Below, in pieces: positions 1 to 31,132 of a stretch of 31,132 nucleotides of DNA. The stretch comes from a virus, in IMG/VR virus record IMGVR_UViG_3300049812_001703, positions 1 to 31,132 of that record. The stretch is one strand, 5' to 3'. A program made the translations under genes and the position numbers. The notes under the pieces were generated by a model that was given only the letters and a program-made list of their open reading frames with translations, made no database searches and had not been told where the DNA came from. Position 1 is the stretch's first letter, and the number at the start of each line of letters is the position of its first letter.

Positions 1-248
1 AGAGGATGGTCTGTCGAAGACGAGGCCAGTGTCCAGCCCGCCGCGTTAACCTGCTGCCGCGTGTAGTTGGCGTCCTGTGTCGAAGTGTTCACCTCTGTCA
101 GAGTGCCAGCTTCCGCGTTCGACACTGCGGTTGCGAGACCGACGTAAATGGAATTACCCGGAGTTGCAAAACTCCCGGCATTGTTCTTGAAGATAAAGCT
201 AAGGAGCTTGTTCTCCAAATAGGTGGTTGCTGCATTAGATGTCGCCAT
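1..248 (-). CDS. Virion structural protein, partial (C-terminus beyond left edge)
   Basis: An open minus-strand frame starts at 248 with ATG behind a good AAGGAG ribosome binding site and runs off the left edge, leaving about 82 residues. The protein begins MATSNAATTYLENKLL and continues with the pattern 'Y-V-G-L-A-T-A' and a Thr/Ser-rich stretch. This resembles small tail or fibre-associated virion proteins common in marine phages (recognised from memory). It follows the adaptor gene at 259-933 by ten bases, so it is probably co-transcribed with the late genes. The exact virion role cannot be assigned. Confidence 0.8.
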   Translation of the reverse strand, partial: MATSNAATTYLENKLLSFIFKNNAGSFATPGNSIYVGLATAVSNAEAGTLTEVNTSTQDANYTRQQVNAAGWTLASSSTDHP

Positions 249-258
249 CTCTCACTCC

Positions 259-933
259 TTATGTCCGCGCCATTCTGGGCAGTCCCTGCCTGTACGCATC
301 GTCATTCTCACGGGCCTCCGCGAGATCCTTTAGCCTGCCCAGACTCTCTGCATATCTGCCCTCGTACATGGCGATAACGTCTTGCTCGCCCTTCATGTAG
401 ATATATGCCTCTATCAAAGCGGCGTAGAGCAGAGAGTTAGGAGCGTTCTTGCTTAACCATGTATACTCGCCGTCGGCACCGGCAGTCAGACTGGCTGGAC
501 GGTAAAAATAGTGAAGCTCTACAGTGTAGTTACTGTTGGGTGTTGGCCCGACAATAAAGTTCCCTGTAACATTCCCGCTCGCATCTGTCTTGCTATCAAA
601 TATAGCATAATACTTGGGGGTAGCGGTACTGGTGCGATCAGGATATGCCTCGCGCAAGAAGTTGACATCCTTCTCAATCAGAAACGCTTCAGAGCCAGAT
701 GTGTTAATAAAGAAGGAAAACGGCGCAAGGAAATCTGTCGGCATGGACAGGTATTCATCATTCTGAGTCAGGCTAGATGTCGCGTTCTTGCGGAAGTTCT
801 CAAGATCCACAGACTTGAGAATGCGCTCCTCTGCCGCCCGTATGAATACAGGCAGATTGGTGACAAAAGACGTTTCGGTGTTTTCCGCAAAGTCTTGTAT
901 TGCTGTCTTGAGTTGCGCGTAAGTAAATGACAT
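259..933 (-). CDS. Phage adaptor / head-tail connector protein
   Basis: 224 residues. The N-terminal pattern (a short helical start, then 'FIRAAEERILKSVDLENFR') and the later 'YYAIFD...FIVGPTPNSNYTVELHYFYRP' match the SU10-type phage adaptor family as I remember it. Members link the portal ring to tail components. The C-terminal half is helical ('LLYAALIEAYIYMKGEQDV'), as expected for that fold. ATG at 933 overlaps the stop of the upstream gene (TGATG), pointing to translational coupling. A second, different adaptor-like protein lies at 3820-4497, so one may be the adaptor and the other a stopper or tail-tube protein. Confidence 0.7.
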   Translation of the reverse strand: MSFTYAQLKTAIQDFAENTETSFVTNLPVFIRAAEERILKSVDLENFRKNATSSLTQNDEYLSMPTDFLAPFSFFINTSGSEAFLIEKDVNFLREAYPDRTSTATPKYYAIFDSKTDASGNVTGNFIVGPTPNSNYTVELHYFYRPASLTAGADGEYTWLSKNAPNSLLYAALIEAYIYMKGEQDVIAMYEGRYAESLGRLKDLAEARENDDAYRQGLPRMART

Positions 934-1358
934 CAGGCAATCCTTACAATGGCATTACTCGCATCCGCTGTTGGGAATGTAATGGTAAAGTCAGAAGAGG
1001 ATGACGCCTGATCGGAACCAAAGTCGTATACCGCCACAGCCTTGTTGGAGTCGCTGCTGTTGTAGATCAGTGCGCCTCTGGCGGTGATCGTGGAACTAGA
1101 AAACGTAACGTCGTTGAAGTCCACATATGCGGTAGTGCCGCTAGTTGTTGGCGCGACATTTGTAAGCGTTGCGCCACCCGCCGAGTAGCCTGTCCCACTC
1201 ACTTCATTGCTTGTAGTGTACGCCGTTGTGCTAGCGTCAAGACTTGCGCTGCTGGTGTAGAGAGCCACCTTGAAGGTGTCCCCCGATGACCCAAAGTTGT
1301 GCGTACCTTCCAGAAGCTCTTGCTTAAAGCTGGTACAGATTGCTGTTGTAATTGCCAT
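933..1358 (-). CDS. Conserved virion protein, beta-rich (tail/fibre-associated)
   Basis: 141 residues, starting MAITTAICTSFKQELLEGTHNF and rich in Ser, Thr, Gly and Ala with alternating beta-strand patterns ('DTFKVALYTSSASLDASTTAYTT'). This family recurs beside tail genes in marine phages, and I know no experimentally assigned function. ATG at 1358 is preceded by GGAG. Its stop overlaps the start of the adaptor gene. A role as a small tail or fibre protein is inferred from position and composition only. Confidence 0.7.
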   Translation of the reverse strand: MAITTAICTSFKQELLEGTHNFGSSGDTFKVALYTSSASLDASTTAYTTSNEVSGTGYSAGGATLTNVAPTTSGTTAYVDFNDVTFSSSTITARGALIYNSSDSNKAVAVYDFGSDQASSSSDFTITFPTADASNAIVRIA

Positions 1359-1367
1359 TGTCTACTC

Positions 1368-2174
1368 CTACGGCGTGTTCGCGGTGCCGCCCATACCGCT
1401 GTGGTTAGTGCAGTAATAATACAGAGTCGGGGCACCGGAGGCTACTGTGATCTGTGTATAGGCTCCTGCGCTGCCCGGAGTCCCGGCAGTCGTCACGCCG
1501 GTAGTGTACTCACTTCCTCCGGCGTGAGTGCCGTTGGACGTGGTGGAAAATCTAAGTGGATGTCCAGAATTGGTGCCATCGGACTGGTCAAATCTGTATG
1601 TACTGCCCTCGCTTAAGTTCACCGTAGCTTGTTGAACACCGTCGATATAATACTTGTGCGCTCCATAATAATGGGCGACTGTTACCGTATACGTTGTTAT
1701 GCCGGTAACACTAGCCGACAAAGTTCCAAGCGAAACTGTTGCAGAAACTCCTGTCGGAGTCACTGCGACACTGCCCTGCACCGAGGGAGAGCCTGCTGAA
1801 ACGGTCATCGACAAACCTGTCAGGGATACAGATATCGGAGTGACCGCTACTGTATCTGAAGTCGAAAGCACTCCTGCCTCAGCCCGCATAAACGGCACCG
1901 TAATAGGCTCAATGGTTGCCAAGTTGACTGCCGGGAATCTAAAATTTACCGGCTCTGACTTGTTTTCTGGGCGCGGGTTTCTAAGAGATTGGGGGTCATC
2001 AATCCTGACACGGCCCGTAAAGTTTTGAGGGTGGTCCGGGTCGAACACGTCCTTACCAACCCTCAGGCCTGTCTTTACGCCATTTTTGTATTCGTCAACA
2101 AGATCGTTCAGATCATATCTAAATCCCGTCTTGTCGCAGAACCCAAAGGCATATTTACCCCTAGCTGTCGTCAT
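1368..2174 (-). CDS. Virion protein with cupredoxin-like C-terminal domain
   Basis: 268 residues in three parts. Residues 1-75 are a compact head ('KYAFGFCDKTGFRY') seen in marine phage structural proteins. Residues about 90-160 are Val/Thr/Ser repeats of immunoglobulin-like character ('VAVTPISVSLTGLSMTV', 'VAVTPTGVSATVSLG'). Residues about 160-268 form a beta domain ending in a Cys-x2-His-x2-Met cluster. H205, C255, H258 and M261 reproduce the ligand set and the C-x2-H-x2-M spacing of blue-copper proteins such as amicyanin. Copper binding is inference. ATG at 2174 lies 3 bp from a palindromic operator at 2177-2194. Confidence 0.75.
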   Translation of the reverse strand: MTTARGKYAFGFCDKTGFRYDLNDLVDEYKNGVKTGLRVGKDVFDPDHPQNFTGRVRIDDPQSLRNPRPENKSEPVNFRFPAVNLATIEPITVPFMRAEAGVLSTSDTVAVTPISVSLTGLSMTVSAGSPSVQGSVAVTPTGVSATVSLGTLSASVTGITTYTVTVAHYYGAHKYYIDGVQQATVNLSEGSTYRFDQSDGTNSGHPLRFSTTSNGTHAGGSEYTTGVTTAGTPGSAGAYTQITVASGAPTLYYYCTNHSGMGGTANTP

Positions 2175-2850
2175 CGTTTGTACCCGCGTACAAATTGTCG
2201 AAGATCTGATTTACATCCAACGTGTAGTCCAGATCAGACTTCGAGTAGTGTATGTGCTGAGACGGCAAGAAGTCTGGCGCTCCGGTGCCGGTCTCGAACC
2301 AAGCGGGATGCGTTACCCTTACTCGGTTGTTTGGTAGAGCCACGATGTTTCCTGTCCACTTGCCTGCATCCAATAGCTCCAGCACATGGCTCTGTTTGTG
2401 CTGCGCCGGATCATCGCCTATCTCACTGTCGGTATAGTCAACGGTGAAATAGTATTTGGCGGGATAAAACTCCCCGCCTATCTTCGCCATCCAAGGGCAC
2501 GGTGTGGCCCTGTCTAGCGTGTACACAGCGTGCGTTCTTGAAGAGCAGTCCCAAGGCTGTGCCGCATGAACCGGCATAGGCTCAGGCCACTCTTCAAAGG
2601 GCGTGTCACCAACCAAGGCGGTGATTGGCATACGCGCCCACATCGCACCCCCGTGTACATTCGGCTCATCAGTGTCGTCAGCCTCGCAGCCCGTAAAGAT
2701 AATCTGGAAGCTGAGACACCGATTGGGAATCGTGGTTACCGCTATCGCCATAGCATGGAGAAACTCTCCATGATAATCGGAGTGATTATGCGTGTATTCA
2801 CGACGCACCCAGCACTTGAAGTGGGGTATGTTGCTTTGGAGGAATGCCAC
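2161..2850 (-). CDS. Conserved phage structural-module protein, function unknown
   Basis: 229 residues beginning MAFLQSNIPHFKCWVRREYT. It uses a GTG start at 2850 that overlaps the TAG of the upstream LysM gene (TAGTG). It is rich in Trp, His and Pro, with a conserved-looking 'GGAMWARMPITALV' segment. I recognise the family from marine phages, where it sits among tail genes without a known role. The last 14 bp overlap the next gene, and the palindrome at 2177-2194 is part of its C-terminal coding sequence ('LYAGTN'). Confidence 0.75.
   Translation of the reverse strand: MAFLQSNIPHFKCWVRREYTHNHSDYHGEFLHAMAIAVTTIPNRCLSFQIIFTGCEADDTDEPNVHGGAMWARMPITALVGDTPFEEWPEPMPVHAAQPWDCSSRTHAVYTLDRATPCPWMAKIGGEFYPAKYYFTVDYTDSEIGDDPAQHKQSHVLELLDAGKWTGNIVALPNNRVRVTHPAWFETGTGAPDFLPSQHIHYSKSDLDYTLDVNQIFDNLYAGTNDDDS
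2177..2194. promoter_or_regulatory. Palindromic operator site
   Basis: TTTGTAC-CCGC-GTACAAA, perfect 7-bp arms. It lies 3 bp upstream of the start of the cupredoxin-like virion gene, inside the end of the preceding gene. A bound protein, or the RNA hairpin, could mask that gene's translation start. Confidence 0.75.
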
Positions 2851-3818
2851 TATGCAGACCTACCGAACCGCTTGCCCCTAGTCGCTGCGCCAGCACCACG
2901 CACGGTGCCGCCCTTTGACCTCTTCATGGCCCCGCCTTTAGACATACCTTTTTTCTTCATCATGCCGCCCATGGCCTTCCTGCCTGTACGACGGCTGTCC
3001 TTTGGCTTTGATGGCTTTGGAGTAGGCATAGTAGGCGCTGCCTTCTTAGCCGCTGCATTACGACGATCTCCGCGCTTAACAGTTGGCTTTGCTGACTTGG
3101 TGGTCATAATCTTATTTGGCTTCGGCGAGCCACTGACCCTGCCTTCAGCATCTGTATTTCTAATGCTACTTGTAGCCGCGCGTTGACGCTGTTTGGCGGA
3201 GCCAAATGCGTTATCTTTCTTTTGCCCAAGGGCAGCCATTTGATTTTTAGTCAAACCCTTATAAGGATTGCTGGAACGCCCTGCTGGGCCGATTGACTTT
3301 CCTTGCCCCGTAGGCACTTTGATGTTCTGACCCACTTTGATCATATTGGCGTTTTTGATGCCGGGGTTGGCCTTCAAAAGAGCCTTGAGAGTAACGCCCT
3401 TAGACTTTGCAATCTGAGACAGGGTATCGCCAGACTTGACCTTTACAGATCCGCCCTTGGCATACCCCTTCTTCATCATACCGCCCTTCTTCATACCCTT
3501 CTTCTTCATAGAGCCGCCCATAGCGTAACCCTTCTTCTTCATCATACCGCCCTTGGCCATCTTGCCTTTGCCGTCAGCGGCAAAGAACGGAACCTTCTTA
3601 CCGTCCTTCTCAACCATCTTGAGCTTGCCACCCTTGGCCATGCCTTTTTTCTTCATGGCACCACCCATGGCGTAGCCCTTCTTTTTCATAGAACCGCCAG
3701 CCTTTTTTGCGGTAGACCCCTTGCGGACATTTTTCATGCCGAGCAGCTTTTGTCCTGTCCGCGATATGGGCTTAATAGTTTTAATATTATCGCCCTTCTT
3801 GGTTTTGTATGTTGGCAT
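2850..3818 (-). CDS. LysM-domain protein with Lys/Gly-rich 'MKKKG..GG' repeats
   Basis: 322 very basic residues. Residues 1-125 contain at least six short repeats of the type [10 protein letters not shown] or [10 protein letters not shown]. Residues 125-169 are a clear LysM peptidoglycan-binding domain ('[20 protein letters not shown]' and a closing 'KVGQNIKVP'). The rest is Lys/Arg/Ser-rich, with the repeat returning near residues 283-300. LysM domains bind N-acetylglucosamine glycans. The repeats may bind DNA, membrane or capsid interior (inference). The gene sits between tail-adaptor genes, so it is probably a virion protein contacting the host wall or packaged DNA. No catalytic domain is visible. 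Confidence 0.8.
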
Positions 3819-3819
3819 C

Positions 3820-4497
3820 TTAGCCTCCTAAGTAGAATGTGTCGTATGGCACGAACTTGATTGACGATGAGTCGGTGTCTTCACCGGCTGCGAGTTCAAA
3901 CTGGAACTCATACTCTTGCTTCAGCGGTGCCACACGGGCCGCCACCTCGGGCTTCTTCATGGCGATATAATACGCCAGCCCAGCTGCCAGACACGGCACA
4001 AACCGTGGCGGCACATCCGCACTCGTGCCTATCCCAGACGAGACGCCAGAGACTCCACGAAGGCGGTAATACGAGAGAGTGTATGTGCTAACGTCTGGAA
4101 CAGGCCAGAGAGTAACTGAGACACTCGTTGCTTGACGGTCAATAAAAATTTGAGAGGGGCGTCCTTGAGTATTTTTTGCGCTCTGCTTTGCATACGTTGA
4201 AACGCTGATACGCTCCAAGTTTGTATCCACCTGAGACGTACCTGTTCCCGTTCTAATCTGATGCTCAATGAGGTCAATAGTGTCTGCTGGAAGCGTGTAA
4301 GTTGCCGTTCCAGACGTGAGAGCTTGCGTGCCAGCTTCAATAGTCCAAAGGTTAAGACCACGGTTTTGCCACTCCAGTGTCAATAGGTTCAGGCTGCGAC
4401 GGGCGGTCTTGAGGTCGTAGCCGGTTGTCATTTGAAGGCCTGCCCGCTCAAACGCCTCTTCAAAGATCTCAGGCAGATCAGGTGTTACTACCGCCAT
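3820..4497 (-). CDS. Tail adaptor / tail-tube-like protein
   Basis: 225 residues. The N-terminus ('[20 protein letters not shown]', then '[20 protein letters not shown]') matches a widespread marine-phage family usually placed as a head-tail adaptor or tail tubular protein A analogue (recognised from memory). The middle is beta-rich ('[18 protein letters not shown]'), and the C-terminus has a long helix ('[20 protein letters not shown]'). ATG at 4497 lies two bases after the preceding stop. It is likely a ring protein below the portal. Confidence 0.75.
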
Positions 4498-4499
4498 CG

Positions 4500-4757
4500 T
4501 TAGGCCTTCCTGTGTCGTCTTGTTTTTGCAGCGATCTTCTTAGGCTGCTTGGAAAACTGTTTACCGGATCGAGTAGCTTTCCGCTTGGCTTTCGTGGTGG
4601 CTGCATACTCTTTCGACGAAAGTGACTTGATGGCACTAGCCGGTAGATATCTTTCCCCGGTAGCTTTCGGACCCTGTGTGGACGGTTTGCCACTTTTCGT
4701 CCTCCACTTTTGCTTGGTCCAAGACTTCAAGCTCTTTTGCGGCTTCTTTAGCGGCAT
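4500..4757 (-). CDS. Small basic conserved protein (DUF5872-like)
   Basis: 85 residues with about a third Lys plus Arg, containing 'SLKSWTKQKWRTKSGKPS', 'GERYLPASAIKSL', 'KEYAATTKAKRKA' and 'KQFSKQPKKIAAKTRRHRK'. This strongly patterned small protein recurs in marine phages and algal viruses, and I associate it with DUF5872 from memory. No biochemical function is known to me. The start overlaps the preceding stop as TAATG. Charge suggests nucleic-acid binding (inference). Confidence 0.7.
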   Translation of the reverse strand: MPLKKPQKSLKSWTKQKWRTKSGKPSTQGPKATGERYLPASAIKSLSSKEYAATTKAKRKATRSGKQFSKQPKKIAAKTRRHRKA

Positions 4758-5446
4758 TACTGCATCGCCTCTTTGATTGAATCAATCGCGTCCTTAATTG
4801 TTCGCGTCTTTTTATTTGGCTCGTATTTGCAGCTTATCTGCCTTGGACAAAAACCTTCATCATTTAAATGTATCACATCTTGCGTGTTATTTGTACCACG
4901 GTACAAACATACCCACTCTGAGTTGATTTTTTCATACCCCGCCAAGCGGCATGTCACATAGAGTTCCTCAGCCCTTGCAGAGTGTGCCTTGAGAAGCAGG
5001 ACAAAGGCAGCAAGAACAGAGATACCGGCACCGCTAAGTATCACCCATGCCATGATCTCAACAAACTTTCTGCGGCGCTCCCTCTGAGCATAAAGCGTCT
5101 CCTGACGCTGCTTTCTGATCTTAGCCTCTGTCCTTACAAGATCTTCCCATGCTGACTGCCCCAGTGTAAGACCGACCCACTGCTTTAGCTCGTTTCTTTG
5201 GGCCTGCGCTTTGCGCTTTGCCGAGAAGACCTCCATGGCCTCCTGCTCAACAGACTTGCCCGCAAAGAGCTTCTTAAAGATGGGTGGATTCTTTGCTTCT
5301 TTTTCCGCCTGATCCAGATCGGACAGCGCCCCCATCCATCGTCCGATGTCAGACATCATAGACTCAACGTCACGCCCTACGGCGAAGCCCTTTTTAATCG
5401 TGGCAAAGGCCGTGCTGGCTGCCGCCATGGCTGACACTGGATCCAT
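4757..5446 (-). CDS. Coiled-coil protein with one transmembrane helix (virion-associated, unknown)
   Basis: 229 residues. The N-terminal third is helical ('MDPVSAMAAASTAFATIKKG'), followed by a charged coiled-coil stretch ('LVRTEAKIRKQRQETLYAQR'). One strong transmembrane segment covers about residues 134-156 ('WVILSGAGISVLAAFVLLLK'). A Cys-rich C-terminal tail (CRLAGYE..VCLYRG..FCPRQISCKY) would lie on the other membrane side. It resembles an unassigned family in marine phages, possibly an internal virion protein ejected into the membrane (inference). The palindrome at 4890-4907 lies inside the coding sequence. Confidence 0.7.
   Translation of the reverse strand: MDPVSAMAAASTAFATIKKGFAVGRDVESMMSDIGRWMGALSDLDQAEKEAKNPPIFKKLFAGKSVEQEAMEVFSAKRKAQAQRNELKQWVGLTLGQSAWEDLVRTEAKIRKQRQETLYAQRERRRKFVEIMAWVILSGAGISVLAAFVLLLKAHSARAEELYVTCRLAGYEKINSEWVCLYRGTNNTQDVIHLNDEGFCPRQISCKYEPNKKTRTIKDAIDSIKEAMQ
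4890..4907. promoter_or_regulatory. Palindromic operator site (intragenic)
   Basis: TTTGTAC-CACG-GTACAAA, perfect 7-bp arms, inside the coding sequence of the coiled-coil membrane protein. An intragenic copy fits a stoperator or roadblock more than a promoter operator. Confidence 0.7.
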
Positions 5447-5634
5447 CAGTATACCCTTACGTTTTCGTCTACCAACTTAGGCAGACAATAAGCTGTTATC
5501 GCCTGCCCCTGTTTATGAAGTTTTTGTGCGTACCATACGCAATCATTCAAATCCCTAAAGTACAGGTCGTTGCTGACTAGGCGCTTATCTTCCCCCAGCC
5601 CTAAAAATACAAACAGGAGGAAGACATGTTGCAT
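5446..5634 (-). CDS. Small protein with hydrophobic N-terminus, unknown
   Basis: 62 residues starting MQHVFLLFVFLGLGEDKRL. The first 13 residues could be a short signal or membrane anchor. Two Cys residues (in 'DCVWYAQKL' and 'AYCLPK') could form a disulphide outside the cytoplasm. It fits exactly between its neighbours, with its stop touching the next start. The ribosome binding site is weak (TTAGGG). I do not recognise the family. Confidence 0.55.
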   Translation of the reverse strand: MQHVFLLFVFLGLGEDKRLVSNDLYFRDLNDCVWYAQKLHKQGQAITAYCLPKLVDENVRVY

Positions 5635-5636
5635 CC

Positions 5637-6002
5637 CTAATCGCGGTAACCGCCTCCCGCTTTTTTATAGGCAGAGGCCAGCATTTGCGCTTTTCTCCCA
5701 CTCCACTGACCACTGGCCCCGCCCTTGTTTCCGGCCTTAATACGGTTGAATAGGCGCTTTCTCATGGTCGGCTTGGTGTAGTTCCCTGCCTTGTTGACGG
5801 TGGACTTGGTCTTGCCCCCCGAAGAATAAGAAAGGGCCTTGCCCTTCCTTGAGTAAGACCCCTTGCCCTTCTTGGGCTTCACAACCTTAGGCTTGAACTT
5901 GGACTCGCCAAGCTCCTTTGCCACCGGGTTCTTTACGCTCCCGCCCCGTTTCAAAGCCACCGGCTTTTTCTTCTGGGCGCAAAGATTCTTTGCCGCTCTC
6001 AT
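5637..6002 (-). CDS. Small lysine-rich conserved protein, unknown
   Basis: 121 residues, strongly basic, with Gly/Ser spacers. The C-terminal segment 'AGNYTKPTMRKRLFNRIKAG' followed by 'GQWSGRKAQMLASAYKKAGG' is a pattern I recognise from many marine phages, without a known role. The N-terminal half is disordered Lys-rich sequence ('KFKPKVVKPKKGKGSYSRKG'). It is one of several consecutive small basic proteins downstream of the capsid genes. Nucleic-acid or capsid-interior binding is only inferred from charge. Confidence 0.7.
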   Translation of the reverse strand: MRAAKNLCAQKKKPVALKRGGSVKNPVAKELGESKFKPKVVKPKKGKGSYSRKGKALSYSSGGKTKSTVNKAGNYTKPTMRKRLFNRIKAGNKGGASGQWSGRKAQMLASAYKKAGGGYRD

Positions 6003-6005
6003 TTT

Positions 6006-6263
6006 CTAAGCCCTCTTGTTAACCTTGCGAGCCGTGTTGGTTCGCCTGAAAGATCTGTTCTTGGACGCCGGTACCACCTTCAGGTTGGAGCGCCGATTAT
6101 CCATCGGGTTGCCGTTCCTGTGAGCGACATCCTTGCCGTCCCCTCTCTTGGCCTTACCTGCCGCAATCATGCGGTTCCGCGCAGTGTTACGAGAGGCGCG
6201 TCTTTTCTTCTGCTTGCTCGACGACTGATACTTCTTGTACTCCGAGCCGTAGTTTCTGGGCAT
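6006..6263 (-). CDS. Small basic HNH-like protein
   Basis: 85 residues using the ATG at 6263 (MPRNYGSEYKKYQ), which overlaps the upstream stop as TGATG. A longer frame exists but would intrude into the neighbour. Residues about 45-75 read 'KDVAHRNGNPMDNRRSNLKV', which resembles the core of small HNH endonucleases (His-Arg-Asn-Gly-Asn ... Asn-Arg ... Asn-Leu). The usual first catalytic His pair and zinc cysteines are absent, so it may be an inactive DNA-binding derivative. The rest is Lys/Arg-rich. Confidence 0.65.
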   Translation of the reverse strand: MPRNYGSEYKKYQSSSKQKKRRASRNTARNRMIAAGKAKRGDGKDVAHRNGNPMDNRRSNLKVVPASKNRSFRRTNTARKVNKRA

Positions 6264-6565
6264 CAGACCATGCGACCCTTGGTTTTGCCTTTGGAGCAAA
6301 TGCCATCAATCGGGCGCTTGCGCTTCATTGCGCCGCCAGACTTCATCCTAGCCATGCCTTGCATCTGATTGGCTTGCATCGCTTCGGATCCGGCTGGCTT
6401 CTTCTTTTTCTTTTTTTCTGCTGCCTTAGCGGCCAGCCCCAAAAGCCCCATACCCTTACCGCCACGAACAGCCTCACCAATCGGGCCTTTGCCCTTGGCA
6501 ATGCTATACGCAGGAGAGAAGGTTTCCAGAAACTTTCCCATATTCGCGTTGATTTGCTTTTTCAT
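6263..6565 (-). CDS. Small basic protein with Lys tract, unknown
   Basis: 100 residues if the start is ATG at 6565 (MKKQINANMGKFLETFSP), which has a GAGG ten bases upstream. The longer frame above it overlaps the holin-like gene and looks spurious. The middle has a run of six lysines after 'GLAAKAAE', and the end reads 'MKSGGAMKRKRPIDGICSKG' then 'KTKGRMV'. I recall related C-terminal tails ('GKTKGR') in other marine-phage structural clusters. Function unknown. Confidence 0.65.
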   Translation of the reverse strand: MKKQINANMGKFLETFSPAYSIAKGKGPIGEAVRGGKGMGLLGLAAKAAEKKKKKKPAGSEAMQANQMQGMARMKSGGAMKRKRPIDGICSKGKTKGRMV

Positions 6566-6579
6566 TTGTGTCCTCGATA

Positions 6580-6780
6580 TCATTTCATCCAGCCTATAAC
6601 CAGATGGCCTAAAGTGCCCACCACACCCCCAAGGGCTAAGATTACCCAGAAAGCGCCCTTCCACCTGTTGGCCTGAGCCTTCAGATCGCTCACCTCTTCA
6701 TGAACGTGCCGAACCTCATCCTGAAGCTGGGTAATTCTTTCCTCTAGTCTGGCTAGAGTTACTTCTACTGGCTCAGTCAT
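6580..6780 (-). CDS. Coiled-coil plus transmembrane protein, holin candidate
   Basis: 66 residues. The start at 6780 overlaps the previous stop (TGATGA). Residues about 8-40 form a heptad-patterned coiled coil ('LARLEERITQLQDEVRHVHE'). One Gly-rich transmembrane helix follows at about 46-63 ('FWVILALGGVVGTLGHLVIG') with a short charged end. This is the layout of XhlA-type phage membrane proteins involved in host lysis (known for that family). No endolysin is adjacent, so the holin call is inference. Confidence 0.65.
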   Translation of the reverse strand: MTEPVEVTLARLEERITQLQDEVRHVHEEVSDLKAQANRWKGAFWVILALGGVVGTLGHLVIGWMK

Positions 6781-7070
6781 CAGCACTTCCACCGTTTCCG
6801 AGCCTGCCTAAGTCTGCTGTTTGGATTCTTTGCAGCCTTGGGGAACTTCTTCATTTGACCGGCAGAACGAGCGCAGAAAGACTTGCGCCGCTTCGCTGCT
6901 GCGCTGCCTTTCTTAACCTTGCCGGTGACAGCCGTCTTCAGCTTGCTACCGGGGTTAGCCTTCCTGTAAGCAGCGACGCCCTTCTTGGTCATTCCCGCCC
7001 CAGATTTAGTGGGACGGAAATTACCCGATTTTACAGAGGTCTTGATAGGGGTTTCTTTTTTTCTAGGCAT
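6780..7070 (-). CDS. Conserved small basic protein (DUF6321-like)
   Basis: 96 residues. The core 'GMTKKGVAAYRKANPGSKLK' followed by 'AAAKRRKSFCARSAG' and the end 'RLRQARKRWKC' is a highly conserved pattern in marine phages that I associate from memory with DUF6321. Two Cys residues (SFCARS and the terminal Cys) stand out in a Lys/Arg-rich chain. No function is established to my knowledge. Such strong conservation in so small a protein suggests a specific partner such as DNA, portal or capsid (inference). Confidence 0.75.
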   Translation of the reverse strand: MPRKKETPIKTSVKSGNFRPTKSGAGMTKKGVAAYRKANPGSKLKTAVTGKVKKGSAAAKRRKSFCARSAGQMKKFPKAAKNPNSRLRQARKRWKC

Positions 7071-7079
7071 AGCCTACCC

Positions 7080-7358
7080 CTATGACAAGAACACCGTAAC
7101 GCTAGAGCAAGCAGTCAGATCAAGATAGACATCAGTATCAAACAGAATGCCGTTATCGGGAATGTTTACCGAAAACGTGTCAGATGCCCCGAAAGAGACA
7201 TCCAGCTTAGTAGTGCCGCTGGAGCCTCCATCTTTTAGAACAATCTGAGGACTGCCTGATCCGGCTGTCTTGACTTGAATCTGACGCACACGGATGCGGC
7301 CAGAGAACACCGTAGCGTCCGCTGTTTTAGTTACCGCGAATACATCAGACATCGCCAT
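7080..7358 (-). CDS. Small beta-rich virion protein, unknown
   Basis: 92 residues with strand-turn patterns ('RIRVRQIQVKTAGSGSPQIV', 'LKDGGSSGTTKLDVSF', 'NIPDNGILFDTDVYLDL'). This is a recognisable small structural family in marine phages and is normally found near capsid or head-fibre genes. It lies two genes downstream of the major capsid gene. A head decoration or neck role is plausible but unproven. Confidence 0.7.
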   Translation of the reverse strand: MAMSDVFAVTKTADATVFSGRIRVRQIQVKTAGSGSPQIVLKDGGSSGTTKLDVSFGASDTFSVNIPDNGILFDTDVYLDLTACSSVTVFLS

Positions 7359-7372
7359 TACAGCCCCCTATC

Positions 7373-7843
7373 TTAGCTATCAGCGAAAGGAGTTACGGCC
7401 TCACCAGAGCCAAGAAGCATGCCCTGCACAAGGTACACGTTATCTTCAATGGCAGTGATCTCGACGTAAGAACCCTTGTCGCCACCAGTGGTGGTGCCGT
7501 TCATCGAAATGACATCGTTAGACGCTGCTGGAGCATAGGTCTCTGTCAGGCCAGAATCTTCCATGACAGAAAGCGAACCAACAAACTTGTCGGTGCCGTC
7601 AGTCTTGATGTCACAATCGCTGCAATCGGTACCAACGAAGAAGGTGTAGCGAGCGCCGAGAGTGTCGGTGGTGATGGTCGGGAGGGTAACCGCGCCGTCG
7701 GCATCGTTGATCTTGATGATGCGGCCAACGTGATTGTCATAGGTGAGGGTGGTCTCTGCGGTGATGTTAACCATCGCGTTAGAGCCTTGTGCGGTGAAAC
7801 CGCGCTGGGACCGGACTGGACCCGAAAAAGTTGTTTTAGCCAT
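7373..7843 (-). CDS. Head fibre / decoration-like virion protein
   Basis: 156 residues. It starts MAKTTFSGPVRSQRGFTAQG and continues with 'TAETTLTYDNHVGRIIKIND', 'AVTLPTITTD' and a two-cysteine 'TDCSDCDIKTDG' motif. The pattern matches small trimeric head-fibre or decoration proteins of marine phages as I remember them. It is the first gene after the capsid-gene terminator at 7904-7933, so it may be made at a different level from the capsid protein. ATG at 7843 has AGGAA a few bases upstream. Confidence 0.7.
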   Translation of the reverse strand: MAKTTFSGPVRSQRGFTAQGSNAMVNITAETTLTYDNHVGRIIKINDADGAVTLPTITTDTLGARYTFFVGTDCSDCDIKTDGTDKFVGSLSVMEDSGLTETYAPAASNDVISMNGTTTGGDKGSYVEITAIEDNVYLVQGMLLGSGEAVTPFADS

Positions 7844-7903
7844 GAGGAACTCCTTGTCGCGGCTATTGTCAGCAAGATGCTGTCAAGGTTCCTATACAGT
7901 ATA

Positions 7904-7933
7904 CAAAAAGAAAGGGCGGCCCAGAAGCCGCCC
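7904..7933 (-). terminator. Intrinsic terminator after major capsid gene
   Basis: GGGCGGC/GCCGCCC 7-bp stem with a 6-nt loop, followed on the minus strand by a T-rich tract (TTTCTTTTT). It lies 26 bp after the capsid stop. Confidence 0.8.
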
Positions 7934-7941
7934 AATCAACA

Positions 7942-7959
7942 TTTGTACCCTAGTACACT
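7942..7959. promoter_or_regulatory. Palindromic operator site
   Basis: TTTGTAC-CCTA-GTACACT. One arm is perfect and the GTAC core is intact. It sits at the stop codon of the major capsid gene, just before the intrinsic terminator on the minus strand. Confidence 0.6.
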
Positions 7960-8864
7960 TACGCGCCCGGAGAGCCGTAAATGCCAAGCGGGTCGGATAC
8001 GCCGAAGCTATAACGCTCACGAGCCTTATAGCGGACGTTGCCGGTGTCGAAGTCACCATCCATCGAAGTAGACATCGAGGTACGGACGAAGTGCTTCATG
8101 CCATTCGGAACATCCGTGGTCACGAAGAACGCATCCGTATCTGTCAGGTAGTGGTTGACACGATAACCCTCAGGGATCGAGCCATTACTACGCAGAGCGT
8201 TGATGTCGTTATCGGCGGTGCCTGTACGCAGGTCGGTTTGAAGCAGGCGAGTAGCAACAAACATCAGTGCAGGCGGAACGATGAGCTTGCGAGGACGTGC
8301 AGCAATCAGAAGGCCACGCTCATCAGTGAACGCAGCGATGTTGATTACAGCATCTTCCAGCGAGGTCTCGTTCAGATCCACAGCAGTGCTGGGACGGTTG
8401 GCGTTGTTACCACCAGCTACGGTCGGATGGGAAGCGTTGAACAGTGTCACGCCATCGCCCGACTGGAACGTGGTGAAGCCAGTGTTAAGCAGCGAAGCTG
8501 CTTTGACCTGCTTGGTGTACGCCATGGCGCGAGCCAGAGCCTTGGTGTAGCGAGCCGAAAGAGCGTCGTAGAGGTTGTCCTCCATAGCTTCTTCGGTCAC
8601 CGAGAAGCCCATTGCAACCGTTTCGTGGTTGTAACGAGCAGTGTAGGACTCTTGCGCGTTGTCGTAAGAGATCGCCGAACCTTCAGGCTTTACGGGCGCT
8701 GCCCCAAATCCCGAAAGTTTAACTTCCTCCTCAAAGCTACGCTCTGAGTTCTCAGTTTCGTAAATCTCTGCATGCTCGTTCTCGTACTTTGCGTACTCAA
8801 GACCGTAAAGAGCATTCAGACCCGGCAGGAGTTCCTTCAGGAGTTGTGCGCGAGAAATAGCCAT
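7959..8864 (-). CDS. Major capsid protein
   Basis: 301 residues, the usual size for a compact HK97-fold capsid subunit without a fused protease. The N-terminus 'QLLKELLPGLNALYGLEYAK' and the segments 'TARYNHETVAMGFSVTEEAM' and 'LNASHPTVAGGNNANRPSTA' match the major capsid family of marine and Mu-like phages. Surroundings fit: scaffold, decoration-like protein and portal lie upstream in the same transcript. The gene is followed directly by a palindromic operator (7942-7959) and an intrinsic terminator, as expected for the most highly expressed late gene. Confidence 0.9.
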   Translation of the reverse strand: MAISRAQLLKELLPGLNALYGLEYAKYENEHAEIYETENSERSFEEEVKLSGFGAAPVKPEGSAISYDNAQESYTARYNHETVAMGFSVTEEAMEDNLYDALSARYTKALARAMAYTKQVKAASLLNTGFTTFQSGDGVTLFNASHPTVAGGNNANRPSTAVDLNETSLEDAVINIAAFTDERGLLIAARPRKLIVPPALMFVATRLLQTDLRTGTADNDINALRSNGSIPEGYRVNHYLTDTDAFFVTTDVPNGMKHFVRTSMSTSMDGDFDTGNVRYKARERYSFGVSDPLGIYGSPGA

Positions 8865-8879
8865 AACTCAAAAGCCCCC

Positions 8880-9476
8880 TTATGCCGCGCCAGCAGCTGT
8901 GGTCAGCTGATGGTAGTTGAACTTACAAACGAGAAGCGGGAAGTCAGTTCCCTTCTCGTCACCTTGGTCGCCACCGAGGTAATCAATGACCTTGATTGGG
9001 TCGGTAGAGGTCGTAGCAAGCTCCGAAATGTCCAGAGCCACACGGCTGACCTTGAAGGTCGTGTTCGGTGCGGTCTGAACCAGAGTGCAGTTCTTGCCGT
9101 AGATGTCGCCAGTGTTGGTCGGTGCGCCATCAGCTTGGATGACAAACTCAACACTGGGGTTATCTACAACAAATGCCATTGCGTCAGACGCAACAGTGCT
9201 TGAGGGCCACAGCTGGCTGAAAGTCAGCTGCTTGGTGTTGGGGTCCGTAAACGAACAACCCATGAAAATACCCACGAGATCAATCGCGGAGGTACCTACG
9301 TCGGACTGCTTTTCGATGGTGGTTGCGGTGCCGCCATCAACGAGTTGGACGATATCGCCCATCGCAATGTCAGTTCCGTAACCGGATGCAATCGGATACT
9401 GGCGGAATACTTCCTGCCCACCAGCGCCGGTGCGGCCAATCGGGCGCAGACCGAAGGGAGCGGCTGTCGAAGACAT
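8880..9476 (-). CDS. Capsid decoration / head-associated protein
   Basis: 198 residues beginning MSSTAAPFGLRPIGRTGAGG, with 'RQYPIASGYGTDIAMGDIV', 'GIFMGCSFTDPNTKQLTFS' and 'DAMAFVVDNPSVEFVIQADG'. This family sits just upstream of the major capsid gene in many marine phages and is usually treated as a decoration or minor capsid protein (recognised from memory). It is beta-rich throughout with no catalytic motif. Fifteen bases separate it from the capsid gene. Confidence 0.75.
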   Translation of the reverse strand: MSSTAAPFGLRPIGRTGAGGQEVFRQYPIASGYGTDIAMGDIVQLVDGGTATTIEKQSDVGTSAIDLVGIFMGCSFTDPNTKQLTFSQLWPSSTVASDAMAFVVDNPSVEFVIQADGAPTNTGDIYGKNCTLVQTAPNTTFKVSRVALDISELATTSTDPIKVIDYLGGDQGDEKGTDFPLLVCKFNYHQLTTAAGAA

Positions 9477-9530
9477 GTCTTGTTCCTTCCTTCTATCTAG
9501 CCATTACAAACGGTAAGCGCCAGTTTTAGG

Positions 9531-9974
9531 TCACTTACCAAACGAGGTTTTCGTAGACCGCTCTGGGTTCAGAACGGGCATACGAGGGTCGGATTGGCGC
9601 AGGTAGTTATTGTCAACAGATTCCATTTGACTGGAGTTCATGTCGTCATGTGCTTCCCTACGCGATTCCACATAGTCGGTCGAGTTCTCGCAAAGCAGCA
9701 AGCCTCCAACCTCAACATTACCTTCAAATCGAGAGTCGATATCAGGCAACACTTGGAGTTCAGGATGATCTTCTGCCTTCACCGGCGTCCAGCCCTCACG
9801 AAACTTAGACGAGACGTTCTTGTTGTCGCTCTCACCGAGGGTGGCTGTGCGAACCCAGCGGTATTCAACACCGTCACGGGGTTCGGGGTCAGGCAACATA
9901 GTCGGTCTGGTCCAGCTTTTTTTGCGCTCTGTGGTCTCACGAGATTCCGTAGAGCGAGGCTTGCGATTAGACAT
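9531..9974 (-). CDS. Conserved virion protein, unknown
   Basis: 147 residues with a signature 'RPTMLPDPEPRDGVEYRWVR' followed by 'NVSSKFREGWTPVKAEDHPE' and 'NVEVGGLLLCENSTDYVESR'. I know this family from the scaffold-capsid interval of marine phages, where its role is unresolved. The polar, partly disordered C-terminus ('QMESVDNNYLRQSDPRMPVL') suggests a peptide that docks on the capsid interior. ATG at 9974 overlaps the end of the scaffold gene. Confidence 0.7.
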   Translation of the reverse strand: MSNRKPRSTESRETTERKKSWTRPTMLPDPEPRDGVEYRWVRTATLGESDNKNVSSKFREGWTPVKAEDHPELQVLPDIDSRFEGNVEVGGLLLCENSTDYVESRREAHDDMNSSQMESVDNNYLRQSDPRMPVLNPERSTKTSFGK

Positions 9975-10902
9975 TAGAAGACTCCTTCAAGAGTTGCGCC
10001 GCATATTGCTCAGGGCTAAGGCCAAGCCTCTTGGCGAGGGAGACTTGGGTTGAGGTAAGCTGCACTCTGCGTGGTTTTTTTGCACTCCGACTAGCGGGGG
10101 CAACCACGTTGCCAGTTTGACGGGCAGGTGCTTCCTCAACTTCTTGCCCACCAAACTTGTCTGGAAACCGCTGACGCATAGATGCGTCAATGCGGCTGTA
10201 ATACTCATCTGCTTGCGTCTGAGGATTAATGCCGCTTTTCACAAGCGACTCATGCACCCCAAATGCAAAGCCTGTCATTTCTGTGTCCTCACCAAACCAT
10301 TGGTTTTCGGACGCCCATGCCTTTGTTCTTTCATCCGGTTCCGCCACCTTGGGCTTTACCGCGATATTCTCAGGAAGTGCCTCGGCCTCCTGTGGCTTGG
10401 GCTTATATGACTGAACCCTAAACTTTTCATTCTGAAGAGAGGTCAGCTTTTCCTGTGCCTCGATCAGCTTGTCTGGGTCGCCGATCTCGTAGGCCTCTTT
10501 GTAAGCTGCCTTTGCCTTGTCAAGCTCGGCCTCAACGCGGCCCTTGGCTTGCTCAACAAGAACGCCCTCACCCTCTGCAAGGGTTTTCTTGAGGCGTTGA
10601 TTCTCCTCATGGATCTGACGGGCATAGCTTACCGCTTCTTCTTGAAGCCGTGAGGCTTCTTCTTTGCGGCGGCGCTCCTCGTGGAACTCATACTTCAGCT
10701 GCTTAATGCGCTTTTGCACATTCTCGCCGTAGTTTGAGATCTCATCGTCCTCTGGAACCTGAGCTTCAGCTTCCTCGGCGCGACGGGGCTTGCCCTTGTC
10801 CTCCTCTGGGGTGTCATCAACGATATCCACCTCAAATTCGGTGTCGCCGATATCAACATCCAGAGCTTCTTCAGCAATTTTTTCAGCGGCGTTGGTACTC
10901 AT
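9967..10902 (-). CDS. Scaffolding protein
   Basis: 311 residues with an acidic N-terminus (residues 1-60). A long coiled coil follows from about 60 to 165 ('KRIKQLKYEFHEERRRKEEA', 'LQEEAVSYARQIHEENQRLK'). A Pro-rich linker leads to a helical, basic C-terminal tail ('TSTQVSLAKRLGLSPEQYAA'). This layout and its position between portal and capsid are typical of internal scaffolding proteins, whose basic C-terminus docks to capsid subunits. Its start overlaps the co-chaperonin stop (ATGA). Confidence 0.85.
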   Translation of the reverse strand: MSTNAAEKIAEEALDVDIGDTEFEVDIVDDTPEEDKGKPRRAEEAEAQVPEDDEISNYGENVQKRIKQLKYEFHEERRRKEEASRLQEEAVSYARQIHEENQRLKKTLAEGEGVLVEQAKGRVEAELDKAKAAYKEAYEIGDPDKLIEAQEKLTSLQNEKFRVQSYKPKPQEAEALPENIAVKPKVAEPDERTKAWASENQWFGEDTEMTGFAFGVHESLVKSGINPQTQADEYYSRIDASMRQRFPDKFGGQEVEEAPARQTGNVVAPASRSAKKPRRVQLTSTQVSLAKRLGLSPEQYAAQLLKESSNV

Positions 10903-11264
10903 GCTCTTGCATATCCTCTTGGGTCATCGACAACCGCCTCAACGGTGTCGTCATTGATAAGACGGAACTCTTCCTTTTCGACCTTAAATCTGGTTCCAGA
11001 ATAAGATCGGAAGATCACGAAGTCGCCCTCTTTGCAATAAGGGCCATTTGGGAACTTATCAGTATCACCGTAAGCATCAGGCCCCATCTTGACGACGAAC
11101 CCAATTAGAGATGCTGTCTGTTCCGCTGACTTCAGCTTGTCTGGCATGTAAATGCCCGATTCCGTTTTCTCTTTAACCTCAAGCGGCTTGATCAAGAGTT
11201 TGTACCCGGACGGTTCCGGGATCTTGGATGCGACCTCATTGGTCGATACTTCAGCAGAATACAT
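10899..11264 (-). CDS. GroES-like co-chaperonin
   Basis: 121 residues with the Cpn10 beta-barrel pattern: 'PSGYKLLIKPLEVKEKTESG', then 'IYMPDKLKSAEQTASLIGFV' in the mobile-loop region, and 'CKEGDFVIFRSYSGTRFKVE' leading to the end strand. Phage co-chaperonins such as T4 gp31 replace host GroES so that GroEL can fold the capsid protein. Placement directly upstream of scaffold and capsid genes supports that role. The N-terminal 15 residues and the tail after the barrel are extensions relative to bacterial GroES, which is about 95-100 residues. Confidence 0.85.
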   Translation of the reverse strand: MYSAEVSTNEVASKIPEPSGYKLLIKPLEVKEKTESGIYMPDKLKSAEQTASLIGFVVKMGPDAYGDTDKFPNGPYCKEGDFVIFRSYSGTRFKVEKEEFRLINDDTVEAVVDDPRGYARA

Positions 11265-11365
11265 CTGTTTTCCTAGCAGTGATTAAGGTTCACAGTACCT
11301 TGCAGGGTCTCCCCTGAAAGTCTCCACAAAAACAATATACCTGACCGCAATCAGGCGCGGAAGCC

Positions 11366-11548
11366 TTATTCGCCTTCCAATTTTGATTGAAGATCAAGGA
11401 TGTCACGCTCAATAAGGGCGAGCGCCTCAACCTTGCCAACGAGGCGAACATACTCCTCGTGGTTTTCGCATCCGCCACCGGCCATATGGTCAGCGATATC
11501 ATTGAGGTATCCTCTTATGAAGTTACGAATGGTTTCCAGTTCACGCAC
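11366..11548 (-). CDS. Small helical protein, unknown
   Basis: 60 residues, predicted all-helical ('LETIRNFIRGYLNDIADHMA', 'EEYVRLVGKVEALALIERDI'). The start is GTG at 11548 overlapping the portal stop (GTGCGTGA), so translation is probably coupled to portal synthesis. Similar helical miniproteins follow portal genes in marine phages. Function unknown. A gap of about 100 bp with small hairpins separates it from the co-chaperonin gene. Confidence 0.7.
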   Translation of the reverse strand: MRELETIRNFIRGYLNDIADHMAGGGCENHEEYVRLVGKVEALALIERDILDLQSKLEGE

Positions 11549-13973
11549 TGTCTATCTCCCTTGCGATCTCTCTACCAAGCTCAATGCCGTCCCTGACATC
11601 TTCTCGCTTGTTTTTCTCAAGCTCAGAGGCAATCTGAACGCCAACACGGACACCCTCTCGCTTTTCCTCTGACTCAATACGCTCTTTCTGAATATCAATG
11701 TTTTCAGACTTTGCCTTCATATCAGCTTGGAGCTTGGCAATATCAAGCTGCTTCTTATGCTCAAACTCAGCCTCTTTGAGGGTCATCTCGCGCTGCTGGA
11801 TCTGAGTAAGCGGATCTTGCTGCTGCTGCATGGCTTGCTTTTGTGCAACCTCTGCCTGATCTTTGCGGAGAAGTTTTTCAGCTGCCTGAGCCGCCAGCCT
11901 TGAGATTTCAAGCTCGACATCCTCCGGCAGCGGCTTCTCTTCGTCCGGCATTGCCACGCCAAGCTGCTTTTCGATTTCTTTGCGGTACTGATGCGCCACA
12001 TGCTCTGTGATGTGCGCCGAAAGAGAGGCCTTGATAGCGCCCGCAAACGGAGACTGCCCAACAATCTCTTGGAGCTTTGGATCTTGAGCCGCCGCAAGGT
12101 GAACCTGAATGTGGGCCTCATGGTCCTGATACTTAAATGCTTTGACCGGCTCTTGCTTGAGGATGGCCATGTTCTCCGTCACCGGATCTGCTGGCTTGAT
12201 GTCGTCAGGCAGCTTGATGATTTCATCAGCGTCTTTGATGCCAAGAACCTCAAGCATCTGGCGGTGCAGCCTGCCCATGTCGTAAAGATTAGGGGCTTGC
12301 TGCGCCAACTGCATAGCGGCCTGATACTGCACGACCCTTTGCGACATCGTCGCCGCATTCGGGTCTGAAACAGGGATGACATCCACCCGCGAGTCGAAAT
12401 CAGCACGACGATCAAAGTTACCATCCATTTCGTAGGCGTACTCAGATGGCATGTAATCGCGGATAATCTTCGACAAAAGACGAAGCTCATTCTTGAGGGA
12501 GGCATGGAGGCGAGCCTGAACACCAGACATCACCTTCATGCTGCGTTCCATCAAAGCTAGCGTCGTGCCGACTGGAGCCTGCGGGTTGAGGTTTCCAACT
12601 TGTACATCAGCAACGGAGCCAATCCGTCTCCCCTCTTCCACGATATTTCCGAGAAGTTGATATAGTACCGATGAGGGTTCCTTGTAAGGAAGGAATGCAA
12701 TCGAGTCCCGAATAGCACCACCCGGTACGTCCACGTCACGGAACTCACCCGGCATGAGAGGCGAATCGTCGCCTTTAATACGAAGGCCCCTAGCTTTAAG
12801 GCCAGCTGGCAAGTTGCTAAGCGTGCCAGCATCAATAAGTTGACGAAGAATACTTGTGGCACTCTTAGCAAGACCACCAATAAGGTGAATAAGACCCGTT
12901 CCATAGAACCCAAGGCCCGGTAGGTACCTGTAGTGAACAAAGTGCGGTCTTTTACGCTTCTTAGAATCGTCTTCATACCAGTTCCTCCTGACAGAGAGGA
13001 CCGTAAGTGACGACTTATCGATGGTCACCACATACGGGCGAGCTATACCATCAGGGTCATCGAAAGGTTCTGGCAAGTCAAGATCAACGTGCATTTCCAG
13101 TATGGTATGACGGTCATCCTCTTCCATAACGGCAGTTTCGCCGTCTATCTCGTCATACTTTTCCTGAATGTCTGAGTAATCCGGCTCCGGGTCAGGAAGA
13201 TCAACGTCAACATAGAAACCATTCACCTGAAGCTCGATGATCTCGTTTGGCGTCTTCTTCATGACATGGGTGTAGCGCGGACATGTGGATAGGTCCGACG
13301 CGCCATAAGAAACGACGAAGTCCTCCGCAGGCACGAACATCGCACAAGGACGCTCCATCAGCGGATCGTAGTAAACTTTCTTGAAAGCGGAACCGGCAAG
13401 CGGAAGACGAAAGAGCATTTGCTCTGTCTCGTCACGATATTCAGTCATCTCCTCAGTGAGGAGGTAATTCATCTCAGTTTCAACGCGCTCGGCCTGCTCG
13501 TTTTTATCCTGATCCTTTTTGCCCATGATCTTGGTCCGCACGGGGCCGGACGCAGGAAAGATCTCCCCCATAGCCTGAGCTTGGAAACGCACAACCGCTT
13601 CGGTAAGAACCGGATGGAACACGCCAGCAGCGCCCTGCCAAGGCTGCGTGCGTTCTTCGATCTTCATTCCCAGAAGGTCTAGGCCCTTTACATAGCTCCG
13701 TGCCCAATCCTTACGGGACTGACGGTCGGCGACAAAATCATCAACAAGTTCAGATGCCAAATCTTGAAGGTCAGCCTCCTCCATGAACTCAGCCAAGTTG
13801 GCATCGTGATCAGGGCCAGCAATCGATTCTGCCACCTCTCCGGTGAAATCGATAATCATCGCCTCATCATCTGTGCTTATCGACACCGCATCAGGATTTA
13901 CGACTTCAACTTGGACCTCATCAGTGGACTCCATGTCCAAGTCTGCTGGGTTCATTTGCTTTTCAACGGCCAT
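11541..13973 (-). CDS. Portal protein
   Basis: 810 residues, large for a portal. An acidic N-terminus (about 1-75) precedes the portal core ('DWARSYVKGLDLLGMKIEER', 'PWQGAAGVFHPVLTEAVVRF', 'RLPLAGSAFKKVYYDPLMER', 'YLPGLGFYGTGLIHLIGGLA'). A Gln/Glu/Lys-rich coiled coil occupies about residues 680-810 ('DPLTQIQQREMTLKEAEFEH'). Portals form the 12-subunit DNA gateway at one capsid vertex. The long C-terminal helical region may form an extended barrel in the capsid (inference). ATG at 13973 has AGGAG six bases upstream. Confidence 0.92.
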   Translation of the reverse strand: MAVEKQMNPADLDMESTDEVQVEVVNPDAVSISTDDEAMIIDFTGEVAESIAGPDHDANLAEFMEEADLQDLASELVDDFVADRQSRKDWARSYVKGLDLLGMKIEERTQPWQGAAGVFHPVLTEAVVRFQAQAMGEIFPASGPVRTKIMGKKDQDKNEQAERVETEMNYLLTEEMTEYRDETEQMLFRLPLAGSAFKKVYYDPLMERPCAMFVPAEDFVVSYGASDLSTCPRYTHVMKKTPNEIIELQVNGFYVDVDLPDPEPDYSDIQEKYDEIDGETAVMEEDDRHTILEMHVDLDLPEPFDDPDGIARPYVVTIDKSSLTVLSVRRNWYEDDSKKRKRPHFVHYRYLPGLGFYGTGLIHLIGGLAKSATSILRQLIDAGTLSNLPAGLKARGLRIKGDDSPLMPGEFRDVDVPGGAIRDSIAFLPYKEPSSVLYQLLGNIVEEGRRIGSVADVQVGNLNPQAPVGTTLALMERSMKVMSGVQARLHASLKNELRLLSKIIRDYMPSEYAYEMDGNFDRRADFDSRVDVIPVSDPNAATMSQRVVQYQAAMQLAQQAPNLYDMGRLHRQMLEVLGIKDADEIIKLPDDIKPADPVTENMAILKQEPVKAFKYQDHEAHIQVHLAAAQDPKLQEIVGQSPFAGAIKASLSAHITEHVAHQYRKEIEKQLGVAMPDEEKPLPEDVELEISRLAAQAAEKLLRKDQAEVAQKQAMQQQQDPLTQIQQREMTLKEAEFEHKKQLDIAKLQADMKAKSENIDIQKERIESEEKREGVRVGVQIASELEKNKREDVRDGIELGREIAREIDSA

Positions 13974-14109
13974 GGCAGGCTCCTAAGTTATGCTTTTCCA
14001 TAATAACAGACCATCTGCCATGGTGGGAGCCTTCCATCCGGCTGACTACTTTCCACCCCTTGGATTCGTACTCTAGTATTTTTTCGTGAGTCACAAACCT
14101 GAGGGTCAT
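13963..14109 (-). CDS. Small protein between large terminase and portal
   Basis: 48 residues: MTLRFVTHEKILEYESKGWK followed by 'VVSRMEGSHHGRWSVIMEK'. ATG at 14109 lies directly after the terminase TAG, and the stop overlaps the portal start. The 'YESKGWKVV...HHGRWSVIMEK' pattern looks like a compact alpha/beta fold seen in other small phage proteins. No function is known. It fills the only gap between these two genes, and translational coupling through the overlaps supports it being real. Confidence 0.65.
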   Translation of the reverse strand: MTLRFVTHEKILEYESKGWKVVSRMEGSHHGRWSVIMEKHNLGACHGR

Positions 14110-14110
14110 G

Positions 14111-15619
14111 CTAGTAGTATTCGACAGGTCTTTTGTAGATTGGCTCGTCGTCCCAGTCATCCATAACACTCCTAATCCAGCCACCCTGCCTGAATCGCAG
14201 CATGGCTTGGGTTGTGGAGTCCACCAAGTCATCATGTTCTCCCGCTGGGAACGCAGCGCACTCCTCAATCACCTCTTCAGCCCATCTGGTCGGAGGTGCC
14301 CAGACAACCCCTGAGGCGAACAAGTCGCTCACTGCGTTCACGCGAGCTATCTTATCCTGTCCACGAGACGGTGTAAACTCGGTGACCGGAATGCCCATTG
14401 CCCGAAGCTCGAAAATAAGCGGAGATCCGGCGGCCTTGGCTTCCACGATCATCTGATCAGGCTCATATTCCCAATATTTCTCGTATGCAGCGCGTTTTAG
14501 CTCTGGAAACTCCAGTTTTTCCTTGTATGCGTCGAGAAGAATGAGGTTCGGTACCGTTTCACCCTGATCATTCGGGTGATTGAACACCCCCCACGTCGTA
14601 CAGGCGGAGTAGTCGGCCCTTTGGGTCTTCAAAAACGCCGTATCCCAGCTTTGAATGATGGCCTCACACGGTGGCGGGCTTTCATATTCCCACTCTCGCC
14701 ACCATTCGCGCTTAATTAGAGCGCCTTCTTCCGATGTCGGGTCTTGCTGGTATTGCGCCGACCATTTCGACACCGGGAGTTCGGCCTTTAGGGACTCTAG
14801 CTGCTCTTTAGGCCAGAACTCAGGCCAGAGCGGGTCGCCGGATGGCATGATTGCCGGAAACTCAATGACCTCCCACTCGTCTGCGCCGTCTCTTTGCGTG
14901 GCTGACTTGATGATTTGCCCGGTGAGGTCCCGTGTTGACCACCTTGTCATCACCACAATGATCGATCCCCCCGGCTGAAGACGCTGACGGGGTCCAGATG
15001 TGTACCACTCGTAGACCTTGTCGTAGACTTCGGGGTTGTATGCACCGATAGCGGCTTCCTGCTCCGAGTGCGGGTCATCAATAATCAGAACATCAGCGCC
15101 CTTACCGGTCACGGCACCGCCAACACCGATGGCGAAGTAATCGCCTTTCTTGTTGGTGTTCCATCTACCGGCGGCTTTTGAGTCCGAGGACAGTTCGATG
15201 CCGGGGAAAACCTCTTGGAAGTCCTCTTGGTCGATGAGGTTACGCACCTTACGGCCAAAGCCCACTGCCAGTTCGGCTGTGTGCGCGGTCTGAATGATCT
15301 TCTTTTCGGGATATTTGCCGAGGAACCATGCCGGGAACAGGTATGACGCGAACTCGGACTTGGTATGCCGGGGTGGCATGTTGATTATCAGGCGCTTTAG
15401 CTGGCCATTTGCCACCCTCTCAAAGGCATCAGCCATGATGGCATGGTGCCGACCACCGATAAAAGACGGCCACATCCTGTGGACAAACGGCAAAAACTTA
15501 TCTCTGGACTCTTCCTTGGCCTTTGCTTCCTCAAGCTCAACCAGCAGATCCAGTATTTCTTGCTTCTTGTCGGGCGGGAGGTTGTTGATTTTACCCTTGA
15601 TGGCATTCAGCGAGTTCAT
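14111..15619 (-). CDS. terL: Terminase large subunit
   Basis: 502 residues using ATG at 15619, which overlaps the upstream stop as ATGA and has GGAGAC upstream. An upstream in-frame ATG at 15646 lacks a binding site. The ATPase domain has a Walker A-like 'PPRHTKS' at residues 82-88 and Walker B 'ADVLIIDDPHSE'. The nuclease domain shows acidic residues in 'SWDTAF', 'MIVEAKAAGSPLIFEL' and 'EHDDLVDSTTQAM'. The motor translocates DNA into the procapsid through the portal and cuts it. The Walker A (PPRHTKS in place of GxxxxGK[S/T]) is typical of this terminase group. Confidence 0.95.
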   Translation of the reverse strand: MNSLNAIKGKINNLPPDKKQEILDLLVELEEAKAKEESRDKFLPFVHRMWPSFIGGRHHAIMADAFERVANGQLKRLIINMPPRHTKSEFASYLFPAWFLGKYPEKKIIQTAHTAELAVGFGRKVRNLIDQEDFQEVFPGIELSSDSKAAGRWNTNKKGDYFAIGVGGAVTGKGADVLIIDDPHSEQEAAIGAYNPEVYDKVYEWYTSGPRQRLQPGGSIIVVMTRWSTRDLTGQIIKSATQRDGADEWEVIEFPAIMPSGDPLWPEFWPKEQLESLKAELPVSKWSAQYQQDPTSEEGALIKREWWREWEYESPPPCEAIIQSWDTAFLKTQRADYSACTTWGVFNHPNDQGETVPNLILLDAYKEKLEFPELKRAAYEKYWEYEPDQMIVEAKAAGSPLIFELRAMGIPVTEFTPSRGQDKIARVNAVSDLFASGVVWAPPTRWAEEVIEECAAFPAGEHDDLVDSTTQAMLRFRQGGWIRSVMDDWDDEPIYKRPVEYY

Positions 15620-15819
15620 GTGGCCGTTTCGTCTCCGGTCTCGCATTTAAAGAAAAACTGAAACGGCACCGAGGGTAGTGTGGGAACAACTGCCTTTGCC
15701 ATTTCGCGAACTCGCGCCCTACATACCTCCTCTTCGAGATATGGTCCACGGTTATCGGTAAATTGCATGCAGGCGTCAGGCCTTCCCATTACGCAGGCTA
15801 AAACTATCGCAGTGAACAT
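15616..15819 (-). CDS. Small protein with signal-like N-terminus, unknown
   Basis: 67 residues. The N-terminus 'MFTAIVLACVMG' is a short hydrophobic segment that could be a signal or anchor. Three Cys (residues 9, 17 and 33) occur in 'LACVMGRPDACMQFTDNRGP' and 'EEEVCRARVREM'. I recognise similar small proteins beside terminase genes in marine phages, but no function. Its stop overlaps the terminase start. A further Cys near the C-terminus could allow a second disulphide if exported. Confidence 0.65.
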   Translation of the reverse strand: MFTAIVLACVMGRPDACMQFTDNRGPYLEEEVCRARVREMAKAVVPTLPSVPFQFFFKCETGDETAT

Positions 15820-15821
15820 AG

Positions 15822-16061
15822 CTACTCATGCACACACCTATTCATCAGAACAGATTTTGCAAGCTCCAAAAGAAAGACCATTTCAGGGGCCTTTCCGTGT
15901 GACGTGGCCATGAAAAGGTTACCGTCTTCCGTCCAGCCAATAACCATGGCCTCCGTCATTGTCACCTCGTCCTTCAGGACCTCAAGCATCTCCCTTGGGT
16001 CCAATTCTGCTTCTTCGTTCAGAACCGAAGTGTGCGGAAACTCTATTATGTTGTCAGTCAT
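15822..16061 (-). CDS. Small conserved phage protein, unknown
   Basis: 79 residues: 'MTDNIIEFPHTSVLNEEAEL' then 'EMLEVLKDEVTMTEAMVIGW' and 'GNLFMATSHGKAPEMVFLLE'. The 'IGWTEDGNLFMATS...ALLLELAK' type pattern is common in small phage proteins that I recall without function. A strong GGGGG-containing binding site precedes ATG at 16061. It is the first gene downstream of the AT-rich intergenic region 16062-16351. Confidence 0.7.
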   Translation of the reverse strand: MTDNIIEFPHTSVLNEEAELDPREMLEVLKDEVTMTEAMVIGWTEDGNLFMATSHGKAPEMVFLLELAKSVLMNRCVHE

Positions 16062-16193
16062 AAGGCCCCCAAGTCAACATCTCCCGTCACGGCGGGGGAG
16101 CGAAAGGACAGCTCAACCCCGCCGGAGGCACCGGGAGACGGTGTGCCTCCCTAGTATCTTATAGTAACTATAGACTACTAACTAGATATAGAC

Positions 16194-16232
16194 CTCTAAT
16201 AGGTATATTATATATATACTATTAGAGATAGA
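16194..16232. repeat. AT-rich palindrome island
   Basis: CTCTAATAG (16194-16202) faces CTATTAGAG (16219-16227) across an alternating TA core, a near-perfect hairpin. The 14-mer CTATTAGAGATAGA (16219-16232) recurs at 26684-26697. It lies in the 290-bp gap 16062-16351, which also holds a GC hairpin (GGAGGCAC/GTGCCTCC) and an operator. Confidence 0.6.
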
Positions 16233-16293
16233 GGGAGACTATCTGATTTTAGATACCCCCCATGGGGTAGGATTCCTACGGCACTCTCCTAGA

Positions 16294-16311
16294 AAAGTAC
16301 CCTAGTACAAA
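16294..16311. promoter_or_regulatory. Palindromic operator site
   Basis: AAAGTAC-CCTA-GTACAAA. The core is intact and the outer bases of one arm differ. It lies in the intergenic region between the DUF1289-like gene's terminator and the AT-rich island upstream of 15822-16061. Confidence 0.6.
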
Positions 16312-16313
16312 TC

Positions 16314-16350
16314 AAAACCCCTCCTCTGTCAGAAAAACAAGGGGGAGGGG
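16314..16350 (-). terminator. Possible terminator after DUF1289-like gene
   Basis: A CCCCTCC/GGAGGGG stem (16344-16350 with 16318-16324) with a long 19-nt loop, then TTTT on the minus strand. It starts right after the stop codon. The long loop makes it less certain. Confidence 0.45.
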
Positions 16351-16351
16351 G

Positions 16352-16588
16352 TCATTGCACTGTAGGCCCCTCAGAAGCCTCCCAGAAGGCCCACATGCTT
16401 TCCCGGCGCTCCTCTACCACCTCAGTCATCAACACCGCCTCACCGGGCTTCAGAGCGTTCCAGAGGGCTATTTCCTCAAAGGTCCTACAACATGACAGGC
16501 ACATTTCGTGACCATAGTCTAATCGGCACACGGCATTGCATGGCGTTGCAATATCTTTTGAGGGTTCATGGGATGTGTGGAACATCAT
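16352..16588 (-). CDS. DUF1289-like small cysteine protein
   Basis: 78 residues. Residues about 16-43 carry C-x3-C-x(8)-C-x2-C, seen as 'PCNAVCRLDYGHEMCLSCCR', followed by 'TFEEIALW'. This matches the DUF1289 signature (C-x3-C ... C-x-G-C-x-R-T-x-x-E-I) except that the usual Gly between the last two Cys is Ser and an extra Cys follows. The four Cys probably bind a metal or an iron-sulphur cluster. DUF1289 proteins are small, mostly bacterial and uncharacterised. Here the gene sits between the terminase genes, upstream of an AT-rich spacer. Confidence 0.8.
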   Translation of the reverse strand: MMFHTSHEPSKDIATPCNAVCRLDYGHEMCLSCCRTFEEIALWNALKPGEAVLMTEVVEERRESMWAFWEASEGPTVQ

Positions 16589-16620
16589 GTATGTAAACCG
16601 TGCATAGGCCTAGGCAATCA

Positions 16621-16642
16621 GGGGGGTCGGGGAGGGGTGGGG
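16621..16642 (+). other. G-quadruplex motif
   Basis: G6-TC-G4-A-G4-T-G4 on the plus strand, a textbook quadruplex pattern with loops of 2, 1 and 1. The opposite strand carries its own G tracts 20-50 bp to the right (GGGG and GGGGG runs). It lies between the small terminase gene and the DUF1289-like gene, upstream of the latter's start, where the packaging site could also be. Confidence 0.7.
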
Positions 16643-16708
16643 TCAGCCGGACGCCCCATCGAAACACCCCCTAACCCCTTGTTATGACAGTAATTTTGGC
16701 TCTGGGCC

Positions 16709-17182
16709 TTATTCACCCATAATCAGGGCCAGCTTCCGCTGTATGTCTGCCTCGATGTCGTGGGCTGTTCGAGGCGTCTTGTCCTCTTGTTCCACCCTAT
16801 CGGTGAACATGCCAACGCTCCGGCCTAGCTGCGTCAGTGCCGCCACCCTCGCGCTGTCGCTGCCAGCCTCGACGGCCTCACGCTTCAACTGATCGGTCAC
16901 CCAATTTCGTAGGCGGTCATCGTCTGTCTGCCTTCGTGCGGTGTCTTCCTCGACTATCTGATCGATCCTTGCCTTAACCTTGCTAGATGCTGCCAGTCGG
17001 CAAGCTGCCTCCCATTTGGTCTTTTCTGATCCATTGGGCATGTAGCCTGCTTCCCGATATGCATCAGTGAGCATCGATCCCTTGGCGACAAGGTGAGCGA
17101 AATGTTCCTGCTTGGATGTCAGCTTCCCCCCTGTATTAGACACGACTGTCAGGTGAGGGTGCTTGTCTTTGTCTTTGGTCAT
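16709..17182 (-). CDS. terS: Terminase small subunit
   Basis: 157 residues. Residues about 20-50 'KLTSKQEHFAHLVAKGSMLT' followed by 'DAYREAGY' are the helix-turn-helix signature of terminase small subunits, which recognise the packaging site and stimulate the large subunit. The C-terminal half is a helical oligomerisation region ('WVTDQLKREAVEAGSDSARV'). The start at 17182 has AAGGGAAG upstream. It is the first gene of the minus-strand late module, separated from the large subunit by three small genes. Confidence 0.88.
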   Translation of the reverse strand: MTKDKDKHPHLTVVSNTGGKLTSKQEHFAHLVAKGSMLTDAYREAGYMPNGSEKTKWEAACRLAASSKVKARIDQIVEEDTARRQTDDDRLRNWVTDQLKREAVEAGSDSARVAALTQLGRSVGMFTDRVEQEDKTPRTAHDIEADIQRKLALIMGE

Positions 17183-17321
17183 TGGTCTTCCCTTGTATAG
17201 GTGCCGCCATCATGCGCTACCGCTTGGCGGGCTTTTGGCCTATGCGGGCGCTTGCGACACACCCTGCTGCGCTACCCTGATTTTCACTGATCCGGCCTGA
17301 TATCGGGCGTTTCAGGCTGGA

Positions 17322-17339
17322 ATTGTCCTACCGTACAAA
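17322..17339. promoter_or_regulatory. Palindrome-like operator site (weaker)
   Basis: ATTGTCC-TACC-GTACAAA: one perfect arm, the other matching 5 of 7. It is placed between the start of the late module and the early leader, where a control site would be expected. Confidence 0.45.
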
Positions 17340-17445
17340 AATAATAGCAAAATACCCCTACCGCTAGAACCCGCAGTCAGCTTGGGTTACAGGGCGAATA
17401 GAGAAAAATAAGAAGAAATAACGAAAAAAAAGGCGAATTAGGCTA

Positions 17446-17474
17446 TTGACAGAAATACCCGATCCGAGATACGC
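17446..17474 (+). promoter_or_regulatory. Possible early promoter (-35 clear, -10 weak)
   Basis: A perfect TTGACA follows an A-rich tract (17396-17432) that could act as an UP-like element. The hexamer 17 bp downstream is ATACGC, a poor -10. It is the best promoter-like box upstream of the first early gene. Confidence 0.3.
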
Positions 17475-17748
17475 CTGCGGCGTCCAGCCAGCGATAGCAC
17501 GGCGTAAGTGGCAGGGGCGGCAGCTATGCCCCGATTTCAGGCCCTGTTTCGCCACCCCGGTATGTCGGTTCGAACCCCGGCTCACCCACCCCACTGAATG
17601 GCGGGGCGGTGTCACCTCTCCCACTGGCGCGGCCAAGATCAAGAACAGGTCGCCGCGCTGGGCAGCACGCGATACGGCGTCGGGCCTCACGGCCTGATGC
17701 GGTGCGGTAAGTCTGGCAGGGCGCGGCACAGGCGTTCCTGCGGAGAGG

Positions 17749-17804
17749 TTCCTGTCGCCGGGGATTGGTACCCCGGCCTGATGAGACACCACACGAAACA
17801 GGGA
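17749..17804 (+). ncRNA. Hammerhead ribozyme 1 (HHR1)
   Basis: All catalytic-core parts are in order. Stem III 5' strand is 17749-17754, cleavage triplet GTC 17754-17756, and stem I GCCGGGG/CCCCGGC (17757-17763 with 17771-17777, 7 bp, 7-nt loop). The core CTGATGA is 17778-17784 and GAAA is 17795-17798. Stem III closes with 17799-17804 (CAGG with CCTG, plus a G-U and an A-U pair). Cleavage is predicted after C17756. Stem II (17785-17794) has only one possible pair (G17785-C17794), which is unusual. The AGGGAG ribosome binding site of the next gene lies in stem III. Topology is type III (open at stem III). Confidence 0.82.
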
Positions 17805-17812
17805 GACGCTAC

Positions 17813-18370
17813 ATGCGCTATTCAGTTTTTCAGGTTCACCTTTCCAAGAACGACATCGACTGGCTCAACGCCGGGGTCGAGACCACACTGACCACCGAAT
17901 GGATGCGGAACCGCAGCTTTGCGAAGGACGCGCCAATGTGGCTGATCTTCGAGGGTCACTTCCAGCATGCTGCTGAGATCACCACCGACGCCGATCTCGA
18001 CTGGGACGAAGAGGTCATCGAAGCCGATCTCGAAAACGTCTTCCGCATCGGAAACATCGGGCCAAGGGTCGGCACCGGCGTGATCAGCGACGAGGACATC
18101 AAGACCGGCGACCGCTTCCATTCGATATCGGTTGGCGATCTGGTGGTCGATCCTGCCGACAACGTCTGGCACGTTCAGTCCTTTGGCTGGCAGAAGATCG
18201 GCACGGTGACTGATCCGACCGGCCCCATGAACCGGCTGGTGATCGACGAGACGTTGGTCGCCGCTGCCGACGCGCAGGATGCTGCAAACAAGGCTGAGGC
18301 TGAGGCACAGGCTCGTTATGACGAGATGGCGTCCAATGCAGCCAGCTACTACTTCCAGTCTGGTCAATAA
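17813..18370 (+). CDS. First plus-strand early protein, unknown
   Basis: 185 residues from ATG at 17813 (MRYSVFQVHLSKNDIDWLNA), chosen for the AGGGAG seven bases upstream. It is acidic, with 'ADLENVFRIGNIGP', 'RFHSISVGDLVVDPADNVWH' and a Lys/Ala/Glu helical tail. The '...HSVSVGD...' motif recurs in a family of small phage proteins that I recall as uncharacterised. The mRNA start is probably made by the hammerhead at 17749-17804, whose stem III contains the ribosome binding site. A UUCG hairpin and a second hammerhead follow the stop. Confidence 0.75.
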   Translation: MRYSVFQVHLSKNDIDWLNAGVETTLTTEWMRNRSFAKDAPMWLIFEGHFQHAAEITTDADLDWDEEVIEADLENVFRIGNIGPRVGTGVISDEDIKTGDRFHSISVGDLVVDPADNVWHVQSFGWQKIGTVTDPTGPMNRLVIDETLVAAADAQDAANKAEAEAQARYDEMASNAASYYFQSGQ

Positions 18371-18374
18371 CGAT

Positions 18375-18392
18375 AGGGGGCTTCGGCCCCCT
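18375..18392 (+). other. UUCG-capped hairpin at gene end (no U tract)
   Basis: AGGGGGC-TTCG-GCCCCCT, a 7-bp stem closed by a stable tetraloop, four bases after the stop of the first early gene. No T run follows. Instead hammerhead 2 begins, so the hairpin probably protects the 3' end that ribozyme cleavage creates. Confidence 0.75.
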
Positions 18393-18464
18393 GTGTCTGC
18401 GCCTGAAGCTGGCGCACTGATGAGCCGCACGGTGCGGCCTTGGCCCAAGCATGGGCGAAACACA
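18392..18464 (+). ncRNA. Hammerhead ribozyme 2 (HHR2)
   Basis: Stem III is TGTG (18392-18395) with CACA (18461-18464). Cleavage triplet GTC is 18395-18397, and stem I TGCGCC/GGCGCA (18398-18403 with 18411-18416, 6 bp, 7-nt loop). The core CTGATGA is 18417-18423 and GAAA 18457-18460, with A18460 facing U18396. Cleavage is predicted after C18397. The stem II region (18424-18456) is enlarged. It can form two side-by-side hairpins (GCCGC/GCGGC and GCCC/GGGC) or a 3-bp outer stem with a branch. It sits between the first two early genes, just after a UUCG hairpin. Confidence 0.87.
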
Positions 18465-18489
18465 CACAACCCTTTGGGAGACTTACCAC

Positions 18490-19146
18490 ATGCCTAAAAA
18501 CACTTTTGCACTCGACGCCGACAACCTCAACGTCATCGGTTCCAACCAAACCCGCATCGACACCCTGAAGGGTGACGCTGCCACCATCCGCGAAGAAAGC
18601 CAAACCCTGAAGCTGGACAGCTACTGCCAGCTGATCGCCGGTATCGCGGACGTGAAGCTGACCAGCAAGTCGAACCTTCCGACCGCTGTCTCTTCTAGCC
18701 TGAAGGGCGACCTGATGGATGTCGGGCAGCAGACTGAGAGCATGGCCAACAAGCTGGTCAAGAACGCTGTCGGTGCGCGGAACGTGTTCGGCATTGCCGG
18801 TGACAACATCACGCCTGAGATGGTCGCCAGCGTCTTTGCCGACAACGAGATCACATCTGAGGCCAAGCTGATCAAGGCTGTCTCTGGTGACGCTGAGAAG
18901 ACCAAGGTTCAGCTTGCCGTCGAGAAGATTGTCGGTCGCCGCTCAACCAAGAAGGACGAGAAGGGCAACCGCATCGACGGTGACAAGTGGGTCGGTGGCT
19001 TCACCTATGAAGAGATCGAAGAGTTCACCATGCTCATGGCCGACACCATGGAGGTGCGCCGCGCCATGGAGGCAGCCGCTCAGGAAGCAGCCGACAAGGT
19101 GGACTCCGACAACGAGAGCGCAAACGAAATGCTCGACCAGCTTTAG
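18490..19146 (+). CDS. Unknown early protein
   Basis: 218 residues from ATG at 18490 (MPKNTFALDADNLNVIGSNQ), which has GGGAG ten bases upstream. An upstream in-frame ATG at 18451 would start inside the hammerhead. The chain is helical and charged, without motifs I recognise. Notable stretches are 'LTSKSNLPTAVSSSLKGDLM', 'GVRN'-like 'NAVGARNVFGIAGDNITPEM' and a Glu/Ala-rich C-terminal helix. Its leader holds the second hammerhead, so its transcript would begin with a 5'-hydroxyl at 18398. It may act with the ATPase/VWA pair downstream (inference from position). Confidence 0.7.
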   Translation: MPKNTFALDADNLNVIGSNQTRIDTLKGDAATIREESQTLKLDSYCQLIAGIADVKLTSKSNLPTAVSSSLKGDLMDVGQQTESMANKLVKNAVGARNVFGIAGDNITPEMVASVFADNEITSEAKLIKAVSGDAEKTKVQLAVEKIVGRRSTKKDEKGNRIDGDKWVGGFTYEEIEEFTMLMADTMEVRRAMEAAAQEAADKVDSDNESANEMLDQL

Positions 19147-19184
19147 GCTGGTCGGGACCACCACCACCAACAAGCGAGGATCAC

Positions 19185-19469
19185 ATGAGAGAAAATCTTG
19201 TCCGCAACATGCGGTATGACGACGACGCTGGCGGTCGCCTCTGGGCTGTCTTCCCCCGCCGGTATTCGGATGAGCGCATCCGACAGTTCTTTCGGATGCA
19301 CGGCGTCTGGACTGACGGCCACTATCAGCGCACCGGCAGGTTCGCTCTAAGCATGGGCGGCGAGGGCGTAAGGTCAGGTGGCCCCGGCTCGTATTACGAG
19401 GACGGCTTGGTATTTCGACGCAAAGGTTCTCGCGTCCTAGTCACCCAAAGCTGGGGCTACGACATATGA
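19185..19469 (+). CDS. Small early protein, unknown
   Basis: 94 residues: 'MRENLVRNMRYDDDAGGRLW' then 'AVFPRRYSDERIRQFFRMHG' and a Gly-rich region 'GGEGVRSGGPGSYYEDGL'. It is rich in Arg and aromatics. ATG at 19185 follows a GAGG site. No family recognised. The gene ends just before a strong intrinsic terminator (19476-19512), so it closes the first early transcription unit. Confidence 0.7.
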   Translation: MRENLVRNMRYDDDAGGRLWAVFPRRYSDERIRQFFRMHGVWTDGHYQRTGRFALSMGGEGVRSGGPGSYYEDGLVFRRKGSRVLVTQSWGYDI

Positions 19470-19475
19470 AACTGA

Positions 19476-19512
19476 GGCGGGGGCTTCACGGCCCCTGCCA
19501 TTCTTTAATTTT
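19476..19512 (+). terminator. Intrinsic terminator ending first early unit
   Basis: A 9-bp stem GGCGGGGGC with GGCCCCTGCC (19476-19484 with 19491-19499, one G-T pair) is followed by a T-rich tail. The palindrome at 19508 begins within that tail. Confidence 0.7.
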
Positions 19513-19529
19513 GTACCATCGTACAAAAT
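19508..19529. promoter_or_regulatory. Palindromic operator site, longest copy
   Basis: ATTTTGTAC-CATC-GTACAAAAT, perfect 9-bp arms. It lies directly after the terminator at 19476-19512 and upstream of the MoxR-like ATPase gene. Confidence 0.78.
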
Positions 19530-19574
19530 GCGGCAATTCATGCCGACACACACACGCAACATGGGAGACACCTT

Positions 19575-20639
19575 ATGCGTATCAATGAAGCCCGGACTAT
19601 CGTCGAAGCATCCTTCAACAGCCAGATCGATCACCGCATGAACGGTGCCGGTCGTCCTATCGTCGTCCTTCTGGAGAGCGACCCCGGCATTGGCAAGACG
19701 GCCACTGTACGCCAGATCAGCGAAGCCTTGGAGATCGACCTTCTGATCTTCTCGCTGGCCCAGTACGACCCCGCTGAGGTTGCCGGTTGGGTGGTATCGA
19801 CTGAGGATGGCATGACCCGCCTTCGCCCTGACTGGTTCCCGGTCAACACGCCAGAGCAACAGGCCAAGGCTGAGGCTGGCGAGATTGTCGGCGCGATCTT
19901 TATCGATGAGATCAAGAACGCCACCGTCGCCGGTCAGAATATTCTGGCGCAGCTTGTTGATGAGTTCCGCTGCGGCAAGCACCATCTGCCTGACGGCTGG
20001 GTGATCGTCGCTGCGTCCAACCGTGACAGCAACCGTGCCGGTACCAACCGCATGCCGACACACCTGAAGGATCGCTTTATGATCATCGATGTTGACGCAA
20101 ACATCGAGGACTTCACGGCGTATGCCACGGCCAAGGGCTTTGATCCTATGATCACCAGCTTCTATCGTGCGCGTCCTGAGTTGCTGTCCAACTTTGATCG
20201 TGACGCGACCGCATGGTCTTCGCCTCGTGGTGCCGAAAAGGTCAACACCATCCTGTCATGGGGCCTCGACCCTGTGCTTGAGTTGGCCGCTATCGGCGCA
20301 CAGGTCGGCGAGGGCGTGGCCGCTGAGATGGCCGGTCACAAGCGCATCTACAAGTCGCTTGTCGATTTCGATGAGGTGATCAAGTCGCCTTCGACTTGCC
20401 GCATCCCTGAAGATCCGGCGGCGTCCTACGCCATGGCATCGATGCTTGCGTATCGTGCGACAGCCGACAACCTCGACGCTGTCCTGACATACGCAGCACG
20501 GTTCCCGCATCGGGAGTTCTTCGCCCTGACGGTGAAGGATGCGGTAGGCCGCAACCCTAAGCTGAAGATCGATGCGCGTCCTGTGCTGAAGAAGCACCTG
20601 AACGAGCATGGCCCCGATCTGATGAAAGACTGGAACTAG
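19575..20639 (+). CDS. MoxR-like AAA+ ATPase
   Basis: 354 residues. Walker A 'SDPGIGKT' lies at residues 35-42. Walker B 'AIFIDEIKNA' is near residue 115, sensor 1 'VIVAASNRDSN' near 143, and an arginine-finger segment 'HLKDRFMIIDVD' near 165. This is the arrangement of MoxR/CobS-type AAA+ proteins, which work with a VWA-domain partner to remodel or insert metal into a target. The partner is encoded 10 bp downstream. The gene has its own control region: terminator 19476-19512, then palindrome 19508-19529, then a GGGAGAC binding site. Confidence 0.85.
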   Translation: MRINEARTIVEASFNSQIDHRMNGAGRPIVVLLESDPGIGKTATVRQISEALEIDLLIFSLAQYDPAEVAGWVVSTEDGMTRLRPDWFPVNTPEQQAKAEAGEIVGAIFIDEIKNATVAGQNILAQLVDEFRCGKHHLPDGWVIVAASNRDSNRAGTNRMPTHLKDRFMIIDVDANIEDFTAYATAKGFDPMITSFYRARPELLSNFDRDATAWSSPRGAEKVNTILSWGLDPVLELAAIGAQVGEGVAAEMAGHKRIYKSLVDFDEVIKSPSTCRIPEDPAASYAMASMLAYRATADNLDAVLTYAARFPHREFFALTVKDAVGRNPKLKIDARPVLKKHLNEHGPDLMKDWN

Positions 20640-20649
20640 GAGGTTCAAC

Positions 20650-21810
20650 ATGAATGTAGAAACCAAATTGGCGAGAGCGAAAACTAGGCTGATCTTTGAT
20701 CAGCCTTTTTTCGGCACCCTTGCATTCGGTACTGAGTTCATCCGCGACGATGATCAGCCAACGATGTGTACCAACGCTCAGTGGATCAAGTGGAACGCTG
20801 ACTTTGTTGATGCCAACAGCGACACCGACAACATGTTCGTCATCGCGCATGAGGTCTTGCATATCGGCCTTCATCACTGTGGTCAGACGACCATCGATGG
20901 CAAGAAGGCTGACCCGCAGCTTCAGAACATGGCAATGGACTATGTGATCAATGCCATTCTGCTGGAGGCTGGCGGCGTCATGACGATGCCTAAGGGTGGC
21001 CTGTATGACCCCAAGTATTCCGGCATGACGTGGCAAGAGGTCTACCGCATACTGGATCAGGCTGATGAGGATCAGCGTCCGCAGCCGCAGCCATGGGGCG
21101 GCGACATTGGCATGCCCAAGGATGGTGACGGCAACGACGCCGGGACTGAGCAAATGCGTCAGATGGAGGCCGAAATCAATTCACGGCTGACACAGGCCGC
21201 TGATGTTGCCAAGTCCAAGGGCAAGTTGCCGGGTGCCATTGCTGAGATCGTGACCCGACTTCGCAAGCCCAAGGTCAGGTTTGAGGATGTGCTGCTGCGC
21301 TTCATGTTCGGTGATCAGCCTGACGATTACAGCTACCGCAAGCCCAACAAGCATGCGTGGCATGAGCAAGGCCTCTATCTGCCGACACTGGAGAATGACG
21401 GCGTAGGTCACATTGCCCTGCTGTTCGACTGCTCCGGCTCCATGTCAACGCCGGAACTTGAACAGGGTTTCTCTGAGGTCAAGAACCTGATCGAAGAGTT
21501 CAGCCCCAAGTCGGTGACTGTCGTTCAGTTCGACGGCCAAGTGCAAAAGGTCGATACGTTCTTTGATGGCGACTTTGTCGAGCGCATCGACTTCACTGGC
21601 CGGGGCGGCACTCGCGTCGAGCCAGCGTTCAAGTATCTCGACCGGGAGGATGTACAGCACGATCAGATCATCGTGTTCACCGACATGGGCATCCATGACT
21701 ATCCCGACATTGCGCCGGACGTTCCGGTGCTTTGGGTATCGACCGTCGATGAGGGCCGGTACACCAAGCCACCATTCGGTGAGATCACACACATTGAGGT
21801 GGCCGCTTAG
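20650..21810 (+). CDS. Metallopeptidase-like / VWA-domain protein (COG3864/DUF2201 type)
   Basis: 386 residues. The N-terminal half has a zinc-protease motif H67-E-V-L-H71 in 'FVIAHEVLHIGLHHCGQ' and a further 'MAMDYVINAILLE'. The C-terminal half is a von Willebrand A domain with MIDAS residues D260-C-S-G-S264, 'TGRGGTRVEPAF' and 'IIVFTDMGIHDYP'. Proteins with this pair of domains are regularly encoded next to MoxR ATPases, and N4-like phages carry a comparable pair. Whether the peptidase site is active is unknown. The TAG stop lies in the loop of the terminator hairpin at 21797-21826. Confidence 0.85.
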   Translation: MNVETKLARAKTRLIFDQPFFGTLAFGTEFIRDDDQPTMCTNAQWIKWNADFVDANSDTDNMFVIAHEVLHIGLHHCGQTTIDGKKADPQLQNMAMDYVINAILLEAGGVMTMPKGGLYDPKYSGMTWQEVYRILDQADEDQRPQPQPWGGDIGMPKDGDGNDAGTEQMRQMEAEINSRLTQAADVAKSKGKLPGAIAEIVTRLRKPKVRFEDVLLRFMFGDQPDDYSYRKPNKHAWHEQGLYLPTLENDGVGHIALLFDCSGSMSTPELEQGFSEVKNLIEEFSPKSVTVVQFDGQVQKVDTFFDGDFVERIDFTGRGGTRVEPAFKYLDREDVQHDQIIVFTDMGIHDYPDIAPDVPVLWVSTVDEGRYTKPPFGEITHIEVAA

Positions 21811-21826
21811 TGCGGCCCCTCGCTTT
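21797..21826 (+). terminator. Terminator hairpin containing the VWA gene stop codon
   Basis: GGCCGC/GCGGCC (21801-21806 with 21812-21817), extended by AGG/CCT, then CGCTTTT. The TAG stop is in the 5-nt loop. Confidence 0.6.
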
Positions 21827-21847
21827 TGAAGAAGATGAAATCGCAAA

Positions 21848-21865
21848 CTTGTACCCTAGTACAAA
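21848..21865. promoter_or_regulatory. Palindromic operator site
   Basis: CTTGTAC-CCTA-GTACAAA, six paired bases per arm. It ends 3 bp before the GGAGGT ribosome binding site of the gene at 21878 and follows the VWA-gene terminator. Confidence 0.75.
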
Positions 21866-21877
21866 TTGGAGGTCAGC

Positions 21878-22690
21878 ATGACTGCATACACACAAGAGAT
21901 GCACAAGCATCTAGAATTTCTTCGCGCTGAAATCGATGACACGGCCAAGCGTTGGTCGCCATACATGGACCGCGCAACCGCCGGTAAGATGGCCGGTGAC
22001 GGTCGCTACAGCTACTCGCACCGCCATGTGACCGATGAGATGGAAGAGCTGCTCTCAGGGCTTTGTGGGGGCAGCAAGGACTCGTTCTGGGCCATTGGTC
22101 ACCACCTCGACAGCATGGGTGACGCCATAAAGAAAATCAGGAACATCCGGCGCGGCCACCCTAGCGATGTTGAATATGAGCCAATGCGCGAACACAGGGA
22201 AAAGAGCGCGACCATGTTCGACTACATTTCTGGCCGCTGCTTCCCAAGAGCCAATATCAAGGCTCGTACCGGCGGGGTGCATGCCGAGACTGAGAACCCC
22301 GGCAACAAGTACAGCGCACGTCACTATGTGTCTGTGGGTATCGGGTGGTACAGGTCAGTAGGCAGCAAGGGCATTGGTATGATCAGAGCCGGTGACGGCA
22401 TCCGCTGCGTCCTGTACGCACGGCAAAATGATGTTGGCTGGGTGGCTGACGAAAAAATGGTCTGCTTCAACGTGACCACGCTGTCGATCAAGCACAACAA
22501 AAGCACAGTCGAGGATGGCTGGCTTGTCGTGCATGAGGACACCCTTCTGTCTGAACACGACCCACTGATGTACTACGGTGATCGCACGGTCGCCAAGCCA
22601 CATGCCTACAACGCAAACCTTCGCAAGGCAGTCAGCCTTCTGAAGAGCCGCACGTTCAACCGCCTCGTCGATATGCTCGACGATATTTGA
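21878..22690 (+). CDS. Unknown early protein
   Basis: 270 residues from ATG at 21878 with GGAGGT just upstream. A TTG four codons earlier would leave no binding site. It begins 'MTAYTQEMHKHLEFLRAEID' with helical sequence for about 110 residues, then a more beta-rich region ('HYVSVGIGWYRSVGSKGIGM', 'VGWVADEKMVCFNVTTLSIK'). No family recognised. The palindrome 21848-21865 lies directly upstream of the ribosome binding site, after the terminator of the VWA gene, so the gene is probably regulated separately. Confidence 0.7.
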   Translation: MTAYTQEMHKHLEFLRAEIDDTAKRWSPYMDRATAGKMAGDGRYSYSHRHVTDEMEELLSGLCGGSKDSFWAIGHHLDSMGDAIKKIRNIRRGHPSDVEYEPMREHREKSATMFDYISGRCFPRANIKARTGGVHAETENPGNKYSARHYVSVGIGWYRSVGSKGIGMIRAGDGIRCVLYARQNDVGWVADEKMVCFNVTTLSIKHNKSTVEDGWLVVHEDTLLSEHDPLMYYGDRTVAKPHAYNANLRKAVSLLKSRTFNRLVDMLDDI

Positions 22691-22702
22691 GGAGATGATA
22701 GT

Positions 22703-23089
22703 ATGATTAGCTACGACAACGCGCCCAACTACCGCTATGGCGGTTACCGCTATGTGCCAGACCTCATGGAGGATGAAGAGGGCATCAGGAAGGCTTGGCA
22801 CAACGCCTACAAGGTCGAGGACTATGACCCCAACAAGGCGCAGCTTGGCATCACCGCACCGACCTTCACCATCAGTGGGCCAGCCTATCGCTGGCTCACC
22901 TATGAAGAGTTCGTGTGCCATATCGACAGCCTCAGGGAGGACAACAACTGGGAGCCGCTGCGCGTCGATGCAATGTATGTGTTTGAACGCATGACCGACA
23001 TGCTGACCGGCGACGGCGTGGACTTTGAAGAGTTCGACAGCTTCTATGAAGAGTTGCGAATGAACATCAAAAACAATGGGGGGCGGTAA
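22703..23089 (+). CDS. Unknown acidic early protein
   Basis: 128 residues, acidic and aromatic-rich: 'MISYDNAPNYRYGGYRYVPD', 'RKAWHNAYKVEDYDPNKAQL', 'ERMTDMLTGDGVDFEEFDSF'. GGAGATGATAGT precedes ATG at 22703, 12 bases after the upstream stop. The stop TAA overlaps the next start (TAATG). No family recognised. It lies in the same transcript as 21878-22690 and the small membrane protein. Confidence 0.65.
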   Translation: MISYDNAPNYRYGGYRYVPDLMEDEEGIRKAWHNAYKVEDYDPNKAQLGITAPTFTISGPAYRWLTYEEFVCHIDSLREDNNWEPLRVDAMYVFERMTDMLTGDGVDFEEFDSFYEELRMNIKNNGGR

Positions 23090-23262
23090 TGAGGCACTAT
23101 ATTTACGCGACCATCGGTTTGATCGGCATCATGTTCGGTGTCGGTTACGTTGAAGATCCATCTAACAATCTGCTTGTCGGTGTCGGCATTCTGTACAGCT
23201 TTGTCGGCCTGTTCTGCTACAGCTTGGTGCAGCTTGTCCGCAAGCAGCACGGCCAAATCTAA
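23089..23262 (+). CDS. 57-residue two-helix membrane protein
   Basis: A short frame starting at ATG 23089 (TAATG overlap with the previous stop) encodes 57 residues. Two hydrophobic helices are clear: about residues 4-20 ('YIYATIGLIGIMFGVGYV') and 29-50 ('LLVGVGILYSFVGLFCYSLV'). They are joined by a polar turn 'EDPSNN' and followed by a basic end 'RKQHGQI'. This hairpin topology is found in small holins and in membrane effectors. Its place in the early region makes an early membrane function as likely as lysis (inference). The structured RNA at 23264 begins two bases after its stop. Confidence 0.65.
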   Translation: MRHYIYATIGLIGIMFGVGYVEDPSNNLLVGVGILYSFVGLFCYSLVQLVRKQHGQI

Positions 23263-23263
23263 C

Positions 23264-23349
23264 ACCCGCTAGAGTGTGTGCGGCCATGGGGGCTGGCCGG
23301 AAAGCGTGATCGTGTCTAGCGGGTAACCTCCCGCGATCACGCGCCCCCA
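23264..23349 (+). ncRNA. Structured RNA candidate with interlocked pseudoknots
   Basis: Four perfect helices are visible. A: ACCCGCTAGA 23264-23273 with 23315-23324 (10 bp). B: GCGTGATCG 23304-23312 with 23334-23342 (9 bp). C: CGGCC 23281-23285 with 23295-23299 (5 bp). D: TGGGGGC 23287-23293, in the loop of C, with 23343-23349 (7 bp). A and B cross, and D crosses C, A and B. A nested alternative (GCGGG 23319-23323 with CCCGC 23330-23334) competes with helix A, so the element could switch. It begins two bases after a small membrane-protein gene and precedes a terminator-like hairpin. I do not recognise a known class. Confidence 0.6.
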
Positions 23350-23402
23350 CCAAATACAAAAACATGTGCAGTTTTGCAGGGTGTTGTGTTTGTCTCGATA
23401 TG

Positions 23403-23447
23403 GCCCGACCTGACACCTGTTGTCAGGGCAATGTAGGCATTTTTTTT
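23403..23447 (+). terminator. Terminator-like hairpin with T8 tract
   Basis: CCTGACA/TGTCAGG (23409-23415 with 23421-23427, 5-nt loop), followed 12 bases later by eight T. The gap to the T run weakens it. It would end the transcript that carries the structured RNA at 23264-23349. Confidence 0.5.
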
Positions 23448-23458
23448 CACTATCGAAA

Positions 23459-23476
23459 CTTGTACTATCGTACAAA
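23459..23476. promoter_or_regulatory. Palindromic operator site
   Basis: CTTGTAC-TATC-GTACAAA. It lies after the T8 tract at 23440-23447 and upstream of the ParB-like gene, repeating the terminator-operator-gene order seen at 19508 and 21848. Confidence 0.75.
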
Positions 23477-23630
23477 TTTATTGACCCTTATTTTTATGTA
23501 TTTGCCTTGATTGATCTTAATCGGCTACCATATTTAGACACCGGCGACTGCTCACCGTCGGTTATCATCGCCCTTGAGCAAGGCATCACCTCAGGCCTCG
23601 ACAAACGGACAAGAGGCAGAAAGGTAGACC

Positions 23631-24536
23631 ATGAGCAAAGTTGCTCTCATCTCAAACCAGCGCAAGCTGGTGGCTTCAGACGACCTTGATCAGCAGATTG
23701 CTACCCTCAGTTCGCTGATTAACAACCCACCCCAGAACTCGCGCACTGTCGAGATCGGGCCTAAGTTGGCGGAGTACATTCTTGCCAACATCAACATCGG
23801 CAACCGCCCCAAGAAGGTGAAGAAGATTGCCGTCTACTCCAACGACATGGCGAACAGCAACTGGTCACTGACTGGTGACGCCATCAAGTTCGGTACAGAC
23901 GGTCACCTCAAGGACGGCCAGAACCGTCTGGCGGCGTGTGTCCGCGCAGGGGTTCCATTCGTCACCGACGCACGTTTCGGCATCGATCCAAAGTCATTCG
24001 TCCACATGGACGTGGGCGCAACGCGGACCAACTCAGACATCTTCGCGATCATGTCTGTGCCGTACCCGAATGACACCGGACAGGTCATCCGCTTGATCCG
24101 GGCATTCGAGCAGGGCAAGGCGTACTCACGCCACCTGAACCTGACCAACGATCAGATGCGTGAAATCTACACCGACGAAATGGATCACACGGTTCTGGAG
24201 TTGGGCATCAAGATGGCGCGTCAGGCCACCAAGACCACAGGTATTTCTGTGGCTCCCATGGCCGCGCTGTTCTATGTCGCATGGAAGCGTGGGCATAGCG
24301 AACAGGTGAAGCAGTTTTTGATCGACCTCAAGAACGGCTACGGCACCGGAGTGCGCTCACCTGTACGCTATCTTCTTGAAACGATTGTCCGCATTAAGAT
24401 GGAAAATCGTAACAAGATACACCCTGACGTTGCTTGCATTCTTCTTGCACGGGCTTGGCACAACTACAAAGTAGGTAAAGCGTCCGTCAAGAAAGACATG
24501 CAGGTTACAGCTGCAAGCGTCATGCCAACAATCTAA
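23631..24536 (+). CDS. ParB/Srx-like fold protein
   Basis: 301 residues. The N-terminal half has the ParB/Srx-like pattern: 'IAVYSNDMANSNWSLTGDAI' followed by 'FGTDGHLKDGQNRLAACVRA', then 'FVHMDVGATRTNSDIF'. In phages this family occurs as predicted DNA-binding or nucleotide-dependent proteins of unknown role. The C-terminal half is helical ('LELGIKMARQATKTTGISVA'). ParB family proteins are CTP-dependent DNA clamps, but the classical C-terminal dimer domain is not evident. ATG at 23631 follows the palindrome 23459-23476 and a long leader. A terminator follows the gene at 24547-24571. Confidence 0.75.
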   Translation: MSKVALISNQRKLVASDDLDQQIATLSSLINNPPQNSRTVEIGPKLAEYILANINIGNRPKKVKKIAVYSNDMANSNWSLTGDAIKFGTDGHLKDGQNRLAACVRAGVPFVTDARFGIDPKSFVHMDVGATRTNSDIFAIMSVPYPNDTGQVIRLIRAFEQGKAYSRHLNLTNDQMREIYTDEMDHTVLELGIKMARQATKTTGISVAPMAALFYVAWKRGHSEQVKQFLIDLKNGYGTGVRSPVRYLLETIVRIKMENRNKIHPDVACILLARAWHNYKVGKASVKKDMQVTAASVMPTI

Positions 24537-24540
24537 CGAC

Positions 24541-24571
24541 AAAAAAGAGGCCGGGTTTAGCGCCCGGCCTC
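24541..24571. terminator. Bidirectional terminator between convergent genes
   Basis: GAGGCCGGG/CCCGGCCTC, a 9-bp stem with a 7-nt loop. Six T follow on the minus strand and a weaker AGTCTTT on the plus strand. It separates the ParB-like gene from the minus-strand replication genes. Confidence 0.85.
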
Positions 24572-24604
24572 AGTCTTTGGGAGGAAACAACATATTGTTG
24601 CCTC
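24541..24604 (-). ncRNA. Candidate small RNA with its own promoter and terminator
   Basis: On the minus strand a TTGACA-N17-TAATTT box (24636 to 24608) is followed by about 60 nt. A first hairpin is GAGGCAACA-ATA-TGTTG...CCTC (24604-24581). The sequence ends in the 9-bp GC-rich terminator hairpin with six T (24571-24541). No reading frame of note is contained. It may simply be the 3' untranslated end of the small gene at 24633-24839, but the promoter box and short self-contained structure suggest an independent transcript. Confidence 0.35.
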
Positions 24605-24607
24605 TAA

Positions 24608-24636
24608 AAATTAGAACACAACATATACTGTGTCAA
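24608..24636 (-). promoter_or_regulatory. Sigma70-like promoter box at end of small gene
   Basis: TTGACA (24636-24631), 17-bp spacer, TAATTT (24613-24608) on the minus strand. The TTGACA contains the stop codon of the upstream gene. It points towards the terminator at 24571-24541. Confidence 0.4.
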
Positions 24637-24839
24637 GCATCATCAAGGTCTGGCGTCATGTCCGACACAGGTATCTTCACGTCCTTCCCGCCCTCCTGAC
24701 GCATCATCTCCAATCCAGCCTTCTGACACCTCAAGGACAACCAGAGCATACCCTCTGCGTCCATCTCTTTGATCCACACCTTGCCGTTGATCGACACGGC
24801 AAACCCATCATTTCTTGGCACTAACAAAATTTGATCCAT
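24633..24839 (-). CDS. Small protein, unknown
   Basis: 68 residues: 'MDQILLVPRNDGFAVSINGK' then 'VWIKEMDAEGMLWLSLRCQK' and an acidic end. A short beta-hairpin start followed by a helix is suggested. ATG at 24839 lies inside the spacer of a palindrome-like site (24830-24847), and GGGGAG upstream overlaps the primase stop. Its TGA is part of a TTGACA promoter-like box (24631-24636). No family recognised. Confidence 0.65.
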   Translation of the reverse strand: MDQILLVPRNDGFAVSINGKVWIKEMDAEGMLWLSLRCQKAGLEMMRQEGGKDVKIPVSDMTPDLDDA

Positions 24840-24847
24840 AGTACAAA
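24830..24847. promoter_or_regulatory. Palindrome-like operator site (weaker)
   Basis: TTTGATC-CATA-GTACAAA: one perfect arm, the other matching 5 of 7. The start codon of the small gene 24633-24839 lies within the spacer. Confidence 0.5.
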
Positions 24848-24853
24848 TCTCCC

Positions 24854-26611
24854 CTAGAATGGCACATCCTTGGCCTCATATGTCAGGTCTTCAAAAGGAT
24901 CATACTCGACCTCTGTATACCGCGATGTCAGCGGGTTGAAATACAGGTCGGCCACACCCTGCTTCCCTACCCAGCTAAACCGGCATTTCCACACATGTAT
25001 TTCGCTCAGTGACGATGCGATGGGATCTGGCCGGTGAACCGACAGCCCAATATCGGCCTTGGCGAACCACGCAGCCGATCCTGAGATGTCGTATCCTTTC
25101 GGCACCGGAACCTTTCCATCCGCACCACGCAGCATCTTTGTCGGGTGCGCCACAAACCACAGATGTATCCCATGCGACTGAGCAAACACGCGAAGCTGCG
25201 TCAGCATCTCGCTGATCCAGTCGGTCTCGCTTTTGTCGCCGATCTTCTGGATATAGTTATATGGATCGATGACCGCTCCCCTGACCCCATGCCTGAGAAC
25301 AGCCACCTTCAACCGTTCCACAATGTTTTCGATGGTCGCCATCGATCCATCATTCTGATACAGGAAGCTGAAGTGGTCCTTCACAAACTTCTTTCCCTCC
25401 TCAAGTTCCTTACGATTCAGGCGAGGCGTGACCCCATCGAAAAACGGCTTTTCAAAGTGCTTGCTGATCAACTTGGCAATGTGAAGTCGTGGCTCGTTTT
25501 CAAACGAACATATGGCAAACTTCCAGCCCTTTTCCTCAGCCAAGTTCACCATGATCTGATCGACCAGTTCCGACTTGCCAGACGATGGATGCCCAGTGAC
25601 AACCGTAAGCTGGCCCTCGACAATGGAATAGAACTCATCGACATTCGGATATCCAGTCGAGGCACCCTTTCCCATACCCTTTTCGTATATCTCATCAAGC
25701 TGGTCGTAAAAATGCGATGCGTCATACAGACCGGCTACAGGCCACGGTGATACGTTAGCCACAATCCGTTCCACAGCTTTTTTGCCGCTCTTGGTCAGGA
25801 CATCGTTTATGTCCTTGCAGCCATCGGGATACTCAATCTTCCAGCAACGGTCTTTGCCTATGCGTCGAGCAATCTCTTCGGCCATGGCCTGACCCGGCGC
25901 ATCAGCATCGGTCGCTATGATCACCCGATAGGCACCATCGATCTTTTTCTTGGCGTCCCAGAGGAACTTAAACTTGCTGTCCTCTGTCGGGTCGATCTTT
26001 CCATCTACCACTTTCATCACTGCGCCATTCGGCACCGACACTGCGCTGTCGTAGCCACACTCCATCAGGGTCAGCGCATCCATCTCCCCCTCGCATATGA
26101 ACAGATCGTCACCGTGAACAACATTGTCGATGTTGAAGAACGATGCCGGTGCGCCATTACACGCGAAACCTTTCTCGTCTATAGCACGAATTTTTTGAGC
26201 ATATTTTTGTCCCTGATTCAGGTACGGAAAGAAGACGCAGCTCACTTCTTTTCCAAGCCCACGAATGTAGTTGGTGCCGGACTCAAGGCCAGCTCGTTCC
26301 GCAGTTTCTTGAGAAATACCGCGCTTCTTCAGCCATGAAATTGTACTAGGGTCCAAATCTCCAGAATCAAAAGCGCGTGCAAGCTGCATTTTTCCCTCCC
26401 TCCTCGGCGTGAACACACGCTCCTCAACAGATACTGAACCGCTGGCTTGACAGTGCCAGCAGTTATACAAGACGGTGCCGTCCTCAACCTTCAAAGACAG
26501 GGTGCGGTCACGTTTTTTTTTGCGATTATTAGAGCAAAGGGGACACACAGTTTTGTGTTGCCCCTCGCCCACGCGGAGGGCTTCCCCGCGAATGAGCAAG
26601 TCATTTTCCAT
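24854..26611 (-). CDS. Primase-helicase (T7 gp4-like)
   Basis: 585 residues. The N-terminal zinc ribbon is C23-x2-C26 ... C51-x2-C54. A Toprim primase domain follows, with 'LFICEGEMDALTLMECGYDS' and 'YRVIIATDADAPGQAMAEEI'. The C-terminal RecA-like DnaB helicase domain has Walker A 'GHPSSGKSE' (near residue 340) and Walker B-type 'RGAVIDPYNYIQ', then 'GIHLWFVAHPTKM'. One protein therefore unwinds DNA and makes primers, as in T7. The length is close to T7 gp4 (566). A TTGACA-N17-TATCGT promoter ends 25 bp upstream of the start. Confidence 0.92.
   Translation of the reverse strand: MENDLLIRGEALRVGEGQHKTVCPLCSNNRKKKRDRTLSLKVEDGTVLYNCWHCQASGSVSVEERVFTPRREGKMQLARAFDSGDLDPSTISWLKKRGISQETAERAGLESGTNYIRGLGKEVSCVFFPYLNQGQKYAQKIRAIDEKGFACNGAPASFFNIDNVVHGDDLFICEGEMDALTLMECGYDSAVSVPNGAVMKVVDGKIDPTEDSKFKFLWDAKKKIDGAYRVIIATDADAPGQAMAEEIARRIGKDRCWKIEYPDGCKDINDVLTKSGKKAVERIVANVSPWPVAGLYDASHFYDQLDEIYEKGMGKGASTGYPNVDEFYSIVEGQLTVVTGHPSSGKSELVDQIMVNLAEEKGWKFAICSFENEPRLHIAKLISKHFEKPFFDGVTPRLNRKELEEGKKFVKDHFSFLYQNDGSMATIENIVERLKVAVLRHGVRGAVIDPYNYIQKIGDKSETDWISEMLTQLRVFAQSHGIHLWFVAHPTKMLRGADGKVPVPKGYDISGSAAWFAKADIGLSVHRPDPIASSLSEIHVWKCRFSWVGKQGVADLYFNPLTSRYTEVEYDPFEDLTYEAKDVPF
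26340..26357. promoter_or_regulatory. Palindrome-like site in primase-helicase gene (weak)
   Basis: ATTGTAC-TAGG-GTCCAAA, with three of fourteen arm positions off the consensus, inside the primase-helicase coding sequence. It could be chance. Confidence 0.3.
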
Positions 26612-26635
26612 TTGTCATCTCCCAAAGACACCTTG

Positions 26636-26664
26636 ACGATAAGCGGTGCCGGAGATGCTGTCAA
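26636..26664 (-). promoter_or_regulatory. Sigma70-like promoter for primase-helicase
   Basis: On the minus strand TTGACA (26664-26659), a 17-bp spacer and TATCGT (26641-26636) end 25 bp before the primase start. The AT-rich island lies just upstream. Confidence 0.6.
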
Positions 26665-26680
26665 TGGGGGCCTTCTAATG

Positions 26681-26727
26681 TATCTATTAGAGATAGATAT
26701 ATATTATATACTATTCTTATCTATTAG
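26681..26727. repeat. Second AT-rich island with shared 14-mer
   Basis: TATCTATTAG occurs twice (26681-26690 and 26718-26727) around TA-alternating sequence. It contains the 14-mer found at 16219-16232. It lies upstream of the primase-helicase promoter and overlaps the end of the gene 26704-27018. Confidence 0.55.
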
Positions 26728-27018
26728 ATCTTTAAGTTTACGGCCTTCAAATCTAGCGACCGCTGATTTCGAGGAAAGTATGTATCGAAAGTTTTCCCGC
26801 ATCGATTCCCATTCGATGTCGGCAAGATCGCAGACGGTGACGAAATCTTTTGTGGTTATCCAGTGGGCGACAGCGTCTCTATCTTTCGGGTCATTCAGGT
26901 AGGCATCGGAGATAGCTTGGGATATTACCGCTCTCCATAGGTGACACTCGGATGACCGTTCTAGGGTTTTCCCTATCAAGCCCCCAGTAGATATGTTTTT
27001 CCTTAACTTGGCGGTCAT
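26704..27018 (-). CDS. Conserved small phage protein overlapping the resolvase gene
   Basis: 104 residues if started at ATG 27018. The core 'LWRAVISQAISDAYLNDPKD' plus 'AVAHWITTKDFVTVCDLADI' matches a family of phage proteins in replication modules that I recall as uncharacterised. The first 42 codons overlap the end of the RusA-like gene in another frame. A TTG start around codon 14 would shorten but not remove the overlap. The conserved core begins inside the overlap, so the overlap looks real. Confidence 0.65.
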   Translation of the reverse strand: MTAKLRKNISTGGLIGKTLERSSECHLWRAVISQAISDAYLNDPKDRDAVAHWITTKDFVTVCDLADIEWESMRENFRYILSSKSAVARFEGRKLKDLIDKNSI

Positions 27019-27280
27019 TCTTGTAAATAATCCCCTGCATCAAATCTAAGATCAGGCTTTCATCCAAGTCAGGTCTGCGCGATGCGTAGTAGATCAACAT
27101 CTCTACGCACACATCCCCCTCAAATAACTCCTCGTCACCGGCACACTGATCAACAAATGCTTTTGCATATGCCCTAGCTTTATCAGATTTAATCGACGCC
27201 GGTCTACCTTTGATGATTACAATTTTGCGGCTGTTGGCTTTTGATGCTGGTTCGCCAAGTATCTGGAAAGTTTTGTTCAT
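26891..27280 (-). CDS. rusA: RusA-like Holliday junction resolvase
   Basis: 129 residues with the RusA pattern: 'GEPASKANSRKIVIIKGRPA' at the start, 'RRPDLDESLILDLMQGIIYK' and 'NDRQVKEKHIYWG'. The Asp residues in 'RPDLD' and 'NDRQV' correspond to the catalytic acids of RusA, which cuts four-way DNA junctions as a dimer. The phage enzyme would resolve recombination or branched replication products before packaging. It is divergent from the recombination cassette at 27349-30496 across a 68-bp spacer. No strong ribosome binding site is visible at ATG 27280. Confidence 0.85.
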   Translation of the reverse strand: MNKTFQILGEPASKANSRKIVIIKGRPASIKSDKARAYAKAFVDQCAGDEELFEGDVCVEMLIYYASRRPDLDESLILDLMQGIIYKNDRQVKEKHIYWGLDRENPRTVIRVSPMESGNIPSYLRCLPE

Positions 27281-27348
27281 TGGCCTAAATAACCTTATTG
27301 ACCAGATTGGCTTTATTTGGTAACAAGTCTGTGGAAGGGAGACATCAT

Positions 27349-28248
27349 ATGGAAATCACAAACAAATATGGACTGCCGCAGTCATTCCTTGATTTTGCAC
27401 GAAATGACAAATACAGCAAGGGTCAGGCAGATATCTCTGTAACCACCCTTATTGACAGCCCTCGCGTCAGGCTGATGCGTGAACACTTTGCCGATCTGCG
27501 CGAGGTGGATGTTACCGACATGATCTGGCCATTGTTTGGCACCGCTGTACATCATGTGCTGGAGAGCAGCGAACCCTCTGATGATATCGTTCTTGAGGAA
27601 CGGCTTTTCACTAAGATAAACGGCTGGATTCTTTCCGGTGCCGTCGATCACCAAAAGATAGACAGGAACACTGTCGAGATCACCGACTACAAAGTCACCA
27701 GCGTCTGGTCCGTTATCCACGGCAAGATTGACTGGGAACGGCAGCTAAACGTGTATGCGTATCTTGTTCAGAAAAACAAGGGGCTGCGCGTGAGCAAGCT
27801 GTCAATCTGTGCTGTATTGCGAGACTGGAACAAGCGCGATGCAGCCAACAAACCAGATTACCCACAGGCACCTGTAGTGATTGTCGATATCCCTATGTGG
27901 GACGAGAAAGATCGTATCGACTACATCCACAAGCGCATATGGCTGCACCAAGATGCTCAGGTTCGCTACGACCTTGAGATCGTGGAGCAGGACAGGTTTG
28001 TGCCATGCGCCGACGATGAGCGTTGGAAGAAAGAAGATAGCTGGGCCGTGAAGAAGAAGGGAAACAAAAGGGCTTTGAGAGTATTTGATCAAGAGGTCTT
28101 GGCTGAGGGGTATGTTAATTCACATAACTCTCTTGGCAACGACGGAACGGTTTTGGAGATAGAACACCGACCCGGTGAGTACACCCGGTGTAAGGGCAAC
28201 TACTGCGGTGTTGCCGATTTTTGCCATCAATATAGAGGAGACAACTGA
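27349..28248 (+). CDS. PD-(D/E)XK exonuclease (Cas4/RecB-like)
   Basis: 299 residues from ATG at 27349 with GAAGGGAG upstream. Motifs run 'LFGTAVHHVLESS' (motif I region), 'GWILSGAVDHQKID', then the catalytic 'VEITDYKVTSVW' (D...xYK) and 'WERQLNVYAYLVQ', as in RecB/Cas4-type nucleases. The C-terminus has 'RCKGNYCGVADFCHQY', three Cys that could contribute to a cluster as in Cas4, though the N-terminal partner Cys is not evident. It is probably the 5'-3' exonuclease that makes single strands for the annealing protein encoded next, whose ATG overlaps this TGA. Confidence 0.82.
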   Translation: MEITNKYGLPQSFLDFARNDKYSKGQADISVTTLIDSPRVRLMREHFADLREVDVTDMIWPLFGTAVHHVLESSEPSDDIVLEERLFTKINGWILSGAVDHQKIDRNTVEITDYKVTSVWSVIHGKIDWERQLNVYAYLVQKNKGLRVSKLSICAVLRDWNKRDAANKPDYPQAPVVIVDIPMWDEKDRIDYIHKRIWLHQDAQVRYDLEIVEQDRFVPCADDERWKKEDSWAVKKKGNKRALRVFDQEVLAEGYVNSHNSLGNDGTVLEIEHRPGEYTRCKGNYCGVADFCHQYRGDN

Positions 28249-28889
28249 TGAGCAGTGTTTGGGAGACCTTATCCAAGGTTGATGTTTCGGATCACACCGA
28301 AGACAAAAATGGTCTGACCTATCTGAGTTGGGCTTGGGCATGGGGGATTGTGAAGAAGCACTATCCAACCGCTACCTTCCGCAAAAATTTGTACGGTAGT
28401 GAAAATTCAATGATCCCCTACATGGTGGATCCGGCTGGTTATGCGTTTGTTTCGGTCACGGTAACCATCGAAGGCGAAGAGCAGACCGAGGTGCTTCCTG
28501 TCCTCAACCATGCCAACAAGGCTGTGTCGGCACCGGACAGCTTTCAAGTAAACACTGCCTTGCAGCGCTGTCTCGCTAAGTGCTGCGCTATGCACGGTCT
28601 TGGTCACTACATCTACGCTGGCGAAGACTTGCCTGAGGGCGCTGTTAGAAAGGTGGTTGTGGAGGACGCAAAGGGCGACAAGAAAGAGGTCGAGGGCGTT
28701 GACGTTGTAGCCGAGGTCTTCAAGACGTTCATTCCTGATTGCGCCACAGTCGAGCAACTGCGTGGCTTCTGGGGCGTAAACAAACACGCAATTAGCGTTC
28801 TCAAAGAGAACGATGAAAAACTTTACAACGAGGTTCTGAAGGATTTCACGAGCCGCAAAGAAGTGCTTGAAAAAGGAGAGGCAGCATGA
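28248..28889 (+). CDS. Single-strand annealing protein (DUF1071/Sak3-like)
   Basis: 213 residues. The start 'WETLSKVDVSDHTEDKNGL', then 'TYLSWAWAWGIVKKHYPTAT' and 'NHANKAVSAPDSFQVNTALQ' followed by 'RCLAKCCAMHGLG', matches DUF1071, the Sak3 branch of Rad52-like phage recombinases. These anneal complementary single strands. The C-terminal third ('EVLKDFTSRKEVLEKGEAA') is a helical tail. Its TGATG overlap with the exonuclease gene and the SSB-tail protein downstream make a complete annealing cassette. Confidence 0.82.
   Translation: MSSVWETLSKVDVSDHTEDKNGLTYLSWAWAWGIVKKHYPTATFRKNLYGSENSMIPYMVDPAGYAFVSVTVTIEGEEQTEVLPVLNHANKAVSAPDSFQVNTALQRCLAKCCAMHGLGHYIYAGEDLPEGAVRKVVVEDAKGDKKEVEGVDVVAEVFKTFIPDCATVEQLRGFWGVNKHAISVLKENDEKLYNEVLKDFTSRKEVLEKGEAA
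28388..28405. promoter_or_regulatory. Palindrome-like site in annealing-protein gene (weak)
   Basis: TTTGTAC-GGTA-GTGAAAA: the left arm is perfect and the right arm degenerate, inside the Sak3-like gene. Listed for completeness. Confidence 0.25.
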
Positions 28890-29179
28890 CCGATTACCCA
28901 CCATCTGGCGCATTGTTTTCCAACACAAGGAAACAGAAGCCTAACCAGCCAGACTTCACTGGTGAACTTGAACTGTCTGATGAGGTTGTAAGCGACCTTG
29001 TCTCTCAGATGGAGCGTGGCAACGCCAAGCCAAAGCTGCGTATGGCTGGCTGGCGTAGGCAGAGCAAGAAGGGAACCAAGTTCATCTCTGTCGTGGGCAG
29101 CAAGTTTGAAGAGCGTCAGCAGCAACAGCAGACGCAATCAAACGGATTTAACGACCTCGATGATGACGTTCCGTTCTAA
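28886..29179 (+). CDS. SSB-tail protein (ssDNA-binding-like)
   Basis: 97 residues. The first part 'YPPSGALFSNTRKQKPNQPD' and 'FTGELELSDEVV' and the middle 'KLRMAGWRRQSKKGTKFISV' are a small beta-rich pattern common in phage genomes. The C-terminus is Gln-rich and then ends '...DDDVPF', very like the acidic tip (DDDIPF) with which bacterial SSB recruits repair proteins. The basic middle could bind ssDNA. It overlaps the Sak3-like gene by 4 bp (ATGA), which supports a shared role in recombination. Confidence 0.72.
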   Translation: MTDYPPSGALFSNTRKQKPNQPDFTGELELSDEVVSDLVSQMERGNAKPKLRMAGWRRQSKKGTKFISVVGSKFEERQQQQQTQSNGFNDLDDDVPF

Positions 29180-29447
29180 ACGGATACGCTCTAAGCGGTA
29201 CCTGCAAACCCTGCGTGGGAAACCATGTTTGGTTTGTGGGTACGGCTCTGAGGCGCACCATGTCATGTTTGCCGAGCCGAATGCCATGGGTATGAAAGTT
29301 GGTGACAACTGGTGCGTTCCTCTCTGCCACGGCTGCCATATGAAGCTGCATGCTTTCGGTGACGAGAGAACGTGGTGGGATCTTCAAGGGGTTGACCCCT
29401 TGGATTGGGCTAAACAGAACTGGGAGAAGTTCAATGGAAACGCTTAA
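29163..29447 (+). CDS. HNH-like / DUF968-type zinc protein
   Basis: 94 residues from ATG at 29163 (29160 is an equal alternative), overlapping the SSB-tail gene by 17 bp. It begins with basic 'RSKRIRSKRYLQTLRGKPC'. The motif 'CLVCG...EAHHV ... CHGCHMKLH' (Cys-x2-Cys, His-His, Cys-x2-Cys-His) is the zinc-bound HNH core, and 'WWDLQGVDPLDWAKQNW' closes the protein. Related small phage proteins act as recombination-associated nucleases (DUF968/NinG-like). Presence of both His residues suggests the active site is intact. Confidence 0.78.
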   Translation: MTFRSKRIRSKRYLQTLRGKPCLVCGYGSEAHHVMFAEPNAMGMKVGDNWCVPLCHGCHMKLHAFGDERTWWDLQGVDPLDWAKQNWEKFNGNA

Positions 29448-29688
29448 TAAAGTGGCGCATGCCATAGCCGACGCTGAGGACACGTTTATGGATAACCCCA
29501 TAGACTACGAGGACGTGGCCGAGGCTGCACTCAAGGCCCTCAGGACGCCCTCTGATGACATGATGAGGGTTCTTGAGGGCATGACGCCTTACAGAAACAA
29601 TCTTGACCTGTGGGTTGCTATGATCGATGCCGCAATGGGGAGAGCGGTTAATGAAGCAGAAAAGGGGCAAACCCAAATACACCTATGA
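29434..29688 (+). CDS. Small helical protein, unknown
   Basis: 84 residues from ATG at 29434, which has GGGAGAAG just upstream. An upstream in-frame start lies inside the HNH gene without a binding site. The chain is helical: 'METLNKVAHAIADAEDTFMD', 'DYEDVAEAALKALRTPSDDM', 'NLDLWVAMIDAAMGRAVNEA'. No family recognised with confidence. It overlaps both neighbours, as expected in a compact early operon. Confidence 0.65.
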   Translation: METLNKVAHAIADAEDTFMDNPIDYEDVAEAALKALRTPSDDMMRVLEGMTPYRNNLDLWVAMIDAAMGRAVNEAEKGQTQIHL

Positions 29689-29863
29689 GGTGACTGTTGT
29701 CGAGGAGTACACCCGCACCTACAAAGTGCGTGGTGACGACCCCGAACACGCCTTTGAAAGAACAGAAGAAATGATCCGCAATAAGCAAAACTCCATGCGG
29801 ATTTACAAAAAGTATATTGGTGACATTCACCATATACATAGCGAGGAGGTCTTTGATGACTGA
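29651..29863 (+). CDS. Small beta-hairpin-like protein, unknown
   Basis: 70 residues from ATG at 29651: 'MKQKRGKPKYTYEVTVVEEY' with strong alternating strand pattern, then 'TRTYKVRGDDPEHAFERTEE' and a helix. The 'Y-E-V-T-V-V-E-E-Y-T-R-T-Y-K-V-R-G-D-D-P' type repeat resembles small phage double-strand-helix folds. No function known. It overlaps the previous gene by 38 bp and the next by 8 bp. Confidence 0.62.
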   Translation: MKQKRGKPKYTYEVTVVEEYTRTYKVRGDDPEHAFERTEEMIRNKQNSMRIYKKYIGDIHHIHSEEVFDD

Positions 29864-30314
29864 AATTAGAGATGCCGCTGTGCATTTTGAGGCGGTGAAA
29901 ACATCGATGTCTCAAAGCAAGCAGGGCACAATCCTGCGCTTGGCCATACACCCTAATGAGGTACCGGCCAGTCTGCATACCGACTGGGTTGGGTCTCGCT
30001 ACATGGTTGCTATGGTCAAGCTAGACGACCATGACCAACCAGAGATTTCTGATGAGCAGCGAGAGACAGAGCGACTGATCGCTAGTGCTGGCATGCTTTG
30101 TAGAAACTTAGACTTCGCTAAGTTTTTATTCGATGCAGACACCCTACTAGGTGTGCCGAGTGACGAAGCCGAGCGAGAGAAGAGGGTTGCCGGTGCGCTG
30201 CGAGAAGTTCTTGGCGTTGAGAGCCGTTCCGAAATGAAGAACAACTCTGTAGCAAGAGAGAGGTTCAAGACTATTTCAGAGGAGTTCACAAGATGGAAAC
30301 AGGGCAGGGGCTAA
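29856..30314 (+). CDS. Unknown early protein
   Basis: 152 residues from ATG at 29856, which has an excellent GAGGAGGT site. It starts 'MTEIRDAAVHFEAVKTSMSQ' with 'SKQGTILRLAIHPNEVPASL' and 'GSRYMVAMVKLDDHDQPEIS', followed by helical sequence including 'VGALREVLGVESRSEMKNNS'-like repeats of charged residues. The N-terminal segment resembles a family of small phage recombination-cassette proteins that I recall as uncharacterised. No catalytic motif is visible. Confidence 0.65.
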   Translation: MTEIRDAAVHFEAVKTSMSQSKQGTILRLAIHPNEVPASLHTDWVGSRYMVAMVKLDDHDQPEISDEQRETERLIASAGMLCRNLDFAKFLFDADTLLGVPSDEAEREKRVAGALREVLGVESRSEMKNNSVARERFKTISEEFTRWKQGRG

Positions 30315-30496
30315 GTTCACAAGATTTCATAGACAAGAAAGCCATCGCAGAGATGCTGTCTGTGAAGCCAAAGGCAATGGACTACCTTATCCAGAAGGAC
30401 AAGACGTTCCCAAAGCCCTTGGTGTTGTCACCGAGAATGAGGAGATGGAAGAGGCAAGAGGTTGTAGATTGGATCAATTCCAAACTGGGCGGCTGA
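30293..30496 (+). CDS. AlpA/MerR-like helix-turn-helix regulator
   Basis: 67 residues. 'DKKAIAEMLSVKPKAMDYLI' is a helix-turn-helix, followed by 'QKDKTFPKPLVLSPRMRRWK' and 'RQEVVDWINSKLGG', the wing of AlpA-type excisionase/regulator proteins ('FPKP...RRW...EV..W'). Such proteins bind DNA and control phage or prophage genes. A palindromic operator (30498-30515) starts one base after its stop codon. It is the only clear small DNA-binding regulator in the window and a candidate reader of the palindromes (inference). Confidence 0.8.
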   Translation: METGQGLSSQDFIDKKAIAEMLSVKPKAMDYLIQKDKTFPKPLVLSPRMRRWKRQEVVDWINSKLGG

Positions 30497-30497
30497 A

Positions 30498-30515
30498 TTT
30501 GTACTAAGGTACAAA
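30498..30515. promoter_or_regulatory. Palindromic operator site
   Basis: TTTGTAC-TAAG-GTACAAA, perfect 7-bp arms (8 with the flanking A/T). It is squeezed between the convergent AlpA-like gene and the partial virion gene, where no promoter is expected. This again suggests a transcription stop or roadblock site. Confidence 0.72.
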
Positions 30516-30516
30516 A

Positions 30517-31132
30517 TCAAAGGTTCTCGTTTATCAGCCTGTTGGCGCGTTGAACAACCTTATCGATCTGCTCACCAAGCCTCTTCACAATCTTTTCCTT
30601 CTGAGCATCAGGCAAGCGCGGGTTATCCTGCACTTGCTTGATCTGCCTCAGTAGCCTGTTTCTAGCACTGTTCAGTGCCTTGATCTGTCCATGGATGCGG
30701 AGTTCGCTGTCAAGCCGGGACCGCACAGACCTGACCTTTGATGGGTCGCCGGACTCAATCGCCGCTTCAAGGATTTCACGAGACTTCAAGACTTTGTTGC
30801 GGCCTTCCACAAAATTACTCAAATCTTCACGATCTGACACACTGTAGAACACCTTCCTGACAAAAGGTGTCTGCCTGATGAACTCGTCTTCAAACCCATC
30901 AGTCAGTGCTGTCGGGATTGTGCCGAAGGCAAAGTCGCCTGTGCGCTGCACGAACATACCGGCACCGCCAGTGAGATACCCAAGCCAGAAGTCGATGGTG
31001 TCTGGCGAAACATCAATAAAGCCCTTCTCTACCTTACTGCCGCCTGTAAGGGCGTTGAGGTTTTCCGATATCCACTTGAGCGATGGGCTTGTAGTAGACC
31101 AGAACAACTGGCTGTCTGGTGGCGGTTCCTCC
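30517..31132 (-). CDS. C-terminal part of a large virion protein (LPD38-like), partial
   Basis: The frame is open to the right edge, so only about the last 204 residues are seen and the start lies outside. The visible sequence has 'DVSPDTIDFWLGYLTGGAGM', then 'FVQRTGDFAFGT', and a long helical end ('RNRLLRQIKQVQDNPRLPDA'). The 'PDTIDFWLGYLTGGAG' segment recalls LPD38-type ends of very large phage ejection or MuF-like polyproteins (memory, moderate certainty). This places further virion genes beyond the window, on the minus strand. Confidence 0.75.
   Translation of the reverse strand, partial: EEPPPDSQLFWSTTSPSLKWISENLNALTGGSKVEKGFIDVSPDTIDFWLGYLTGGAGMFVQRTGDFAFGTIPTALTDGFEDEFIRQTPFVRKVFYSVSDREDLSNFVEGRNKVLKSREILEAAIESGDPSKVRSVRSRLDSELRIHGQIKALNSARNRLLRQIKQVQDNPRLPDAQKEKIVKRLGEQIDKVVQRANRLINENL

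Follow-up and report, generated by a model that had tools for sequence, protein, structure and literature searches.

The region between the first two rightward genes of this virus, whose complete 31,132-base record constitutes the window analysed here, appears to carry a type III hammerhead ribozyme (hammerhead 2) in which an additional hairpin and a CUUG linker are inserted between the catalytic core and stem II. Comparison of related loci makes it likely that this is a genuine hammerhead, that it makes the polycistronic phage mRNA self-cleave between genes 1 and 2, and that the inserted cassette adjusts the core. The window encodes a terminase, an SU10-type portal, a primase-helicase and an annealing protein, and the features relevant to the present analysis are as follows.

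17751 to 17802, plus strand: hammerhead 1, with stem I GCCGGGG/CCCCGGC, CUGAUGA and a one-pair stem II (GACACCACAC).
17813 to 18370, plus strand: gene 1 (185 aa), the first rightward gene and the upstream partner.
18375 to 18392, plus strand: hairpin AGGGGGC-UUCG-GCCCCCU, stable in the fold and adjoining the 5' strand of stem III.
18392 to 18397, plus strand: TGTGT, the 5' side of stem III, followed by the cleavage base C17 (sequence, Rfam alignment, model R1).
18398 to 18416, plus strand: stem I, TGCGCC-TGAAGCT-GGCGCA, 6 bp, with loop UGAAGCU (UGNNGCU in the family), assigned by covariation.
18417 to 18423, plus strand: catalytic core CUGAUGA, the same in every relative, although the search patterns prescribed it.
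18424 to 18438, plus strand: inserted hairpin 1, GCCGC-ACGGU-GCGGC, 5 bp, assigned by covariation and missing in L064.
18439 to 18442, plus strand: CUUG linker, unchanged in 19 further contigs, even where a scan left it free.
18443 to 18456, plus strand: stem II proper (hairpin 2), GCCC-AAGCAU-GGGC, 4 bp, with RGCA in its loop, assigned by covariation.
18457 to 18464, plus strand: core GAA and 3' strand of stem III, ACACA (sequence, Rfam alignment, model R1); GAA(A) occupies 18457 to 18460.
18476 to 18482, plus strand: GGGAGAC, which probably serves gene 2 as ribosome binding site, judged from the sequence and from similar motifs downstream in relatives.
18490 to 19146, plus strand: gene 2 (218 aa, mostly helical).

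The elements on which the original prediction was built, namely CTGATGA, GAAA, a 6-bp stem I, a GTC site and a 4-bp stem III, are all found in the sequence where it had placed them. They compose, over 18392-18464, a type III hammerhead with an open stem III, a GUC site, a 6-bp stem I, CUGAUGA and GAAA. Stem III consists of GTGT/ACAC, with a fifth pair if T18392-A18464 is included, and the cut is predicted to occur between 18397 and 18398. The Rfam model for type III hammerheads, RF00008, has the same open stem III, GUC site, CUGAUGA/GAAA core and closed stems I and II. Its match to 18390-18466 scores 34.9 bits, with an E-value of 4.6e-4 across all families. Hammerhead 2 differs from that family by a hairpin and CUUG placed between CUGAUGA and stem II, and its score lies below the gathering score of 48.5 bits, probably because the long insertion is penalised. 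The motif CUGANGA...GAAA...UH is present in type III order, and three helices surround the core, with covariation in stem I, stem II and hairpin 1. CUGANGA does not directly adjoin stem II, being separated from it by a cassette of 18-19 nt (the 5-bp hairpin 1 plus CUUG); hammerhead 2 was graded as a variant, since this adjacency is a published generalisation and not a proven catalytic requirement. According to a 2023 study, no known hammerhead alignment holds an insertion of more than 1-2 nt at that position (PMC10085705).

The prediction of a second, real type III hammerhead at this place, on the same strand as another hammerhead approximately 640 nt upstream, is supported. Hammerhead 1, which the Rfam search does not report, was judged from its sequence and homologues, and is predicted to be cut at 17756/17757. 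Its loops are complementary (UGGU/ACCA), and the corresponding hammerheads of L105 and L129 combine another stem I with the loops GGUA/UACC, which suggests a conserved loop-loop pseudoknot. Second hammerheads were read by eye in L105, L129, L137 and L202. The single record L202 holds three type I-like hammerheads (reverse strand, 4519, 5592 and 6229), each with an additional T separating CTGATGA from stem II, besides the branched one; in L137, a type I-like hammerhead with core CTGACGA (10927-10978) lies some 1.3 kb further downstream than the branched hammerhead.

The expectation by chance was estimated from 1500 simulated windows with the dinucleotide make-up of the real one. The type III grammar was matched 30 times in the 1500 (0.02 per simulated window), as opposed to twice in the real window, at 18392-18464 and at 17751-17802; the two-hairpin form appeared three times in the 1500 and once in the real window. 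Although type III grammars do occur at 0.02 per simulated window, the 12 distinct relatives with CUUG, and the covariation among them, render a chance resemblance devoid of function extremely improbable.

These relatives were found through pattern scans of viral contigs, which list many type III hammerheads among their matches. The two-hairpin form with CUUG was present in 20 viral contigs (the window and 19 others), corresponding to 12 distinct sequences; L131 and L132 carry an identical region and probably represent the same virus. One looser two-hairpin variant, L302 (184-261, minus strand), was added to the 12; it has a different hairpin 1 and the linker TCA, and precedes an unrelated reading frame. 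In several scans the pattern prescribed CUUG, or else the G following CUGAUGA and the C preceding GAAA. Another scan prescribed nothing but UGUC, CUGAUGAG and CGAAACA, so that the first G was the only fixed letter of the cassette; it returned 20 contigs, 19 with CUUG plus L302. When the first G of the cassette and the flanking C were also freed, the same members were recovered along with coding-like matches that model R1 does not recognise. The conservation of CUUG is therefore not a product of the queries, because scans that leave it free still return it. A pattern scan of genome contigs for host or prophage copies gave 56 matches, none of which was accepted on the basis of stem I scores and flanks, the three SAR86 matches with a 6-bp stem I being judged without R1 scoring. 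Model R1 yielded a single weak match, devoid of the core, across 293 genomes of one order, and searches of named phages with the hammerhead 2 region (blastn) and with gene 2 (tblastn) gave no match.

Covariance modelling on related genomes, proposed as a check in the original prediction, supports the structure: R1 aligns 14 loci end to end. In alignment A4, whose pair counts lean towards R1 given that it was fitted to this model, 14 of 20 base pairs changed on both sides, including 6/6 pairs of stem I, 4/5 of hairpin 1 and 3/4 of stem II, and 97.7% of the cells are paired. None of 500 shuffled controls reached these values, and sliding the pairing partners by 1-3 columns left pairing at only 27-53%. 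Since A4 was fitted to R1, reliance was also placed on near-identical sequences with single compensations, which exist for stem II (L174 versus L130, G-C to A-U), hairpin 1 (L138 versus L130, C-G to G-C) and stem I (L133 versus L129, G-C to A-U). Stem III is nearly invariant, partly through search design, and is little informative. A4 was preferred to an earlier MAFFT alignment, A2, which placed the hairpin gap within a stem.

The claim that 33 nt replacing stem II can form two adjacent hairpins stands as far as the hairpins are concerned, as both covary, but stem II has not been replaced. The unbranched type III hammerheads of L056, L064 and L098 share a 6-bp stem I with a UGNNGCU-like loop and a stem II of 4-5 bp with GCA in its loop. 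GCA is likewise held by the loops of hairpin 2 in the branched form (AAGCAU, UAGCAA, UAGCAG, CGGCAG) and not by those of hairpin 1, and loop I UGNNGCU and loop II RGCA occur together in branched and unbranched members alike. Furthermore, the L064 ribozyme corresponds to those of L130, L139 and L174 minus 18 nt immediately after CUGAUGA (hairpin 1 and CUUG), stem II being the same in L064 and L130, and the gene that follows it shares 48-52% identity with its counterparts in L130, L139 and L174. L056 is also unbranched, and its following gene is 66-74% identical to those of L071, L129, L133 and L105. The absence of the cassette from L064 and L056 indicates that it is optional and sits between CUGAUGA and an intact stem II. 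By this comparison, hairpin 2 represents the usual stem II, and the optional insertion consists of hairpin 1 with CUUG; this refines the notion of a branched stem II, since the cassette precedes stem II and is exactly what L064 misses. On the gene 2 tree, which is small and has long branches, cassette states require at least three changes. L052 and L138, whose gene 2 proteins are sisters (53% identity), have nearly the same stem I and different cassettes, as if these had been exchanged or separately replaced.

A different arrangement, corresponding to the branched stem II of the original prediction, would place the insertion within stem II, with G18424-C18456 forming pair 10.1-11.1 and both hairpins branching above it as a three-way junction. 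Such a structure would keep the A9/G10.1 site, a known metal site of hammerheads (PMC6257768), and G18424 and C18456 are invariant even in the scan that leaves both free. It is nevertheless improbable: a nearest-neighbour calculation, which ignores the tertiary core, finds it less favourable by some 12-15 kcal/mol than a pair of complete hairpins, and in the alignment of L064 with L130 the cassette alone is missing, the 4-bp stem II being complete.

The cassette probably affects the activity of hammerhead 2, because it splits the A9/G10.1 metal site (PMC6257768) and a junction that is reported to be contiguous in every known alignment (PMC10085705). The ribozyme might be slow or inactive, as the insertion interrupts that junction and separates A9 from G10.1. 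In the extreme case, the insertion would have inactivated a former hammerhead that is now retained as a stable structured leader or an RNA-processing signal. Its location at A9/G10.1 would fit such a loss, as would L004, which keeps the genes (gene 2 66% identical) with neither hammerhead present and in which a search for a replacement ribozyme gave no Rfam match. CUGAUGA, GAAA, GUC and all stems are, however, intact across loci whose homologous downstream proteins are as little as ~25% identical, where a dead core should decay, although core conservation is partly by construction, the searches having fixed parts of it. We regard a disabled ribozyme as improbable, to about the same degree as the three-way junction.

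The cassette itself does not resemble a neutral insertion, given that hairpin 1 covaries and CUUG is invariant. Tertiary contact, a ligand pocket and protein binding had been put forward as possible roles of the insertion. The loop of hairpin 1 varies among relatives (ACGGU, AUGGU, GUGGU, AUGUC, AUAGU, AUCC), and this variation lends no support to a conserved ligand pocket; invariance is confined to the CUUG linker. Pairing of CUUG with loop II, which is suggested by CAAG, was rejected, as loop II also reads UAGCAA, UAGCAG or CGGCAG while CUUG is unchanged. Minimum-energy folds instead pair the CUUG uridines with A13-A14 of the core, and this evokes a switch in which such pairing would hold the ribozyme off until a protein or ligand bound to hairpin 1, or the order of folding during transcription, frees the core and thereby sets the time of mRNA cutting. 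The cassette is optional, hairpin 1 changes by compensation next to an invariant CUUG, and each of the 12 CUUG sequences is predicted to form the U-A13 (~0.5-0.8) and U-A14 (~0.4-0.7) pairs. The competing structure would nonetheless be a weak off state comprising two A-U pairs only, proposed by a nearest-neighbour model that is blind to the active core; in addition, the loop of hairpin 1 is variable, L302 dispenses with CUUG, and no ligand or protein is known. A switch is a minority reading, if the foremost among them, and its more elaborate form, in which a swappable hairpin-CUUG module times the cutting of phage mRNA through CUUG/GAA pairing and a trans-acting factor, is slightly less probable still.

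Hammerhead 2 had been described as lying between the first two early genes; it does lie between the first two rightward genes, while the term "early" is drawn from the MoxR/VWA module downstream. MoxR homologues are found farther downstream in the window and in L071, L073, L105, L129, L133, L137, L138 and L174. In the relatives, the distance from the end of the ribozyme to the first usable start codon is mostly 20-28 nt, L174 having an additional in-frame ATG 6 nt after the ribozyme. The gene 2 family follows the ribozyme in most relatives, its proteins falling into two groups of ~195-232 aa that are weakly joined (E ~0.002-0.006); in L202 the downstream gene is different and, as read by eye, encodes a protein with an AAA-like ATP-binding motif. 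Gene 2 has no match in Pfam or PHROGs, and its structure model (pLDDT 68) matches one uncharacterised viral protein but has no significant PDB match. A sigma-70 promoter was looked for and not found. Elsewhere in the window, a Mu-gpT-DE-like RNA (7841-7888, minus strand, 45.1 bits versus a cut-off of 49) lies beside the start of a leftward gene, and a suhB/mmgR-like small RNA (24534-24606, minus strand, 32 bits, below cut-off) ends in a terminator-like hairpin and T run, giving a weak hint of an alphaproteobacterial host.

In the scheme that we favour, the polycistronic phage mRNA would be cut co-transcriptionally, separating its gene 1 and gene 2 parts. The upstream product would terminate in a 2',3'-cyclic phosphate just past the UUCG hairpin, which would cap its 3' end; a hairpin directly adjoins stem III in 7 of 14 relatives. 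The gene 2 mRNA would start 92 nt upstream of its AUG, with stem I as a hairpin leader bearing the 5'-OH. Stem II would still form the loop I-loop II contact, while the cassette would protrude from the core and alter its folding or speed.

Hammerheads clustered between phage genes have been known since 2011, when self-cleavage of clustered prophage hammerheads was reported both in vitro and in E. coli (Perreault et al. 2011, PMC3088659). The loci described here resemble that system in having several hammerheads between phage genes, proposed there to split long transcripts and in some cases active, and differ from it in the hairpin at the CUGAUGA-stem II site, which the accessible part of that report does not describe. 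Non-circularly permuted hammerheads (PMC10085705) indicate that the architecture tolerates rearranged connections, but in these CUGAnGA is contiguous with its adjacent stems, whereas in hammerhead 2 it is interrupted. Hammerheads with a one-pair stem II or a pseudoknot (PMC3088659, PMC11300833) resemble hammerhead 1, whereas the stem II of hammerhead 2 is normal. In the open-licence literature, no description was found of a hairpin cassette placed between CUGAUGA and stem II. These observations bear on the long-standing question of the role of phage hammerheads and of how far their core can change, and homologous loci with the cassette, without it (L064, L056) and without the ribozyme (L004) offer a natural comparison of RNAs of ~80 nt. 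If active, hammerhead 2 would contradict the published rule of unbroken contiguity between CUGANGA and stem II, would give designers of ribozyme switches a site for insertions, and would imply that searches assuming contiguity, or applying the Rfam cut-off, overlook such ribozymes.
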